From Psychrobacillus sp. NEAU-3TGS (lineage in GTDB: Bacteria; Bacillota; Bacilli; Bacillales_A; Planococcaceae): 64,000 bases of DNA. Positions 1 to 64,000 of the stretch are shown here, in pieces (position 1 is the first letter of the stretch; every line of letters begins with the position of its first letter). The stretch spans positions 589,661-653,660 of the forward strand of contig NZ_JAPNOZ010000010.1 of NCBI RefSeq assembly GCF_029955155.1, written 5' to 3'. The translations under genes were made by a program, and so were the position numbers. The notes beneath the pieces were generated by a model. That model made no database searches and was not told the DNA's origin. It worked only from the letters and a program-made list of their open reading frames with translations.

Positions 1-1614
1 CGTTTGATATAAATTGACAATCGATGCCTCTTCTTCGACAACCACTTTTTCAGCTTCCGCTAATGCTGTCCAACGTGCTGCTGGATCTAGCGCAAGTTCG
101 CCTTTTGCTTTTTCAAGCAGTGCATCGAATTTTTCGTTAGAGAAGGACATATTATTTTGGGATGACTCCGATTGGAATAAATCCAAAAATGTAACCGGAT
201 CCTGGAAGTCAGGTGCCCAACCAGTGCTTTGGATATCGTAATCTTGAGCTGCATCTAAATCTAATTTAACATTGAATGGAAGGTTCTTTATATTAAGCGT
301 AAGCCCTTTAAGATTTGACTCCATCTGTGACTTTAAGTAAGCATCTAAGTTTTTAGAAAGCTCGGTGTCACCAGAAATATATTCGAATGTCACCTCTGTC
401 AGACCTTCTTCTTTCAACCCTTCCTCCCATAATTTCGCGGCTTCTTCTGCATTGAATGGAAGCATATCACCGTTTACGTCACGGAAGTCCTGTTTGTTTT
501 CATCGAATGCAAACCCAGTTGGTACAAGGAAGTCTGCCTGAATAGAACCGTTTGCTAGAACAACATCCACCATATCCTTCTTGTTGAAAGACATAGCAAT
601 CGCTTTTCGTAACTTCACATTGGAAAGCGGTGTCTTTTCACCATTTCGTTCTTGATTTAACTTCAAATAGTAAACAGTCGGTTTCAGAACTTGCTCCACT
701 TCCACGTCATCCGCGTACTGCATTGCAAATTCCCCAGTCAGTCCAACTCGATCTTTTTCACCATTATTATACAAGTTAACAGCTGTACCTGGTTCTTTAA
801 TAACGTCCACATTAATCATATCAAGTTTTACTGTTTCTGCATCCCAATACTCTGGGTTCTTTTCCATGGACCAAGAGAGACCTGTGCCATCCCAGTTTTT
901 AAGGATAAATGGTCCATTCGATATTAAACTTTCTGAATTTGTACCGTAGTTCTCTCCCTGTGCAGTTACATACGCCTCATTTTGTGGATAAAAAGTTCCA
1001 AAAGCCATTAGGGAAATAAAATAAGGAACTGGACGTTCTAGTGTCACCACTAACGTTTTGTCATCCTTCGCCTCTACCCCTAGCTCCGATTTATCCAGCT
1101 GGCCATTCGCAATTTCTGTTGCATTTTTAATAATACCAGTCATCATATAAGGTCCGTAAGTCGATCCGGTAGCCGGGTCAACCGCACGCTGCCATGCAAA
1201 CACAAAGTCTTTTGCAGTAACAGGTGTACCATCAGACCATTTAGCATCACGTAATTTAAATGTATATGTTAGACCATCTTCACTAACTTCAGGCTCGCTT
1301 TCAGCCATAGCAGGAACCGCTACATTTTCTTGGTCTAAACGGAACAATCCTTCTCCAATATTGTTTAATACATTGAAAGAAACAGCATCATCCGCAAGAA
1401 CGGAGTCAACAGATGGAATCTCTGCACGCTCCACTAAATTTAATACTTGTTCTTTATCGAGTTTATCGCCTGTTGCCTTTTCTGTACCTTCTGCTTGTTC
1501 CGCGTCATTTGTATCGACAGAAGAGTCGGCGTTGTCCCCCTCGCCGCATGCTGCTAAAAAGATACCTAGGACCAAAATCATTCCTAAAAGCCAAAATAAT
1601 TTGTTTTTCAACAT
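1..1614 (-). CDS. Oligopeptide ABC transporter substrate-binding lipoprotein (OppA-like), partial at the window edge
   Basis: Extracellular peptide-binding protein of the SBP_bac_5 family; 538 codons are present with no stop, so only a short C-terminal tail should be missing. The N-terminus is a lipoprotein signal with lipobox LAAC (Cys23), so the mature protein is membrane-tethered. Family segments such as TFKLRDAKWSDGTPV and FAWQRAVDP are readable. Two ATGs are possible (1620 and 1614). I chose 1614 because AAGGGG lies seven bases before it, whereas it abuts 1620. No transporter partner is visible. Family assignment is firm; substrate is not known. Confidence 0.9.
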   Translation of the reverse strand, partial: MLKNKLFWLLGMILVLGIFLAACGEGDNADSSVDTNDAEQAEGTEKATGDKLDKEQVLNLVERAEIPSVDSVLADDAVSFNVLNNIGEGLFRLDQENVAVPAMAESEPEVSEDGLTYTFKLRDAKWSDGTPVTAKDFVFAWQRAVDPATGSTYGPYMMTGIIKNATEIANGQLDKSELGVEAKDDKTLVVTLERPVPYFISLMAFGTFYPQNEAYVTAQGENYGTNSESLISNGPFILKNWDGTGLSWSMEKNPEYWDAETVKLDMINVDVIKEPGTAVNLYNNGEKDRVGLTGEFAMQYADDVEVEQVLKPTVYYLKLNQERNGEKTPLSNVKLRKAIAMSFNKKDMVDVVLANGSIQADFLVPTGFAFDENKQDFRDVNGDMLPFNAEEAAKLWEEGLKEEGLTEVTFEYISGDTELSKNLDAYLKSQMESNLKGLTLNIKNLPFNVKLDLDAAQDYDIQSTGWAPDFQDPVTFLDLFQSESSQNNMSFSNEKFDALLEKAKGELALDPAARWTALAEAEKVVVEEEASIVNLYQT

Positions 1615-1659
1615 AAACATACCCCTTTTTACTTTCTTGAAATAATGATTTCTCTTTCT

Positions 1660-1665
1660 ATTATA
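1660..1665 (-). promoter_or_regulatory. Candidate -10 element for the OppA-like gene
   Basis: A perfect TATAAT on the minus strand lies about 45 bases before the ATG at 1614. I see no convincing -35 hexamer at 16-18 bp, so this is only a candidate. Confidence 0.35.
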
Positions 1666-1756
1666 CATGATTCTATTTAATAATCTCGGTTTATTTCAGA
1701 ATAGTTTAAAAGTTGGACGCGCTTACATTTTTATTTGCTATTAATTCAATATTTTT

Positions 1757-1815
1757 CATTAGAAGACAATACAGATAGTTAAGAGAAATTTCAAAGCAAT
1801 AATAGTCTTCTAATG
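1757..1815. repeat. Perfect 11-bp inverted repeat with a 37-bp loop
   Basis: CATTAGAAGAC at 1757-1767 is the exact reverse complement of GTCTTCTAATG at 1805-1815. It lies in the gene-free stretch 1615-2078, upstream of the OppA-like gene. It could be an operator pair or an RNA structure. Apart from this and the terminator at 1906-1970, I see nothing else in that stretch. Confidence 0.4.
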
Positions 1816-1905
1816 TCTGGTTCAGCCACGACACAAGATGCTGTTACTAGATATGGATTGGTGTTTGTATAAGATAAGTTGATTTATAACTATTTATTCC
1901 TATAG

Positions 1906-1970
1906 AAAAAACACCTCCGCATTGATGAATTAGGTATTAATCTACCCGTTTTTCAATGAAAGGTGTTTTA
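1906..1970 (-). terminator. Hairpin terminator downstream of the repeat protein
   Basis: Arms AAAACACCT and AGGTGTTTT, with a second inner pair TCATTGA/TCAATG, are followed by T residues on the minus strand. It lies about 110 bp after the stop at 2079. The A/T tails on both sides could make it bidirectional. Confidence 0.6.
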
Positions 1971-2078
1971 TTTGTCTATTTTCTTTAACAGGAAAATCTA
2001 AGTTCTCTTTCGATTCAAGAATCTAATGAAAACGAAGTGTATAAGTTATTGTAGTTCCTGTTTCCAATGCCACGGAAA

Positions 2079-5000
2079 TCAATCAAAGAAATCGGTTTTA
2101 TCAGCACCTTCAATTATTATACTTCCTGTAATTGATGTTGAAGTAATTTTAAATTGGGTTGTGCCTATTTTTTCAGCTTTAGCTTTTACTCCAGCATTTG
2201 TTAAACGACTATTTATTCGGTTTACTAAATCATCTATTGTCCCGAATTTTGTTGTCAATTGAATTATTGCTGTATTTGTTCCGTCACCAATTGTAAAGGT
2301 GCGATTTTTTGATGTATCTACATCTGTTCCCGTTGCTGTAGAACCCTCAAAAAAGTATGACCAATCTGCACCTAATAAGGTTAATTTTGCACTTGAACCT
2401 GTTTCTGATGACATTATATTAAAAACATTTGAATACTCCGGTGATTCCCACGAAGAAGCTGTTATCATATTAAACCCTGCCATACCATACTTTTCTTGCA
2501 TATGCATTTGAATCGCACTATTCACGATCCCCGACATAGCCGCACCAACCGAGACTTCTCGTGATAATGCCCAGTAAAGAGAGATTGGTATAGTCTCATC
2601 GCTATCCGCTGTCTGTATACGCAAGCTGAAGTCCTTACGGTTACCTGTAAAATCAATCACTGTTACGGGTTTACTCACTAATTTTGCTACTGTTGCAGGT
2701 GTTGTGGAAAAGTCTAATGTAACCAACTCTTTACTTGTATGACTTATATAATTTTTTTGTTCCACTTTCACTATAAAAGTACCCGTTTTAATAACTTGTC
2801 CATCTTTCAGTACATTTACTACTACCGAAGTCTGACCTGTCATAGAGCTACTCGTTATACTAATTACTCCATTTTCTTGATTAGCCCCTAAGGAAATTAT
2901 TCCATTTGATAGATCATTTGGTGTAACTACTAGTGTTTCATTTGTTTCTAGAACCACTATATTTTCTGTGTTGGTTTCATTCGTAGTTAGCGTAATATTA
3001 TGAAGGCCGGTAATTTCTTTCACAATGCTATTTTGGAACATGGTCATCGCAGTTTGCAAAGCTATTTCTGCAGTTTGAATTTGTTGTTCAGTTTTACTTG
3101 ATGCATTATCCAATACTAAATTTGCTGCATTTATAGCGTCATTCAATACATTTTTTGAACCTACCACATATTGACCAACAGCTACTCCTTCTACTGCGTT
3201 TGTGTGCAAAGTAGTGGCATTATTGATGGTTATTGACAATCTTGTGGTATCTCCTGCTTTGACTACTTCAGCTTTGAAAATTGTGATTGCTGACGTTAAG
3301 GTTGTAATCGCGTTGTCTAGGTCTGCTTGTGTTTGGTTACCCGCATCTGAGTAAATGGCTTTCGCTACCGTTATTGCTTGGCCTAACGTTTCTCGAGCTA
3401 CAGCCGATGCTTGTCCTACACCTATTCCTTCCTTATGATTTACAAGTAGTTGTTCTGCTTCTGTTATTGCTCTAGTTAATACCGTGGCATCTCCAGCTTT
3501 TATCACTTGTGTTTCAAATGTCATAATCGCTGTTGTTAAGATAGTGCTCGCGTTGTCTAGGTCTGCTTGTGTTTTACTTGCAGCATTCGAGTGAATAGCT
3601 TTTGCTACCGTTATTGCTTGTTCGAATGTTTCTCGAGCCGAAGAAGATGCTTGTCCAACACCTGTTCCTTCCGTATGATTTACAAGAAGTTGTTCTGCTT
3701 CTGTTATTGCTCTAGTTAATACCATGGCATCTCCCGCTTTTACCACTTGTGCTCCAAATGTCGTAATCGCTGTTGTTAAGATAGTGCTCGCGTTGTCTAG
3801 GTCTGCTTGTGTTTTACTTGCAGCATTCGAGTGAATAGCTTTTGCTACCGTTATTGCTTGTTCGAATGTTTCTCGAGCCGAAGAAGATGCTTGTCCAACA
3901 CCTGTTCCTTCCGTATGATTTACAAGAAGTTGTTCTGCTTCTGTTATTGCTCTAGTTAATACCATGGCATCTCCCGCTTTTACCACTTGTGCTCCAAATG
4001 TCGTAATCGCTGTTGTTAAGATAGTGCTCGCGTTGTCTAGGTCTGCTTGTGTTTTACTTGCAGCATTCGATTGAATAGCTTTTGCTACCGTTATTGCTTG
4101 TTCGAATGTTTCTCGAGCTGAGGCCGATGCTTGTCCTACGCCTGTTCCCACTGCATGATTGTCTAGTAATTGTTCTGCTGTTGTGATTGCTCCATTTAAT
4201 GCTGTAGCATCTCCCGCTTTTACCACTTGTGCTTCAAATGTAGTAATTGCTGTTGTTAATGTAGTGTTTGCGTTGTCTAGTTCTGCTTGCGTTTGGTTAT
4301 CTGCATCTGAGTAAATGGCTTTTGCTACCGTTATCGCTTGTGCTAATGTTTCTCGAGCTGCAGCCGATGCTTGTCCAACATTTGTTCCATCCGCATGATT
4401 TACTAGTAGTTGTTCTGCTTCTGTTATGTTTCCGTTCAATACTGAGGCATCTCCCGCTTTTACTACTTGTGCTTCAAATGTAGTAATCGCTGTTGTTAGG
4501 ATAGTGCTCGCGTTATCTAGGTCTGCTTGCGTTTTACTTGCAGCATTCGAGTAAATAGTTTTTGCCGTTCCTATCGCTTGAGTGAGTGTTTCTCTGACTG
4601 AGACAGGTGCTTGTCCTACGCCTGTTCCTTCCGCATGCTTATCTAGTAGTTGTTCCGCTACCGTTATTGTTTCATTCAATGCTGTTGCGTCTCCAGCTTT
4701 CACTACTTGTGATTCAAATGTGGTAATCGCTGTTGTTAAGATAGCGCTCGCGTTTTCTAAATCTGCTTGAGTTCTATTTGTTGCATCTGTGTAAATAGCT
4801 TTTGCAGTGGTGATGGCTTGAGCTAACGCAATTCGATCGACAGCTACTGCTTGACCGACATTTGCTCCTTCTACATGATTTACTAAAAGTTGCTCCGCGG
4901 CTATTATAACTTCATTTAACGCTAATGTAGCCGCAGCTTTAGTTTTTACTTGATCTATGGATATCTTTGTTGCTAATAATTCTTGCTCAACTGTTTTTGT

Positions 5001-6002
5001 AGAAGCTGAATTATTTATGGCACGTTTTCCTGATTCTTTAATTAATAAAATAGTTGACCAGTCTACTTCACTAAATTCAAATTGTTTCCCATATGCTTCT
5101 AACTCTACAATCGCATTTGCTTTTGCTATTCGTAATTTACGTTCTGCAGAACTTTCAGAAGGTTCTTCGTTTCCCCCTCCACCTACTGATGGATTGCTCG
5201 GAACTTCTGGTGTTGGGGTTGGTGTAGGTATGGGAAGAGTAGAGAAAAGTGCTTCTGCTTCCTTCACTTCTTTGGATAACAAATTCGAATAATTTGTTTT
5301 CCCATCGATGGAAGTTTTCGAAGCAAGGGTAAGTACCTCATCCATTACTTTTCTTGCCTCTTCTTTTTTCCCTTCGTTCCATAACTTTAGGACTTCATTA
5401 TTTTTCATGTAGATTGTTACAGGGATTCGTAATTCGTCTCGTTTTGCATCAGATGGCTTTTTATATTTTTCTAATAATAAATCCCGCGGTGCTTTTCCCG
5501 TGAAGCGGTATAAAATAGATGTACGGGAACCTAATTGATACGATAACTTATGATATGCTTGTTCAACGCCTTCCAAATCTCCTGCAGCGTGAGCATCTAA
5601 CATTTCTTTTAAAATCGGATCCAAATATTTAACTGCATAATTATAGGCATCAATATAAGGTATGACTCCTTTTGTGATTTTTTCCTCATACAATGCGTCT
5701 AATTCTTTTATCTTTTCTTTCTTTTCCTTTGAAGAAAGATTCGAAGATTGAATTTGTTGTTTTACCTCTTTATAGTGCTTTTTTACATCGTTCAGTACCG
5801 GGTATAGATCCTTGCTCGGCTCTAATACACTTTTCAATGCAGGGTCCACGTAATATAGTGGAGCTTTTTTCATCTCTAGTTTCACCGCATCTATTGATTG
5901 CTGGATAGTCGTCTCTTTTCCGTAGGATACGGGAGTAAATGAGAAAATAGAGGATGTAAGCAGGGCCGCTACGACAGTTTGTTTTACTATATTTTTGTTC
6001 AT
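2079..6002 (-). CDS. Large secreted surface protein: SbsC-like anchor domain, eight 80-residue FIVAR-type repeats, unusual C-terminus
   Basis: A 1307-residue secreted protein. Residues 1-28 form a signal peptide. Residues ~35-250 are an alpha-helical anchor domain shared with the nucleotidase at 10526-13111 (motifs PYIDAYNYA and RFTGKAPRDLL). A PTPTPTP and glycine linker follows at ~258-280. Residues 361-997 hold eight repeats of almost exactly 80 residues (AEQLL..GTGVGQ..ARET..QAIT.AK..., FIVAR-like helical bundles). Residues ~998-1307 are a beta-rich tail whose last 75 residues resemble flagellar hook IN motifs. The likely role is a wall-bound stalk or adhesin; this is inference. The RBS AAGGAG is rather far (about 13 nt) from the ATG. 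It lies next to a two-component system. Confidence 0.85.
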   Translation of the reverse strand: MNKNIVKQTVVAALLTSSIFSFTPVSYGKETTIQQSIDAVKLEMKKAPLYYVDPALKSVLEPSKDLYPVLNDVKKHYKEVKQQIQSSNLSSKEKKEKIKELDALYEEKITKGVIPYIDAYNYAVKYLDPILKEMLDAHAAGDLEGVEQAYHKLSYQLGSRTSILYRFTGKAPRDLLLEKYKKPSDAKRDELRIPVTIYMKNNEVLKLWNEGKKEEARKVMDEVLTLASKTSIDGKTNYSNLLSKEVKEAEALFSTLPIPTPTPTPEVPSNPSVGGGGNEEPSESSAERKLRIAKANAIVELEAYGKQFEFSEVDWSTILLIKESGKRAINNSASTKTVEQELLATKISIDQVKTKAAATLALNEVIIAAEQLLVNHVEGANVGQAVAVDRIALAQAITTAKAIYTDATNRTQADLENASAILTTAITTFESQVVKAGDATALNETITVAEQLLDKHAEGTGVGQAPVSVRETLTQAIGTAKTIYSNAASKTQADLDNASTILTTAITTFEAQVVKAGDASVLNGNITEAEQLLVNHADGTNVGQASAAARETLAQAITVAKAIYSDADNQTQAELDNANTTLTTAITTFEAQVVKAGDATALNGAITTAEQLLDNHAVGTGVGQASASARETFEQAITVAKAIQSNAASKTQADLDNASTILTTAITTFGAQVVKAGDAMVLTRAITEAEQLLVNHTEGTGVGQASSSARETFEQAITVAKAIHSNAASKTQADLDNASTILTTAITTFGAQVVKAGDAMVLTRAITEAEQLLVNHTEGTGVGQASSSARETFEQAITVAKAIHSNAASKTQADLDNASTILTTAIMTFETQVIKAGDATVLTRAITEAEQLLVNHKEGIGVGQASAVARETLGQAITVAKAIYSDAGNQTQADLDNAITTLTSAITIFKAEVVKAGDTTRLSITINNATTLHTNAVEGVAVGQYVVGSKNVLNDAINAANLVLDNASSKTEQQIQTAEIALQTAMTMFQNSIVKEITGLHNITLTTNETNTENIVVLETNETLVVTPNDLSNGIISLGANQENGVISITSSSMTGQTSVVVNVLKDGQVIKTGTFIVKVEQKNYISHTSKELVTLDFSTTPATVAKLVSKPVTVIDFTGNRKDFSLRIQTADSDETIPISLYWALSREVSVGAAMSGIVNSAIQMHMQEKYGMAGFNMITASSWESPEYSNVFNIMSSETGSSAKLTLLGADWSYFFEGSTATGTDVDTSKNRTFTIGDGTNTAIIQLTTKFGTIDDLVNRINSRLTNAGVKAKAEKIGTTQFKITSTSITGSIIIEGADKTDFFD
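3012..4922 (-). repeat. Eight 240-bp tandem DNA repeats encoding the 80-residue units
   Basis: The repeat period is exactly 240 bp throughout. The blocks 3541-3780 and 3781-4020 are identical base for base, and identity at offset 240 continues from about 3524 to 3830. Other units differ at many positions, so this pair is a recent duplication or a homogenised copy. Confidence 0.9.
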
Positions 6003-6111
6003 TCTAGATGTACTTCTCCTTTTGGGGTTCTAGTCTTTTTGATATGTTCCCTTGTTACCATTATAGAACTTTAGTCTATACATTTTCTGTACACCGCTGA
6101 CAAAATACGAC

Positions 6112-6148
6112 AAAAAACCACCATATTGGATATAAATAAGGTGGTTTT
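6112..6148 (-). terminator. Terminator of the sensor kinase/response regulator operon
   Basis: Arms AAAACCACC and GGTGGTTTT flank an 18-nt loop. On the minus strand the hairpin is followed by a T run and begins just after the response regulator stop at 6154. Confidence 0.7.
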
Positions 6149-6153
6149 AAGGT

Positions 6154-7251
6154 CTATTTTATTATTTTCATTAAATGTTCAAAGCTTTCTTGTGGCTTTG
6201 TCCCTAAATGCTGCCATAGAATCGTTTTATAGTTTTCATAGACTTGTATTGCTGCTCTATTGTCTCCATTTTCTATATAATGTTGAACCAAGTATTTGGT
6301 ATATCTTTCTTCCCAAGGATCTATTTCTATGAGCTTGTCCATCGCTGCTTTTAATGCACTTTTTAATTTTTTTTCCATGTTGTATGTATTAATAAAATTC
6401 TCTAAATACTGTACAACACCTTTCAGCAACTGTTCTCGTTCTTCTCTCGCCCAGTCATAATATTCTTCGGCCAGGTAATGATTTTTATATAAATCTATAA
6501 GCTTTTTAACGTCTTCAGCGGTGTCTTGCGATAGATTTAAGATATTTTTTATATCTTGCACATCACTCTTTAACTCTACCTCTAGAGAATAGCGTTCATC
6601 CACATATTTAATTGAATCATGATATCCATGATTTTTTAGTTCTTTTCGTAAATGGTATACACTTGTGTGCAATGCTACTGAAGCTTTGTCTAATGTACGG
6701 TCTGGCCATAGTTCTTCCATAATCTTTTCTCTGTGAACCGGTTTGTCTTGATGGATTAAATAGGCACAGAACTCTTTTACCTTTTTGGTTCGCCACTTGA
6801 TCGGTTCACGGTCATGGTCAAGCAGTCGAAAGCTTCCTAGAAAATTTGCTTTTAAGAATGGTGTCTCATCAGAAGGTAGTTCACACTGAATTCTACGCTG
6901 ACTAATTCGTCGTACCGTTTTTTCTAAACGACTTTTTTCGATTGGCTTTAGGATATAATCCACTGCCTGGACATTAAATGCTTCCAGTGCATATTCATCA
7001 TAAGCTGTAACGAAAACAATATCCGTTTGAAAAGCGACTGTATTCATTTTATCTGCGAACTTTATTCCGTTCATTTCCTTCATCTCAATATCAAGAAACA
7101 GAATATCTGGCTTATGTGCTTCCAAACTTTCCAGTCCTTCTAATGGATTTGTAAACTTGCCTATTATTTCGATTCCCCCAATTTCTATTAGCATGGCTTC
7201 TAATAACTGGATCGCCAAAATTTCATCATCCACTATTACGGCTTTTAACAT
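6154..7251 (-). CDS. Response regulator with receiver, winged-helix and BTAD domains
   Basis: A 365-residue cytoplasmic DNA-binding regulator. The receiver domain (1-120) has acidic pocket D8/D9, phospho-acceptor D54 (FLDIEM), T82 and K102. Residues ~133-220 are an OmpR/SARP-type winged helix (WRTKKVKEFCAYL, HREKIMEELWPD). Residues ~228-365 form a bacterial transcriptional activation (BTAD) helical domain. Its ATG immediately follows the TAA of the kinase gene with no spacer, so the two are translationally coupled and surely partners. The regulon is unknown; the flanking surface-protein genes are obvious candidates. Function as a response regulator is certain. Confidence 0.93.
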   Translation of the reverse strand: MLKAVIVDDEILAIQLLEAMLIEIGGIEIIGKFTNPLEGLESLEAHKPDILFLDIEMKEMNGIKFADKMNTVAFQTDIVFVTAYDEYALEAFNVQAVDYILKPIEKSRLEKTVRRISQRRIQCELPSDETPFLKANFLGSFRLLDHDREPIKWRTKKVKEFCAYLIHQDKPVHREKIMEELWPDRTLDKASVALHTSVYHLRKELKNHGYHDSIKYVDERYSLEVELKSDVQDIKNILNLSQDTAEDVKKLIDLYKNHYLAEEYYDWAREEREQLLKGVVQYLENFINTYNMEKKLKSALKAAMDKLIEIDPWEERYTKYLVQHYIENGDNRAAIQVYENYKTILWQHLGTKPQESFEHLMKIIK

Positions 7252-10200
7252 TTACTCTCCCTCCTTTTCACTTTGTATGAATGGGAATCTTAATTCCACG
7301 ATCGTTCCTTTATGTTCCTTACTAGTTATTTGAATGGAAGCATTTTCATAATATTTTAATCGTTTTTTTATATTTTGAAGCCCTACACTTTGACCTGTAT
7401 CCTGTTGTACATTCCAAATCTGTTGTAGCTTATGTGTAGAAATCCCTGTTCCATTATCTGTTATTTGGAAAACGAGGAAGTCATTTTCTCTTATAACAGT
7501 GAGCTTTACAATTCCTTGACCTTCCGTCATTTTTAATCCATGAACTATAGCATTCTCCACGATAGGTTGCAAGATTAAAGGAGGAATAAAACAATGCAAT
7601 GGATCTTCCATTTGCACTTCCCATACTAACCGCTCTGGAAATCGAGTCCGTTGTATATTTACATAGGATTGAATGAGGGAAAGTTCCTTTTCTAACGGAA
7701 CAAGACTATGTGTATTTTCAAAGGAAAAACTTCCTCTCATAAAGTTTGCGAAATCTGTAATCATGGTACGGGCCCTGTCCAAATCTATATAACTTAGTGA
7801 AAGAATTGAATTTAATACGTTAAAAATAAAATGGGGTTTAATTTGTGCTTGTAAAAAAGCAACCTCCATCTTCACCGCATTTTGGGATGATTCCTTCATA
7901 AGTAATAAATTTCTTATTCTAGTTTTTAGCTCTGCTGTATCCAATGGTTTGTGTAAGAAATCATTTGCACCAGAATGGAACGCTGCAATCATATCTTCAG
8001 GTCGAACAGCCGCTGTCAGCATTAAAATAGGAAGTTCGGAGGGTAGATAAGATTTTCTCAATTGATGACATACTTCATACCCAGAAACTTCTGGCATCAT
8101 AATATCTAAAATCACTAGATCAATATCAGGATGTTTTTTCACCTGCTCCAAAACTGCCTTTCCACTATCAACTGCGACAATAAAATAATCCTCTGATATA
8201 AGCGTATCAATGAGTACTTTCAGATTAACATGATCATCATCTGCAATGATTATTTTTTTTCGATCCTTATTTCCGTTAACAGAAGGAATAGGAAGTGAAA
8301 AAGATTGCTTTGTTGGTTTGTTTAATTGAGTTGCTTTAGGAAGCGTAACCGAAAAGTTAGTTCCTTTATTTACTACAGAATTTACAGTAATAGTGCCTCC
8401 TTGAATCTGAACAAGCTCTTTTGTCACACTTAAGCCTAGACCAGTTCCTCCAGTTGCATTGCTATACTGTCGAAAAGGCTCAAACACAAATTTTAAATTC
8501 TCTGAAGCAATACCTATACCAGTATCACTAACTGTTATGACTAAATTTTCTTCGTGTTCATCGCACTTAATCTCTATCTTCCCATGCATCGTATATTTAA
8601 CCGCATTATCTATTAAATTAAATAAAATTTGACGAAGTCTTTCCTCATCCGCCATAACAAATTGCCCTCTTTGCACGTGATTAATCACTTTCACATCTTT
8701 GTCTATCATATATGTAAAAGTTTCTACGACAACATGTGTAAGAGCAAACAAATCTACAGGGGTTATGCGAACCCGCAGTTCTCCTTCTTTCAGTTTTGAA
8801 TAATCCAGTATATCGTTTACAAGCTTAGATAGACGCTGAGCAGTCCCTACTATTAATCCCATTTTTTCTTCTTCCTCTGTCGACAAGGAAGATTTTCTAT
8901 CTTCAAGCATTGATTGAGAGATCGCTATAATTCCATGTAAAGGTGTTCGAAATTCATGAGAGGCTTTCGCAAGTACACCATCTTTCAACTTATCCACACG
9001 TAGTAGAGCATTGGACAACTCTTCTTTTTGTAAGAAGGAATCCATGAAACGATGGGAAATATAAAGCGACAACATCGTTAAACAAATAAAAGGAAATAAA
9101 GGAGGCAATGAATTCATCGCATAGTTTGCCGAAACATTTAATGTTCCAACAGTAAAATAAATAAAAATAGTGAAGCTACTAAAGATTAAATAAGAAGCAC
9201 CAACTGCCCTTTTGGATATCGCAATAATTTGTATATAGATGATATACACTAAACTGATAAATATATAAAGAGAATAGTAGATTTGGAGACTAGAGTTAAT
9301 CTTAACGGGTAGTAGTGCAGAGCCTGTTAATAACACTCCCACTATATAAAGAAATTTTACGATCCTTTTATTCGCAAATTGCTTTAAAGACGAGTGAAAA
9401 AAACATAACATAAACAAACCTATCCAAATACTCGAAACTGATTGGATTCTTTCGAAAAAAGCATAGGATGTAGCAGGGAACAGCTCCAAAAATACCTTCT
9501 CTCCATGTGAAACTGCATATAAAACATTGGCAAAACAAAAGAGCGAAAAGAATAGCTGCTCCACGCCAATCCTTGCATGCAAAAATGTACCTAAAAAGTA
9601 TATAAACATTGTGGAAAAAGCTGCAATTGTTACCCAATCATATGCAAGTGATCTATCCCGAAGGTTTCCTATACCATCTTGATCCCCAATAAAAATAGAT
9701 CCTAATATTCCACCACCAGATGCATAATCAAAATTAGCCACCTGTACAATCATTTCTAATTCTTTATCGTTCGGAGAAAAATAAGAAACATAAGGGATAT
9801 TATGAGGTATATAAGTAGAATCTTCTGCTGGAATTCCACTACTTCCTAACAGTTGTCCATCTATATAAATAGCATTAGACATACGGATATTAGTCGTTTT
9901 TATCCCTAAGATTTCTGGCGAATCATTTAATAAGATTTTAAGTCGATATGTGCCGCTTGTATACTTCGACAGCTTCTGACCATCTAGGTCATAATTCGTC
10001 CACAGCGAGGGTACTTCAACTTGATACGATTGTTGCTTATCAAATGCTGTAGAGTCTACCAGCTTATTCGGAACAAATTCCCACTCTCCGTTCATTTCTA
10101 TTGGTTCTGCTCCGTCAAATTCATAATTACGTAAATCTAAGACTCCCCCTACTGCTTTTGGGGATACTGTTTTTTCTTTTACAAGTATCGAATTCAGTGC

Positions 10201-10260
10201 AAATGCACTTATAAGTAAAAGTCCGATTATAGTGATGATTTTTATGTAGGATTTTTTCAT
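7252..10260 (-). CDS. Hybrid sensor histidine kinase, 7TMR-DISM type, with two kinase cores
   Basis: A 1002-residue membrane kinase. Residues 1-25 are a signal/TM segment, and ~35-200 an extracellular 7TMR-DISM-type beta-sandwich sensor. Residues ~210-405 contain about seven membrane segments. Then comes a HisKA/HATPase core (H435 in KASHEFRTP, N552, G boxes DTGIGI and GGTGLGL). A receiver follows with D719 in VILDIMMP. Last is a second, LytS-type kinase core (H810 in QAQIKPHFIFN, N903 in VENAIVHGL). The RBS AAGGA lies 11 nt before the ATG. It probably senses a carbohydrate or wall-derived ligand, as DISM sensors are thought to do, but the ligand is not deducible. Confidence 0.92.
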   Translation of the reverse strand: MKKSYIKIITIIGLLLISAFALNSILVKEKTVSPKAVGGVLDLRNYEFDGAEPIEMNGEWEFVPNKLVDSTAFDKQQSYQVEVPSLWTNYDLDGQKLSKYTSGTYRLKILLNDSPEILGIKTTNIRMSNAIYIDGQLLGSSGIPAEDSTYIPHNIPYVSYFSPNDKELEMIVQVANFDYASGGGILGSIFIGDQDGIGNLRDRSLAYDWVTIAAFSTMFIYFLGTFLHARIGVEQLFFSLFCFANVLYAVSHGEKVFLELFPATSYAFFERIQSVSSIWIGLFMLCFFHSSLKQFANKRIVKFLYIVGVLLTGSALLPVKINSSLQIYYSLYIFISLVYIIYIQIIAISKRAVGASYLIFSSFTIFIYFTVGTLNVSANYAMNSLPPLFPFICLTMLSLYISHRFMDSFLQKEELSNALLRVDKLKDGVLAKASHEFRTPLHGIIAISQSMLEDRKSSLSTEEEEKMGLIVGTAQRLSKLVNDILDYSKLKEGELRVRITPVDLFALTHVVVETFTYMIDKDVKVINHVQRGQFVMADEERLRQILFNLIDNAVKYTMHGKIEIKCDEHEENLVITVSDTGIGIASENLKFVFEPFRQYSNATGGTGLGLSVTKELVQIQGGTITVNSVVNKGTNFSVTLPKATQLNKPTKQSFSLPIPSVNGNKDRKKIIIADDDHVNLKVLIDTLISEDYFIVAVDSGKAVLEQVKKHPDIDLVILDIMMPEVSGYEVCHQLRKSYLPSELPILMLTAAVRPEDMIAAFHSGANDFLHKPLDTAELKTRIRNLLLMKESSQNAVKMEVAFLQAQIKPHFIFNVLNSILSLSYIDLDRARTMITDFANFMRGSFSFENTHSLVPLEKELSLIQSYVNIQRTRFPERLVWEVQMEDPLHCFIPPLILQPIVENAIVHGLKMTEGQGIVKLTVIRENDFLVFQITDNGTGISTHKLQQIWNVQQDTGQSVGLQNIKKRLKYYENASIQITSKEHKGTIVELRFPFIQSEKEGE

Positions 10261-10347
10261 GCTTTTATGTTTCCTTGGATTTATTTTATTAAGTTAATTG
10301 TATGTGGAAATATTGCTTTGTACAATAACTTTAAAAATAGTGTTATA

Positions 10348-10390
10348 TCCCTGTGTAAAACACTATTCTGAATTGTCTCTTACACAGGGA
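10348..10390. repeat. 43-nt palindromic repeat, copy A
   Basis: An imperfect palindrome running from TCCCTGTGTAAAACAC to CTCTTACACAGGGA, one of four equal-length copies in this window (also 13238, 20125 and 22513). It lies between the kinase gene start and the nucleotidase terminator. No T run follows it, so termination is not its obvious role here. Confidence 0.85.
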
Positions 10391-10415
10391 AAGCACGTAA
10401 AACAATTACAAAATC

Positions 10416-10456
10416 AAAAAGCAACGGCCAAAGTTTTTACTCAGGCCATTGCTTTT
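10416..10456 (-). terminator. Terminator of the surface nucleotidase gene
   Basis: Arms AAAAGCAACGGCC and GGCCATTGCTTTT (one mismatch), with T residues following on the minus strand; about 70 bp after the stop at 10526. Confidence 0.65.
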
Positions 10457-10525
10457 CATGTAAGTAGTAATTAAATGGCAGAATTATTTCTTCCACAAGG
10501 TCACTACTGGTATATCCTTTAAATT

Positions 10526-13111
10526 TTATTTAATTGAATACTTACCAAATCCATCTGTACCCTCACCAATGTATTTGATGTTTCCATCTGCTGGGAGTAC
10601 TTTCTCCGCTTGTTTAGATGATTCGAATACGACATGTGCTTTTGCTGGTAACGCAGCAAATTTCCAGTTGCCATCAGCAGATGGGTCGATCGTTTGCTCG
10701 GCTAGTATATAGTCGATGATAATTTCTCGGTTTTCATCTGGATGTATTTCAATTTCTGTTGCATTACGGACACCAGGGAATGTTCCGCTTGCACGGTAGT
10801 TATTTGTTGCTACGATAAATGCTTGTTTTAAGTCTATTGGTTTGCCATTGTATTGCAAGTTTACGATACGAGATGCATCTTTGTTTACAAGATTACCGTC
10901 TGCATCGTATTTTGCTGGTTGTGTTACGTCAATTTCGTATGTTACGCCATCAATTACGTCATAGTTGTATGAGCGGAAGTCTGTGTTGATCAGTTGTTGC
11001 TCGCCAGTTTTAGCTGGATCGATTTGATTGAACTGACCTGCAGACATTTCCAACCATTCTTTTACATCTGCTCCCGTAAGTTTCACTGTTGCTACTGTGT
11101 TGTCGTATAGATAAAGATCTGCTACGTTTTTAATAGCAAGCTCGCCTTTTGGAACGTATGTGTAGTACTCAGGGTCGCTTCTTGTTCCTGCTTTAAATGG
11201 TGCACCAGCTGATAATACTGGAACGCTTTCATTCGCTGTACCTTTTAGCTTAGCTTTTACATATGCTGTTTGAGCGTCTGTTACAATTTGAATAGATGGG
11301 TCATCCTGCACTTGTGAGAAATAACTGTGAATATCCGCTGTAGTTTTTCCAACTGCTTTGCGAACATAAGTGATTGTCCCTTCATGTGCCTCTTTCACTG
11401 CGTTCACAACAGATTGATCGACATCCGTAGCATCTTTTGCAATTGTACGTACCTCTGCTTTTGACGAAACTACTTTCCAGTCGTCTCCACTTTTCTTCAG
11501 TTTCAAATCGATTACACCTAAATGGCTACCGAATTTACCAGGCATAACAACTGGAACACCATTCATCGTCCCATTTTCGATGTTTACATTTGTAAGTGAA
11601 GCATCTACTTTTCCTGGGAATACTTGGTGTGCATGTCCAGTAATAATCGCATCTACACCTTTAACTTTAGTTAATAAATATGTTACATCCTCTTCTCCAA
11701 CTTCATGTGTTGCATCACCCATTCCAGAGTGAGAAAGTACTACAATTACATCTGCTCCCGCTTTTTGCATGTCAGGAACTACTGCGGATACAGCTTGCAC
11801 CGAGTCGTCGACTTTCACTTTTCCTTCTAAATTGGTTTTATCCCATTTTAAAATTTGAGGAGGTACAATTCCAGTAACTCCAACTTTAATTGTTGATTTT
11901 TTACCTTCCGAATCAACCACTTCTTTGTCGATTAACACATAAGGTTTGTACAATAATTTTCCACTCGCCGCATCCCGAACATTCGCATTCACATAAGGGA
12001 AATTAGCGTCATCCATCACTTCGTCTAAATAATCTAGACCATAATTGAATTCATGGTTACCCATTGTAGCCCCGTCATAACCTAAAAGCTCCATCGCTGT
12101 TACGGAAGGATGTTCCTCCCCATCAACAAGCTTGTCTACCGATTGTTTATATGAACCTAGCGGAGTACCTTGAATCGCATCTCCATTGTCAAATAATAAT
12201 GTGTTGCTATTTTCTTTTCGTGCATTTTTGATCAATGTAGCTGTTTTAGCAAGTCCTAAACTATTAGACACTGTATCTTTATAATAATCATAATTCACAA
12301 TGTTCGTGTGAATATCAGAAGTACCTAAAATACGTAAAGAAACCGTATCTTTTTCATCTGCAGGTGCTACATTTAATGCCGCTACTTTTTCCAGTAACTC
12401 CTTCATCATTGGCAAGCTGCTTGTAGAAGGTACTTTATCGAGTAGTGGTTTAATAGATTCGACAACTTTCGCTGCTTCTTCTTTTTTACCAGCAGCAATT
12501 AACTTCTCCGCTTCTACTACTTTCATATAAATAGTTACCGGCACCATTAACTGATCACGTTTTGCATTCGCTGGTTCTTTATATTGATCTAATAACAAAT
12601 CTCTTGGTGCTTTCCCAGTGAAGCGGTAAAGGATAACCGTTCGACTTTTCAATTGAACAGATAACTGGTGGTATAATTTCTCCACCTTTGCCCAGTCTTT
12701 TTCTGCTTCCGCAACTTTGATAGCTGCCAAGATTGGATTTAAATACTTGTCCGCATAATTATAAGCATCAATATAAGGGACAATTCCTTTTGTAATACGT
12801 TCGTTATGTAAATCCTCTAATTCTTTTAATAGTACGTTTTTGTTTTTGGCATTCGATTTGACGATTGCATTTTTTGCTTTTGCGTAATTTGCTTTTGCTT
12901 TATTTAACGCAGGATATAAGTCCTTACTAGTTGCAATTTTCCCCTTTTGCGCTGGTACTACGTAGGCATAAGCCGCCTCTTTCATGTCTTTCCTTGCTTG
13001 ATCCACCACATTTTGCAACGAGCTACTCGCAAAACCTACATTTGTTGAAGCCAATAATGACGTTGCAAGAGCGACGGCTACTACCGACTTTTTCACTGTA
13101 TTCTTCTTCAT
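10526..13111 (-). CDS. Surface-anchored bifunctional UDP-sugar hydrolase/5'-nucleotidase with SbsC-like anchor domain
   Basis: An 861-residue exported nucleotidase of the UshA/YfkN family. Residues 1-29 are a signal peptide. Residues ~35-240 are the anchor domain also found in the 2079-6002 protein (PYIDAYNYA, RFTGKAPRDLLL). Residues ~257-530 are a metallophosphoesterase with all metal motifs: TSDIH (D266, H268), DNGD (308-311), GNHEF (351-355) and a GHAH box near 495. The C-terminal 5_nucleotid_C domain supplies the nucleoside pocket. It should dephosphorylate extracellular nucleotides at the wall, supplying phosphate and nucleosides. RBS GGGAGGG precedes the ATG by five bases. It probably has its own promoter upstream at ~13.15 kb. 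Confidence 0.93.
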   Translation of the reverse strand: MKKNTVKKSVVAVALATSLLASTNVGFASSSLQNVVDQARKDMKEAAYAYVVPAQKGKIATSKDLYPALNKAKANYAKAKNAIVKSNAKNKNVLLKELEDLHNERITKGIVPYIDAYNYADKYLNPILAAIKVAEAEKDWAKVEKLYHQLSVQLKSRTVILYRFTGKAPRDLLLDQYKEPANAKRDQLMVPVTIYMKVVEAEKLIAAGKKEEAAKVVESIKPLLDKVPSTSSLPMMKELLEKVAALNVAPADEKDTVSLRILGTSDIHTNIVNYDYYKDTVSNSLGLAKTATLIKNARKENSNTLLFDNGDAIQGTPLGSYKQSVDKLVDGEEHPSVTAMELLGYDGATMGNHEFNYGLDYLDEVMDDANFPYVNANVRDAASGKLLYKPYVLIDKEVVDSEGKKSTIKVGVTGIVPPQILKWDKTNLEGKVKVDDSVQAVSAVVPDMQKAGADVIVVLSHSGMGDATHEVGEEDVTYLLTKVKGVDAIITGHAHQVFPGKVDASLTNVNIENGTMNGVPVVMPGKFGSHLGVIDLKLKKSGDDWKVVSSKAEVRTIAKDATDVDQSVVNAVKEAHEGTITYVRKAVGKTTADIHSYFSQVQDDPSIQIVTDAQTAYVKAKLKGTANESVPVLSAGAPFKAGTRSDPEYYTYVPKGELAIKNVADLYLYDNTVATVKLTGADVKEWLEMSAGQFNQIDPAKTGEQQLINTDFRSYNYDVIDGVTYEIDVTQPAKYDADGNLVNKDASRIVNLQYNGKPIDLKQAFIVATNNYRASGTFPGVRNATEIEIHPDENREIIIDYILAEQTIDPSADGNWKFAALPAKAHVVFESSKQAEKVLPADGNIKYIGEGTDGFGKYSIK

Positions 13112-13237
13112 AATTTCCCTCCCGTTTTGTAATAACGTTCCTATTTAAAGATAATCAAAAGAAATATTTGGTACAATGTGAATATTGTAATGTTTTTGTA
13201 AAATGTTATATAGACCTTTTTACACCGCTAATAAAAG

Positions 13238-13280
13238 TCCCTGTGTAAGAAACAATTTTGAATTGTTTCTTACACAGGGA
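13238..13280 (-). repeat. 43-nt palindromic repeat, copy B, placed as a terminator
   Basis: The most symmetrical copy: arms TCCCTGTGTAAGAAACAATT and AATTGTTTCTTACACAGGGA around a 3-nt loop. It starts 8 bp after the dppF-like stop, and on the minus strand it runs into TTTTATT. This copy therefore fits a Rho-independent terminator of the peptide transporter operon. Confidence 0.85.
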
Positions 13281-13288
13281 CAGTGCGG

Positions 13289-14284
13289 TTAAATAAAATC
13301 CGCCCGGTAATCCTTATCATACATATGACAGTTTACAAATCGACCTGGTACGACCTCTACTTCACGAGGAATCACCTGTTCACAAACAGCCTTTCCAAAC
13401 TTACAACGGGTATGAAATGCACATCCGGATGGTGGATTGGAGGGGCTTGGAACGTCGCCAGTTAAGATAATCCGTTCCTTTTTAACATCTGGGTCGAGAG
13501 AAGGCACTGCTGACATAAGTGCCTGTGTGTATGGGTGGAGCGGTTGTCGAAATAGTTGTTTTTTATCAGACAGCTCTACAATTTTCCCGAGATACATCAC
13601 ACCGATTCGATCACTTACATGCTTTACTACACTCAAGTCATGGGCTATAAAAATATAAGTTAGTCCCAATGTTTCTTTAAGGTCTTGAAATAGATTTAAA
13701 ATTTGTGCTTGAACGGAGACATCTAAAGCGGAAACTGGCTCGTCCGCAATTATGATTGCAGGATTTACGGCAATCGCTCTCGCTATCCCGATGCGTTGTC
13801 TTTGGCCACCACTGAATTCATGTGGATACCGTCCTATATGGTTAGGGCTTAAGCCTACTTTCGATAATAACTCTTTAACTTTTTCTTTTCTTTCTTTAGC
13901 ACTTTGTCCCAATTGGTGTGTTGCAAGCGCTTCCCCAAGGATAGCTCCAATAGTCATCTTCGGATTGAGTGAAGCAAAAGGGTCCTGGAAGACGATTTGC
14001 ATGTCCTTTCGTAGCTTTCTTAAGTCTGTTTGGCTTAAGGCTGTTATTTCTTTTCCTTCGATTTTAATCGAGCCTTCTGTAGGTTCGATTAGTCGTAGAA
14101 TGCTTCTGCCCATTGTTGACTTACCACAGCCACTTTCTCCTACTATTCCGAGTGTTTCTCCTTTATTCACTTGAAAGCTTATACCGTCAACTGCTTTTAT
14201 AAAGTGTTTTTTCTTATTAAAAAGGCTTTTCTTTATTGGAAAATAGGTCTTCAAATTCTTTACTTCTAGTAGCGGTTGATTCAA
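13289..14284 (-). CDS. Oligo/dipeptide ABC transporter ATP-binding protein, OppF/DppF type
   Basis: A 331-residue ATPase that powers peptide import at the inner face of the membrane. Walker A is GESGCGKST, the signature is [13 protein letters not shown], Walker [12 protein letters not shown], and the H-loop AHDLSVV. The C-terminal oligo_HPY extension carries cysteines (SGCAFHTRC) that in this family can hold an Fe-S cluster. Start is TTG at 14284: its TTGA overlaps the stop of the OppD-like gene, and AGGGGG lies seven bases upstream. Last gene of the operon starting at 19895. Confidence 0.95.
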
Positions 14285-15267
14285 ACCGACACCCCCTGCT
14301 CCTCATACAACCAGCATCTGACAAGCTGTGAGTCTCGCTTAAATAATGGCGGGTTTTTCTTATGACATTTTTCATGGGCATGCTGACAACGAGAACGAAA
14401 TGGACATCCCGATTTTATAACGCCAAGACTGGGTACGTTTCCATCGATAGGGGTTAGTCTTTCCTCATTTTCACTATCGATGTTCGGAACAGAATTTAAC
14501 AGACCAATCGTGTACGGATGTTTTGGTTGTTTAAAAAGAGTTCGCACATCTGCTTGCTCCACAATTTGTCCGTAGTACATGACAATCACTCGATCAGCCA
14601 TCTCAGAGATTACTCCTAAGTCATGGGTTATTAATAGTATAGCGGTGTTATATTCTTGTTGTAAGGCATTCATCAAATCTAGTATTTGGGCTTGAATGGT
14701 CACATCTAGCGCAGTAGTTGGTTCATCCGCAATGAGCAGTTTCGGATTACAGGCCATCGCCATTGCAATCATAATTCGTTGTCTCATTCCTCCAGATAGC
14801 TGATGCGGATATTCGTCTATAATGCTCTCTGCTCTTGGAATACCTACTTTTTTTAATATGTCGATCGTTTTTGCTTTGCTATTTGATTTATTGGCAAAAC
14901 CGTGTAAATGAAGTACTTCGCTAATTTGCTTGCCTATTTTATGCACTGGATTGAGAGAGGTCATCGGTTCTTGAAAGATCATGGATATTTTATTTCCCCG
15001 TATGGAACGCATTTTCTTTTCGGAATATAAATTAATATCTTCCCCTTCAAACACTATTTCTCCCTCTGTGGTGCTAGTGCCTCTCTCTATTAATCCTATT
15101 AGTGATAGAGCAGTCACGCTTTTACCGCAACCCGACTCTCCCACAAGACCTACTGTTTCTCCTTCATTTATATGAAAAGATAGATCCCTAACAGCTGAGA
15201 TTGTTCCTGCTTCATCATCTTGAAAGGAAATATTGATATTCTCGACTTTTATTAATTCGATTGTCAA
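14281..15267 (-). CDS. Oligo/dipeptide ABC transporter ATP-binding protein, OppD/DppD type
   Basis: A 328-residue partner ATPase of the OppF-like protein. Walker A is GESGCGKSV, the signature is [13 protein letters not shown], Walker B is [12 protein letters not shown], and the oligo_HPY tail has CPFRSRC. The TTG start at 15267 is supported by AGGAGG seven bases before it. It overlaps the next gene by four bases and lies 43 bp after the hydrolase gene, in the same transcript. Confidence 0.95.
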
Positions 15268-15310
15268 TGGTCTACCTCCTAGCGCTTAATGGGCGAAACG
15301 GGTGATGTCG

Positions 15311-16204
15311 TTACTCACCGTTCATAAAATGCTGATAGGCAATTTCTGAGATACGTGCGATCGGCTCGTCACCTTTGTACTCTAGAGAACTGCCTGTCGA
15401 ATAGACCGTAATAACGAATTCTCCTTTGTTATCTGGTAAGTATACGATACCAGTATCGTTGAACATCGTTCCTAAGCTGCCTGTTTTATTCGCCACTTTT
15501 TTATTTCTTGGCAATAAACCACCGATCCGTTGCTGAAAATGCTGTTTGGATAGGACTTCACGAATCTCTCTTGAACAATCTGGTGAAACAAATTCGTCTA
15601 ATGCAATCTTTTCTAATAATAGACTCATATCTTTAGCAGAGCTTACATTGTTTTCTGTACTATCTTGAAAAACGATACTATCCCAATCATAGTCACCTTC
15701 TATTAAACGATTTATAATCTCATCAAAAAGCTCTTTACTATAGGGCTGAGATGGGATACCAGCACTTAAGCTCAAAAGCTCCCAACATGTGTGATGAATA
15801 TAAATATCCTTAAATCCCATTTGTTGCATTCTTTCCTCTACATTATTTGCTCCACCAACTATACTCAGCACCTTATCGGTTGCTAAATTATCACTAACAA
15901 TGATCATCATCGTTGCCAAGTCTTTTATAGTCGGCTCTATCCCATATTGCATTTCTTGAAATACACCGGAGCCCGGTACATAATCTTCTTCGTTTAATGG
16001 AACCCGTTCATGCAGATTAATTTCTCCGTTATACACTTTCTCATATAAAGTAGCTAAAATAGGAACCTTAAACACACTAGCCATCTGAAATAATTGATTT
16101 CCTTGAATATTTACTTCCTCTTGTGTCCCCAAATGTTTAATATAAATACCAAAATTAGCATCAATGCCTTCAATATAAGATTCGATTTTTTTTTGAAGTG
16201 TCAT
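15311..16204 (-). CDS. Cytoplasmic serine hydrolase of the class A beta-lactamase fold, inside the peptide transporter operon
   Basis: A 297-residue protein with the three penicillin-recognising motifs: SVFK (S43-K46), SDN (104-106) and KTG (230-232). I see no ExxLN box for the deacylating glutamate of true class A beta-lactamases. There is no signal peptide or lipobox, so it should act in the cytosol. It sits between the permease and ATPase genes (13 bp after the former). A likely role is hydrolysis of imported peptides or D-amino-acid/muropeptide fragments, comparable in position to dppA of the B. subtilis dpp operon. Substrate is inference. GGAGAG precedes the ATG. Confidence 0.85.
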   Translation of the reverse strand: MTLQKKIESYIEGIDANFGIYIKHLGTQEEVNIQGNQLFQMASVFKVPILATLYEKVYNGEINLHERVPLNEEDYVPGSGVFQEMQYGIEPTIKDLATMMIIVSDNLATDKVLSIVGGANNVEERMQQMGFKDIYIHHTCWELLSLSAGIPSQPYSKELFDEIINRLIEGDYDWDSIVFQDSTENNVSSAKDMSLLLEKIALDEFVSPDCSREIREVLSKQHFQQRIGGLLPRNKKVANKTGSLGTMFNDTGIVYLPDNKGEFVITVYSTGSSLEYKGDEPIARISEIAYQHFMNGE

Positions 16205-16217
16205 ACAATCTCTCCTT

Positions 16218-17114
16218 TTATTTTGATCGGGGATCTAAGGCATCCCTTAGCCCATCCCCTAATAAGTTAAACCCTAATACTACTAACATAATGGCTAGTC
16301 CCGGAAATAAAGTCATCCACCAAGCTTGGCTTAAAAATGACTTTCCGACGAAGACAAGTGCTCCCCACTCTGGGTTGGGTGGCTGCGCTCCAAGTCCAAG
16401 AAAACTAAGTGCAGCTGCAGATAATATAGAACTACCAAATTCTAAAGTTGCTAAAATGATAATAGGAGAAGCAACATTAGGCAAAATATGCTTGCAGATT
16501 ATTTTCCAATCTTTCACTCCAATTGCTTTGGATGCTTCTACATACTCTGTTTCTCTAATAGACAGGACAGAACCTCTTACAACTCGTACAAAGGATGGGA
16601 CTACAGAAATAGCTACTGCTATCATGGCATTCGTTAATCCGACACCAAGAACCGCTACAATAGCAATCGCCATAAGCAATGAAGGAAACGTCATCAATAT
16701 ATCGATAAACTGCATGATATAAATATCCAATTTGCGGTAGTACCCAGCAAGTACACCTAAAATAACTCCGATTGTGCCAGAAAGCGTCACAGCAAAAAGC
16801 CCCATGAGTAAGGAAACTCGTCCCCCGTAAAGCATGCGGGTCCAAATATCCCTTCCAAATTCATCTGTACCTAACCAATGTGCCATGCTCGGTCCTTGCA
16901 AACTATCTTCAAATTTCATTTCGTTGACCGGATACGGTGCTATAAATGGCGCAAAAGTAGAAGTGATGATAAAAAAGAGTAAAATCATGGCTCCAACTAC
17001 AGCGCCCTTATTTTTTTTCATTTTTTTTATAAAATGTGCTACGGAAGATTGGGTCTTTGTTTCGATATCAATTGGATCTGGATAAACAAGTGAAGTAGGA
17101 TTGTTTCCCAGCAT
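16218..17114 (-). CDS. Peptide ABC transporter permease, DppC/OppC type
   Basis: A 298-residue inner-membrane permease with a short cytoplasmic N-terminus, then about six membrane spans. The family motif HWLGTDEFGRDIWTRMLYG is present, and the EAA loop (EYVEASKAIGVKDWKII..HILPN) couples to the ATPase. GGGGAGA precedes the ATG at 17114. It lies 22 bp after the DppB-like gene. Confidence 0.95.
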   Translation of the reverse strand: MLGNNPTSLVYPDPIDIETKTQSSVAHFIKKMKKNKGAVVGAMILLFFIITSTFAPFIAPYPVNEMKFEDSLQGPSMAHWLGTDEFGRDIWTRMLYGGRVSLLMGLFAVTLSGTIGVILGVLAGYYRKLDIYIMQFIDILMTFPSLLMAIAIVAVLGVGLTNAMIAVAISVVPSFVRVVRGSVLSIRETEYVEASKAIGVKDWKIICKHILPNVASPIIILATLEFGSSILSAAALSFLGLGAQPPNPEWGALVFVGKSFLSQAWWMTLFPGLAIMLVVLGFNLLGDGLRDALDPRSK

Positions 17115-17136
17115 AATCTCTCCCCTCTAACTCCTA

Positions 17137-18057
17137 TTATTCGTATTGAATGCGAGGATCTAGCTTTGTATATAAAAGATCTACAACAAAGTTTACGATA
17201 ATAATCATTGCAGCCATAAATAAGAGTAATCCTTGTACAGTCGGAATATCTCGAGTAGAAATCGCGGATACGATTAAACTTCCTAGACCCGGAAGCGCAA
17301 ATACCGTCTCTGTCACAACTGCTCCCGCCATTAAATAGCCAAATTGCATGCCAATCAGCGTAACTACAGGGATGATGGCATTTTGTAAACTATGTCTAAA
17401 TATAAGTCGATAAGAACCTGCTCCTTTTGCTTTTGCCGTGCGAATATAATCCTGTTTAATAACATCTAGCATGCTCGACCTAGTCATCCGGGCAATACTG
17501 CCCGCAGTACCGAGCCCTAAAGTAATCGAGGGTAGTATGAGTGAGTAAAATCCGCTATACCCCGAAATCGGGAAGATGCTTAGTTGGTACGAAAATAGAA
17601 GTATTAAAAACAAAGCAATCCAAAAGCCTGGAGCGGATATTCCTATTAAAGCCAAAACCATTGCAAGTTGATCGTAAATAGTATTTTTTTTCACTGCAGC
17701 TACTACCCCAATGATAATTCCAGTAATAGAGCCAAAAATAATACTATATAACGCTAATTGCGCAGTAATAGGAATACGATTTAAAATCTCTTCTACCACG
17801 GTATAGCCTGTTATATAAGAGGTTCCAAGATCGCCTTGGATAGCCTGGAACATATAAGAAAAATATTGGACAAGAATAGGGCGATCCAGCCCTAATCTCA
17901 TCTCCAATTCCTTAATGGATTCCTCAGTAGCGTAATCTCCCAAAATATGATTAACAGGATTGCCAGGAATCAAATGAATAATCATAAAAACAAGGACAGA
18001 TACCCCAAATATAGTGATAATCATAGTGAATATTCTTTTGAATAAATAGGATGACAA
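17137..18057 (-). CDS. Peptide ABC transporter permease, DppB/OppB type
   Basis: A 306-residue permease. It has the N-terminal YLFKRIF..I..IFGVSVLVF segment, HLIPGNP, a periplasmic loop, and the EAA loop (DYIRTAKAKGAGSYRLIFRHSLQNA). It pairs with the DppC-like protein to form the channel. The start is TTG at 18057, with AGGGGG seven bases upstream. A 269-bp gap with a palindromic element separates it from the binding-protein gene. Confidence 0.95.
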   Translation of the reverse strand: MSSYLFKRIFTMIITIFGVSVLVFMIIHLIPGNPVNHILGDYATEESIKELEMRLGLDRPILVQYFSYMFQAIQGDLGTSYITGYTVVEEILNRIPITAQLALYSIIFGSITGIIIGVVAAVKKNTIYDQLAMVLALIGISAPGFWIALFLILLFSYQLSIFPISGYSGFYSLILPSITLGLGTAGSIARMTRSSMLDVIKQDYIRTAKAKGAGSYRLIFRHSLQNAIIPVVTLIGMQFGYLMAGAVVTETVFALPGLGSLIVSAISTRDIPTVQGLLLFMAAMIIIVNFVVDLLYTKLDPRIQYE

Positions 18058-18140
18058 GTAAACGCCCCCTCTGCTTCGGATTAGATTGTTAATTAAATCA
18101 ATTTCATCATAGGGAAAAACAGTTAAAATCTACAACGATG

Positions 18141-18250
18141 TGATTCCGCTCCAGGCGGACGCTTTCCGCGGGCTTGGCTTCAGCCTCCTCGTCGCTCCGC
18201 TCCTGCGTGGTCTTTAGCTCAAGCTAAACCCGCCGCCTTCCGCTTCAATC
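18141..18250. repeat. GC-rich imperfect palindromic intergenic element inside the peptide transporter operon
   Basis: About 110 bp, clearly more GC-rich than its surroundings. It begins TGATTCCGCTCCAGGCGGAC and ends CCGCCTTCCGCTTCAATCA, with the ends forming an imperfect inverted repeat. An inner purine/pyrimidine-rich block (GAGGAGGC on the minus strand) lies between. I recognise the general sequence as a dispersed element common in Bacillaceae and Planococcaceae genomes. It lies between the binding-protein and permease genes, where an RNA fold could lower downstream expression. Confidence 0.7.
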
Positions 18251-18326
18251 AATGTATTTAGAACTCCATATGAATATCTGGATTTTAGTTATAATTAGCG
18301 ATTGTGACATTAACTCAAATACTTAT

Positions 18327-19895
18327 TTATTCTTTTACCTTCACGCTAGTCCACTCGATCGTGTTATTAATAGGATGAATTTCAAAGCTTTCAAAGTTGC
18401 GGATGGCAGTGACGTTTTCCTTTACGTACAATGGGATAAAAGGAGATTCTTCCACAAGCATTTCTTGCGCCTCTTCATACAACTTTGAGCGAGCCTCTTG
18501 GTCCATTTCAATAGCTGCTTTGTCTAAAATGCTGTATATTTTCTCATTCTCATAATGTAATCTTTTCGATTTGTCTTTACCGAAAAGTAAAAAGTTCAGT
18601 ACATCTGCATCCGGCCAACCGTAGCTCCACAACAACATTTCATGTACTCCTTTTGGCGTTTGTTCAATAATTGTTGCGGATTCCTTCACTGCAATATTTA
18701 TTTTTACCCCTATTTCCATTAACTGATTTTGTATGACTTGTGCCGCTCTTTGGTTGGCTGGATCATCATCCACCCACAACTCCACCGAAAATTCCTTACC
18801 ATCTTTCATCACGACTCCATCTTTATTCGTCTCATTCCAGCCAGCTTCAGCTAAAAGCTTTTTCGCTGCTTCAATATCTCTTGTATATTTGTCCCGAGCC
18901 ATTGTCTCAATTTTTTCGCTATAGCCAAACACTGTTTTTGGTAGTGGGCCGAATACTGCTTGCGCTTCACCATTTAATGTGTTGTCGATAATTGACTCTC
19001 GATCAATCGCAAGTGCAAGTGCTTGTCTCACTTTTACATCTTGGAAAATAGGTTGTTTATTGTTCCATCCCAAATAACTTAATGTATCACTTTGTACTCT
19101 CTTTATAGTTACTTCCGAATCTTTTTCAAGGTCTTCTATATATTGATAAGGAACATTTAACAAGACATCCACATTTCCTTTTTTAAATTCTAAAATTCTT
19201 GTTTCCTCGTCTGGAATAAATCTAAATTTTACACTATCAAAACCAGGTTTTTGGCCTTCCCAATTAAAATCCTTATAAGGCTCATATACAAGTGAATCTC
19301 CTCTATTAATCTTCACTAGCTTAAGCGGACCAGACCCACTAGGCTCTTTCTCAAATCCTTCCCCTTCTCCATTCAATACGGAGACATCCAAAGGTGCTAA
19401 AAATGGAGTCGTTGCATTAATAAAGAACGGTGCAAATTGATTCTTCCATGTAATTTTAAAGGAGTAGTCACTTAATACTTCGATGCTATCAATATCCCCT
19501 GCATTCGTACTAAATGGTGAAGAAGAAACTAACCGTTCAAAAGATAACTTCACAGCCTCCGCATTCACCGGTTTTCCCGAATGAAATACTGCATCCTCTT
19601 TCAAATTAAAAATAACTTCCTTCCCATCTCCAATTACCTCATAATCTGTAATTAGATTTGGTACAATGTTGCCGTCATTATCAAGTTTCAACAATGTATC
19701 ATATAGCGGTATATTCGCTTCACCGGTAGAAGATGTCCGATGAATATCCACAGAATCCGGCTCTGAAACCAAACCAACCACAACTTCCCGATCATTGCCT
19801 TTTTTAGCATCTGAATCCTTTGAGCGATTACATCCAGAGACGATAAGTACGAAGACAATTAACATCATAAAAACTATAAATCGTTTCCTGTACAT
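18327..19895 (-). CDS. Peptide ABC transporter substrate-binding lipoprotein (DppE/OppA family)
   Basis: A 522-residue lipoprotein with lipobox VSGC (Cys22) after a hydrophobic signal. SBP_bac_5 features include VVGLVSEPDSVDIHRTSS near the N-terminus, LKEDAVFHSGKPVNAEAV, and VRQALALAIDRESII. It captures peptides outside the membrane for the permeases and ATPases encoded downstream. First gene of a six-gene operon (binding protein, B, C, hydrolase, D, F). GGGGG lies ten bases before the ATG. Confidence 0.94.
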   Translation of the reverse strand: MYRKRFIVFMMLIVFVLIVSGCNRSKDSDAKKGNDREVVVGLVSEPDSVDIHRTSSTGEANIPLYDTLLKLDNDGNIVPNLITDYEVIGDGKEVIFNLKEDAVFHSGKPVNAEAVKLSFERLVSSSPFSTNAGDIDSIEVLSDYSFKITWKNQFAPFFINATTPFLAPLDVSVLNGEGEGFEKEPSGSGPLKLVKINRGDSLVYEPYKDFNWEGQKPGFDSVKFRFIPDEETRILEFKKGNVDVLLNVPYQYIEDLEKDSEVTIKRVQSDTLSYLGWNNKQPIFQDVKVRQALALAIDRESIIDNTLNGEAQAVFGPLPKTVFGYSEKIETMARDKYTRDIEAAKKLLAEAGWNETNKDGVVMKDGKEFSVELWVDDDPANQRAAQVIQNQLMEIGVKINIAVKESATIIEQTPKGVHEMLLWSYGWPDADVLNFLLFGKDKSKRLHYENEKIYSILDKAAIEMDQEARSKLYEEAQEMLVEESPFIPLYVKENVTAIRNFESFEIHPINNTIEWTSVKVKE

Positions 19896-19923
19896 GAAAA
19901 AATGACCCCCTGTATTTTTTATT

Positions 19924-19938
19924 TAATTCCTGAAAATG
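19924..19938 (-). promoter_or_regulatory. Possible CodY box upstream of the peptide transporter operon
   Basis: The minus-strand sequence CATTTTCAGGAATTA matches the CodY consensus (AATTTTCWGAAAATT) at 11 of 15 positions, about 30 bases before the start codon. CodY control of peptide uptake operons is established in B. subtilis. A match this loose can occur by chance in AT-rich DNA. Confidence 0.3.
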
Positions 19939-20076
19939 TTGTGAAGAGTGGCTTGTCCTAATGAAATGTTAGGAATTTAAACTACTATATTCCGATTGTT
20001 GGAGAGTTATGCGAGGATTTTGGGAAATATTACAATATTGTTACTGGTGCGGACAACAGTAACAATAACTGTATAT

Positions 20077-20117
20077 AAAAAAGAAGTAGCCAACAGTTTG
20101 CATTGGCCACTTCTTTT
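20077..20117 (-). terminator. Terminator downstream of the SH3-type nucleotidase
   Basis: Arms AAAAGAAGTAGCCA and TGGCCACTTCTTTT with a small internal mismatch, followed by T residues on the minus strand. It follows repeat copy C, which lies between it and the stop at 20178. Confidence 0.6.
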
Positions 20118-20124
20118 GATATTG

Positions 20125-20167
20125 TCCCTGTGTAAAACACTATTCAGAATTGAGTCGTACACAGGGA
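20125..20167. repeat. 43-nt palindromic repeat, copy C
   Basis: Same length and same ends (TCCCTGTGTA / TACACAGGGA) as the other copies, with more internal mismatches. It starts 10 bp after the nucleotidase stop, like copy B after dppF. Confidence 0.85.
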
Positions 20168-20177
20168 CAGAACTAAC

Positions 20178-22427
20178 TTATTTTTCTATTTTAATATATC
20201 GACTATAAACATAGCCTTTTTTGCCTTTATAAGAAATCTTATACCAGCCGTTTTCTTTTCCTAGAATTGTTATTTCTGTATTCTTAGAGATTGCTCCCAT
20301 TGGTTTACTATTGTTGGATGGCTTAGGACGAACATTTAGGAAGTAGGAAGTAACAATTCCTTTCTCTTTAGATAATACTGGTTTCGTATTTGTTGGCTTT
20401 GGTTTATCTGTTGTTGTGTTACTTGGAATCGTTGGCTTTTCTGCCGGTTTTTCGGTTTCTTTCTCTTTTAGCGGAGTATTCAAGACTTTCACAAGCTCTT
20501 GATAAAATTCTCCTGTCGTTTTTAATTGAGAAAATTTAGTTGAATCTACTTTTGCTTTCTTTGTTAACTCTTCAATTTCTTTTTTAGTTATTGCATCTTT
20601 TACATTGATCGAAGCAACATTCGTAAATTTTCCATCTTCTGACGTAGGAATTTCTAAAATACCTTTATTGATGAGTTCAACAGCAGCCGTACGAGCAGCT
20701 GATGTTGTATCAACCCCAACAATTTTCCAGTTATTTTGGATCGTAGGTTCATACTTACCGTTCATCTCTTCTGTTAAGTATCTAATTGCTAGATTACGGA
20801 TAGTACCTCCTGTTTCCCCAAATGCACTTTCCTCTTTAGAAGACCAAATCATGTTAAATTTACGCCCTTCAAGTGCTTGATCTTTTGACAGAAGAAAATC
20901 CATTCTATATGAGTTCATTCCAAGTTTCAGCTTATCTTCCATTTCAATAGGTGTTCCATCTATTTTACGGAGATTTTTTATTCTGTTTCCCGGTTTCTCG
21001 GTTAAGTCAACTTCATATTTAACATTACCAAAAAAGTCGTTCGTACTATATTTAGAGGAACGTCGTTTTTTATCAAAGCTAATCGTTACGTCCCCATCTC
21101 GTGTACTATTAAAGTAACCAACCGCCCATTCCATATAGTCTTTTAAGTCTTTTCCAGTCACTTCATATACAGATACTTCTCCACCAGCAAATTGATAATT
21201 GTATGCTATATCTTTTTTCTTGATAGGACCTATATCCAAGAAAGCTCGGTCGTTATCTATCTGATGTGCTACTACATCTGCTTTACTATAATGAAGCATG
21301 ACCTCATGAAAGAAGTCTGACAAAGGAGTTTCTTGAACTTGTACGGCAGGAACTCCATTAATCTCATTTTTCGGGACAAGATTTGTTCCTTTTAGTTGTG
21401 CTACCTCAATATTCGCATCCGCACGAGCAAACTCATGATATGGCTTTAATATCTTTTCTAGTTCTTTATCTGATTCCACAAATGTTCCATCTTCGTTCTT
21501 TACTGGGATAGTCGATGCATCTTTATCTTTTAATGTCAGCTGATCTCCTTGACGAGAAAAAGTCAAATCAATCCTTGAAATATGCGTCCCATATTTGTTA
21601 GGTTCCGTTATAAGGACTCCATTAACATCTTCTTTATTAATAAGTACATGATTATGACCTGCAAAGATTGCGGCTAGTTCTGGAATCGCGTTAGCCATTT
21701 CCTTCACTCCCGTTCCCGGATTGCCGTTCTCATTTTCCAAGCCCATATGCATCAGGCCGATCATTACATCTACTTTACCTTCTAATTCTTTCACTGCTTT
21801 TTTCGTCTCGTCTACTGGATTTTTTACAACTACTCCATCTAGATGATTAGTACCCTTCTCATACTCCGTAATCATTGGAGTCACCATGCCAATAATTCCG
21901 ATCTTAACCCCTTCACGTTCAATAATGGTATATGCCGGTGAATAGCGTTCTCCATTTTCTTTGTATATATTTCCAGCTAGTTTAGGTCCCTTGAATTGAC
22001 TAGAAACTTTGTCTAATACATCTAGCCCGAAATTAAACTCATGGTTTCCATAAGTCCAAGCTTCATAGCCCATTTCATTGATAGCAACTGTCATCGGAGA
22101 TTCTGGTTGGTCATTGAATAGTTCAGCAGAATTATCTTGTATCAAATCTCCATTATCCAGCAAAATAGTATTCGGATTATCTTTACGAATACCTTGTATT
22201 ATTGTATGTAATTGAGTTAAACTCCCTGTTAAATTAGGACCATCTATCGCATAATCCCAAGGCATAAAACGACCATGGATATCCGACGTGGCAAGGAGCG
22301 TAATATTAATCTCCTCTTCCTTCTCCTGTGCATTTACAGGTGTTTGCTTTAATAAAACCCCTGATGCAAGAATCAATACCATAGCAATAAGTATTGATAT
22401 ACTTTTACTAAATTTCCTCATTTTCAA
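20178..22427 (-). CDS. Secreted 5'-nucleotidase/2',3'-cyclic phosphodiesterase with C-terminal SH3 domain
   Basis: A 749-residue exported enzyme. A signal peptide covers 1-33. The metallophosphoesterase has TSDIHG (49-52), DNGD, GNHEF and GHNH metal motifs, followed by 5_nucleotid_C. A Pro/Thr/Lys linker then leads to a bacterial SH3 domain (~687-749, SYFLNVRPKPSNNS..GYVYSRYI) that should bind peptidoglycan. Catalytically it duplicates the 10526-13111 enzyme but uses a different wall-binding module. The start may be TTG 22427 (GAGG seven bases away) or ATG 22421. Confidence 0.92.
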   Translation of the reverse strand: MKMRKFSKSISILIAMVLILASGVLLKQTPVNAQEKEEEINITLLATSDIHGRFMPWDYAIDGPNLTGSLTQLHTIIQGIRKDNPNTILLDNGDLIQDNSAELFNDQPESPMTVAINEMGYEAWTYGNHEFNFGLDVLDKVSSQFKGPKLAGNIYKENGERYSPAYTIIEREGVKIGIIGMVTPMITEYEKGTNHLDGVVVKNPVDETKKAVKELEGKVDVMIGLMHMGLENENGNPGTGVKEMANAIPELAAIFAGHNHVLINKEDVNGVLITEPNKYGTHISRIDLTFSRQGDQLTLKDKDASTIPVKNEDGTFVESDKELEKILKPYHEFARADANIEVAQLKGTNLVPKNEINGVPAVQVQETPLSDFFHEVMLHYSKADVVAHQIDNDRAFLDIGPIKKKDIAYNYQFAGGEVSVYEVTGKDLKDYMEWAVGYFNSTRDGDVTISFDKKRRSSKYSTNDFFGNVKYEVDLTEKPGNRIKNLRKIDGTPIEMEDKLKLGMNSYRMDFLLSKDQALEGRKFNMIWSSKEESAFGETGGTIRNLAIRYLTEEMNGKYEPTIQNNWKIVGVDTTSAARTAAVELINKGILEIPTSEDGKFTNVASINVKDAITKKEIEELTKKAKVDSTKFSQLKTTGEFYQELVKVLNTPLKEKETEKPAEKPTIPSNTTTDKPKPTNTKPVLSKEKGIVTSYFLNVRPKPSNNSKPMGAISKNTEITILGKENGWYKISYKGKKGYVYSRYIKIEK

Positions 22428-22512
22428 ATCTTCCCCTCTTATGGTCTGAATTTTAAAACTAACCAGATTAGTATAGCATTCTCTTATTTTTCGCTCAATG
22501 TCTTGTTTTTTA

Positions 22513-22555
22513 TCCCTGTGTAAGAAACAATTCTGGATTGTTTCTTATACAGGGA
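22513..22555. repeat. 43-nt palindromic repeat, copy D
   Basis: Arms TCCCTGTGTAAGAAACAATT and GATTGTTTCTTATACAGGGA. It lies in the divergent region between the nucleotidase (minus) and the SLAP gene (plus), so it cannot be a terminator for either. This argues that the family is a mobile or dispersed repeat. Confidence 0.85.
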
Positions 22556-22589
22556 TCTTTAGGTTACAGAAGGACTATGTGTCTTATTA

Positions 22590-22598
22590 TGTTATACT
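22590..22598 (+). promoter_or_regulatory. Candidate extended -10 promoter for the SLAP gene
   Basis: TGTTATACT (TG, one base, then TATACT at 22593-22598) lies 36 bases before the ATG. I see no good -35, as is usual for extended -10 promoters. Confidence 0.4.
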
Positions 22599-22634
22599 TA
22601 TCAAATAGAACATTTAGCAGAAAGGAACTAACTA

Positions 22635-23456
22635 ATGACAAATACACATAAAACATATAAAACAGAAATCGACTTTTCAACAGATTGGGAAATCCCAGCA
22701 CAGGAGAAGTATATTTTTCAATACTTTCATCAACAACTAGCAGACTTGGAAGCCAACCAACTTCATGTACATGGGGTTAAATTATATACAGTAAATGACG
22801 GTATTGTTGTAACGGCAATAATAAGACATTCTTTACCGAAAAAACTACGTCTAGAGCAAGTAATTTTAGTTGTGAAAGATAAAGAAGGAAAAGAAATAGC
22901 GAAAAAACAATTTGATATGGAATTGTTTGGAGAGCTAGAACCATGTACGGCAAGACCATGGAACTTCCTATTTGAAATGAACGATTTGCTAGTTCCTTAT
23001 GAAGAAATTGAAAATGAAATGGATTTTGAAATGGCATTTGAGTATTACGAAAAAGTAGTAAAAGACTTCGAACTATACTTAGATGAAAATTGGTCGAATG
23101 GTCTTTCAGACGATCAAAAAGGGTATGTGCAAAACTTAGTTTCTTCATTAGAACCTATTAAAGAAAACGAAATTTCGGTTGTTGGATTCCACTTCCATGA
23201 ATCAGAAGAAGCAGTTAATGTATATATCATTATTCGCAATGCGTTTTCTCAATCACTAACAATAGAAAACCTACCAATTCAATTGTTTGATGCACCTGGA
23301 GATTTAGTATGTAAACTCGGTTTCCCGATTGGAGAATTCGAAATTGCCTCTAAACAAGCGCGTCCGCTTAGCTTATCATTCTCGAAGGAAGTTTTCTTGA
23401 AAGAAAATCCTGATTTCAGTGCTTGGAAAATTGAAATGATTCCACAAACATTATAA
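22635..23456 (+). CDS. SLAP-domain protein, probable S-layer assembly factor
   Basis: A 273-residue cytosolic-type protein without signal peptide, built of two copies of the SLAP domain. The first (~10-120) has EIPAQEKYIFQYFHQQL, VTAIIRHSL and ARPWNFLFE. The second (~150-270) has SDDQKGYVQNL, VYIIIRNAF and ARPLSLSFS. In Bacillus anthracis the SLAP protein works with SecA2 in secretion of S-layer proteins. Here it lies about 5 kb from three S-layer-type genes, which fits the same task. No secA2 is in the window. GAAAGGA precedes the ATG. Confidence 0.8.
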   Translation: MTNTHKTYKTEIDFSTDWEIPAQEKYIFQYFHQQLADLEANQLHVHGVKLYTVNDGIVVTAIIRHSLPKKLRLEQVILVVKDKEGKEIAKKQFDMELFGELEPCTARPWNFLFEMNDLLVPYEEIENEMDFEMAFEYYEKVVKDFELYLDENWSNGLSDDQKGYVQNLVSSLEPIKENEISVVGFHFHESEEAVNVYIIIRNAFSQSLTIENLPIQLFDAPGDLVCKLGFPIGEFEIASKQARPLSLSFSKEVFLKENPDFSAWKIEMIPQTL

Positions 23457-23464
23457 ATTATTAT

Positions 23465-23498
23465 GTCGTTAAAGGTTCTTCCCTTTAACGACTTTTTT
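23465..23498 (+). terminator. Terminator of the SLAP gene
   Basis: Stem GTCGTTAAAGG/CCTTTAACGAC followed by six T residues on the plus strand, eight bases after the stop. Confidence 0.85.
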
Positions 23499-23594
23499 CA
23501 TGCCTTTTTGTCTTACTTCTCTCAATCTGAGAACTTTCGATAATAGACTTATAGTATAATAGTGGAAAGTGAGGTTTAAAGGAGGAAAAAATAA

Positions 23595-25295
23595 TTGTTT
23601 GCAAAACTACATAAGAAAAGAAATGTAATGCTTTCTTTTTTCGCACTTATTCTACTTATTGTTTTACCAACAATGGCAAATGCGGAGGAATTAGAAAGCC
23701 ATTTAGATGATGCATTGAATGTGAGGCCTGATAAGGTCTGGACGATTACATTCAATAAACCAATTGATCCTGCTAGTGCCAATTCTGACTCCATTTATGT
23801 ATTAAATTCATCTGGAGAAAAAAAGAACGGTGCTATAACGGTTTCATCAAATCGGAAAAGTGTCTTAGTGGCACCTCCACTCGAAGGTTATACTAATGCG
23901 GAGACATATACGCTCCATATGACGAGAGACATTAAAGATGAAAAAGGTGAATCTCTTTCCTCTTATACTTATAAGAAATTTACAATCGGCTCTTCAGCTT
24001 CAGGTACATACGATATTGTCTCGATTTTATCTAATGGAACCACTAATCTAGTGAAATCTTACGCTAAGTTTGAAGAGGCTGTTACTAATTTGAAAGCGGA
24101 TCAAGCTATTCAATATAATGGGGCATTTATTAAAATACCTAGTGGTTTGGTTGTCACAAAAGGGACGGCGTCTAGTGTTCTAACGAATATTTATTCGGAC
24201 AAGCAGCTAACGAAAGCCGTCACATACGTACCCGCTAACACAGAATTACTTTACATAGACTCAACTGATACATATGTAGAAGTAAATGTTGCCGGCAAAA
24301 ACTTATATATCAAGCATGAGAATAGTAATCTTCTCCCTTGGAATGCGGTAAAAGGAAGATCCTATTATTCTGTTTCGAATGGTCAGCTCGTGCATTCGAT
24401 TTACTCTCCTAACACTGGCTCATATGCATCCTATCAAGTTGGCAACGCACCTAACTTCATAAGTTCGGGTCCAACATATTACAGTGTAGACGGTGCATAT
24501 TTTACAAATGCAACTGGACAAGAAGTCGGGACAAGCTACCCTTACTTTCAATATCTGTCCGCTAGAAGCAAAACGAATTATACTGCTGCAGAACTTGATG
24601 CTTATATAATGTCTATGCTTCAAAAGCTAGAAAGTGATTATCCAAGCATCCCTATGTACCAACAAGCAACACAAAAAAGTAAACTAATAGGACTTGGTTC
24701 TTACTTGAAACAAGTGGAAGCAACATACCATATCAATGCTTTACACATCCTTGCCTTAGCACAACATGAAAGTGCTTATGGATTGAGTGACAGAGCCCAA
24801 CAATACAATAACTTGTTTGGACTATATGTAACCGACAACAATCCACTTGCAAAAAATTTCATCACAGTCGAGCAAAATATTAATGAGCTGATAAATGCGT
24901 TCTTGAATAAAAACTATTTACCACCTAATGCGGGTTATGCGAATGGTAGTGTCTTCGGAAATAAAGCAATCGGACTAAACGTAAGATATGCATCCGATCC
25001 ATATTGGGGGGCCAAAGCAGCTGGCCATATGTACCGAATCGACCAAATGATGGGTGGCAAAGATTCTGCAACACCATACAAGATCGGTATCACAACTACT
25101 TCGGGGCTCAATGTTCGTACAGGACCAGGAACCAATTATGCTGTAGCCTATAAATATTCAAATACTGGAATGCCAGTTACTATTTTAGATGATAACTTGC
25201 CAGCATCTGATTGGATCAAGGTAATTTCTGACTCCACTTCATACGAGGAAGTTTATATTCATCGTTCTTATGTTCAAATGCTTCCGGTGAAATAA
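23595..25295 (+). CDS. Secreted peptidoglycan hydrolase: Ig-like domain, GH73-type glucosaminidase, SH3 domain
   Basis: A 566-residue exported autolysin. Signal peptide at 1-31 (ending TMANAEE). Residues ~32-130 are a Big_5/SbsA Ig-like domain (VWTITFNKPIDPASANSDSI). Residues ~340-490 are an N-acetylglucosaminidase domain with likely catalytic Glu in LALAQHESAYG and the NNLFGL motif. Residues ~500-566 form an SH3 domain (GLNVRTGPGTNY). It should cleave GlcNAc-MurNAc bonds during wall growth or turnover. The TTG start at 23595 is preceded by AAAGGAGG at ten bases. Confidence 0.9.
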   Translation: MFAKLHKKRNVMLSFFALILLIVLPTMANAEELESHLDDALNVRPDKVWTITFNKPIDPASANSDSIYVLNSSGEKKNGAITVSSNRKSVLVAPPLEGYTNAETYTLHMTRDIKDEKGESLSSYTYKKFTIGSSASGTYDIVSILSNGTTNLVKSYAKFEEAVTNLKADQAIQYNGAFIKIPSGLVVTKGTASSVLTNIYSDKQLTKAVTYVPANTELLYIDSTDTYVEVNVAGKNLYIKHENSNLLPWNAVKGRSYYSVSNGQLVHSIYSPNTGSYASYQVGNAPNFISSGPTYYSVDGAYFTNATGQEVGTSYPYFQYLSARSKTNYTAAELDAYIMSMLQKLESDYPSIPMYQQATQKSKLIGLGSYLKQVEATYHINALHILALAQHESAYGLSDRAQQYNNLFGLYVTDNNPLAKNFITVEQNINELINAFLNKNYLPPNAGYANGSVFGNKAIGLNVRYASDPYWGAKAAGHMYRIDQMMGGKDSATPYKIGITTTSGLNVRTGPGTNYAVAYKYSNTGMPVTILDDNLPASDWIKVISDSTSYEEVYIHRSYVQMLPVK

Positions 25296-25298
25296 CAA

Positions 25299-25343
25299 AA
25301 GAAATCCACTCTAAGTAGAATAAACTAGAGTGGATTTCTTTGT
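25299..25343 (+). terminator. Terminator of the glucosaminidase gene
   Basis: A perfect stem AAAGAAATCCACTCTA/TAGAGTGGATTTCTTT immediately after the stop, with a T-rich flank. Confidence 0.8.
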
Positions 25344-25404
25344 AATTTCACATTAAAATCAATTTCTAAAAAATATGCTAGCCTGCATTAGCTATGGTCA
25401 GCTA

Positions 25405-25638
25405 TCAATCGAACATGTTTTTATTTTCATCTAATATAATTTTATCTTGCGCTACAATACTTTGCATTCCTATGTTATGTTGCATTTTCTTTAAAAAAAC
25501 CTTTTCTGCATACTCCGGGTTTGTTAATTGTTTATACCGTTCAGCTGAGGCAGAGGTGGATTCAGATATTCTTTTATTGTTTTCAATAGGTCGAAAATTC
25601 TTTAATGCTTCTGCAACAGTTTTCTTCCGAAAGAACAT
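25405..25638 (-). CDS. Small hypothetical protein, second gene of a two-gene operon
   Basis: Unrecognised 77-residue protein, charged and mostly helical, with no signal peptide or membrane segment (FRKKTVAEALKNFRPIENN...AEKVFLKKMQHNIGMQ). GGGGG lies seven bases before the ATG at 25638; an in-frame GTG at 25644 abuts the RBS and is less likely. It starts 22 bp after the stop of the membrane-protein gene at 25661, which suggests a shared transcript and linked function. Confidence 0.65.
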   Translation of the reverse strand: MFFRKKTVAEALKNFRPIENNKRISESTSASAERYKQLTNPEYAEKVFLKKMQHNIGMQSIVAQDKIILDENKNMFD

Positions 25639-25660
25639 TTTCACTCCCCCTTTTGTATTA

Positions 25661-26644
25661 TTATAACATATTATTAAGTAACGATAAAATAGGCTCTTCT
25701 GATGGAATCACTCGTTTATCTACTATGACCTGTAAAATAAAATCAAATTCTCCTTCAAAATCACTAATCATTTTTAAGTGCAGGTCAACATATCGTCTAT
25801 TCTTCTTTTTCTTATGAGTAGTCGTATTATCTTCCATGTAAAGATTGCTCGATTTAACTTTGCCCTCTTTATGGAGTGTTTTATCTTTTGAGACATAAAT
25901 GATTAAAGATGGCATTTTATAAAATACGGTAGAGTAATGTACAGATTTAAAAAGTTTCTTTTTAGGAATCTTTGCTTTCCAACTGCCGATAGCTTTAGCG
26001 ATATTTTGCTCATACCATAATTCATTTTCATCTTCATATTTTTCGCGATAGTACTCATTAAAGTAGTAAAAAAACATTTGTGCTGTATATTTGTCCATTT
26101 TCATTTGATTTAATCTTTCGACATTATATCCCATATTGACGTTATTTATATTAGCTATAACATTTTTTTGAATCCATTCGTCTAATGCAATTGGCACTTT
26201 TATTTTAATTGGGTTCAATTTGTCAACTTGAGCATATTGGGAGCGTACATCATATACCATATTAAATTGGTATAAACTCTCGTCTGCTAATGTGTGACGC
26301 TCGACTCTAAATAAACGTATTGCAATCACACCATCCGTACTTTTTAAACGGTTTTCTGCTTTTCTTTTTAATGTATGTATTATTTGAGCAATCGAATCAT
26401 CATATTCATCTAAAAATTTGTATTTAAATCGAAATGTAAAAAACGGTTCAAATAATAGGATACCCAAATAAATCATTGTAACAGCGATGAAAAATCCTAG
26501 GTAAAATGATTTAGCAAAGACTGGGGTAACACTAATCCAATTTACAATAGATGCTGTTGCCATACCTATTATTGTTAGCAACACAAAAGAGGGAATTGAT
26601 GTTTTTTTCGAATTAAAAACTAGTAATCGTACTTTTTCCCACAC
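25661..26644 (-). CDS. Hypothetical two-span membrane protein
   Basis: Unrecognised 327-residue protein. Two hydrophobic segments (~19-37 and ~44-66) near the N-terminus are followed by a large, charged, probably cytoplasmic domain with several Lys-rich patches (THKKKKNRR). The start is GTG at 26644, with GGTGAG three bases upstream. It heads a two-gene operon with the 77-residue protein. I assign no function. Confidence 0.8.
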   Translation of the reverse strand: MWEKVRLLVFNSKKTSIPSFVLLTIIGMATASIVNWISVTPVFAKSFYLGFFIAVTMIYLGILLFEPFFTFRFKYKFLDEYDDSIAQIIHTLKRKAENRLKSTDGVIAIRLFRVERHTLADESLYQFNMVYDVRSQYAQVDKLNPIKIKVPIALDEWIQKNVIANINNVNMGYNVERLNQMKMDKYTAQMFFYYFNEYYREKYEDENELWYEQNIAKAIGSWKAKIPKKKLFKSVHYSTVFYKMPSLIIYVSKDKTLHKEGKVKSSNLYMEDNTTTHKKKKNRRYVDLHLKMISDFEGEFDFILQVIVDKRVIPSEEPILSLLNNML

Positions 26645-26957
26645 TTTCTCACCATCACTCCCAATGTTTTATCACGATATATAATCATGGCACAAAATCA
26701 AGGTCATATAATCTATCTGATACTACTCCTAAGATACAACACTATCATTTGGAAGTAAATTGTTGCATATATACAACAATTTTATTTTCGAAGCAAAAAT
26801 AAGTCGATAATGGATTTTTAAATCCCATTAACGCTCCAAATCTAAATTTTAGTCTTTTCGGTTGCTGTTTCTACAACACTCTTTAATTTTTTCATATATA
26901 TAAACCGTAATTCATATACTTCCTAGGTCTTACTAATTATTCAGGGGGAATCATTCT
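26645..26957. other. AT-rich divergent intergenic region
   Basis: This 313-bp stretch separates the membrane-protein gene (minus) from the secreted protein gene (plus), so it must hold both promoters. I could not pick convincing -35/-10 pairs in the AT-rich sequence, and I see no hairpin or gene in it. Confidence 0.5.
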
Positions 26958-27470
26958 ATGTACTTCAAAGATCCAAAGGAAAGAAAAAAGAGGTTAAATA
27001 AAATAATAACTTGTACCATTGCTTCAGGAGTTCTTTCCACTACCTTGTTAGCTGGTGGGGTTTCTGCAGCTAGCAATACTAGTGAGGAGACTCCTTCCGA
27101 TAATAACGTGGTAATAGAAGTTACACAAAATGATAGCCAACCAGCAAACGTAGAACAAAATGCACAAATTACAGAAAATGAAGGAGAAATACCTGGATTC
27201 CCTGATGAGTTCTTGGATGAAATACCTGGATACGATCCATCCAAACCATATGTTTTAGTGGAAGAAGAAGGGGTACCTGTTGGAATTCTCTTTGTTAGTG
27301 AAGAACTTAAGTATGATGAATTAACGAAGAAGCTTTCTAATGATTGGCAATGGAACCAAATTGCCTTATATACGAATCAATCGAATGATTACTTTGGAAC
27401 ATGGACACTTGTCACTGATCCTAATCATGTATTGAGTTTAGCAGACATACTAGTGAGAGACGAATGGTAG
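26958..27470 (+). CDS. Secreted protein of unknown function, N-terminal part (reading frame ends in an overlap)
   Basis: A 170-residue product with a clear signal peptide (basic MYFKDPKERKKRLNK, then a hydrophobic stretch ending near VSAAS), an acidic linker and a globular part (EIPGFPDEFLDEIPGYDPSKP). RBS GGGGGA lies nine bases before the ATG. It stops at TAG 27468-27470, overlapping the next frame. The two products together would make one ~360-residue secreted protein. I suspect a single gene split by a one-base change near 27460. Confidence 0.7.
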   Translation: MYFKDPKERKKRLNKIITCTIASGVLSTTLLAGGVSAASNTSEETPSDNNVVIEVTQNDSQPANVEQNAQITENEGEIPGFPDEFLDEIPGYDPSKPYVLVEEEGVPVGILFVSEELKYDELTKKLSNDWQWNQIALYTNQSNDYFGTWTLVTDPNHVLSLADILVRDEW

Positions 27471-28045
27471 ATTACTTTAAGGAGCACATCGATGAAATCA
27501 ACAATGGTGAAATAATAGATCCTCCTGCAAACTTTGAGCAGAACTTCCTCATTATAGTTCCAGCTTTACCACCTTACGAAGAAAAAGAACAAATTCAATC
27601 TAGTGAAGTAATTGAAAAAACTATATTAGATACTTCTATTACACGGGCAGAAGTAAATGCCATCAAAAATGACGTACAACAAAGCCTCCTAACAAAAGAA
27701 GACAATGAAAAGCTTATTGCTTCTGTCGAATCAAATCTAAAAGAGATGAATACAACTTCACTAAAATTTGATGCAAAAGGAATAGCAAATTTCGAAGTGG
27801 CCATTTCTATTTTAGTAAAAGAAAATAATATTAATAAAGTTGTTGAATTGACTGCCTTGTTCTTAAAAGCAGCCGAAAAGCAACAAGTATCACCAGCTTC
27901 CTTAAAAGAATATGCAAAAAAACTTTTCCTCGGTTTAGGGAGCCCAGCTGTTATTAAAAAATTTGTCCCCCTTTTAATCGAGAAATTGGAGAAGGCCAAA
28001 GTAGATATATCTTCATTTAAGGATTTACTAGATGAATTGAACTAA
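27464..28045 (+). CDS. Helical protein of unknown function, probable C-terminal part of the preceding secreted protein
   Basis: A 193-residue, mostly helical product with no signal peptide (KEHIDEINNGEIID, IKNDVQQSLLTKEDNEKLI, LLIEKLEKAKVDISSF). Its ATG is inside the overlap ATGGTAG with the previous gene, and only a weak GAGAGA precedes it. Either it is translationally coupled or it is the frameshifted continuation of the same protein. The lack of its own secretion signal favours the second. A strong terminator follows. Confidence 0.6.
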   Translation: MVDYFKEHIDEINNGEIIDPPANFEQNFLIIVPALPPYEEKEQIQSSEVIEKTILDTSITRAEVNAIKNDVQQSLLTKEDNEKLIASVESNLKEMNTTSLKFDAKGIANFEVAISILVKENNINKVVELTALFLKAAEKQQVSPASLKEYAKKLFLGLGSPAVIKKFVPLLIEKLEKAKVDISSFKDLLDELN

Positions 28046-28052
28046 TAACTTT

Positions 28053-28090
28053 GGAAGTTGAGAGGAATCCTTCCCTCTGACTTCCTTTTT
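28053..28090 (+). terminator. Terminator of the split secreted gene
   Basis: Imperfect stem GGAAGTTGAGAGG/CCCTCTGACTTCC followed by five T residues, seven bases after the stop at 28045. Confidence 0.75.
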
Positions 28091-28106
28091 ATTTTACTTA
28101 AGCAAT

Positions 28107-28143
28107 GAAAAAAGCTCTCCAGAGATTTCTCTCCGAAGAACTT
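28107..28143 (-). terminator. Terminator of the third S-layer-type gene
   Basis: On the minus strand a 14-bp stem with G-U pairs, GAAA loop and TTTTTT tail, just after the stop at 28154. With the preceding plus-strand hairpin it separates convergent transcripts. Confidence 0.75.
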
Positions 28144-28153
28144 TTCTAAATTT

Positions 28154-30376
28154 CTATTTTACTAGTAGTGAATTCGATTCAGCTACATTATATGCAAGCT
28201 GATCTTGGTTTACTATTCCAGAAGTTGCTACGATAACAAATGTAGATAAATGATGAGTAAAATCAGGTTGCATCGAAACAAAATCCATAACTTTGAGTGT
28301 ATGACCATCTACATACTCCACTTTAACAACCGCATTTCTACCAAATCCATCATTAATAGTTACCGTACCTGTTAAACCCTTTTTAAATTCATTTTCATAT
28401 GAAGGATTAATGAATGCAAAATCTAACGTATCAAAAATAGATAATCCATTATCATTGTTATCATTTAGAGTAACTTTAGATGAAGCAAAGGCACCTTCTT
28501 TGATCATCGCAGTTGCTGGTTTAGTCGGATTTTCAGACCCTTCCCCATTATTGCCGTCTTTACCAGGAGCGTATTGATATACTTCAAATGTATTCGCTTC
28601 GTTTTGCAATAAACTAATCGAACCTAGTGTCCAATCTCCTTTTTCATCTACCTTCGCTGTACCAATGAAAACACTATTCCGGTAAACCTTTACTGAATAT
28701 CCTGCTTGAGCAGTTCCACTTATGATATAGCTAGAACCATCATATGTCACTGGTGTATGCGCCGGATTTGTAATCTCCAATTTAGCAGCCTCTGTTACAT
28801 CGCTAGTTATATTCCAAGTAGAAATATTTTCTGGTTTTATATCATAGCCAGCTGTGACAGAGTCACCATTAGATAGTGCCATTTCAAATGCCTCTTGTGA
28901 CACTTGTTGCCCATGAATGAAAAACAAATCATTGGTATCCCATTTATATTTGAATCCGTCAGTAATTAGATAGTTTTCCTCCGTAAATATATATGGAGAC
29001 ACGATGTTTAACTCATAAACATTACTACTATTTTGTAACTGGTAAAAATGAGTAAGTGGAGCTTTCTTGCTCTTTTGGTTTCCATCAAGCTTTTGAATTA
29101 ACGGTTGAACGTAAGTTGCTGAAGTTACGTCAGCTGTTGCAATTATGAAAGTTAAGTTTCCGTTTTGATCGGTGTACACGGTCAATTCTTGTCCCGCATT
29201 TCCTATAAGACCGTTTGCAGAGGTAATTACTGCTGCTGTAGAAGTAGTCTCTGTAGCAGGGTTTGCTTCAGTTAAAGTGATCCGGACACGACCTACATAT
29301 GGAGAACCATCGGAGTTGGTTAAATTAGCTCGATATATATGATTATTAGAAGTTTCCAAGTAAGAAACATCTGTATCATATAATAAAATACCTGTAGTAT
29401 CAGCAACCGCTTCTGTTTTAAAATTCTTTTTATAGTCTTTCCAAGTGACTGTGTAATCTGTAGAAGGATTTAGATCAGAAGTTGTCAGTATTACTACCTT
29501 TTTGTCTTCTGATAATTTAGCACTTTGTATAGTTTCCCCTGAAATTTTAAATTGTCCAGCTTCTAATCCTGCTAATGGTATCGAATATTCTTTTGAAAAA
29601 TGCACAATTACTGTATTCTGTCCATCAGATGAAACGGCAAGTGGTTGTAATGGTAAAGATGCGTCTATATTTGCATAGCTCTTCTCTAATTGATTTTTGA
29701 AAGTAAATTTGTCAGCATTAAAAGTTAAGTAATAATGAGCCTTTTCTAATTCAGTGGCTGCTTCTGCTAGCTTATTCTCATTGATAAATTGAGAAGCTTT
29801 TTCTAGATACATTTCCACTGTAATATCATATTTCACTTGCTCAATTAACTTCTCCATAGCAGGTTTTACTGCATTACGAATTCCATTTCTAGTAGATTGC
29901 CCATAGACTCGATCTAAAAGTATTACTTGCTTACGATACTCAGCCGTTGCTCTGTGGTATGCAGCATTTACTTTATCAAGGTCCTGAGAATCTATTGCTT
30001 GTTGTAGGTTGTTTGTAAGATTGATGATTTTATCACTGGATGTAAGAGCATCGATATATGCCTGAGCACGTCTTACATGAGTTTTAGGTTCTACGAGTCT
30101 AGCTTGAATACTTAATTTTTCAGAAGTTGAAAGCTTTGCAGTTGCTATTTCTGCTGCTTGGATAGCCTTTTTGGCGGTATTATATTGATCATATGGACGA
30201 GTTACAAAATCAGCAGAGCCTTCAACTGAAATAGCCCATTTTAAAATGGTACCTGCATTTTGTGCATCAGTTACTAATTGAGTTGTATTTGGAGTCGCTT
30301 TCGCTCGTTGGGGTGATGATGTAATTAATGCTGCGACGGCAATTGAACATGCTATTTTTAAGACTTTTTTTCTCAT
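28154..30376 (-). CDS. S-layer-type surface protein, SbsC-like N-terminal anchor domain (paralogue 3)
   Basis: A 740-residue exported protein. The signal peptide ends near 27 (RAKA). Residues ~30-240 are the helical wall-anchor domain with KWAISVEGSAD, TRPYDQYN and LLDRVYGQSTR, shared with the next two genes. Ig-like beta domains follow (VIVHFSKEYSIPL, TDYTVTWKDY). I start it at ATG 30376, where AAAGGAAG lies ten bases upstream; an upstream in-frame ATG lacks both RBS and signal. Its arginine codons mix CGT, CGA and AGA, unlike the main S-layer gene, so it may be less expressed. Confidence 0.87.
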   Translation of the reverse strand: MRKKVLKIACSIAVAALITSSPQRAKATPNTTQLVTDAQNAGTILKWAISVEGSADFVTRPYDQYNTAKKAIQAAEIATAKLSTSEKLSIQARLVEPKTHVRRAQAYIDALTSSDKIINLTNNLQQAIDSQDLDKVNAAYHRATAEYRKQVILLDRVYGQSTRNGIRNAVKPAMEKLIEQVKYDITVEMYLEKASQFINENKLAEAATELEKAHYYLTFNADKFTFKNQLEKSYANIDASLPLQPLAVSSDGQNTVIVHFSKEYSIPLAGLEAGQFKISGETIQSAKLSEDKKVVILTTSDLNPSTDYTVTWKDYKKNFKTEAVADTTGILLYDTDVSYLETSNNHIYRANLTNSDGSPYVGRVRITLTEANPATETTSTAAVITSANGLIGNAGQELTVYTDQNGNLTFIIATADVTSATYVQPLIQKLDGNQKSKKAPLTHFYQLQNSSNVYELNIVSPYIFTEENYLITDGFKYKWDTNDLFFIHGQQVSQEAFEMALSNGDSVTAGYDIKPENISTWNITSDVTEAAKLEITNPAHTPVTYDGSSYIISGTAQAGYSVKVYRNSVFIGTAKVDEKGDWTLGSISLLQNEANTFEVYQYAPGKDGNNGEGSENPTKPATAMIKEGAFASSKVTLNDNNDNGLSIFDTLDFAFINPSYENEFKKGLTGTVTINDGFGRNAVVKVEYVDGHTLKVMDFVSMQPDFTHHLSTFVIVATSGIVNQDQLAYNVAESNSLLVK

Positions 30377-30531
30377 ATTTTGTGTTCTTCCTTTATAGAT
30401 ATATCTCCACATTTGTTTATCAAGTAGTATCTTTCTATAAGTAAGTCTATCATGAATAGCTTCTGTCCTTTTATCCAATTAAAGATTGTGTTGCTAAAAT
30501 CATCCTGTTGTAGATTTTCTACATTAGTTAA

Positions 30532-30565
30532 GCCGTTAAAGGAATTATCCCTTAACGGCTTTTTT
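30532..30565 (+). terminator. Strong hairpin with its T run on the plus strand
   Basis: Stem GCCGTTAAAGG/CCCTTAACGGC followed by six T residues in the plus direction. It lies between two minus-strand S-layer genes. On the minus strand the tail is only TTAACTAA, so as a minus-strand terminator it would be weak; no plus-strand gene is seen before it. Confidence 0.6.
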
Positions 30566-30577
30566 AATTCTATCTAG

Positions 30578-32827
30578 TTAGTACCCCTTGATTTGGAATC
30601 CTGTATTTACCTTTAAAATAAAACCATACGCATTTGAAACACCGTCAACTGAAATGACATCTAGCGGGCCAGATAATGTTCCATCCTCTCCATTTTTTAG
30701 AATCTTACCAGCAAGTTTATCTTCGACTGTTGGACCGAACTTAATATTAAAGCCCTTAGTAGTGTTGGTGAAGAGTGTACCACTTTCATTGTTTGTAAAT
30801 TGAACTTGTGTTCCATCTGAATCCTGCACAGTGATGGAGGATGTTTTAGAAATTACCGCTTGATCTTGAGTCACTGTTGTTCCATTTGCACGCGTTATTG
30901 GCGCGATATTAAATGCTACTACTTTATTCGATATGTCTTCCTCATTATCATTGCCGGCAGTTATGGAAGATAAATTAAATGGACCTTCTACTACTCTTAA
31001 TGTTGTTCCATTCCAATCACTAATCGATGGAGTACCTTTTCCAGCTGGTTGTTGTATCATGGTAAAATCCGTTATGTCGTTTTGCGTAACGGTAGTTTTG
31101 TATTTCCATGTACCAGTAGAGTTCATTTTAACTTTTGAAAGATAAGCACCATTTTTGAAAAAGAACACTTCATAGTTTGGTTGACCTGTTCCTACCAATT
31201 CTATATCTTTTCCAATCATGCGATATCCAGTAGTTCCTGATTTATGTGCAAACTTTGAATCGACAGATAAACCAACAGAATAATGATTTTCTGTAATATT
31301 GAATGACGAAGCAGATGTTAATTGATATGTTCCACTGATGGTATCTTCAATATCTAATGCGGATTTGAAGCTATCTGAAGAAACTGCTATTCCTTCATTT
31401 CGGTATGTGTCACTTGAACCTTTTAGTTTATATTTAAGTCCATCAGAAGTAACAAAGTAGTTATTGTTGATGTCTACATAATGTATTTTTTTATTAGTCA
31501 TAGTTCCTGCTTTAGCAGGAGCATAAAAGTTTATCTTTGCTGAAGTTAGTGTATCTATTACTGTATTATTAACCATTTGATTAAAAGAAATCGTCTTATC
31601 TATTGCCGCAGTACTCACATCTTTTGCAGTAAAGGTAATTGTCACCTTTCCATTTTTATCGGGTAATACATTTACATTTTTTGCTCCAGAGATGACATTC
31701 TCAATGCCATTTATCGTTAATAGTTTAACACCGGCAGGAATATCCACTCTTACTGTATTATTACCATATGAACCTGCAAAGGTAGCAGATAATGCAAGAA
31801 CTTCCGATGTTTCTCTATGTTGAGTCGTAGTGTCCCCTATTTGAATAGGTACAATACTTCCTGGAACAGTAAAGCTAGAGGAACTACCCTTATATTTAAC
31901 TGTATATTTAATACTTGGTGTTTGAGCTGACGTAGTTAACGTTGCGGTTAGCCCATCTTTACTTAATATAGCATTAGTTATAGACAAAGCGTTATCAATT
32001 GTAAAGTCAGTTGCTTTAATAGTAGAAACTGCACGGTTAAATCTTACAATTATTGTCGTATTATCTGTACGTGATATAGAAGAAATTTGAACTGGCACTG
32101 CATTAGTAACAGTGTCTAAACTCTTCTGTAATGTAGTTTCCCAAATCAAAATATTTGCATCAAGAATTGCTTGTGCTTCATTAATTTTTCTAGTCGCTTC
32201 CGCTTGTTTAGATACTCGCATATCTTCAACTGCAGCTTTTGTTAACATATGAACTGTAACATCATTTTTCAATTCTTTGATTAACTTTTCTGCCGGTCCT
32301 TTAACAGCATTACGAATTTTATCTCGAGTTGATTGACCATATACACGGTCCAATAAAATTGTCTGTTTCCGAAATTCTGCAGTCATCTCATGATACGCTT
32401 TTTCAACTTTTTCTAAGTTATTTTCATCCACGGCTGTTGAAAGGGCACTCGTTTTTTCATTAATCTTTGTACTTGCTGTAATTGCATCAAGATATCCTTG
32501 CGCTCGTTTCAATTGTATTTTAGGATCTGACAATCGTGCTTCATATGTCAATTGATCCGAAAAACTCAATTTCTTTATTTCCGCTTCTGCTTGAGCAATC
32601 GCATTTTTTGCTTCGTTGTATTGGGTCCATGGTTGAGTTACCCCATCTGCTGAACCTTCAACTGAAATTGCCCATTTTAGAACAGTACTTGCATTTTGAA
32701 CATTGGTCATTAATTTGTCTATATTTGTCGCTGCCGCTGCATTTGTCTGGTTACTTGGTGTAGCTGCGATAAATACAGAAGATGCAATTGCAGTGGAAAT
32801 TGCTAATTTCATTGTCTTGTTTTTCAT
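30578..32827 (-). CDS. S-layer-type surface protein, SbsC-like N-terminal anchor domain (paralogue 2)
   Basis: A 749-residue exported protein. The signal peptide ends near 30, then the anchor domain (~33-240; LKWAISVEGSADGV, LLDRVYGQSTRDKIR), followed by Ig-like domains (IIVRFNRAVSTIKATDF). Its C-terminus (VDGVSNAYGFILKVN...IKGY) matches that of the main S-layer protein (VNGVTGVTNEYGLKVN...ITGY), so the two are full-length paralogues. ATG 32827 is preceded by AAGGGG at eight bases; a start nine codons earlier lacks support. Confidence 0.88.
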   Translation of the reverse strand: MKNKTMKLAISTAIASSVFIAATPSNQTNAAAATNIDKLMTNVQNASTVLKWAISVEGSADGVTQPWTQYNEAKNAIAQAEAEIKKLSFSDQLTYEARLSDPKIQLKRAQGYLDAITASTKINEKTSALSTAVDENNLEKVEKAYHEMTAEFRKQTILLDRVYGQSTRDKIRNAVKGPAEKLIKELKNDVTVHMLTKAAVEDMRVSKQAEATRKINEAQAILDANILIWETTLQKSLDTVTNAVPVQISSISRTDNTTIIVRFNRAVSTIKATDFTIDNALSITNAILSKDGLTATLTTSAQTPSIKYTVKYKGSSSSFTVPGSIVPIQIGDTTTQHRETSEVLALSATFAGSYGNNTVRVDIPAGVKLLTINGIENVISGAKNVNVLPDKNGKVTITFTAKDVSTAAIDKTISFNQMVNNTVIDTLTSAKINFYAPAKAGTMTNKKIHYVDINNNYFVTSDGLKYKLKGSSDTYRNEGIAVSSDSFKSALDIEDTISGTYQLTSASSFNITENHYSVGLSVDSKFAHKSGTTGYRMIGKDIELVGTGQPNYEVFFFKNGAYLSKVKMNSTGTWKYKTTVTQNDITDFTMIQQPAGKGTPSISDWNGTTLRVVEGPFNLSSITAGNDNEEDISNKVVAFNIAPITRANGTTVTQDQAVISKTSSITVQDSDGTQVQFTNNESGTLFTNTTKGFNIKFGPTVEDKLAGKILKNGEDGTLSGPLDVISVDGVSNAYGFILKVNTGFQIKGY

Positions 32828-33147
32828 TTTATAATCCCCTTCTACAAAACTCATATTGTTTATTATATGATTATACTAAATTACTATGTTCAACATACAC
32901 TTATTTTGTTGTATTTATGTATTCTACATATACTACTTATTTTCCTTTTTACAGAATTATTTCTCTACTCTATACGTACGTCTTAATACAGTAAAAGTTT
33001 CAGTTTTTAAATACATACTGATTAACAAATGAATAATAAAAAAAACTTATGATTTATTTTAAGAATATATCCAAGTAGGGGCTTGCAGAGCATGTACATA
33101 ATAAACAACTTCGTTATTCAATACTACAATTACAATTATAAAGAAGA

Positions 33148-33183
33148 AAAGCCCTTAATCAATTCTATGATTAAGAGCTTTCT
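33148..33183. terminator. Second hairpin downstream of the main S-layer gene
   Basis: Arms AAAGCCCTTAATCA and TGATTAAGAGCTTT in the gene-free stretch 32828-33460. It may back up the terminator at 33376 or insulate the promoter of the next gene. I see no gene in that stretch; an AT-rich promoter for the 32827 start is expected near 32.87 kb but I cannot define it. Confidence 0.5.
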
Positions 33184-33375
33184 CCACCATAACTTATTTT
33201 TAGCTATTCGAACCTTCACATTTACTCTATAATTTTGTAACGTGATTTGATTTCGATACTATTATATTAAATTAATTAGAAAAAACTTTATGATAGAAAA
33301 GAAATAGCACAAGCTTTTAATCGAGCTACCTCTTACTATATTGAACTCTAATTTTGTCAAACAGCAGACACTAAA

Positions 33376-33414
33376 CAAAAAAGCACTATTCCATCATAAA
33401 TGGAATAGTGCTTT
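33376..33414 (-). terminator. Terminator of the main S-layer gene
   Basis: A 13-bp stem AAAGCACTATTCC/GGAATAGTGCTTT with further T residues on the minus strand, about 47 bp after the stop at 33461. Confidence 0.8.
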
Positions 33415-33460
33415 TATTAATACTGGAAATATTTTTTAGAAAGGTTATTTCTAATTAATA

Positions 33461-35686
33461 TTAATAACCAGTAATAGAGTTTGTTACATTAACTTTTAAG
33501 CCGTATTCGTTAGTTACACCTGTTACTCCATTAACAGTTACAGTACCGTTAATTTTACCATCTCCACCAGAGATAGAAGATGGAGCACCAAAAGTAATTT
33601 CGAAACCAGTTGCAGTTTCTTCAATTGAAGTATTGTTAACTCCGTCAACGTAAGTAGCTTTAGTTAAGTCACCATCTAATAATGTAATTTGTGCTTTTGA
33701 AGCGATTTTAACATTATCTTGGTCTTCAGTTTTAGCAGCTGTAAACACTACAGTTTTACCTGTAATTGTTGAACTATCACCAACAGCAGATGGTGCAGCA
33801 GCTACATTGTATTTACCAGCTACAACTTTTAGTTCGTCGCTTAATCCAGCTAAAGTGCTAACGTAGTCTGGAGCTACTTCATTAACGCTAGCTGCTTGGC
33901 GTGCTTGGAAAGTTACCGCTACAGTTGGGTCTACGTTTAGAGCAACTGACCAAGTACCGTTAGATTTTACAGTAGTTGATGCTACTGGGCGAGTTAGTGA
34001 AGTGTTATAGATTGACACTGCTTTACCTGCTTCACCAGTTCCAGTTAAAGTAATAGTATTACCTTCTACACGGAAAGCTGTAGTATCTCCTAAGTATTCT
34101 TGATCTAATGAGAAGTCTACTCCAGCAACTTTATCAAGTGCTAACTGAAGTGTAGAACCACCAGTTTTAACGTATGAACCTGTAACTACATCACCTTTAG
34201 ATAATTTAGCTTTTAAAGCATCTAAAGAAATAACTGCATTGTTTGTATCTTGATATACATTACCAGTTGCTTTCAATAGAATCTTTTGGTTAGCATTATT
34301 AACAAAATAGTTATTAGCTGCATCTACATATTTAACAGTTCCACTTGCATCATTAGCTAATGTTAATGTATCAGGTACAGTATAGAAGTTTAATGAACCA
34401 GAAGTTTTTGTTTCAATAACACTTCCAGTTACTCCAGTTAAAGATTCAAACTTAACTTTTCCACCTGTTGCAGCATCACCATCAGCTGCTTTTACAGTTA
34501 CTACTAATTGTCCATTAACTGGGTAGTAGATATCATCAGCAGCAGTTGCAGCTGCACCATTTACAGTTGCTAATACATAGTTTGTATCATCAGTTAATGT
34601 AACTCTTACTGGTCCATTATGAGTAGTACCTTGTGTAGTCTTGAATGAAGATGATACAGCAAGTGATTGACCTACTTCAGCATGTAATGCTGTTGCATCT
34701 ACATTAACGTTTCCAACTGGAGCAGCAGGTGTTTCAAATGAAACTGTTGAGTTTTTGTAAGTTACAGAGTATTTAGTTGCAGCATCTAAAGCTGTAGTTG
34801 TTAAAGTTACAGTTTTATTGTCTGAACCAAATGCAGTTTTTGTTACAACAGCGCCATTATCTAAAACAAATTCAGATTCTGATACTGCAACTACTGGTTT
34901 AGTTAAAGTTAAAACAACAGTTTTGTTATCAACATAAGTAACAGATTGAACTGCTAATGGAAGAGAAGCAACTACATCATCAACTGATTTTTGTAAAGAA
35001 GTTTCCCATGTAAGAACGTTTGCATCAAGGATTGCTTGTGCTTCAGCGATCTTTTTAGAAGCGTCTGCAGTTTTACCTGCTTTAATGTCTGCTGCTGCTG
35101 CTTTAGATAACATGTTTACAGTTACTTCGTTTTTAACTGAAGCAACTAATTTTTCGATTGCTGGTTTAACTGCGCCACGGATACCGTCACGAGTTGATTG
35201 ACCATATACGCGGTCTAAAAGAGCCGCTTGTTTACGGTACTCAGCAGTTGCTTTGTGGTAAGCAGTTTCTACTTTTTCGATATCGTCAGTTTTAATTGCT
35301 GCATCTAATCCAGCAGTTAATTCTTTAATTTTTTCACTTGAAGTGATTGCATCAATGTAAGCTTGAGCGCGTTTAACTTGTAATTTTGGTTCTACAAGTT
35401 TAGCGTTGATGCTTAATTGTTCAGATGCAGTAGCTTTTTTAGCTGCTGCTTCTGCATTTGCGATTGCTTTTTTAGCAGCGTTGTATTGGTCATATGGACG
35501 TGTTACATAGTCAGCAGAACCTTCTACTGAGATAGCCCATTTTAATACTGTACCTGCGTTTTGTGCGTCTGTTACTAATTGGTTTACATTTGTTGCTGCA
35601 TCAGCTTGGTTTACTGGTGCTGCTGCAACGAATGCTGAAGCTGCTACTGCAGTTGAAGCTGCAATTTTGATAGCTTTTTTCTTCAT
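33461..35686 (-). CDS. Probable main S-layer protein, SbsC-like N-terminal wall-binding domain
   Basis: A 741-residue Ala/Val/Thr-rich, Cys-free exported protein. The signal peptide ends near 30 (NQADA). Residues ~32-240 form the helical wall-binding domain (LKWAISVEGSADYV, YGQSTRDGIRG) seen in Geobacillus SbsC, which binds secondary cell-wall polymer. Ig-like domains follow (VVLTLTKPVVAVSESEFVL). There are no SLH repeats. In the N-terminal block every Arg codon I read is CGT or CGC, consistent with very high expression. It has a near-consensus sigma-A promoter and a ~90-nt leader with GGGAGA ten bases before the ATG. Confidence 0.9.
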   Translation of the reverse strand: MKKKAIKIAASTAVAASAFVAAAPVNQADAATNVNQLVTDAQNAGTVLKWAISVEGSADYVTRPYDQYNAAKKAIANAEAAAKKATASEQLSINAKLVEPKLQVKRAQAYIDAITSSEKIKELTAGLDAAIKTDDIEKVETAYHKATAEYRKQAALLDRVYGQSTRDGIRGAVKPAIEKLVASVKNEVTVNMLSKAAAADIKAGKTADASKKIAEAQAILDANVLTWETSLQKSVDDVVASLPLAVQSVTYVDNKTVVLTLTKPVVAVSESEFVLDNGAVVTKTAFGSDNKTVTLTTTALDAATKYSVTYKNSTVSFETPAAPVGNVNVDATALHAEVGQSLAVSSSFKTTQGTTHNGPVRVTLTDDTNYVLATVNGAAATAADDIYYPVNGQLVVTVKAADGDAATGGKVKFESLTGVTGSVIETKTSGSLNFYTVPDTLTLANDASGTVKYVDAANNYFVNNANQKILLKATGNVYQDTNNAVISLDALKAKLSKGDVVTGSYVKTGGSTLQLALDKVAGVDFSLDQEYLGDTTAFRVEGNTITLTGTGEAGKAVSIYNTSLTRPVASTTVKSNGTWSVALNVDPTVAVTFQARQAASVNEVAPDYVSTLAGLSDELKVVAGKYNVAAAPSAVGDSSTITGKTVVFTAAKTEDQDNVKIASKAQITLLDGDLTKATYVDGVNNTSIEETATGFEITFGAPSSISGGDGKINGTVTVNGVTGVTNEYGLKVNVTNSITGY

Positions 35687-35777
35687 AAACTTGTGATCTC
35701 CCTTCGCTTGTGTGTTGCAATTTTGTAGTGTGTAACGCCGGTCGCTTGATAGCGTCCAATATCATCACCCTAACTAA
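35687..35777 (-). promoter_or_regulatory. S-layer mRNA leader with small hairpin and a site complementary to the candidate sRNA
   Basis: The predicted 5' leader is about 90 nt. It contains the hairpin CGCT-ATCA-AGCG and, at 35729-35740, the minus-strand sequence CGGCGTTACACA. The latter is the perfect 12-nt complement of TGTGTAACGCCG at 36128-36139 in the divergent plus-strand transcript. Six further bases pair after a one-base bulge with one mismatch. Confidence 0.45.
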
Positions 35778-35783
35778 TATATG

Positions 35784-35812
35784 AGTATACAAAACTCTTA
35801 TGCTAAAATCAA
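35784..35812 (-). promoter_or_regulatory. Sigma-A promoter of the main S-layer gene
   Basis: TTGATT (35807-35812) and TATACT (35784-35789) on the minus strand with the ideal 17-bp spacer. Transcription should begin near 35777. Confidence 0.75.
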
Positions 35813-36092
35813 CTAGAAACCTCAAAGATTACCAGTTTATTTTTGAGGATGATGTTTTGAAAGCACCAAGGACTCTATTACATGTTCCATATTACAGGAA
35901 TATTAAAATTTATGCTACCTTTTTTCTGAATAATTATTACCATTTTTAGAATGATAGAATACCCAGCATTGTTTTTATTAATTCAATTGATTTTTCTTTC
36001 TATTTTCTACTGACTAATTTATAGTAGCTTCTTTTAATGAATTAATTTATTTAAAATTTCTTTGTTTAAATGCGTGCATTTTTCAAAATTTA

Positions 36093-36101
36093 TGTTATGA
36101 T
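36093..36101 (+). promoter_or_regulatory. Extended -10 promoter for the candidate small RNA
   Basis: TGTTATGAT (TG, one base, TATGAT). No good -35 is visible. It would start a plus-strand transcript near 36107. Confidence 0.4.
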
Positions 36102-36106
36102 GTACA

Positions 36107-36237
36107 GTATAGAAGGTTACTTATAGATGTGTAACGCCGTAAACTTGTTTGTACATTCATTAGTGTGCAGCCTTCTACTTCCTTCGTTTTATCGCTCAAG
36201 AAAAGAAGCATCTGAACTTCGGATGCTTCTTTTCTTA
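36107..36237 (+). ncRNA. Candidate small RNA divergent from the S-layer gene
   Basis: A ~130-nt segment with no plausible gene. It is bounded by an extended -10 promoter and by a hairpin (GAAGCATC/GATGCTTC within longer A/T-rich arms, 36199-36237), with a second terminator at 36242. AGAAGG (36111-36116) can pair with CCTTCT (36171-36176), closing a domain that displays TGTGTAACGCCG. That 12-mer is perfectly complementary to the S-layer leader. It matches no riboswitch class I know. Existence as an RNA is inference from promoter and tandem terminators. Confidence 0.4.
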
Positions 36238-36241
36238 TTTT

Positions 36242-36275
36242 ACGCCTTTTACAGATGTAGAAGGCGTTTTTTTTA
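36242..36275 (+). terminator. Strong second terminator of the candidate small RNA
   Basis: Stem ACGCCTT/AAGGCGT followed by eight T residues on the plus strand. A tandem terminator with no gene upstream is itself a reason to suspect a non-coding transcript. Confidence 0.75.
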
Positions 36276-36762
36276 TAGTCTTACCGCCAATACAAACCCT
36301 CTGAACAGATCTACGATAACTTCCATGGTTGTTAGGACATTAGTTTTTTGCTTAGGGTAGGTTGGGCAGTAAGCGTAAGCGTCTAGTGTTTGAATTCTGC
36401 TAGTAATTAAGAGCGTTTTATAGTGCCACTCGGATTCAACAGAGCTGATTATTTGGTGTAATTTTGCAATTTTATTAGAGTAAAATAGTTGTATATGATA
36501 GTTAAAATGACTTACTGTTTACCTATTCGAACTTTTCAGTAGTATTAAGCTTTAATTACTATCGTAAACGAATAGTAATGTCATATAGTCTTAAAAATTC
36601 GTATACATTGTCTATTAGGCAACTTATAACATCTACGAACTTCCTGGAGCGCCCTGATTATTATTAATATTAGGGGAGTTTCTACTATATAAGAGTAATC
36701 AATTATGATAGGGAATGCATTAATCAATTATTATTTAACACCAATTTGATTCACAGAAGAAA
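36276..36762. other. AT-rich gene-free stretch
   Basis: About 490 bp between the small RNA terminators and the amino-acid transporter terminator. I see no credible gene or RNA. A loose inverted pair (TTACCTATTCG near 36525 and CGAATAGTAA near 36566) is the only structure noticed. Confidence 0.4.
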
Positions 36763-36786
36763 ACCACTAGATCGCTCTAGTGGTTT
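36763..36786 (-). terminator. Terminator overlapping the end of the amino-acid ABC ATPase gene
   Basis: Stem ACCACTAGA/TCTAGTGGT with a 4-nt loop, followed by TTTCTTC on the minus strand. It includes the TAG stop of the gene. Confidence 0.75.
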
Positions 36787-37505
36787 AATACTTTTGATAA
36801 AAAGTCTTGCGCGCGTTGTGTGTCTGGGTTGGTGAAAAATTTGTCTGGTGCTGCGCGTTCAACGATTTTACCATCCGCCATGAAGACGATTTCGTCGCAG
36901 ATTTCTTTGGCGAAGCCCATTTCGTGTGTTACGACAACCATGGTCATGCCGTCTTTTGCTAGTTTACGGATGGCATCGAGCACTTCGGTTACCATTTCTG
37001 GGTCTAGTGCGGATGTTGGTTCGTCAAATAGCATGACGTGCGGATCCATTGCGAGCGCTCTTGCGATGGCTACACGCTGTTGTTGACCACCGGAAAGTCT
37101 GCTTGGGTATGCGTCGCATTTGTCCGCTAGTCCAAGCGATGCCAGTAGTTCTTTTCCTCTTTTTTCAGCCGCTTCTTTTGATAGACCTTTTACTTTCATT
37201 GGTGAAATCGTGACGTTTTCCAGTGCTGTTAAAAACGGGAATAGGTTAAAGCTTTGGAATACGAAGCCGATATTTAGTCGGGCTTTGTTGATATCCGTTT
37301 TTTTGTCATGGATAGATATTCCGTCAACGATAATTTCTCCATTATCGATAGGTTCTAGTGCATTGATTGTTCGGATGAGGGTTGATTTACCTGCTCCACT
37401 CGGTCCGATTAGTGCGACTACATTCGATTTTGGTACTTCGAGCGAAACGTCGGTTAGGACGTGGTGGGCACCGAAGCTTTTATTGACATTTTTAATAGAA
37501 ATCAT
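36777..37505 (-). CDS. Polar amino-acid ABC transporter ATP-binding protein (GlnQ/TcyN type)
   Basis: A 242-residue ATPase of the polar amino-acid uptake family. Walker [11 protein letters not shown]-loop FQSFNLFP, signature [13 protein letters not shown], Walker [14 protein letters not shown]-loop THEMGFA. AGGAGGG precedes the ATG. It is the last gene of a binding protein-permease-ATPase operon, 21 bp after the permease. Confidence 0.95.
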
Positions 37506-37526
37506 TTGGGTACACCCTCCTTGCCG

Positions 37527-38186
37527 TTATGCTTCGCTTTTCGATAATCTTGTTTCGAAGTATCGAATGATTAGTGATAAGCTGAATGTCATGATGAAAT
37601 AGACAACTGCAACAAACGTCCATACTTCAATGGAACGGAATGATGTTGCTACTAGGTTTTTTGCGTCTAACGTTAACTCGGTCGCTCCGATAATAGATAT
37701 CAGAGACGAGTCTTTTATTAGCATGATAAATTGGGATGCAAGCGGTGGTAATACTCGTCTAAATGCTTGCGGCAAAACAATGTGAGTCATTGCCTTTGCG
37801 TGAGACATACCAAGTGATCGTGCAGCTTCCATTTGTCCTTTTGGCACACCTTGGATACCTGAACGAACGATTTCTGCAATGAATGCCCCAGCAAAAATGG
37901 CTAGTCCCCAGATTGACCCCCAATAGGAGCCAAGCTTCAAGAATTGTCCGAGAACGAAGAAAATCCAAATAAGTAATACAAGCAGTGGAACACCGCGGAT
38001 TATCTCTACATATATAGAAGATATTAATCTAAAAAATTTATTTTTCGAGATACGCCCCATTCCAAAAATAATCCCTATTGGAATTGCAAGTAAGATAGAA
38101 ATCGCTGAAATTTCCAGCGTTTTCAACGCTCCATAGATGAATACATCCATATTGCGGGTAATAACACTCCAGTCGTACATATACAT
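37527..38186 (-). CDS. Polar amino-acid ABC transporter permease (HisMQ family)
   Basis: A 219-residue inner-membrane permease with about five spans. It has the HisMQ motif EIIRGVPLLVLLIWIFF and an EAA loop (EAARSLGMSHAKAMTHIVLPQAFR) that docks the ATPase. The single permease gene implies a homodimeric channel. AGGAGG is seven bases before the ATG. Confidence 0.95.
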   Translation of the reverse strand: MYMYDWSVITRNMDVFIYGALKTLEISAISILLAIPIGIIFGMGRISKNKFFRLISSIYVEIIRGVPLLVLLIWIFFVLGQFLKLGSYWGSIWGLAIFAGAFIAEIVRSGIQGVPKGQMEAARSLGMSHAKAMTHIVLPQAFRRVLPPLASQFIMLIKDSSLISIIGATELTLDAKNLVATSFRSIEVWTFVAVVYFIMTFSLSLIIRYFETRLSKSEA

Positions 38187-38217
38187 AGTTGTTCCTCCTC
38201 TAGATTGCCAGAGTGTC

Positions 38218-39039
38218 CTACTCTTCTACTACTTCATCTAACCAGTCAGAAGATTCGAACCATTTTTCGCGAGATGCAAGCTCTGCTGGACTTCCAAGGT
38301 AGCTATTTAAAAATGAATTAACCCATTGAATTGTTTCGAAGTCGTTTTTCTTAAGTGCGATCCCTAGATTTTCCGTAGAAATTAAGCCTTCTAATTGTCT
38401 AACATTATCTCCATTTTGTAGTTTCCAAACTGCAATTGCCGGCTCGTCATATACGATACCATCTGCTTGCCCTTGTGCTAATGCTGCTGCTGCATCTGGG
38501 AAGTTTTCATAATCCACTACTTGTGCATTTTTAAATACGTCTTTTGCAAGTAACGCACCAGTCGTTCCGATACCTACTGCAATTTTTTTGCCTGCTACAT
38601 CAAGGTCTTGCCATGTTTTAGTCGCTGTATCTGAACCAGGTAGCATTACTGCTTGACCAGTTTGGAAGTATGGATCAGCAAAGCTCACCGCTAGTGCGCG
38701 ATCCCCGCGAATAGTCATCCCAGCGAAAACCATGTCTACTTCCCCTGTTTGTAGCGCAGGGATTAGTCCGTCAAAAGTAAATTGCTTGTACTCCACTTCT
38801 ACTCCTAGGGCTTTTGCAAGTGCTTCTGCAGTGTCCGCATCATACCCAACGAATTCACCTTTTGGATCTTTCATATCAAATGGGAAATAACCTGTTGACA
38901 TCCCAATTACTAGTTTTTTCGCTTTTAGTGCTTTTTGAATGGTTGAGTTTTCTGTCGATACTCCCCCACCTGAATCATTGCTACACCCTGCAATGATTAA
39001 CATGGTAATCATTAATACTGCTGCTAACCATTTTTTCAT
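38218..39039 (-). CDS. Amino-acid ABC transporter substrate-binding lipoprotein
   Basis: A 273-residue SBP_bac_3 protein with lipobox IAGC (Cys19). Family motifs are LVIGMSTGYFPFDMKDPKGEFVGYDADTA (N-terminal lobe) and MVFAGMTIRGDRALAVSFADPY. It binds a polar amino acid outside the membrane; which one cannot be read. I start at ATG 39039, with GGGGGA eight bases before it. First gene of the operon, divergent from an XRE-cupin regulator. Confidence 0.94.
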   Translation of the reverse strand: MKKWLAAVLMITMLIIAGCSNDSGGGVSTENSTIQKALKAKKLVIGMSTGYFPFDMKDPKGEFVGYDADTAEALAKALGVEVEYKQFTFDGLIPALQTGEVDMVFAGMTIRGDRALAVSFADPYFQTGQAVMLPGSDTATKTWQDLDVAGKKIAVGIGTTGALLAKDVFKNAQVVDYENFPDAAAALAQGQADGIVYDEPAIAVWKLQNGDNVRQLEGLISTENLGIALKKNDFETIQWVNSFLNSYLGSPAELASREKWFESSDWLDEVVEE

Positions 39040-39103
39040 GTTTGTGTCCCCCATTTTTCTCTAATTAATTCAGTTCCCCTGTTGAAACTAGTGAATTATT
39101 AGT

Positions 39104-39132
39104 AGTATAGATTATTATTATTCAACTGTCTA
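39104..39132 (-). promoter_or_regulatory. Sigma-A promoter of the amino-acid transporter operon
   Basis: TAGACA (39127-39132) and TATACT (39104-39109) on the minus strand with a 17-bp spacer, 65 bases before the start codon. Confidence 0.65.
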
Positions 39133-39168
39133 CATAAAAAATAAATAGTTATAATATTATTATTATTG

Positions 39169-39199
39169 ATTCTATTTGCAAAAAGGTGCAAAATAGAAT
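39169..39199. promoter_or_regulatory. Inverted-repeat operator candidate between transporter and regulator
   Basis: ATTCTATTTGCA and TGCAAAATAGAAT, arms of 12-13 bp with a one-base bulge around a 6-bp centre. It lies upstream of the transporter -35 and close to where the divergent regulator promoter must lie, so it is a natural binding site for the XRE-cupin protein. Confidence 0.5.
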
Positions 39200-39287
39200 T
39201 ACTAATAGATTATATGTGAGCTATTTTTTATTATTATATGTTTTATTATTCTGGTAATTGTATATTTATTCGAAAAGGGGTTTTGTT

Positions 39288-39842
39288 ATGGAGTTTCCAA
39301 AAGGAGAGATTGGTAAGCGAATACGCTATTTGCGTAGGTTTCAAGGATTAACGTCAGAAGAGCTTGCTAGACTAGCAGGAGTGAGTCAAAGTATGATTTC
39401 CCAAATAGAGAGAGGACTTGTATCACCTTCTTTGGAGACGCTATGGAAGTTGAGTCATAGTTTAAAGGTGCCGATCTTTTCGTTTTTCGAAACGGAGGAG
39501 TCGACTGCTGTTTCCATTACACGAGCAGGAGAGGCGAAAGTGGTGAAGCGGGTGCGTCCGACTGTGAGTTATGAGTTGTTGTCGCCAAGCAACGGCAAGC
39601 AGATGAGTTTTTTTAAGATGACTGTGGAACCAGGGCAGGATTTGGATACTCCTTTTGTGTTTCATGGTGGCGAGGAGTGCGGGATGATTCTTTCTGGTTG
39701 CTTGCGTGTGGAGCTAGAGGGTGAGTGCCACACGCTTTGTCAGGGGGATAGTATTTACTTTGATAGTTCGCAGCCGCATCGTTTTTTTAATGAAGGGGAC
39801 GAGGATGCGGTGGCGATTTGGACGATGACTTCTAGTTTTTAA
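39288..39842 (+). CDS. XRE-family transcriptional regulator with C-terminal cupin domain
   Basis: A 184-residue regulator. Residues ~8-65 are an HTH_3 domain (IGKRIRYLRRFQGLTSEELARLAGVSQSMISQIERG). Residues ~105-184 are a cupin barrel (VFHGGEECGMILSG..L..GDSIYFDSSQPHRFFN) that probably senses a small ligand. I start at ATG 39288, preceded by AAAGGGG at seven bases; an upstream in-frame start lacks an RBS. Divergent position from the amino-acid transporter suggests it controls that operon. Confidence 0.93.
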   Translation: MEFPKGEIGKRIRYLRRFQGLTSEELARLAGVSQSMISQIERGLVSPSLETLWKLSHSLKVPIFSFFETEESTAVSITRAGEAKVVKRVRPTVSYELLSPSNGKQMSFFKMTVEPGQDLDTPFVFHGGEECGMILSGCLRVELEGECHTLCQGDSIYFDSSQPHRFFNEGDEDAVAIWTMTSSF

Positions 39843-39864
39843 GTAATTATCTTATTGATTTATA

Positions 39865-39896
39865 AATGCCCTTTGCTTTGGCAAAAGGCATTTTTT
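39865..39896 (+). terminator. Terminator of the XRE-cupin gene
   Basis: Stem ATGCCTTTGC-like arm with GCAAAAGGCAT, followed by six T residues. Confidence 0.75.
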
Positions 39897-40019
39897 GCGT
39901 CTTATTTAAAAGAGAAGATTATAATTAGCGTTAACCTTTTTGAACTTGAGAGTAACTAATATATTCCTTCCTATATTATTTACAATAGTTCTCTTCCAAC
40001 AGCAGCTAATGAATGGACT

Positions 40020-40487
40020 TTATACCACTTTACTTGTATCTTTTAAAGCTTCGGAACGAACTAGCTCCAAAAAGTCATTTACTACTTTATCATTTTGTTT
40101 TTGACTCCCCATTTTCGATAAAATGCGTCCCATGAAATTGATACCTTCATTTTGACCGGTGTATATAAATCTCGTTGTGTGCTCATCCACTTTTATCAAA
40201 GTGAAACCCGCTTGGATCTTAAATAATTTTGCTAATGTAAACTCGATTTTATTGTGTTTTTTGTGTGCAGTGTTTTCATATTCGATATCAGTTACGATGT
40301 ACGATTCCGTTCTTTTTCCTTCTCTATAGGTTTGCAGATAGGTGGACCCAACGACGCCTTCTTTTATTTCTAGAGGTTTGTGTTCTACTATGTTTGGCAT
40401 GATTCTTTGGATGTTGTCGAGGTCAAATAGGTTCCAAATTGTTTCGATTGGTGCTTGAATCGTGGTTTCTTTGTGCCAAGTTAGCAT
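40020..40487 (-). CDS. SRPBCC-family (START-like fold) protein
   Basis: A 155-residue protein beginning LTWHKETTIQAPIETIWNLFDLDNIQRIMPN, the typical opening of polyketide-cyclase/SRPBCC lipid- or ligand-binding folds, with a C-terminal helix (NDKVVNDFLELVRSEAL). Cytosolic, no signal. AAAGGAG is seven bases before ATG 40487; a longer start has no RBS. It stands alone, so no function can be inferred from neighbours. Confidence 0.82.
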   Translation of the reverse strand: MLTWHKETTIQAPIETIWNLFDLDNIQRIMPNIVEHKPLEIKEGVVGSTYLQTYREGKRTESYIVTDIEYENTAHKKHNKIEFTLAKLFKIQAGFTLIKVDEHTTRFIYTGQNEGINFMGRILSKMGSQKQNDKVVNDFLELVRSEALKDTSKVV

Positions 40488-40695
40488 GTTTGCGCTCCTT
40501 TTTCGTATTCGGAATAGTTTGTGAAATTTACTAAAGTGTACCATATTATTGGTTGATTACAATGCTTGTTTTTTTAGTGGATCGAGGCGCTGAATGTAGA
40601 GTATTTAGGATTATTTCGTTAGTAAGCACAAATATGAGTAAATCTTGGCTAAAAGTTTTTTACTTAGAAAAATGGTTGCTTATAGGATCGATTTG

Positions 40696-40744
40696 GTTGC
40701 TCTCCCGATAGTTTTAGTTGCTCTCCATGGTCGATTGGTTGTCC
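40696..40744. repeat. Mini-array of a GTTGCTCTCC-type motif with exact 21-bp spacing
   Basis: GTTGCTCTCC begins at 40696 and 40717, and a variant GTTGTCC begins at 40738, giving two steps of 21 bp. It lies in the 361-bp gap between the SRPBCC gene and the argD terminator. Motif and spacing recall the large array at 50.8-51.2 kb. Confidence 0.55.
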
Positions 40745-40828
40745 TTAACCATTTTATGGATTGTTTTATCGGCAAACTACTCTATATTGGGATATAACTT
40801 GGAGGTTGCCGCTTATTTTGACAATTGT

Positions 40829-40860
40829 AAAAAGACCGGCCTATGGGATAGGACGGTCCG
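40829..40860 (-). terminator. Terminator of the arginine operon
   Basis: On the minus strand GACCGTCCTAT pairs with ATAGGCCGGTC and is followed by five T residues, 50 bases after the argD stop. Confidence 0.7.
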
Positions 40861-40907
40861 GTTGTGAATAGCGGTTCTCTGAGCGCTTTAATTCAAGTAT
40901 TTTTGTT

Positions 40908-42032
40908 CTACATTAATATAGAAGAAAGTATGTTTACGGCTTGGTCGATCTCTTCTTTCTTAACAGTTAGCGGTGGCAGAAGTCGAATGACATTTGGGCC
41001 TGCAGATACTAGTAATAGACCTTCCTGTTCTGCTTTTTCAATGATTGGTACTACATCTTCTTGGCATTTGATTCCTAGCAGTAAGCCGGAGCCGACGATT
41101 TGATGGTTCGGTAGTGCTGTTTTTAGTTTATCCAAAAAGTAGGCAGATTTTTCATTGACTGCATTTAAAAATTCAGTCGTGAACACATTGTCGAGTACGG
41201 TTTGCGCGACGGCTACTGCTAGTGGGTTTCCACCGAATGTTGTACCGTGTGTTCCGGGACTGAATGTGTCATACAGTGCACTTGTGCCGAGCATAGCTCC
41301 AATAGGGAAGCCGCCGCCGAGACCTTTTGCGAGTGTCATGATGTCCGGTTTTAGAACGGTTTGCTCGTACGCGTAGCGAGTTCCGGTGCGTGCGATACCT
41401 GTTTGCACTTCGTCGATGATTAATAGAATGCCTTTTGATTCGCAGATGTCCGCAATTGCTTGTGCGAATTCAGGCGATATTTTGTTTATACCGCCTTCCC
41501 CTTGGATGACTTCGAGCATGATTGCCGCTACATCACTGTCGATTGCAACGTCTAGTGCCTGTATGTCATTGAAAGGGATCGTGCGAAACGTTTCTAATAA
41601 TGGACCGAAGCCTTGGCGTATCTTATCTTGTCCGGTTGCTGACATGGCGCCAAAGGTACGACCATGGAATGATTTTTCAAATGTGATGATAATGTTTTTG
41701 CCTGTATGTTTACGTGCCATTTTGATCGCAGCTTCGTTTGCTTCTGCTCCACTGTTGCAGAAAAATGCATGCGAAAGATGCGTATCTTTTACAAGAGTTG
41801 CGGCTAGTTTTTCTTGTTCCGGGCTTTCGAATAGATTCGAAGTGTGCCATAATTTTTCGCTTTGTTGTTGAATGGCTTGCACGATTGCAGCGTTCGCATG
41901 GCCTAGACTTAGTACTGCGATGCCGCTTGTGAAATCGAGATATTCTTTCCCTGTGTCATCTGTAACGACTGTGCCTTTTCCTTGCACGAGATGAACAGGT
42001 CGGCGTGTGTAGTTTTGAAATAATGCACTCAT
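40908..42032 (-). CDS. argD: Acetylornithine aminotransferase
   Basis: A 374-residue class III PLP-dependent transaminase that converts N-acetylglutamate semialdehyde to N-acetylornithine. Motifs include FCNSGAEANEAAIKMAR, IIDEVQTGIARTG, the PLP-lysine segment TLAKGLGGGFPIGA and HGTTFGGNPLA. ATG 42032 overlaps the argB stop (ATGA) and has AGGAGG seven bases upstream; an earlier in-frame ATG would lie inside argB. Last gene of argC-argJ-argB-argD, closed by a terminator, so carAB and argF are not in this operon. Confidence 0.95.
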   Translation of the reverse strand: MSALFQNYTRRPVHLVQGKGTVVTDDTGKEYLDFTSGIAVLSLGHANAAIVQAIQQQSEKLWHTSNLFESPEQEKLAATLVKDTHLSHAFFCNSGAEANEAAIKMARKHTGKNIIITFEKSFHGRTFGAMSATGQDKIRQGFGPLLETFRTIPFNDIQALDVAIDSDVAAIMLEVIQGEGGINKISPEFAQAIADICESKGILLIIDEVQTGIARTGTRYAYEQTVLKPDIMTLAKGLGGGFPIGAMLGTSALYDTFSPGTHGTTFGGNPLAVAVAQTVLDNVFTTEFLNAVNEKSAYFLDKLKTALPNHQIVGSGLLLGIKCQEDVVPIIEKAEQEGLLLVSAGPNVIRLLPPLTVKKEEIDQAVNILSSILM

Positions 42033-42805
42033 GCGTAAACCTCCTGCTGTAAAATGGTTGTTCCTTCTAATGTTTCGCCGACGATTTGGACGGATGGGAT
42101 ACCTTCTGCAAGACAATCTAGTGCTGCAGTTACTTTTGGAATCATTCCACCGTATATGTCTTCGGATGTGATCCAGTTGTTTATTGCTTTTACGGTTACG
42201 ACTTGCTGCACTTCTCCGGAGATTTTGATGCCCGGTGTGTCAGTTACTAGTAGCAGGCTTTCTGCTTTGATTGCCAGGGCGATTTTACTCGCTACGATGT
42301 CCCCGTTTATGTTGAGCGGTATGCCGTCATTTGAGCAGCCGAAGCAGGAAATGACTGGCATGATGCCGTTTGCAAGCAAGGTATCGAGTAATTGGCTGTT
42401 TACTTCTTTTATTTCACCAACGAAGCCATATGTTTCTTTGTCTAGAAATGTGCAAGACAGTAGATTGTCATAGCCGCTTAATCCGATTGCGGTTACTCCG
42501 CCTTTATTGAGCTGGTGAACTAGTGTAGGGTTCACTTGACCGATCAAGGTAGACTGCACAATGCTAACTGCTTCTTCTGACGTTACGCGGATTCCACCTA
42601 CTGTCGTGGAAGTGACGCCATTTTTATCTAGCTGTTTATTGATAGCTGGGCCTCCACCATGCACGATGATGACGTCAATCCCTTGTTCTTGTAAGCTTTT
42701 GAAGTTTGCGATATGAGCTTCATTTAACCGTTCAAGCATACTTCCGCCGAGCTTGATAACGATACGTTTAGGAGCGATAGGTTGCGTTGATTTGGACATA
42801 GTCAT
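42029..42805 (-). CDS. argB: Acetylglutamate kinase
   Basis: A 258-residue amino-acid kinase phosphorylating N-acetylglutamate. The N-terminal VIKLGGS phosphate-binding motif, VIVHGGGPAINK and the GGMIPKV segment are intact. Its length matches the compact, arginine-insensitive type rather than the longer inhibited one. Start is ATG 42805 or 42799; either way it overlaps the end of argJ by about 32-38 bases with only a weak RBS, implying coupled translation. Confidence 0.95.
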   Translation of the reverse strand: MTMSKSTQPIAPKRIVIKLGGSMLERLNEAHIANFKSLQEQGIDVIIVHGGGPAINKQLDKNGVTSTTVGGIRVTSEEAVSIVQSTLIGQVNPTLVHQLNKGGVTAIGLSGYDNLLSCTFLDKETYGFVGEIKEVNSQLLDTLLANGIMPVISCFGCSNDGIPLNINGDIVASKIALAIKAESLLLVTDTPGIKISGEVQQVVTVKAINNWITSEDIYGGMIPKVTAALDCLAEGIPSVQIVGETLEGTTILQQEVYA

Positions 42806-43991
42806 ATGTTAAATCGCACCCCCATGCTATCCCTTGGCCGTTTCCATTGTTTAATTCAACGGAAATTTTCACTTCATGCTGCTTTAAATAATTAAATAAA
42901 TCTTCCTCAGAAAATTGTACTGGTTCGCCTTTTTCGACTACGTTAGCGTCTCCGATTTTGATCTTGATCGCACTTGGATCAATCTGTGCACCACTACGGC
43001 CTACTGCAGCGATAATTCTTCCCCAGTTAGCATCGCTTCCAAAAATAGCTGTTTTAACAAGTGGTGAACCTACTACCGTTTTGGCAATTTTATGCGCTTC
43101 CTCATCAGACGCTGCTCCATTCACTTCTACTTCAATCAGTTTTGTAGCCCCTTCTCCGTCTTTTGCAATCATTTTCGCTAAATCTTGAGAGACTGCATGG
43201 AGCGCCTGGATAAAGTTTTCCCAGTCTGGATGTTCAGGTGTAAGCGTGTTATTTTCAGCTAGACCGTTTGCCATAACGAGAACCATGTCATTTGTCGATG
43301 TGTCTCCGTCCACTGTGATGGAGTTGAACGTTACGTCGGTAATCGATTTAAGCGCGGCTTGCAGATGATTCGATTCGATGTTCGCATCGGTTGTAATAAA
43401 TCCAAGCATCGTCGCCATGTTCGGCTCGATCATTCCAGAGCCTTTTGCCGTTCCAGCAAAGATGACTTCTTTTCCGTCTATCGTTGTTTTGTACGATGTA
43501 TTCTTGGTTACCGTATCAGTCGTCATAATTGCTTGTGCGAACCCCATTGCCCCTTCGAGTTCGTCGATCGGATGAAGTTTTTGAATGCCTTCTAGTAGAG
43601 GTTCCATTTTCATCATTTCACCGATTACCCCTGTGGATGCTACTCCTACTAGGTTTGGTTCGATGCCTAGTTTTTCAGCAGTTTTTTGTTGCATCGTGTA
43701 GGCATCAGCCATTCCTTGTTTGCCGGTGCATGAATTCGCATTTCCTGAATTGACGATGATTGCTTGCATTTTACCCGTTTTTTGCACGACTTCTTTGGAG
43801 ACAAGAAGTGGTGCTGCTTGGAACACGTTCGTTGTAAAGACGCCGGCAACGCTTGCTGGAACTTCACTTACTAGTAAAGCTAAATCTTTTTTCTTGTGTT
43901 TAAGTCCACAGTGGATGCCGGTTGCTTTGAAGCCTTTTGGTGATGCAATATTTTTATATGAAATTGATTTCATTGTAGTTACTGTTGTCAA
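42768..43991 (-). CDS. argJ: Bifunctional ornithine acetyltransferase/N-acetylglutamate synthase
   Basis: A 407-residue Ntn-type enzyme that moves the acetyl group from N-acetylornithine to glutamate, making the pathway cyclic. The autocleavage site NMATMLGF (Thr194 becomes the nucleophile of the beta chain) is intact, as are [10 protein letters not shown] and DANWGRI. Start is TTG 43991, with AGGAGG eight bases before it. Bifunctionality is inferred because no argA/argE is seen; both substrates cannot be proved from sequence. Confidence 0.95.
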
Positions 43992-44019
43992 ATGAAATTC
44001 CTCCTAGTATTATCAAATT

Positions 44020-44084
44020 CGCCTTGGCGTATTTGCGTCCAGATTTTGCATCGAACTTTTTCGATGAACTCCTAACAAAATCTG
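44020..44084. repeat. Nested palindromic element between argC and argJ
   Basis: CAGATTTTG (44040-44048) pairs with CAAAATCTG (44076-44084), enclosing CATCGAA/TTCGATG (44049-44055 and 44060-44066), with CGCCTTGGCG at its left end. The flanking CCGCCGGAGGC and this core look like a dispersed Planococcaceae/Bacillaceae intergenic element that I believe I recognise; that recognition needs a search. Confidence 0.5.
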
Positions 44085-44101
44085 TGACATCCGCCGGAGG
44101 C

Positions 44102-44145
44102 ATTCATTTAATTCAGCAAGTCTTTTTTTGCTAAATTAAATGAAT
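44102..44145 (-). promoter_or_regulatory. Long hairpin spanning the argC stop codon
   Basis: Eighteen-base arms (ATTCATTTAATTCAGCAA / TTGCTAAATTAAATGAAT, one mismatch) with an 8-base loop. The argC TAA lies in one arm. No T run follows, so an mRNA processing or stability role inside the operon is more likely than termination. Confidence 0.55.
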
Positions 44146-45170
44146 AAAGGGACTTGCTGGAGGCCTGACGTTTGATCCAAACCGAACTGGACGTTCATGT
44201 TTTGAATCGCTTGCCCGGCTGCTCCTTTTACTAAGTTATCGATAACCGAAACGATAGTCGCTCGGTTCGTTCTGGGGTCTAGTCTCACATGTACATCACA
44301 GAAGTTGGAGCCGTACACTTGGTTTGTGCCGAATTTGTTTGACTTTTTGATGATTCGGACAAACGGGTGGTTGGCGTATGTTTCTTCTAGTGCGTTTATG
44401 AGCTGCTCTTCTGTCACCCCGGAAGTTACTGGTGCATAACTAGTTGTAATAATCCCTCTTGTCATCGGTACTAGATGGGTAGTAAATGTGACTGGCGCTG
44501 TTTGACCTGCAAAGTTGCTGATTGCTTGCTCGATTTCTGGAATATGTTGGTGTTCATGAATTTTGTAAATAGCTGTGTTTTCATTTGTCTCACTGAAATG
44601 CGTCATTTGGTTCGGCTTGTTGCCTGCTCCGGAAATTCCACTTTTCGCATCGATCACGAGTCCGGATGCATCGATTAGGTTTTCTTTAATAAGTGGCAAT
44701 ACCGAAAGAAGGACTGCCGTTGGATAACAGCCTGGGTTTGCGATTAGCTGCGCTTGTTGAATCGCTTCTTCGTTCCATTCAGTTAGCCCGTATACGCTTT
44801 GTGCGACTGCTTCAGCTGAAGCTGGTGTTTTTTTATACCATTGCTCGTATTCCGTTGCATCTTTTAGGCGGAAGTCCCCTGACAAATCGATGAGTTTTGG
44901 TCCTGCTCCGATTAATGGAGGCAAAAGTTCGGTGGAAACTCCTGATGGTGTGCTAGTGAAAATGACATCGTAGTTTGCTAGTTTATCATTTTCAATTTTT
45001 TTTAATGGCTGATCGTGAATATTCAATAAGTGTGTATATTTATTCGAAAACTGTATTCCCTCTTCCGAAGAAGTGAACAAATCAATGCGTTCAACTTCTT
45101 GGTGGTTATGAAGAAGCCGGATCAGCTCTAGTCCTCCATACCCTGTTGCACCAATAATACCTACCTTCAT
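44136..45170 (-). CDS. argC: N-acetyl-gamma-glutamyl-phosphate reductase
   Basis: A 344-residue NADPH-dependent reductase with a Rossmann start (VGIIGATGYGG) and catalytic Cys148 in NPGCYPTA. GAGGTGA precedes the ATG. First gene of the arginine operon, behind a near-consensus sigma-A promoter with an ARG-box-like site. Confidence 0.96.
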   Translation of the reverse strand: MKVGIIGATGYGGLELIRLLHNHQEVERIDLFTSSEEGIQFSNKYTHLLNIHDQPLKKIENDKLANYDVIFTSTPSGVSTELLPPLIGAGPKLIDLSGDFRLKDATEYEQWYKKTPASAEAVAQSVYGLTEWNEEAIQQAQLIANPGCYPTAVLLSVLPLIKENLIDASGLVIDAKSGISGAGNKPNQMTHFSETNENTAIYKIHEHQHIPEIEQAISNFAGQTAPVTFTTHLVPMTRGIITTSYAPVTSGVTEEQLINALEETYANHPFVRIIKKSNKFGTNQVYGSNFCDVHVRLDPRTNRATIVSVIDNLVKGAAGQAIQNMNVQFGLDQTSGLQQVPLFI

Positions 45171-45202
45171 TTTCGTTCACCTCTTCGTTAATGTTAGAGA
45201 TA

Positions 45203-45231
45203 AGTATAATACTGCATATTTATAAAGTCAA
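45203..45231 (-). promoter_or_regulatory. Sigma-A promoter of the arginine operon
   Basis: TTGACT (45226-45231) and TATACT (45203-45208) on the minus strand, spacer 17 bp, 33 bases before the argC ATG. Confidence 0.75.
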
Positions 45232-45247
45232 TTGTATTTTTATATAT
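45231..45247 (-). promoter_or_regulatory. ARG box (ArgR/AhrC operator) candidate
   Basis: ATATATAAAAATACAAT agrees at 14 of 17 positions with the Gram-positive ARG box (ATGAATAAAAATKCAAK). It abuts the -35 of the argC promoter, where repressor binding would block RNA polymerase. ArgR control of argC operons is established in Bacillus. Confidence 0.55.
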
Positions 45248-45334
45248 TTCGAAATTCGTAGTTTTTGAGGGCTTATCGTGTTAGAGGCGGGTCAAGTACA
45301 CGCTCTGTTTTGTATCGTTTAGGATAATTTTTCA

Positions 45335-45374
45335 AAAAAAGAGGACGACTCGTTTGGGAGTCGCCCTCTTTTTG
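45335..45374 (-). terminator. Terminator of the sigI-rsgI operon
   Basis: AAAAAGAGG-CGACT paired with AGTCG-CCTCTTTTT (one mismatch) and an 8-base loop, with T residues on both sides; four bases after the rsgI stop. Confidence 0.8.
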
Positions 45375-45378
45375 TGTA

Positions 45379-46371
45379 CTATTGCTTGTTGTTATTGTTT
45401 CCTTCTTTATTCTTGTTACCTTGATTATTGGAGTTTTTGTTCTCCTGATTGTTGGTATTATTATTTCCTTGATTGTTATGAGGCTTATTTTCTTTATTGC
45501 TGTTTTCATTTCCTTGATTATTATTGTGATTATTTCCCTGATTACCGTTATTTTTCTTCTCTACCTTTTGTTCTTCTTTTTCGTTTTTCTTTTGTGATTT
45601 TTCTTCTTGTTTCTCTTGCTTTATTTGTTGTTTCTCTACTTTCGGTTGCGGAATTTCTTTAGGCGGAGCCTGCTGCATATCTTGCTTGGTTTCTGGAGTA
45701 GACGGTTGAGCTGGCGCTGGTTTTTGCTCTTTCTTTATTGCTGGTACTTGTTCGGTTTTTCTTAGTTGTTTGATCGTTTGGTTGTTTTTGTTTGCTTTCG
45801 TTCGTTCTTCTTCTGTGCTTTCGGATACGTGCCAGGTTCGATTAGTGTGTTCGTTTTGTACGGTACGAACTGCTTCTTCGACGATTTTCTTCGCTGCTGG
45901 CTCTTCGTTTTCGTATACCATGATGATTTCTAGTTTTTCTACTTTTGGATTCATCTGGCTTACTGCTTTATCTAGCACAATCGCTAAAGGTAGTCCTTCC
46001 CATTCACCCATGGATATCGGCTCATTAGCTAGAGACCTTAGGGAGACGACGTTACCTTTCTGATTTACACCTAGTTCAAGTGCCGTTTCTCCTTCCAGCT
46101 GCACGTAAGCTGCTAGTGCACTACTCGTTTTAGGAATGAAAGATGCCACCAAAAATACAAGTAGCACCGCTGCGACAAGTGCTGGTCCGATGAAAAAAGG
46201 TTTGGCACGCTTCTGTTGAAGAGCCCCTTTTACTAACTGAAATTCCACTTCCTCCCCAATTTCGGGATTTGGGATGACTGGAATACCACGTAGAAACTTA
46301 CCTTCTTCCGTCAGGAAAACCGAGTATTTACTTTTCTTCTCGCAAACAATGCCCTTGTATGTGCGCATCAT
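45379..46371 (-). CDS. rsgI: Anti-sigma-I factor RsgI, with long asparagine-rich tail
   Basis: A 330-residue membrane anti-sigma factor. Residues ~1-55 are the RsgI N-terminal domain (GIVCEKKSKYSVFLTEEGKFLRGIP) that should bind SigI. One membrane span lies at ~66-84. An extracellular domain follows to ~195 (SALAAYVQLEGETALELGVN). Then comes a Gln/Glu/Lys-rich stretch, and the last ~60 residues are dominated by Asn in NNQGN-type repeats. The ATG overlaps the sigI stop (ATGA), with AAAGGAG seven bases upstream. Confidence 0.9.
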   Translation of the reverse strand: MMRTYKGIVCEKKSKYSVFLTEEGKFLRGIPVIPNPEIGEEVEFQLVKGALQQKRAKPFFIGPALVAAVLLVFLVASFIPKTSSALAAYVQLEGETALELGVNQKGNVVSLRSLANEPISMGEWEGLPLAIVLDKAVSQMNPKVEKLEIIMVYENEEPAAKKIVEEAVRTVQNEHTNRTWHVSESTEEERTKANKNNQTIKQLRKTEQVPAIKKEQKPAPAQPSTPETKQDMQQAPPKEIPQPKVEKQQIKQEKQEEKSQKKNEKEEQKVEKKNNGNQGNNHNNNQGNENSNKENKPHNNQGNNNTNNQENKNSNNQGNKNKEGNNNNKQ

Positions 46372-47120
46372 ATGATTTCTCCTTTTACGTACTCTTTTAT
46401 ATAAACGAAGTCACTGTTTAACAATAAGACAACGGCAATCATATATTTGCGATGCCGTTCCAATGTTTTTCGAGATACCTCGACAATTGCTTCGATTTCT
46501 TTCAATGGTAGTTGTTTGGTTTTCATTAAGTGCTCATAGAATTCTTCCGTTTCGGCGACAATTTGCGCGATTTGAAATGCCGTTTTTCTTGCATCCGCAT
46601 GCTTTGGTGCTACTTTTGTAAGCTCATCAAATGATAAATTAAATGTCGCTAATAGTTCACGGTAACGAATCAGCTCTTCCCTTCTTGTAGCTATTCGCTG
46701 TTCTTCTATGTATGTATGGATAGATTGTTTATCTAATAGAAAATGTTGTTCTGATGTTGCCGCTTCTTCGTTAGCTTGCATGAAGAGCTCTTTCTCGTTT
46801 CTTGCAGCTTCTTTTCGGATGAAATCGATCATACGTCTTTTGATGATAAGATGTGCAAATGTTTGGATAGAGGCATCTTTTGAAGAATCAAAAGCCATTA
46901 CCGCTTCATGAAACCCATTCATCGCTACACTAAACTCCTCATCATGCTCATCAATCGGCCTTTTGCAAATAAAGGATGCCGTTTTTTTTATAAATGGGGT
47001 AAAGGCAAAAAGGAGGTCACTGAGAACCTCCTCATCGCCTGCTTTCGCCTTATGAGCAAGCTCGTTCATTGTTTGTTTTGTTTTTGTTTTGAATAATCCT
47101 TGAATAATGGACAAAAGCAT
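46368..47120 (-). CDS. sigI: RNA polymerase sigma factor SigI
   Basis: A 250-residue alternative sigma factor. Region 2 (~25-100) shows FIKKTASFICKRPIDEHDEEFSVAMNGFHEAVMAFDSSK and FAHLIIKRRMIDFIRKE. The C-terminal SigI-type helix-turn-helix is LPLKEIEAIVEVSRKTLERHRKYMIAV. Pairing with rsgI confirms the family. In B. subtilis SigI responds to heat and cell-wall stress. GGAGGG is five bases before the ATG. Confidence 0.94.
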   Translation of the reverse strand: MLLSIIQGLFKTKTKQTMNELAHKAKAGDEEVLSDLLFAFTPFIKKTASFICKRPIDEHDEEFSVAMNGFHEAVMAFDSSKDASIQTFAHLIIKRRMIDFIRKEAARNEKELFMQANEEAATSEQHFLLDKQSIHTYIEEQRIATRREELIRYRELLATFNLSFDELTKVAPKHADARKTAFQIAQIVAETEEFYEHLMKTKQLPLKEIEAIVEVSRKTLERHRKYMIAVVLLLNSDFVYIKEYVKGEII

Positions 47121-47206
47121 ACATACCCTCCGTTCTCACCTTGACCGGTCGTCCCTTATTGTAATGGGTAGATCGGTAAATGAAAAGCGGTTATTTTGCG
47201 AAATGA

Positions 47207-47896
47207 TTAGTCTTCGTTTTTTTTGTTCTTTTTGTTGTCTTGTTTTTCAGCCTTGTGTTCTGCTTGTAATGCTTTTCGTTCTTCTTTGTGCTCTTCTTTC
47301 AAAGCTTTACGCTCTGCTTTTTGTTCTTCTTGAAGTGCTTTACGTTGTTCTTTTGTAGATGTCACTTCTTCCACAGGTTTTTCCTCAGTTGGTTCTTCTG
47401 CTTTAGGTTGCTCTACTTTAGGTTCTTCTACTTTTGGTACTTCCGTTTTTGGTGCTTCTACTACTGGTTTTTCAGTTTCTGGTTGTTCCACTTCTGGTTG
47501 TTCTGTTTTTGGCTCTTCAATTTCAGGAGTTTCTGACTCCGCTTGTTGGGCAGCTTCAAATTTTGCGATTGCACGTTCTGCATTTCGTTTGATCGCCGCT
47601 TTAGCAGTTTCATTGCCGGCATTTTCATATGCTTTTGAGAGTGCTTCTAAGTTTCCAACTGGGTAATTTTCTGGAATTTGAATATCCAATCCTACCGTAT
47701 CTCCCGTTGTTACTTCACTCTTGGAATCTTCTGTAGTTTTTGTAGTAGTTTCAGTTGTCTCTTCTGTTGTTTTTGTTAATTTACTCAAATCAACCGTATC
47801 AAATAGATTTTCATTTGCCCATGCGTATCCACTACCTGTTACTGTAAGTGTTGCGACTAATAATGCTGCGCTAGTTTTCTTCCATTTCATCTGCAT
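47207..47896 (-). CDS. Secreted Glu/Lys/Pro-rich protein preceding sigI
   Basis: A 229-residue exported protein of unknown function. The signal peptide ends near AWA (residue 28). A Thr-rich stretch (TTEETTETTTKTTE) follows, then a short helical domain (NLEALSKAYENAGNETAKAAIKRNAERAIAKFEAAQQ). Next come Pro/Glu/Val repeats (PKVEEPKVEQPKAEEP), and last charged repeats (EQKAERKALKEEHKEERKAL). GAGGTGA is seven bases before the ATG. It lies 86 bp upstream of sigI with no terminator between, so it may share SigI control. Confidence 0.8.
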   Translation of the reverse strand: MQMKWKKTSAALLVATLTVTGSGYAWANENLFDTVDLSKLTKTTEETTETTTKTTEDSKSEVTTGDTVGLDIQIPENYPVGNLEALSKAYENAGNETAKAAIKRNAERAIAKFEAAQQAESETPEIEEPKTEQPEVEQPETEKPVVEAPKTEVPKVEEPKVEQPKAEEPTEEKPVEEVTSTKEQRKALQEEQKAERKALKEEHKEERKALQAEHKAEKQDNKKNKKNED

Positions 47897-48030
47897 ATTC
47901 CAATCACCTCGAATAAAATTTTGTCCTTGTTTCTATGTTCGGACACTCTATTATTCGTAGGCACTTTTCTGTTTATGGGGGTGACGTTAGAAAAAATAAT
48001 ATTACAGATATATTACAGGTGACCGGCACA

Positions 48031-48066
48031 AAAAAAGAACGACTTTTAGGAAGTCGCTCTTTTTTC
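48031..48066 (-). terminator. Terminator overlapping the 3' end of the EamA gene
   Basis: Arms AAAAAAGA-CGACTT and AAGTCG-TCTTTTTT with a 5-base loop. The last codons and stop of the gene at 48046 form one arm; T residues follow on the minus strand. Confidence 0.75.
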
Positions 48067-48963
48067 TCTATATTTCTTCCACATATCTTCAGCTGCTCCA
48101 GATCCGAGCATTACGCCTATTATGATGAGAAACAGGCCGATGAAATGGCGTCCTGTTAATATTTCGCCTAGGAAAATGGCGGATAGAATTAGCGAGAATA
48201 ATGGATTTAAGTTCATAAATATTGCTGATTTCGTTGCGCCAGCTTTGCCTACTGCGTAGTTGTACATCATGTGGCCGATGGCAGTGCAGATGATTGCCGA
48301 GGTTAAGAATAGTACCCAAAACGTCGGATTCGTTTCTGCGAACACGGCGATTCCTCCAGGTTCTTGTATAAAACTTATGATGACTAATACTACTGCACCG
48401 ATCAACATCATATATGCAGTCAGCAATCGTGGGTCAAGTGTTGCTGCTGCTTTACTCACGACCATATAGCTGAGTACTTGCGCCAAAATAGCGAGAAATA
48501 CGTAAAAGTCTCCAATATTTGCTCCGTTCGACTCGCCCCCGCCAACTAAAATAGATACACTTACTCCAGCGAGTCCGAATACTAGACCAAGCCACTGAAA
48601 TTTCGTTGGAAAGTATTTTAATATAATAGCTGCAGATATGGCTGTTAGCATTGGTCCAGTACCTAAAATGAGTCCACCGTGGGTACCACTTGTGATGGAT
48701 AAACCGATATTTAGGAAATAGTGGTGCAAGACGACATTTGTTAAAGAGCCCAGCAATATATATTTCCACTCTTGTTTTGTCGGTTTACGGAGGAGTTTCA
48801 TTTTCCATAAGATGATAAATACTGCTAAACTAGCGCATAGTATTCGAATAGCCGTTAAAGAAACGGGTGGTACTACGGTTACTAAATATTTTAATATAGG
48901 AAGGTTGGCTCCCCAAACGAACATAACGAACACGAGCATGGCGTAAATTTTCCATTCTTTCAC
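48046..48963 (-). CDS. EamA-family (drug/metabolite superfamily) exporter
   Basis: A 305-residue inner-membrane protein with ten hydrophobic spans in two EamA halves (~5-140 and ~150-290), starting YAMLVFVMFVWGANLPILKYLV. Substrate cannot be read. The start is GTG 48963, with AGGAGG seven bases before it. It lies 15 bp after panF, in the yhdT-panF transcript. Confidence 0.9.
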   Translation of the reverse strand: MKEWKIYAMLVFVMFVWGANLPILKYLVTVVPPVSLTAIRILCASLAVFIILWKMKLLRKPTKQEWKYILLGSLTNVVLHHYFLNIGLSITSGTHGGLILGTGPMLTAISAAIILKYFPTKFQWLGLVFGLAGVSVSILVGGGESNGANIGDFYVFLAILAQVLSYMVVSKAAATLDPRLLTAYMMLIGAVVLVIISFIQEPGGIAVFAETNPTFWVLFLTSAIICTAIGHMMYNYAVGKAGATKSAIFMNLNPLFSLILSAIFLGEILTGRHFIGLFLIIIGVMLGSGAAEDMWKKYREKRATS

Positions 48964-48978
48964 TTGAGGGCCTCCTTG

Positions 48979-50424
48979 TTAAAAAATGTATTTGGTTTTC
49001 TTGATCAATAAGCTACATGCCACATAAGCAAGTAGTGATAAAATAACGGGCAGCACAACTGTGTGCATGCCGAATAGATTGCCGTATGCTTCATTATAAA
49101 AGTGTAACGCAATATAGGAAATAATTCCAGTAAGCATGGATGCAATAGCTCCATATTTATTGCCATATGACCAGTACAGACCGAGCACAACTGGCCAGAT
49201 AAATGCCGCTTCTAATCCCCCAAATGCAAATAAGTTCAGGAAAATAAGTAAGTCAGGAGGATCCAAAGCCAATAAAAAGACGATGGAACCTAATAGAGTT
49301 GTTACCCCAAAGCTCAGTCGTTTAATCGATTTCTCGCTTGCATCTGGCTTTATGTAGTTAATATATACATCTTTTACAATAGAGGAACTCACTAAAATGA
49401 GTAGCGAATCGACCGTCGACATTATGGCTGCAAGTGGGGCAGCTAGTACTATTCCCGCAAGCCAAGCAGGGAGCACTTTCAGCGTCACAAGCGGTATTAC
49501 CGAATCCGCGATCTCCACACCAGGTAATATTGGCCGAGCAAATATCCCGATTAAATGCATATTCAGCATGATAAATCCAGTGACAATCGTTCCGATTACT
49601 AGTGCTCGGTGCATCGAGCGTGTGTTTTTATAGGACATTGCACGCACTGCCATTTGCGGTAGCCCGACAACACCTACACCGACAAGTATCCAAAAGGACG
49701 ATACATATGCAGCGGATAAATTTCCTTCATTGCCGTATGGCGTCAAAAGTCTTGGGTTCTCTGCAAGTAGATCCTGTATAATGTTCGGTACACCACCGCC
49801 AGCGATTATAACGGCTATCAATAAAATAAGCGTTCCGATGACCATTACGGCTCCTTGCACAGCGTCCGTCACCGCAACTGCTCGGAAACCTCCTATTACG
49901 ACATACACAAGCACCGATATAGCAAAGATAAATAAGGCCGTCGTATATTGCACGCCGGTTAATGATTCGATCAAACGACCACCACCGACCCATTGTGCGG
50001 TCATTGCGGAAAATAAAAAGATAATCATACTAATCGCCGCGAGCAACACAACCACAGAGCTATTATAGCGCACTTTTAAGAAATCAATTAATGTGATTGC
50101 ATTGTACTTTCGAGCTAAAATGGAAAATTTCTTGCCTAACACAAGCAATATAAAATACCCAGTGACAACTTGTGTCATGGCAAGCAGTACCCAACCGAAG
50201 CCCATTGTATAGGCGGTTCCGGGTCCACCTAGAAAACTCGATGCACTTCCATATGTTGCAACCATCGTCATTGCGAGCACAAATCCACCTAGCTCTCGTC
50301 CACCTAAAAAATAGTCTTGTAAAAACCCGCCAGTGGGCGATTCCACTTTTTTGCTGGACCATAAGCCAATGATAAAAATAAGTACTAAAAAAATAACAAG
50401 CGGAATGATCACCCCGATATTCAT
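48979..50424 (-). CDS. panF: Sodium/pantothenate symporter (SSS family)
   Basis: A 481-residue sodium:solute symporter with about 13 spans. It has GGRELGGFVLAMTMVATYGSASSFLGGPG near the N-terminus and AAPLAAIMSTVDSLLILVSSSIVKDVY, the SSS signature region. The preceding YhdT gene, overlapping by ATGA, is the classical companion of panF, which supports pantothenate as substrate. Confidence 0.88.
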   Translation of the reverse strand: MNIGVIIPLVIFLVLIFIIGLWSSKKVESPTGGFLQDYFLGGRELGGFVLAMTMVATYGSASSFLGGPGTAYTMGFGWVLLAMTQVVTGYFILLVLGKKFSILARKYNAITLIDFLKVRYNSSVVVLLAAISMIIFLFSAMTAQWVGGGRLIESLTGVQYTTALFIFAISVLVYVVIGGFRAVAVTDAVQGAVMVIGTLILLIAVIIAGGGVPNIIQDLLAENPRLLTPYGNEGNLSAAYVSSFWILVGVGVVGLPQMAVRAMSYKNTRSMHRALVIGTIVTGFIMLNMHLIGIFARPILPGVEIADSVIPLVTLKVLPAWLAGIVLAAPLAAIMSTVDSLLILVSSSIVKDVYINYIKPDASEKSIKRLSFGVTTLLGSIVFLLALDPPDLLIFLNLFAFGGLEAAFIWPVVLGLYWSYGNKYGAIASMLTGIISYIALHFYNEAYGNLFGMHTVVLPVILSLLAYVACSLLIKKTKYIF

Positions 50425-50681
50425 GACTCATCCCCCTCTTCCTCAAACGACACATCTTTTAAAATATACTTTGCGAGAACTATCACCGTTACCGATATGA
50501 GGATGAACCCGATGATACAGCTATAAAAAAACCAATCTGGGAAGCCGAGGATATACGTGTATTCCTCTACCGGCCGTGAGCCTAGCCCATATGCAAAACC
50601 GAACCACCATACAAAGTGAGCAACCGCCAGACCCACTCCGATCCATGCCTCACGGTGGGCGATTTTAAATCTTGGATCCAT
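50421..50681 (-). CDS. yhdT: YhdT-family small membrane protein (DUF997)
   Basis: An 86-residue protein with two membrane spans (~15-32 and ~50-72) and the family motifs REAWIGVGLAVAHFVWWFGFAYGLG and FPDWFFYSCIIGF. It is routinely encoded next to panF; its role is not established. GAGGTGG precedes the ATG. It overlaps panF by four bases. Confidence 0.88.
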   Translation of the reverse strand: MDPRFKIAHREAWIGVGLAVAHFVWWFGFAYGLGSRPVEEYTYILGFPDWFFYSCIIGFILISVTVIVLAKYILKDVSFEEEGDES

Positions 50682-50794
50682 TAATATCCACCTCTTGCGT
50701 TTATATTATTACATTAGTATAGCGAAGTTATTTTGAGTTGTTAAGGGGAGATTTTTGGTTGGAGATTTAGATGAATCGATTGAGGGAGATTGAT

Positions 50795-51243
50795 TGTTTG
50801 TCCGAGAAGACTCGGGGATTGTCCAAGAATATTGGTTTGTTGTCCAGAACTAGACTGTGATTGTCCAACTATTTGAGCTGATTGTCCAGGTTTTGCATTG
50901 GATTGTCCAACTTCGGGGAGAGATTGTCCAAGTTCTAAATAATTGTCTAACTTTCGTGGGTGATTGTCCAACTATTTGAGCTGATTGTCCAGGTTTTGCA
51001 TTGGATTGTCCAACTTCGCGGAGAGATTGTCCAAGTTCTAATTGATTGTCCAACTTTCGTGCGTGATTGTCCAACTATTTGGGGGGATTGTCCAGGTTTT
51101 GCATTGGATTGTCCAACTTGGGGGAGAGATTGTCCAACTTCTAAATAATTGTCTAACTTTCGTGCGTGATTGCCCATCTATTTGAGGTGATTGTCCAGGT
51201 TTTGCATTAGATTGTCCAACTTCCGGGAGAGATTGTCCAAGAG
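50795..51243. repeat. 103-bp higher-order tandem array built of phased ~20.6-bp TTGTCCA units
   Basis: Copies start at 50858, 50961, 51064 and 51167 (period exactly 103 bp; the last is cut short), with a degenerate lead-in from about 50795. Each copy has five sub-units of 21, 20, 21, 20 and 21 bp, each carrying ATTGTCCA or a close variant; I count 22 motif copies. Because 103 is not a multiple of three, the short overlapping frames on the minus strand change frame from copy to copy and are not a gene. It fills the gap between yhdT and the terminator at 51285. Confidence 0.9.
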
Positions 51244-51284
51244 TGATGTTACTGACGCCAAGCGCAAGTAACAACCCGACAACA

Positions 51285-51326
51285 AAGAAACCAGCTGTTG
51301 CGTTTAGTGCAACAGCTGGTTTCTTT
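51285..51326 (-). terminator. Strong terminator of the S41/membrane-fusion operon
   Basis: A perfect 15-bp stem GAAACCAGCTGTTGC/GCAACAGCTGGTTTC with a 7-base loop, touching the TAA at 51326. Confidence 0.85.
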
Positions 51327-52573
51327 TATTTGTAAGTTAAATATCTAGCGTAGTCTTTCCATCCGATTGCTTTGATGCTATTCCAGGATGGAAGGTCGCG
51401 TGGGAATGGTAGGAAAGCTGGTGCTTCTTCGGTTTTTGGATCTCCGTTAAGTACGATGCTATCGTTTTGCAAGCCTTCCGATAGAATCGCGTGTTTTTTC
51501 AAGTCAAATGGTACTGTTACTTGTGCTCGCATGATTTTTCCATCTGCTGAAAGGGTGTATACTTCGGCAGTTTCATCTGACCGATTTAGGAGCCAGTTTG
51601 CTTTCACGCGCACAGCATTTTCCGCTTCATTTGTGATGAGGACGGAGTTGATGTTTGCTGAAAACGGTAATGATTCTAGTTGTTCTTCTAGTTGGATTTG
51701 TACTTCGTATACAGGTTCATTTGGATTTTCACCAAATTGCTTGTATGCTTTTAGCCACTTGGATTCGTTTGCTGGTACTTGCGTTTTCGCAAAAACAGTT
51801 CCCTCTACTACGCCCTCTCGGTGGGCGGAGTAGTTGTTTACTCGTTGACCTTCGTTGATTTGGTGCCATTCATCTTCTTTTGCATACGTGATGACCGATT
51901 TTTCATTTGCATAAATGGTGATGAAATAGCTGCCATTTCGTTCTTCGATTGTAGCAATATTCCCTTCTATTGGGCTTAGTAATGCTGTTTCGCCAGAATT
52001 TTGGCTAAGTTGAGTGCTGACAATTTTTAGCTTGCGGTCTATTTCAGCAATTTTTTGTTCTGTTTCAGCAATTGCTTGGGAGAAGTTCCCTTCTGGTGAA
52101 ACGTTTACGTCGACTTGCACATTTACGGTCGTTTCATCATTCCCCGCTGTTTGGTTGCTAGTCGAGTTGGAGCCTGCTCCGTAGCGCTCTGATTCAAGGT
52201 TGTCCATAATTTCATGGAGTTGCGATTGTTCTTCCGTGTACGCCTGTTGCTCAGATTCCCATTGCGCACGCTGTGCATCGGCTGACTGTGTATTTAAAGT
52301 AGCAAGCTCCGTTCCTTCTTGTACCATATCTCCTTCTGTCACGACGATGTCAGAAATAGCATCTACATCAACGGTGACTGTCATTTCATTGGTAGGTACG
52401 ACGACGGATTCTTTTTCCAGTTCTTTCGTATATGTACTTTCGTGTACGCGGTCGTATTCATGGACGTAATACGTTCTTTTTATCTCGCTTTTATCCGAAA
52501 ATAAAAGAATGGCGTTGGAAGCAACGAATGTAGATACTACGATGGCAATACCAATTGTTATCACTTTATTCAT
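51326..52573 (-). CDS. Membrane-fusion (HlyD/YknX-like) protein
   Basis: A 415-residue periplasmic-adaptor-type protein. There is one N-terminal membrane anchor (~5-22) and a lipoyl-like beta domain split by a coiled coil (VDAISDIVVTEGDMVQEGTELATLN; then QSADAQRAQWESEQQAYTEEQSQ and AIAETEQKIAEIDRKLKIVS; then LLSPIEGNIATIEE). A beta-barrel follows. Such adaptors normally work with an ABC exporter, but a terminator follows immediately and no ATPase is nearby. The ATG overlaps the upstream stop (ATGA), with AAGGGGGG eight bases before it. Confidence 0.83.
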   Translation of the reverse strand: MNKVITIGIAIVVSTFVASNAILLFSDKSEIKRTYYVHEYDRVHESTYTKELEKESVVVPTNEMTVTVDVDAISDIVVTEGDMVQEGTELATLNTQSADAQRAQWESEQQAYTEEQSQLHEIMDNLESERYGAGSNSTSNQTAGNDETTVNVQVDVNVSPEGNFSQAIAETEQKIAEIDRKLKIVSTQLSQNSGETALLSPIEGNIATIEERNGSYFITIYANEKSVITYAKEDEWHQINEGQRVNNYSAHREGVVEGTVFAKTQVPANESKWLKAYKQFGENPNEPVYEVQIQLEEQLESLPFSANINSVLITNEAENAVRVKANWLLNRSDETAEVYTLSADGKIMRAQVTVPFDLKKHAILSEGLQNDSIVLNGDPKTEEAPAFLPFPRDLPSWNSIKAIGWKDYARYLTYK

Positions 52574-53247
52574 ACGGATTGCCCCCCTTCGAACCATGCT
52601 TCCAGTGGAAGCACTTGGATTCCCGCTACGAATAAAGCAAGAAGCAGTTGGATCACTAGTAATATAATAAAGAGATTGCGAGCCGACATTTCGGTAAATG
52701 CTCTTAAAAAATGAAATTGAATAGCAATGATTAATCCAGTAATTAACGTTAATTCATTGAAAAAGTAAGTAAAGAACTCATTGTTTAAAAATGTTGCAGC
52801 AAGCGGTCCGAATGACAAAATGGAAAAGTCCGTTGTATACCCTACGATTGCATATAAGAAAAAAGTAAATGCTTTTTCCATTAACAGCAGTGCTACGACA
52901 AATAGCTGGATGACCGCCACTTTCGACAATTCAATTTTCGTTATCTTATGTAATAGAAAGGCAATTCCAAAGAAATGGAACGCCATGTAAAGAAAGGACC
53001 AAATAATTGCTCCTATTAAAGATGTCGCTCGCGCAATGACGAATGTATCTTCAAAGCCACCCACAAATAGAGAAGTGAGTCCTTCTGTGTGCATACCCCA
53101 TATATCACGAAGTGCAAAAAGGAGGACTCCAAGTATTGCGATTAGCCAGACACGCTTTTCAAAGCCGCGCATCTTTGTATCTTCTAGTGACCCTATTAAC
53201 TCATTTCGGTTAAAAAGGTATTTCCAAAATCGAAATTCAAAAAACAT
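52570..53247 (-). CDS. Multi-span membrane protein, possibly Yip1/YknW-like
   Basis: A 225-residue integral membrane protein with about five hydrophobic segments after a short amphipathic N-terminus (FFEFRFWKYLFNRNELIGS). Layout and size resemble Yip1-domain proteins such as B. subtilis YknW, which is encoded next to the YknX adaptor; here too the adaptor gene follows, overlapping by four bases. The family call is tentative. AGGGGGA is eight bases before the ATG. Confidence 0.72.
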   Translation of the reverse strand: MFFEFRFWKYLFNRNELIGSLEDTKMRGFEKRVWLIAILGVLLFALRDIWGMHTEGLTSLFVGGFEDTFVIARATSLIGAIIWSFLYMAFHFFGIAFLLHKITKIELSKVAVIQLFVVALLLMEKAFTFFLYAIVGYTTDFSILSFGPLAATFLNNEFFTYFFNELTLITGLIIAIQFHFLRAFTEMSARNLFIILLVIQLLLALFVAGIQVLPLEAWFEGGQSV

Positions 53248-53263
53248 TCCATTGTTCCCCCTC

Positions 53264-54643
53264 TTATGGCTGGACAGTTACTTCCACGTAGGCACCGTTT
53301 TTCATCATTTCTCCTGTTTCTGTTTGGAATGTTGGATGAATGAGCAGTAAGTACGCTGCTCCTTTTTCAAGCGGTGCTATTGGTGATAATACGACCTGAT
53401 TCTGCGATTTTTGCTTGATGTTTACTTGTACATTGCTCGCAGTTCCTAGTTTAACTAACTCTACTTTTTGCTGTTTGCTTGTTGTTACAGACTTAGAGAA
53501 TGTAACCGTAAATTCTTTTGTTGTTGGTACATTTTTTAGTGCTGGCATTTTTTTGTAGGTTTTATTTGCTTCGAGAATGGCATCTAGATGTGCTTTTGCT
53601 AGTTCGTGTCCGACCGTTGTCGTAATTTGTGGCTTGACGCCGGTTTTATGGATAACCGTTCCTTTTGGTCCCGTGAAGTTTGCGACCGTCAGTTTTAAAT
53701 AGGAACCATCCGACAACTCGTAAAACGTTTGCATCGATCCTTTGCCATATGTCGTTTGGCCGTATAATGTTGCCGATTTCTGATCGAGCAATGCTCCAGC
53801 AACCATTTCTGATGCACTGGCACTATATCCATTTATGAGTACTTTTGTGTTTGCAGGGAAAAGGGATGGTTGCTGCACGGATTTTACTAGCCCATTTTGT
53901 TTTTTCATATGGAGTGCATAGGCATAAGGACTTTTTGGAAATAAACCAACAAGTTCCTCTGCAGTATGTACAAAGCCACCGCCATTATTTGTTAGATCCA
54001 CGATAAATGAAGTTGCTCCTTGCTTTTGGAGTTCCTCTTTTGCTTTTAATACAAGTGTTGCTCCATCATCTGAAAATGTATTGAGTCCAATATATCCGAT
54101 ATTTCCATACAAAAGTTGCTTCGATACGGCGGGAACAGTGAATTTGTTGCGTGTTATTTTGTATGTTTTTGTTAGATTAGTAGATTTCAAGACTACTAGC
54201 TGCACCGTCGTCCCTTCCTTGCCAGTTATAAGGGAAGATGCCTGTTGAATCGACATACCTTTTGTCGTCTCACCGTCAACCGACAAAATGATATCTCCTG
54301 GCTCTATTCCAGCAAGTGCGGCAGTTGCTCCATCAAACGTGCTCACTATTTGGATTCCCTTTTCATGTTCTTCAATTATAACACCGATACCAGTCGCTGA
54401 ATTGTTGATAGAGCCTGTGTATGCCTCAAATTCTTCTTTTGTAAAATAAGAAGAATACGGATCCAGTTTTACAATAATGTCATTAATCGAAGTCATGCTC
54501 TGTAAATTCGAAGGAAGCTCTCCCATATAATGTTCACTAACTAGCTGCTTCACCTCATCAATCGGCGCAGCCGCTGCTGTCATTGGAGCCAACAACAAAC
54601 CAATTGTCATCATAATTGCACCAAATGCAGAAAACCTCTTCAT
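53264..54643 (-). CDS. S41-family carboxy-terminal processing protease (CtpA/CtpB-like)
   Basis: A 459-residue exported protease. Signal peptide 1-26; N-terminal helical segment; PDZ domain ~83-165 (GIGVIIEE..AGIEPGDIILSVDGE). The S41 catalytic domain carries Ser276 (GYSASASEM), Lys301 and Gln305 (YGKGSMQ), spaced as in B. subtilis CtpB. The C-terminal ~85 residues add an Ig-like domain (FTVTFSKSVTTSKQQKVEL). It probably trims exported proteins at the wall. First gene of an operon with the membrane protein and adaptor. Confidence 0.92.
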   Translation of the reverse strand: MKRFSAFGAIMMTIGLLLAPMTAAAAPIDEVKQLVSEHYMGELPSNLQSMTSINDIIVKLDPYSSYFTKEEFEAYTGSINNSATGIGVIIEEHEKGIQIVSTFDGATAALAGIEPGDIILSVDGETTKGMSIQQASSLITGKEGTTVQLVVLKSTNLTKTYKITRNKFTVPAVSKQLLYGNIGYIGLNTFSDDGATLVLKAKEELQKQGATSFIVDLTNNGGGFVHTAEELVGLFPKSPYAYALHMKKQNGLVKSVQQPSLFPANTKVLINGYSASASEMVAGALLDQKSATLYGQTTYGKGSMQTFYELSDGSYLKLTVANFTGPKGTVIHKTGVKPQITTTVGHELAKAHLDAILEANKTYKKMPALKNVPTTKEFTVTFSKSVTTSKQQKVELVKLGTASNVQVNIKQKSQNQVVLSPIAPLEKGAAYLLLIHPTFQTETGEMMKNGAYVEVTVQP

Positions 54644-54786
54644 ACCTATTCCCCCTCTCGTACTCTATAAACCTATATTACCCCAAAACCTACCATTTGC
54701 AGAACTTTCTACGAACAATAAATTGGTAATAAATTGTAGCACTCCTACTAGTTATGAATTGGCGCTTTCACCGTTTTCAAACAAAA

Positions 54787-54814
54787 TAATCGTGAATAGG
54801 ATGCATTCACGATT
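54787..54814 (-). terminator. Terminator of the flagellin gene
   Basis: Stem AATCGTGAAT/ATTCACGATT with a 6-7-base loop, followed by ATTTTGT on the minus strand, 26 bases after the stop. Confidence 0.75.
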
Positions 54815-54840
54815 GTTTTGGAGAATTAATATAGAACAGC

Positions 54841-55653
54841 TTATTTTAATAGTTGTAGTATGGATTGCGCTTGTTGCATATGCATACTTAGTACGTATTG
54901 TCCTGCTTGCGCAAGGATGTTCGCTTTTGTAAGTGCCATCATCTCTTTTGCTATGTCCGCGTCACGAATTCGAGATTCCGCGGCGGTCAAATTTTCTTCC
55001 ATGTTCACTGCATTATTGTAAGCATGTTCTAATCGATTTGTATATGCGCCCATTCTTGAACGCTCACTTGATACTTTATTTATCGCTTTGTCTATTTCGC
55101 CAATTGCATTGTTAGCTGCTTCTCTTGTAGATATAGAAAGATTCTCTATTCCAATTGCGGCTGCTCCCATGTCTCCAATTACCAATTCGATTTGTTGCCC
55201 TGCATTTGCACCAGCTTGTATTTTTAATGAAGTCTGAGAACCATCGAGTAATGTCTTTGTGTTAAATTCTGTGTCTGTAGAAATTCTTGAAATTTCTTTC
55301 TTTAGCTCATCAAATTCGATTGCCAATTGGTTCCGATCATTATCTGTTAATGTATCGTTGGCAGATTGTACGCTTAGTTCCCTCATTCGCTGCAAGATAG
55401 AATTAGTTTCATTTAGTCCGCCTTCTGCTGTTTGAAGCAGGGAAATACCATCTTGAATATTACGAGCCGCTTGACCAAGACCGCGAATCTGTGCACGCAT
55501 TTTCTCTGAAATAGCAAGTCCTGCGGGATCATCTGCAGCACGGTTAATACGATAGCCAGAGGAGATGCGTTCCATGGACTTATTTGCCATCGCCCAATGT
55601 GTATTCATGTTTCTTAAAATAGACAACCCAGTAGCATTCCATTTCCCTAGCAT
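54841..55653 (-). CDS. Flagellin (orphan, atypical N-terminus)
   Basis: A 270-residue flagellin. The N-terminal D0/D1 region has MERISSGYRINRAADDPAGLAISEKMR and the TLR5-type segment QDGISLLQTAEGGLNET. The C-terminal helix is NRLEHAYNNAVNMEENLTAAESRIRDADIAKEMM. There is almost no variable middle domain. The first ~20 residues (LGKWNATGLSILRNMNTHWAMANK) lack the canonical INHN opening. I start at ATG 55653: GGAGGGGG lies eight bases upstream, and the sigma-D promoter at 55688 rules out the longer frame. No other flagellar gene is near. Confidence 0.92.
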   Translation of the reverse strand: MLGKWNATGLSILRNMNTHWAMANKSMERISSGYRINRAADDPAGLAISEKMRAQIRGLGQAARNIQDGISLLQTAEGGLNETNSILQRMRELSVQSANDTLTDNDRNQLAIEFDELKKEISRISTDTEFNTKTLLDGSQTSLKIQAGANAGQQIELVIGDMGAAAIGIENLSISTREAANNAIGEIDKAINKVSSERSRMGAYTNRLEHAYNNAVNMEENLTAAESRIRDADIAKEMMALTKANILAQAGQYVLSMHMQQAQSILQLLK

Positions 55654-55687
55654 CGACTCAGCCCCCTCCGCGCTTGCATTTCTTTTT

Positions 55688-55714
55688 ATATCGGCAATTT
55701 TTACATAATATTGA
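55688..55714 (-). promoter_or_regulatory. Sigma-D promoter of the flagellin gene
   Basis: GCCGATAT (55688-55695), a perfect sigma-D -10, and TCAA (55711-55714; consensus TAAA) on the minus strand with the canonical 15-bp spacer. Transcription should start near 55682, giving a leader of about 28 nt. Confidence 0.85.
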
Positions 55715-55901
55715 GAGAGTTTTGTTTCAGGGGTTACAAATGCTTGGTACATGTAACCCCTTTGTAATATGGTGCTAGTAGTTTCGTATAATTTGTTAGG
55801 TTTTAGGGGATGTTGCTTATAACTTTTCAAATAATTTTAGACTTACACATTCAATCGAGTTATTTCCCGGGAAATTTACATAGAAAGGAGTCGAAAGGAT
55901 A

Positions 55902-56039
55902 TGAAAATCGACAAATGGACAGGTTTCAGTTGGGGGGATATTTTGTTTGGGGTGCTTGGATCAAGTGGTTTCGTATTGTTTTTTCACTTTTTCATTTCGT
56001 TTTAGAATCACAAAAACACCTATCATTTTTTTGTGTTAG
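55902..56039 (+). CDS. Possible small membrane peptide
   Basis: A 45-codon frame starting MKIDKWTGFSWGDILFGVLG with one hydrophobic segment (~13-30). AAAGGAG lies ten bases before the ATG, which is good for this genome. Against it, the 3' third overlaps a terminator hairpin and its last residues look unselected. I see no homologue. Confidence 0.35.
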
Positions 56040-56046
56040 GTGTTTC
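56012..56046 (-). terminator. Terminator of the IDEAL-domain gene
   Basis: AAACACCTA paired with TAGGTGTTT, 13 bases after the stop at 56059, with T residues beyond on the minus strand. Confidence 0.6.
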
Positions 56047-56058
56047 TATGTGTTCGTA

Positions 56059-56520
56059 TTATTCAATTGGGAAACCCCCATTAAATTCTTTATATTGTTG
56101 TAATTTGTTGAATAGGCTAACGTCTCTATGCAATAATGCATAATCAATCATACGTTCATAGTTTTTTTCTTCTAGCTCCTGTATAACTGTTGCAGCATTT
56201 TCTAGAGATGAAGAACTTAAATTCATATGGACATTTGTTTCAATGATTGCTTGTAAATGCTTATGAACATCTGAAACGACTAATAGTTGATAGAGTGGTA
56301 GACGGATATATCGATTTCCTTTTTGAAAAACAAAAATTTCAGCTAGGTTTTCCACTTGCAATGTTTCTGCATTAACAATGATTTCCTTCCCTTCGACCGG
56401 TATGAAATGGAACAATTCATCATCTTTGCGGATGGAGAAGTATTGGTATGCAAAGACTAATTTTATTCGATTGCCTTCTTGCTTTGTGTAAAATGGTTTC
56501 ATTAATTGTACGAGTAGCAT
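56059..56520 (-). CDS. IDEAL-domain protein
   Basis: A 153-residue cytosolic protein. Its C-terminal 40 residues (YERMIDYALLHRDVSLFNKLQQ) fit the IDEAL domain named after its I-D-E-A-L-like core, known from small Bacillus proteins such as YpiB. The N-terminal part is beta-rich (GNRIKLVFAYQYFSI, IFVFQKGNRYIRLPLYQLL) and unrecognised. AGGAGGGG lies five bases before the ATG. Stand-alone transcript. Confidence 0.72.
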   Translation of the reverse strand: MLLVQLMKPFYTKQEGNRIKLVFAYQYFSIRKDDELFHFIPVEGKEIIVNAETLQVENLAEIFVFQKGNRYIRLPLYQLLVVSDVHKHLQAIIETNVHMNLSSSSLENAATVIQELEEKNYERMIDYALLHRDVSLFNKLQQYKEFNGGFPIE

Positions 56521-56622
56521 GTCATCCCCTCCTTATATTAGAATTTTCTGATTACTACTAGTTTATCATATTTTTCGTTTTTCGTGTAGTGCATCTCCTG
56601 TATTTAGTGAAGTTTCACGCGT

Positions 56623-56656
56623 AAAAAAAGCAAATGCAGATTGCATTTGCTTTTTT
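56623..56656. terminator. Bidirectional-looking terminator next to the 103-residue gene
   Basis: Stem AAAAAAGCAAATGC/GCATTTGCTTTTTT with a 6-base loop, five bases after the stop at 56662. Confidence 0.8.
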
Positions 56657-56661
56657 GGTAT

Positions 56662-56973
56662 TTATCTTTTTTCTAATAAAGCAGTCGGTTCATTTCTTCC
56701 TTTTGCATAAGAGAAAAATCCCACCTTTGTAGGACCATATCTAATCGCAAACGTCTTAAATACTTTTTGTAAAATTTCCGGTTCGTTTAGATCGTTGTCG
56801 TTTTCTAAATAGAACGTAAACGTTTCTGTTTCAAAATCTAACTCCAAATCATAAACTGTGAAATCTTCTGCTACAATTTGTTTAATACATGTTTCTACTT
56901 TTGAGGGACTATTACTTAAATACTTTAAATTGCTTGCTTTCGCACCAACTAATTTTATTTTTTCAGATTTCAT
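56662..56973 (-). CDS. Hypothetical 103-residue protein
   Basis: Unrecognised small cytosolic protein (KIKLVGAKASNLKYLSNSPSKVETC..., DLELDFETETFTFYLENDNDLNEPEILQKVFKTFAIRYGP) with an apparent alpha/beta pattern. No clear RBS precedes the ATG at 56973, a weak point. A strong terminator directly after the stop supports a real gene. Confidence 0.6.
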   Translation of the reverse strand: MKSEKIKLVGAKASNLKYLSNSPSKVETCIKQIVAEDFTVYDLELDFETETFTFYLENDNDLNEPEILQKVFKTFAIRYGPTKVGFFSYAKGRNEPTALLEKR

Positions 56974-57352
56974 TGTCGGTTGGTGAGTTAGAATACCAAA
57001 TAAATTAGGTATATGCAGCTGTATTCTTTCTATTTTCTACACGTCCTTTTTATCAATTTAACCCCATTTCCCTCCTAATTATAGTAACATAATATTTCCT
57101 AAATAATACGAAAATTAGGTTAATTATTGTAAATTTTCATCATTTAGTAGATAATGATATCTTGTTCCTTTTCAAGAAGAAGACTATTACCACTGACTTC
57201 ATTAAAGGAATAGTAAAAAACGTAAAAACCACCTTCCAAATAAACGTACAATTCATTTTAGCTTTTCTCTATTAAATAATAGGTGCGGCTTTTATTCTCG
57301 TTCGATTATACGTATAATGGAAGGAAAGCCTTTTTTCTTAGGAGAGATTCCC
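56974..57352. other. Divergent intergenic region with a -10 for the SWIM gene
   Basis: A 379-bp AT-rich stretch. TATAAT at 57313-57318, 35 bases before the TTG start of ywqB, is the best promoter element; its -35 is unclear. No other gene or RNA is seen. Confidence 0.45.
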
Positions 57353-58933
57353 TTGAACCTTACTTCTTACCAAAAACTTGCCGCGCATTATAAAAAATAT
57401 ATTTACCAATCAATGGACATGATTGAAAAGAAGCTACATCCTGCTATTTTAGAGGACGAAGAGCTTGTTCGACGTGCCACTTTTTTTGTGCGCAATGGGG
57501 CAGTTTCTATTTCTAATTATTATCCGCAGGAACACAAAATTGATTTCACGGTTCGAGACGTTAGTAATATTGACGTATCTTATGACCTATTACAAAATCG
57601 TTTTAACTGTCCTTGCCCAATGCAGAAGCCTTGTCGGCATATTGTGGCAGCTGTTTTTTATTTGTATCAACAAAATGATTCGTTGTCGACATGGATTTCG
57701 GAGTGGCGTGCCAATGATGATATGACCCAGCTAACTTTGTTAAAAGATGAACGTAGTCCCCGAAGTTGGGAGCTAATCGTCGAAAACTTCTTCCGGAAGT
57801 TCATTTCTCAATATCCTCCTACTAGTTTTTACTTATTAGAATTCGCCGTACATGATTTGAAAGCGCAAATTAAAAAATCTCGCCCTTTCGAAAGAGAATG
57901 GCAGCCGATTTATGATGTGTATGTAAATCTTTCGATCCTTGTTAAAATTTGGCCTTATTTAGAGCCGTTTGCCGATTCAAATATGCGCAATCGTGTTTTT
58001 CATTTTTTACATGAGTATGTAGATGAACTGGATGACTCTTTAGCCCAGCTAGCTTCCAAGCCGAGAATGTTCGCAGCAGATCCTTTTTACGACGACATGA
58101 TGAAACGTGTTCGTTCTTTTTATTTTGAAACGGAGTCCCTTTTTCGTTTTCGAAAGCATGTATATTTAGCATTTTGGGACGCCCTTGTAACGGATAAAAA
58201 GACTCGTCTAGAAGAAGTAAAATTTTTAGAACAACTGGATAAAACAGATGAGGATATTCCTTTGAATATCGTGTTACCATACTTCTATCTTACGTTATCG
58301 ATGACTAATGAGTTGCTTGCAGCGGCTGAGAAGATGGAAACGGAGCAACTATTAGAATGGTTGGAAGTGTGCGAAAAAGCGCTCCACACGACCAATAAAG
58401 ATATGGTAAATAATCTTGCACGGAAAATATTGCCGCATGTTTCCCGATATCTAAATGAAGTGGTTACCAATCCAACACGCGTTATGCTCATTCGCCGGTT
58501 AGAGTTGTTGTTTGCATCAATCCAACTGGAATCAGAAGAACTTGAAAAGCTATATCAATCATTTGGGCTGTATGGGATACAGTCTTATTCGACTTTGTTG
58601 TTAAAAGATAAACGTTACCGCGATTGGATGGCGCTACATCAGTCAGCAAATTCATCGCTCGAATATGCGGAGGCTTGTGGCTTGCCTGTTGTTAAGGAAG
58701 AAGCTCCAGAAGTATTGCTCCCGCTTTATCATCATTATGCGATGCGTTTTATCCAAGAAAAAAATCGATATAGCTACAAACAGGCAGTCCGTATTTGGAA
58801 GAAGATGAAACAAGTAGCCAAGAAATCAAATGACACCGATTATTGGAATGCATATGTTGAAAACGTACGTGAAAAATACAAACGACTTCGTGCATTACAA
58901 CAAGAAATAGAGAAAGGAAACTTGCCATTATGA
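57353..58933 (+). CDS. ywqB: SWIM zinc-finger protein (YwqB-like)
   Basis: A 526-residue protein with the SWIM pattern CxCx6CxH at about residues 85-96 (NCPCPMQKPCRHIVAAV), followed by a long helical region. SWIM proteins of this type are encoded just before a SNF2 helicase, as here and in B. subtilis (ywqB-ywqA), and probably act with it on nucleic acid. I start at TTG 57353, with AGGAGA upstream; the ATG at 57317 lies in the TATAAT -10 and has no RBS. Confidence 0.88.
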   Translation: MNLTSYQKLAAHYKKYIYQSMDMIEKKLHPAILEDEELVRRATFFVRNGAVSISNYYPQEHKIDFTVRDVSNIDVSYDLLQNRFNCPCPMQKPCRHIVAAVFYLYQQNDSLSTWISEWRANDDMTQLTLLKDERSPRSWELIVENFFRKFISQYPPTSFYLLEFAVHDLKAQIKKSRPFEREWQPIYDVYVNLSILVKIWPYLEPFADSNMRNRVFHFLHEYVDELDDSLAQLASKPRMFAADPFYDDMMKRVRSFYFETESLFRFRKHVYLAFWDALVTDKKTRLEEVKFLEQLDKTDEDIPLNIVLPYFYLTLSMTNELLAAAEKMETEQLLEWLEVCEKALHTTNKDMVNNLARKILPHVSRYLNEVVTNPTRVMLIRRLELLFASIQLESEELEKLYQSFGLYGIQSYSTLLLKDKRYRDWMALHQSANSSLEYAEACGLPVVKEEAPEVLLPLYHHYAMRFIQEKNRYSYKQAVRIWKKMKQVAKKSNDTDYWNAYVENVREKYKRLRALQQEIEKGNLPL

Positions 58934-59178
58934 CCCAGCCTTTATCTATTACAAAAGATTTTTCACTCCATATTCATGCCACTGAGAATGGGAACTTCCA
59001 TTTAACAACGGCAATCAGCCCGGCAGAACAATGGGTTCCCTATTTATATATAGACCACCGGGAAAGTTATTTCGGACTTAATGCACAAGTGGAAGACAAC
59101 GCTCTTATTGCTTCACCAGTTGAATTAGTTGAACTTTTTTCCGGAAAAAACACCCTTTTATCACTTTTTCCGGTGTAA
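58930..59178 (+). CDS. N-terminal fragment of the SNF2-family helicase (frame disrupted)
   Basis: An 82-residue frame (LSITKDFSLHIHATENGNFHLTTAISPAEQWVPYLYIDHRES) whose ATG overlaps the ywqB stop (ATGA), as expected for the start of ywqA. It stops at TAA 59176. The +2 frame continues without stop into the helicase: from 59163 it reads FSGVNEDSNNWLQTFKEAANIW. One extra T in the T5 run at 59165-59169 would join them. Best read as part of the same gene as the next feature. Confidence 0.7.
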   Translation: MTQPLSITKDFSLHIHATENGNFHLTTAISPAEQWVPYLYIDHRESYFGLNAQVEDNALIASPVELVELFSGKNTLLSLFPV

Positions 59179-59282
59179 ACGAGGATTCTAACAATTGGTT
59201 ACAAACATTTAAAGAAGCAGCAAACATTTGGGCGAGTCCAAACTTATGGGACCAGCTCCAACTTAAAGACAATCGATTTGAA

Positions 59283-61640
59283 GTGAAAGCGCCGATTGAT
59301 GAAAAAGCGAAGGTCCTTGTTTCGAATGCTGTGACACAAAAGCTTTATCAAGCCGGTCTTGCGATGGAAGATATACCTGCACTTATCCCGTTTTTTGAAC
59401 AAGGCGGATGGCCGATCAAATCGCAAACAAAGCATCCAAATATACTCGTTGCATTACGATTATCCGAACCAGAAGCACTTGATGACACATGGTTACTCGA
59501 AACTGTCGTTCGTGGAAAGAAAAGCAGTGTATACTGGACACCGGCTTATCGTAAAAAAGCATTACCTATTAAAGAGGCTTTACCTGATAAATGGAGCGAA
59601 TTTAGCAGTTTTATAGAAGAAATACAGTCGAAAATGTTTTCTCTAATTTCTTCGATTGATAGCTTGAATCCGGACATATTCTTCTCCTCCACTTTATCGG
59701 ATGAAGAAGTTCGCATATTTTTGCGAGATGACTTAGTTAAACTACAAGCGCTGGGATTTGAAATTGTACTTCCTGCATGGTTAAAAGCAGTAAAAGATAC
59801 GAAAATGCGCGTCAAAACAATTGCCAAAACAGCGAATACGTATAAAACTACTGCTGGGCTCAATGAAATCTTGCAATTTAACTGGAGTTTCTCTTTAAAC
59901 GGCCAAGAAATTTCAGCGGAGGATTTTCAGCGTCTTGTAAGTGAAAACCGATCTTATATTCAAGCTGGCAATGAATGGTTCCGCATAGATGCTGCATGGA
60001 TGCATGAAATACGCGAGCTAATGAAAAAATCAGAGGACGAAAATTGGACAGTGAAAGAGTTATTATTCCGAGAGATACCGGAAGAAATGGCACTGATGCT
60101 AGATGATGACGAAGAGTCTGAAGAGGATCCATTATTCCAATTCGAAATGCAAAAATCACTTCAAACACTCATGGAACAACTTTCAGAGAAAAAAGGATTT
60201 CCTGCAGTCGCCGTTTCTCCTAATTTACTGACTACGCTGCGCCCTTATCAACAGCTTGGTCTAGAATGGCTTGTTTTCATGCGTAACGAACAATTCGGGG
60301 CTTGTTTAGCGGATGATATGGGGCTTGGAAAAACGGTTCAATTAATATCCTACTTATTGCATGTACATGAAAATGAAAAGCGAGAAACTCCTTCGCTCAT
60401 CATTTGTCCGACTTCCGTTTTAGGAAACTGGCAAAAAGAGTTGGCAAAATTTGCACCTTCTTTAAAAGTACAAACACATTATGGTTCTGCTCGTACAAAA
60501 GAAATAGATTTGACTGCAGATGTTGTCATCACAACATTCGGGACTGCCATGCAAGATGCAGAATCACTTGAAGAAATTGTTTGGTCTAGTATTACACTTG
60601 ATGAGGCACAAAACATTAAAAACATGCATACAAAGCAGTCTCGTGCAATTCGAAAGCTAAAAGGTGCACATCATATCGCGTTAACCGGTACGCCTGTCGA
60701 GAACAGATTATCAGAGCTATGGTCTATTTTTGATTTTATCCATAAAGGTTATTTAGGATCGTTCGGTAAGTTCCAGGAAAACTATATCGTGCCGATTGAA
60801 CGGGATAATTCAAATGCGACTAAACATAAGCTACGGGTAAAAATTCAGCCTTTTTTATTAAGAAGAACGAAACAAGATCCAGAGCTTTTGCTCAACTTAC
60901 CGGAAAAACTAGAACAACGTGAATATTGTGCATTGACTACCGAGCAGGCTGCCTTATATGAATCGCTTATTCAAGAAACAGTGAGTAAACTAGATACACT
61001 TTCTGGTTTTGAGAAAAAAGGACTCATTTTAAAAATGCTTAGTAAATTAAAACAGCTATGTAATCATCCCGCTCTTTATTTGAAAGAGCCGTTCGATGAT
61101 GCGGAAGATATGCTTGAACGCTCTGAAAAACTTGCGCAAATCGTGACGCTGGCAGGTGAAATTGCAGCTCGAGGTGAGCAATGTCTGATTTTCACGCAAT
61201 ATATTGGAATGGGGCATTTACTGCAGCATTGCTTGACCGAACTATATGAAGTCGATGCACCATTTTTAACTGGAAGCATGCCGAAAAACCAACGTGATCA
61301 CTTAGTAGCAGCTTTCCAGGCGAAGGAATTTCCTGTATTCCTTTTATCATTGAAAGCTGGTGGAACTGGTTTAAATTTAACTGCTGCAAGCCATGTTTTG
61401 CATGCGGACCGTTGGTGGAATCCAGCTGTCGAAAATCAGGCAACCGACCGAGCATATCGGATTGGTCAAACAAACTTTGTGCATGTGCATAAATTTATAA
61501 CGATTGGTACTATTGAAGAAAAAATCGATAAGCTACTAGAGGAAAAACAAGCATTATCCGAAGAATTGATTCATTCAAGTCAGTGGATCACGGAAATGTC
61601 CGATGCGGATATAAAAGATTTATTAACATTGTCGATTTGA
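59283..61640 (+). CDS. ywqA: SNF2-family DEAD/DEAH-box helicase (YwqA-like), main part
   Basis: A 785-residue product containing the SNF2 ATPase: DDMGLGKT (motif I), LDEAQNIKN (motif II), LTGTPVENRLSELWSIF (motif III) and, in the helicase C domain, GGTGLNLTAASHVLHADRWWNP and DRAYRIGQ. The listed GTG start at 59283 has no RBS, and coding similarity extends at least 100 bases upstream in this frame, so the true N-terminus is the 58930 frame. Likely a DNA-translocating helicase of DNA repair or transcription. Either frameshifted in this strain or affected by a sequence error. Confidence 0.88.
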   Translation: MKAPIDEKAKVLVSNAVTQKLYQAGLAMEDIPALIPFFEQGGWPIKSQTKHPNILVALRLSEPEALDDTWLLETVVRGKKSSVYWTPAYRKKALPIKEALPDKWSEFSSFIEEIQSKMFSLISSIDSLNPDIFFSSTLSDEEVRIFLRDDLVKLQALGFEIVLPAWLKAVKDTKMRVKTIAKTANTYKTTAGLNEILQFNWSFSLNGQEISAEDFQRLVSENRSYIQAGNEWFRIDAAWMHEIRELMKKSEDENWTVKELLFREIPEEMALMLDDDEESEEDPLFQFEMQKSLQTLMEQLSEKKGFPAVAVSPNLLTTLRPYQQLGLEWLVFMRNEQFGACLADDMGLGKTVQLISYLLHVHENEKRETPSLIICPTSVLGNWQKELAKFAPSLKVQTHYGSARTKEIDLTADVVITTFGTAMQDAESLEEIVWSSITLDEAQNIKNMHTKQSRAIRKLKGAHHIALTGTPVENRLSELWSIFDFIHKGYLGSFGKFQENYIVPIERDNSNATKHKLRVKIQPFLLRRTKQDPELLLNLPEKLEQREYCALTTEQAALYESLIQETVSKLDTLSGFEKKGLILKMLSKLKQLCNHPALYLKEPFDDAEDMLERSEKLAQIVTLAGEIAARGEQCLIFTQYIGMGHLLQHCLTELYEVDAPFLTGSMPKNQRDHLVAAFQAKEFPVFLLSLKAGGTGLNLTAASHVLHADRWWNPAVENQATDRAYRIGQTNFVHVHKFITIGTIEEKIDKLLEEKQALSEELIHSSQWITEMSDADIKDLLTLSI

Positions 61641-61649
61641 TTTTATTTA

Positions 61650-61683
61650 AAACCTGACCGAGCTTCACCGGTCAGGTTTTCCT
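61650..61683 (+). terminator. Terminator of the ywqB-ywqA operon
   Basis: AAAACCTGACCG paired with CGGTCAGGTTTT, ten bases after the stop at 61640; the A/T ends suit both directions, and ssbB converges on it. Confidence 0.75.
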
Positions 61684-61718
61684 CTTTTGTAACAGCAAAG
61701 TTTTGCGGTCTTCGCTTT

Positions 61719-62135
61719 CTATACTGGAAGTTGATTGGATTGTGTTGCTGGAAACTCGAAATCGGTTTCTTCATTCTTGGAGTGTTCATGTGTAGCAATC
61801 GATTGCATATCATTTTGTTCTTCTTCTCGTTTTTTAGTCACTAGAAATCGGATGTCCTCCACAACTACCTCTGTCACAAATACTCTTGTTCCATCGCCTT
61901 TGTCATATGATCTCGTATTTAGCCTACCTGATATCCCAACAAGTGAGCCTTTCCCACAATACTTGACCGTTGTTTCTGCGAGCTTCCCCCAAATCGTGCA
62001 TAGCACAAAGTCCGCATCATCATTTTTATATCCTTTATTTACGGCAAGGACAAAGCTTGTTTGTAACCTTCCTTCCGATAAATACTTGAGCTGTGGAGCT
62101 TTTGTCATTCGTCCGATTATCGAAACCGTGTTCAC
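61719..62135 (-). CDS. ssbB: Single-stranded DNA-binding protein, SsbB type
   Basis: A 138-residue OB-fold protein (VNTVSIIGRMTKAPQLKYLSEGRLQTSFVLAVNKG, DFVLCTIWGKLAE, SLVGISGRLNTRSYD). It lacks the acidic DDDLPF-like tip of the essential SsbA, ending in QSNQLPV, and matches SsbB (YwpH) of B. subtilis, linked to competence. Start is GTG 62135, with AAAGGAGGTGA directly upstream; a longer ATG frame would skip this RBS. Confidence 0.86.
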   Translation of the reverse strand: MNTVSIIGRMTKAPQLKYLSEGRLQTSFVLAVNKGYKNDDADFVLCTIWGKLAETTVKYCGKGSLVGISGRLNTRSYDKGDGTRVFVTEVVVEDIRFLVTKKREEEQNDMQSIATHEHSKNEETDFEFPATQSNQLPV

Positions 62136-62348
62136 TTTTGTCACCTCCTTTTGTCTCAATGGCAACATCATAACTTCTCTTTAAAATTGTTAGCAAAAGC
62201 CAACAATTTCATTTACCAGGGCTTTCCCTTGTGGAAATGGTATTTTGTATTTCCTTATTAACCTCAGGTACTAATAGACTCCATAAAAGGAAAATCCAAA
62301 ATACAATTTTGGCATTTCCGTAAGTTTTTTTATGGGAGACAACTGCTA

Positions 62349-62357
62349 TGCTATAAT
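62349..62357 (+). promoter_or_regulatory. Extended -10 promoter of ywpF
   Basis: TGCTATAAT: a TG dinucleotide, one base, then a perfect TATAAT (62352-62357), 38 bases before the ywpF start codon. No clear -35. Confidence 0.55.
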
Positions 62358-62395
62358 GGGTATTAATAAACCCTGTAAAGGTGGATGGACTGTCT

Positions 62396-62824
62396 ATGAA
62401 AACATTCAAAATGATTTCCGTTGATATTATTCTTGAAAGTAAAGAAACGCAGATTGCACTGGAAGATGGAATTGTCATCAACCAGGAGAATACAAGTCGG
62501 TCATGGATATTAGAATTATTTATCGATCAAAAATATGAGGACTTTTTTAATGAATTGAAAACCTCTGGCGAATTATTTAATGCAAAGGTGGTTATTTCTT
62601 ATCCAGAAAACGAACCGGCACATTTTGAAGTAGTAACTTATTCAGTGAAACAAATCGGAGATCATTTATCGGTGTTATTGCGTGGTACGTTGAAACGTGC
62701 GAGACGAAAATATGCAGAGTCTCTGCTTTCTGATTTAATCGAAGAAGGATTGTCCGGAGAAGAACTTTTAGCTAAATTTGAACATGACATGAAGACGAGA
62801 CCTACTTTAAAAAGGGATCAATAA
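62396..62824 (+). CDS. ywpF: YwpF family protein
   Basis: A 142-residue cytosolic protein of the YwpF family, function unknown (KTFKMISVDIILESKETQIALEDGIVINQENTSRSWILE). B. subtilis ywpF also lies near ssbB and upstream of fabZ, so synteny supports the name. I start at ATG 62396, with AAAGGTG upstream; an ATG five codons earlier abuts that RBS. Confidence 0.85.
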   Translation: MKTFKMISVDIILESKETQIALEDGIVINQENTSRSWILELFIDQKYEDFFNELKTSGELFNAKVVISYPENEPAHFEVVTYSVKQIGDHLSVLLRGTLKRARRKYAESLLSDLIEEGLSGEELLAKFEHDMKTRPTLKRDQ

Positions 62825-62831
62825 TAAATCA

Positions 62832-62871
62832 AAAAAGAGCTGACTCCCAATAAAGGAATCAGCTTTTTTTA
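62832..62871. terminator. Terminator between convergent ywpF and lipoprotein genes
   Basis: AAAAAAGAGCTGA and TCAGCTTTTTTT arms with T runs on both strands, lying between the two stops. Confidence 0.8.
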
Positions 62872-63255
62872 TTACTTGTTGTCGTCATCTTTTTGAATAA
62901 CGCCTTCATTTGTATTCATATCTGCATTATTCCCCGTATCCGGTTGTGCAATTGGACCGTCACTTACATTTGGAACGTTCTCATTTTGCATATTCGGCTG
63001 CACATCATTCACACCATTGTTTGCTCCGCCGCCAGTATTACCATTGTTATCAATGTTATTGTTGAAATTATCATTTCCATTTTCGTTTGTTGGCGATGGT
63101 GTATTTACATTTGGATCTGGAACTATATTGTCCACACCTTCACGAACATCTTCCATCGGCGTTTCGTTATTATTTGGAACGTTATCATCGTTCATATTAC
63201 AACCAACTAACAAAACAGAACTAAGAGCCACTACCGGCAAAGCTTTTTTTAGCAT
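62872..63255 (-). CDS. Asn/Asp-rich lipoprotein of unknown function
   Basis: A 127-residue lipoprotein: signal LKKALPVVALSSVLLVGC with lipobox LVGC (Cys19), then a low-complexity tail of Asn, Asp, Pro and Gly (NDNFNNNIDNNGNTGGG). AGGAGG is nine bases before ATG 63255; a longer frame would add a segment without signal features. Probably disordered at the outer membrane face; function unknown. Confidence 0.8.
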   Translation of the reverse strand: MLKKALPVVALSSVLLVGCNMNDDNVPNNNETPMEDVREGVDNIVPDPNVNTPSPTNENGNDNFNNNIDNNGNTGGGANNGVNDVQPNMQNENVPNVSDGPIAQPDTGNNADMNTNEGVIQKDDDNK

Positions 63256-63406
63256 TAAAAAATTCCTCCTTCCTGGATTTTGTTCATCACATTTTTGTGA
63301 CTTACGATAGGTTGTCCAGGAAAAGAAGGAACTATGCCATGGCAAACTTGCCTGTTTTTACATGTTTAACTCACTGTATTTTTAAGCGAATAAAGGAATA
63401 CTATTA

Positions 63407-63847
63407 TTAAGCATTCTCTACTACTGGACCTAATGCAAATAGAATGTCTGCTTCACAAACAAGCTCACCGTCTACTGTTGCAATACCGTGGCCTTTGCCC
63501 ATTGCTCCGCGTAATCTTGTCAGTTCCACTTCTAATTTTAATTGATCGCCTGGTTTTACTTGTCGTTTGAAACGGCAATTATCAATGCCTGTAAAGAAAG
63601 CGAGTCTTCCTTTGTTTTCAGGAATTTGTAAAACAGCTACCGCTCCTACTTGTGCAAGGGCTTCTACGATCAATACACCCGGCATTACTGGGTATCCAGG
63701 GAAATGACCGTTAAAAAAATCTTCGTTAATTGTTACATTTTTCAATCCTACTGCACGTTTTCCTTCTTCTAATTCCAAAATACGATCTATCATTAAAAAT
63801 GGATAACGATGAGGTAAAAGTGCTTGTACTTGCTCGGTTGTTAACAT
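63407..63847 (-). CDS. fabZ: 3-hydroxyacyl-[acyl-carrier-protein] dehydratase
   Basis: A 146-residue hot-dog-fold enzyme of fatty-acid elongation that dehydrates beta-hydroxyacyl-ACP. Catalytic His48 ([12 protein letters not shown]) and Glu62 (VEALAQ) are present, with the substrate-binding N-terminus [18 protein letters not shown] lies eight bases before the ATG and overlaps the stop codon of the upstream EpuA-like gene, so the two are coupled. Confidence 0.97.
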
Positions 63848-63859
63848 AGAAACGTCCTC

Positions 63860-64000
63860 CTATTTCCCATCTTTTATATCTAAAATATGTTGGTATGTTT
63901 CCCATTTTAGTGCATCTGTTGGCTTGCCGTCACCTAAAAAACCGTATCCTACCATTAATCCAGCAGCGGCTGCTGCTGCAAAAAGCATGATGCATAGTAG
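63860..64000 (-). CDS. EpuA-like small membrane protein (annotated elsewhere as RNA polymerase subunit beta accessory), partial
   Basis: The last 46 residues of a gene entering from the right edge: a hydrophobic span (CIMLFAAAAAAGLMVGYGFLG) followed by DGKPTDALKWETYQHILDI. The GLMVGY..GDG..W.HIL pattern is that of the EpuA (DUF6, PF11772) family, single-span proteins often called DNA-directed RNA polymerase subunit beta in Bacilli. The TAG stop lies 12 bp before fabZ. N-terminus is outside the window. Confidence 0.75.
   Translation of the reverse strand, partial: LLCIMLFAAAAAAGLMVGYGFLGDGKPTDALKWETYQHILDIKDGK

Follow-up and report, generated by a model that had tools for sequence, protein, structure and literature searches.

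What purpose, if any, is served by an intergenic array in which one short word, TTGTCCA, recurs 22 times at steps of about two helical turns? The array lies in a stretch of 64,000 nucleotides from Psychrobacillus sp. NEAU-3TGS (hereafter the window). Our queries of the open-access literature, which were narrow and left most subscription journals outside their scope, returned no description of such arrays, and the passages of PMC4060949 examined do not report them.

Architecture and Surroundings of the Array

The features of the locus are collected in Table 1. Eighteen of the TTGTCCA-like words are exact and four have one mismatch, giving the number of copies that had been claimed in the original prediction. 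Tandem Repeats Finder bore out the claimed higher-order period as well (period 103, 92% matches), over an underlying period of 21 bp. In contrast, the predicted division of each unit into steps of 21, 20, 21, 20 and 21 bp was wrong: the actual steps are 21, 21, 21, 19 and 21 bp (sum 103), and no two consecutive boxes lie 20 bp apart. The associated claim that all motifs lie on one face of the DNA is thereby weakened, because a 19-bp step is 2 bp off two turns. The array is not a product of chance, since a triple-box TTGTCCA pattern matched 23 times in the whole genome, compared to 0 matches for a reversed-pattern control, and since lag 21 stands out between genes (see below).

Table 1. Features of the array locus (positions in the window)
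Feature	Position	Strand	Method
Array of 22 TTGTCCA boxes, spacing 21 or 19	50798..51239	+	Box search
103-bp super-unit (4 × 21 + 19), 3.7 copies	50857..51241	+	Tandem Repeats Finder
19-bp sub-unit, first	50924..50942	+	
19-bp sub-unit, second	51027..51045	+	
19-bp sub-unit, third	51130..51148	+	
20-pair hairpin, 3′ end of 423-aa gene	51284..51326	.	
Promoter-like TTAACA-17-TATACT preceding DUF997/symporter genes	50716..50744	-	
423-aa gene, 3′ end toward array	51326..52597	-	
DUF997 gene, other side of array	50421..50681	-	
Sodium:solute symporter, next gene after DUF997	48979..50424	-	

On one side of the array, then, is the 3′ end of the 423-aa gene, whose product shares 35% identity with a plasmid protein of Planococcus annotated as an RND efflux periplasmic adaptor; on the other is the promoter-like sequence of the DUF997 and symporter genes. 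Words similar to this promoter-like sequence lie ahead of the next gene in several relatives. The hairpin at the end of the 423-aa gene has a terminator-like score on the + strand only, its tail being T-poor on the gene strand.

Three other observations bear on the window. A palindromic word like GTTACTGGTGCCTGGCACCAGTAAC occurs just before the corresponding array in several species, is found at this site also in species with no array there, and is degenerate in the window (about 51249–51273). Elsewhere in the window there is a second, short 21-bp array (about 40665–40748) of the GGTTGCTCTC (GAGCAACCA) family, which is common in genome G011, as well as a tandem repeat with a 240-bp unit (3308–4805, 6.2 copies, 86% matches).

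Some familiar explanations could be set aside. A coding repeat is contradicted by the 19-bp steps, which break the reading frame, and by the location of the window array between genes; an ORF of 60–130 aa does overlap it, and some arrays contain or overlap ORFs of 60–330 aa. CRISPR arrays consist of identical repeats of about 23–47 bp separated by unique spacers of similar length, whereas here a box of 8–14 bp is followed by a short variable part and the spacers are duplicated within super-units. Tandem sigma-A promoters were suggested by the TGGACA-17-GACAAT pairs that are so striking in the window, but among the arrays tested this feature was limited to the Psychrobacillus TTGTCCA arrays (5–14 pairs of −35/−10 elements per array in five of these, 0–2 in the other 11). 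Finally, intrinsic curvature, modelled over 8 arrays from wedge angles, was inconsistent between arrays, with bend z values from −2.94 to 3.85 relative to shuffled sequences and no excess common to all families.

TTGTCCA Arrays in the Genome and Its Relatives

The genome of the window (G000) carries at least four further TTGTCCA arrays, two on contig C11 and one each on C13 and C16. For five of the G000 arrays a counterpart exists in G006, recognized through orthologous neighbours in four cases and through flanking sequence in one. Across the order, the triple-box pattern was detected in 10 of 261 genomes and 3 of 19 genera, as against 2 of 261 genomes for the reversed-pattern control. The positive genomes were 5 of the 19 Psychrobacillus, one of a second genus (G217, where the array overlaps a 330-aa ORF) and four of a third, taken as Ureibacillus; some of the Psychrobacillus and Ureibacillus relatives carry many such arrays. 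A Ureibacillus massiliensis record even contains a super-unit of 4 × 21 + 19 = 103 bp, with unrelated spacers.

A wider record search returned at least 117 stretches, and 16 of the 80 loci listed were examined. The TTGTCCA box appeared at 20-bp steps in some Sutcliffiella and Bacillus records and at 21-bp steps in another Sutcliffiella record, while the Peptococcaceae loci among the matches listed were dense, simple repeats of the TTGTCCAT type, which are of another sort. In a four-protein tree, the species whose arrays use a different box, TACGAGAG, formed one clade (with G009 mixed), and TTGTCCA was found in G000, G006, G012 and, apart from these, G017.

A Protected Box at a Common Step

Unit logos for nine family sets all showed a conserved box of about 8–14 bp followed by near-random variable bases; that of the TTGTCCA family reads GATTGTCCAa.Ttt before the variable part. 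Summed over the nine sets, the single steps were 21 bp in 596 cases, 19 bp in 104, 18 bp in 14, 20 bp in 13, 23 bp in 5 and 22 bp in 2, a sum that leaves out 30 double steps of 38–42 bp and whose counts are non-independent, as duplicated super-units and orthologous arrays are included. With 700 of 734 single steps equal to 21 or 19 bp, the free drift of spacing among relatives that would have refuted the original prediction is not seen, and the regularity on which it was built is kept, albeit as a 21/19 rule and with a 20-bp step in some other Bacillaceae records. The greater frequency of 19 bp relative to 20 or 22 bp is not predicted by plain helical phasing and speaks against simple phasing on one face.

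Duplicated super-units are recurrent, with lengths of 61, 82 and 103 bp. An exceptional TACGAGAG array in G004, at about 3.06 Mb, has a 92-bp super-unit of 21, 21, 21 and 29 bp.

Comparison of super-unit copies revealed that changes are roughly one third as frequent in the core as in the spacer, as expected of a phased array that binds protein. The changes in core and spacer, respectively, were 30/638 and 123/939 for TACGAGAG (7 arrays qualifying from 13 loci), 19/472 and 78/719 for Ureibacillus TTGTCCA (5 arrays from 7 loci), and 3/110 and 18/166 for the window array (1 qualifying from 5 loci); the sole G014 locus did not qualify. Under the strictest identity filter, the difference persisted for TACGAGAG (19/500 versus 96/825, p 3e-7) and for the window array (p 0.032), but was not significant for Ureibacillus (p 0.074). 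Between species, a four-box array beside aroD in G000, G006 and G012 showed 0/32 differences in the boxes and 12, 18 and 21 of 39 in the spacers. Isolated boxes are not avoided, since most words occur outside arrays at near-chance frequency and TTGGTCTCG exceeds it (8 versus 1.3 expected).

Coexisting Box Families

The search for arrays of boxes not known beforehand took in parts of G000, G011 and G016, a stretch of 60 kb from Ureibacillus and four orthologous sites. The motif-blind scan covered 507 gaps of at least 100 bp, drawn from 464 kb of G000 (the window included) and from 400 kb of each of the other two genomes. Because the underlying ORFs came from a simple script that called the longest first, gap types are approximate; ORFs below 130 aa were counted as gap. 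Lag 21 passed the threshold in 41 gaps, compared to 0–7 for each of the 20 other lags between 13 and 33 and to 0–2 in shuffled sequences. By eye, 37 of the 41 were box arrays, while two resembled coding sequence and two were AT-rich; an ORF of 60–130 aa overlapped the flagged segment in 13 of the 41. The same scan flagged 0/80 gaps in 250 kb of E. coli K-12 and 2/20 in the Ureibacillus stretch. By gap type, lag 21 was flagged in 13/90 convergent, 24/304 tandem and 4/113 divergent gaps, and the four non-arrays comprised two of the divergent and two tandem cases.

One motif per genome, a rule that held at the first sites, failed on this wider look. G000 contains TTGTCCA, TTAGTTGGAA and GAGCAACCA; G011 contains GAGCAACCA, TTAGTTGGAA, AATCGGTCG, CGAGACC and others; G016 contains CGAGACC, CGCGACAAA, AATCGGTCG and others. 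In all, two or more families were seen in G000, G002, G005, G009, G011, G015 and G016. Boxes are also common to species: TTAGTTGGAA to G000, G005 and G011, GAGCAACCA to G000, G010 and G011, and AATCGGTCG to G011 and G016. A simple scheme with one reader per genome and a changing taste is therefore wrong, because families coexist within genomes and cross species. A single box is moreover dispersed over many loci, with 16 places in G004 and, counting box pairs or more, 10 in G016 and 12 in G003.

Another family, TTTAGTTGGAAAA, was noticed on contig C11 of G000 at about 174 kb and 242 kb, as well as in G005 and G011; its reverse complement, TTTTCCAACTAA, resembles ATTGTCCAACTTT.

Different Boxes at One Intergenic Site

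Four orthologous intergenic sites, A to D, were compared across species, site A being the gap behind the 423-aa gene. In three species with TTGTCCA there, copy number varies (22, 15 and 1–2 boxes in G000, G006 and G012, respectively). The same gap holds TCCCCAAA in G014 (29 units), TGTGGAAC in G002 (14), GCAAGTAA in G009 (6) and TACGAGAG in G004, G007, G008 and G015 (14, 18, 14 and 8 units). The site-A box of G014 recurs at site D, and that of G004 at site C; inspection by eye of sites B to D revealed yet other words in G002, G005, G009, G010, G015 and G016. G005 carries TTTAGTTGGAAAA at site D. Hence, 21/19 arrays of different boxes can occupy one intergenic site in different species.

Motif-blind lag-21 arrays outside G000 and G006 were present at site A in 9/17 species, at B in 2/17, at C in 2/17 and at D in 3/16. 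The resulting 16/67 (15/66 if G012, which shares TTGTCCA, is omitted at B) may be set against the 41/507 background, but only roughly, since the excess is due mostly to site A and the site regions were not delimited in the way used for the background gaps.

The array of G009 at site A mixes TACGAGAG-like and GCAAGTAA boxes and could represent a word in transition. In G010, a longer sequence with CGCTTTCCGC...GGTGAGCGATGAGC fills the gaps at sites C and D that hold arrays in relatives.

Location and Orientation

We classified 53 arrays: 17 Psychrobacillus TTGTCCA, 14 Ureibacillus and 22 TACGAGAG arrays of G004 and G008. The set omits orthologous copies (G006, one of G012, most of G270) as well as G005 and G217, and counts one G004 array as two. 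Forty-nine of the 53 adjoin a gene 3′ end, and only 4 lie in divergent gaps, which make up 113/507 gaps overall. A strict terminator-like hairpin with a T tail separates gene end and array in 23 of the 49, by a scan that misses imperfect stems and short T tails, the hairpin in the window among them. Relative to tandem genes, the TTGTCCA arrays are strongly oriented (19 versus 2), while TACGAGAG arrays show no preference (6 versus 7).

In four Psychrobacillus genomes with known origin, 37/41 places of the searched families fell in the origin-proximal half, although these places are clustered and non-independent, some are box pairs only, and the length of G003 was rounded; the corresponding figure in two Ureibacillus genomes was 4/9. 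A marker of replication direction was considered and rejected. The motif strand agreed with fork direction at 11/15 places in G004, 4/4 in G008, 6/10 in G016 and 7/12 in G003, whereas it was consistently opposite (0/9) in the two Ureibacillus genomes, so that no general rule emerges.

Comparison with Known Repeats

We rate the arrays as belonging with the dispersed intergenic tandem repeats, a category that includes the MIRUs of mycobacteria, whose unit measures about 40–100 bp. Like MIRUs, the arrays are direct tandem repeats at several intergenic loci with variable copy number, and those of TTGTCCA have a preferred orientation to neighbouring genes. Unlike MIRUs, they have a basic unit of 21 or 19 bp (super-units of 61–103 bp do exist), made of a box and a free spacer, and different box words are found at one site. 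The REP/BIME elements of enterobacteria are palindromic, foldable units beside gene 3′ ends that bind gyrase or IHF; the arrays share with them the position next to 3′ ends and the large number per genome, but are direct repeats of an asymmetric box rather than palindromes and show no RNA folding beyond that of shuffled sequences.

In iterons and DnaA-box clusters, proteins bind directly repeated sites spaced by about two helical turns. The arrays have the same geometry, their protein sites being putative, but are scattered over many chromosomal loci and show no replication genes among their neighbours (identified for few loci); furthermore, TTGTCCAa differs from the DnaA box, TTATCCACA. DNA uptake sequences of Neisseria are short words with species dialects, and the arrays likewise use a short word at many loci that differs between species; they are, however, phased, built from several words per genome and not linked to uptake.

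Candidate Explanations

The reading that we favour, with a probability of roughly 45%, is that the arrays are phased sites for trans-acting DNA-binding proteins that would act between transcription units. We infer such putative sequence-specific readers because the core is protected, the step is common and the same word stands at many loci with unrelated spacers. The array in the window belongs to a large set of phased strings in which an asymmetric 8–14 bp box stands once per 21 (or 19) bp, mostly in the interval from a gene 3′ end to the following transcription unit. The phasing, the protected core, the dispersal, the position near gene 3′ ends and the use of different boxes at one site are observed; the proteins that read the boxes and the action of the row they would form are putative. 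Each box would most likely be bound by one such protein, and adjacent molecules would be spaced by about two helical turns, so that the array might nucleate a nucleoprotein row. Set between transcription units, the row would probably form a local barrier or organise its surroundings: it could stop read-through, hold supercoils or mark the region. Each of the several box families in a genome would presumably have its own reader, and families would wax and wane between lineages.

Several observations count against phased protein sites: the coexistence and sharing of families, the preference for 19 bp, the TACGAGAG arrays with no orientation, the isolated boxes that are not avoided, the non-significant Ureibacillus result under the strictest core/spacer filter, and the shared ends of a G011 family, which look like the ends of a mobile repeat. 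Our search for a protein that binds the box gave no candidate, and this also weighs against it. Of the three readings offered in the original prediction, a nucleoprotein-array site nevertheless fits best, as the box is conserved against a drifting spacer, the 21-bp period is preferred between genes, and the spacing rule persists in relatives whose words differ; in this respect the prediction is partly supported. A single chromosome-organising locus does not fit the many arrays per genome (37/507 gaps by eye).

The third reading, a plain slippage minisatellite in which 21-bp period and core are unselected relics of growth, could account for the changes in copy number and for the duplicated super-units of 61, 82 and 103 bp. 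It leaves unexplained why the core changes less than the spacer, why one box stands at many loci amid unrelated spacers and why lag 21 alone stands out between genes among lags 13–33, and we consider it improbable. We attach just as little weight to an RNA element, in which the transcribed array would offer its repeated word to an RNA-binding protein or a small RNA. Read-through transcription is plausible beside gene 3′ ends, yet folding energies of 16 strands of 8 arrays were not below those of shuffled controls (z −1.24 to 2.63), five array loci matched no Rfam family at gathering score, and the Rfam hits around the window array were sub-threshold and confined to a hairpin outside it. The indifferent orientation of TACGAGAG arrays to tandem genes and the strict terminator-like hairpins between gene and array in 23 of 49 cases argue in the same direction.

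The main rival, and a close one, is that the arrays are dispersed selfish repeats. Their box would be read by a protein resembling a transposase or recombinase, through which the element is copied or expanded, and arrays would survive only in harmless gaps with no function for the host. Both this reading and that of phased protein sites predict proteins that read the box; they differ on whether the host gains. Selfish repeats would agree with the patchy distribution of the TTGTCCA pattern, the several families side by side in one genome, the variable copy number at site A and local clusters such as the GGTCTCG places at 590–695 kb in G016. They would also agree with shared ends: several arrays of G016 and G011 have, by eye, AATGGC..AA(C/G)GAGAC-like ends, and in 4/5 G011 arrays seen the last unit is followed by TCTCA...GTGAGA (one copy by fuzzy search, the others by eye), with a variant in G010. 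On the other hand, five G000 arrays have counterparts in G006, and the four orthologous sites hold arrays more often than background gaps do, within the limits given above. As regards carriers, one pattern tried in viral contigs had no match, and neither did the window array when compared with plasmid and phage records (BLAST low-complexity filter on), so that phages and plasmids were dropped as its vehicles. Taken together, we regard selfish repeats as quite possible, if on balance doubtful.

Implications

The constancy of the spacing rule, while the word differs between strings and between species, suggests DNA-binding sites rather than random stutter. More broadly, the arrays might amount to a genus-wide marking of intergenic regions by DNA-binding proteins, each with its own word, using common 21/19-step arrays at partly conserved sites and with families that expand and shrink between lineages. 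This wider picture is rather unlikely as it stands; if true, it would give bacteria an equivalent of satellite DNA whose readers co-evolve with it. If the binding reading holds, about one in fourteen of the gaps scanned (37/507) would hold a protein-binding array. A constant step with changing words would then provide a natural experiment on the evolution of DNA-binding specificity across many sites, and the arrays would allow a direct test of how adjacent transcription units are kept apart in Gram-positive bacteria.
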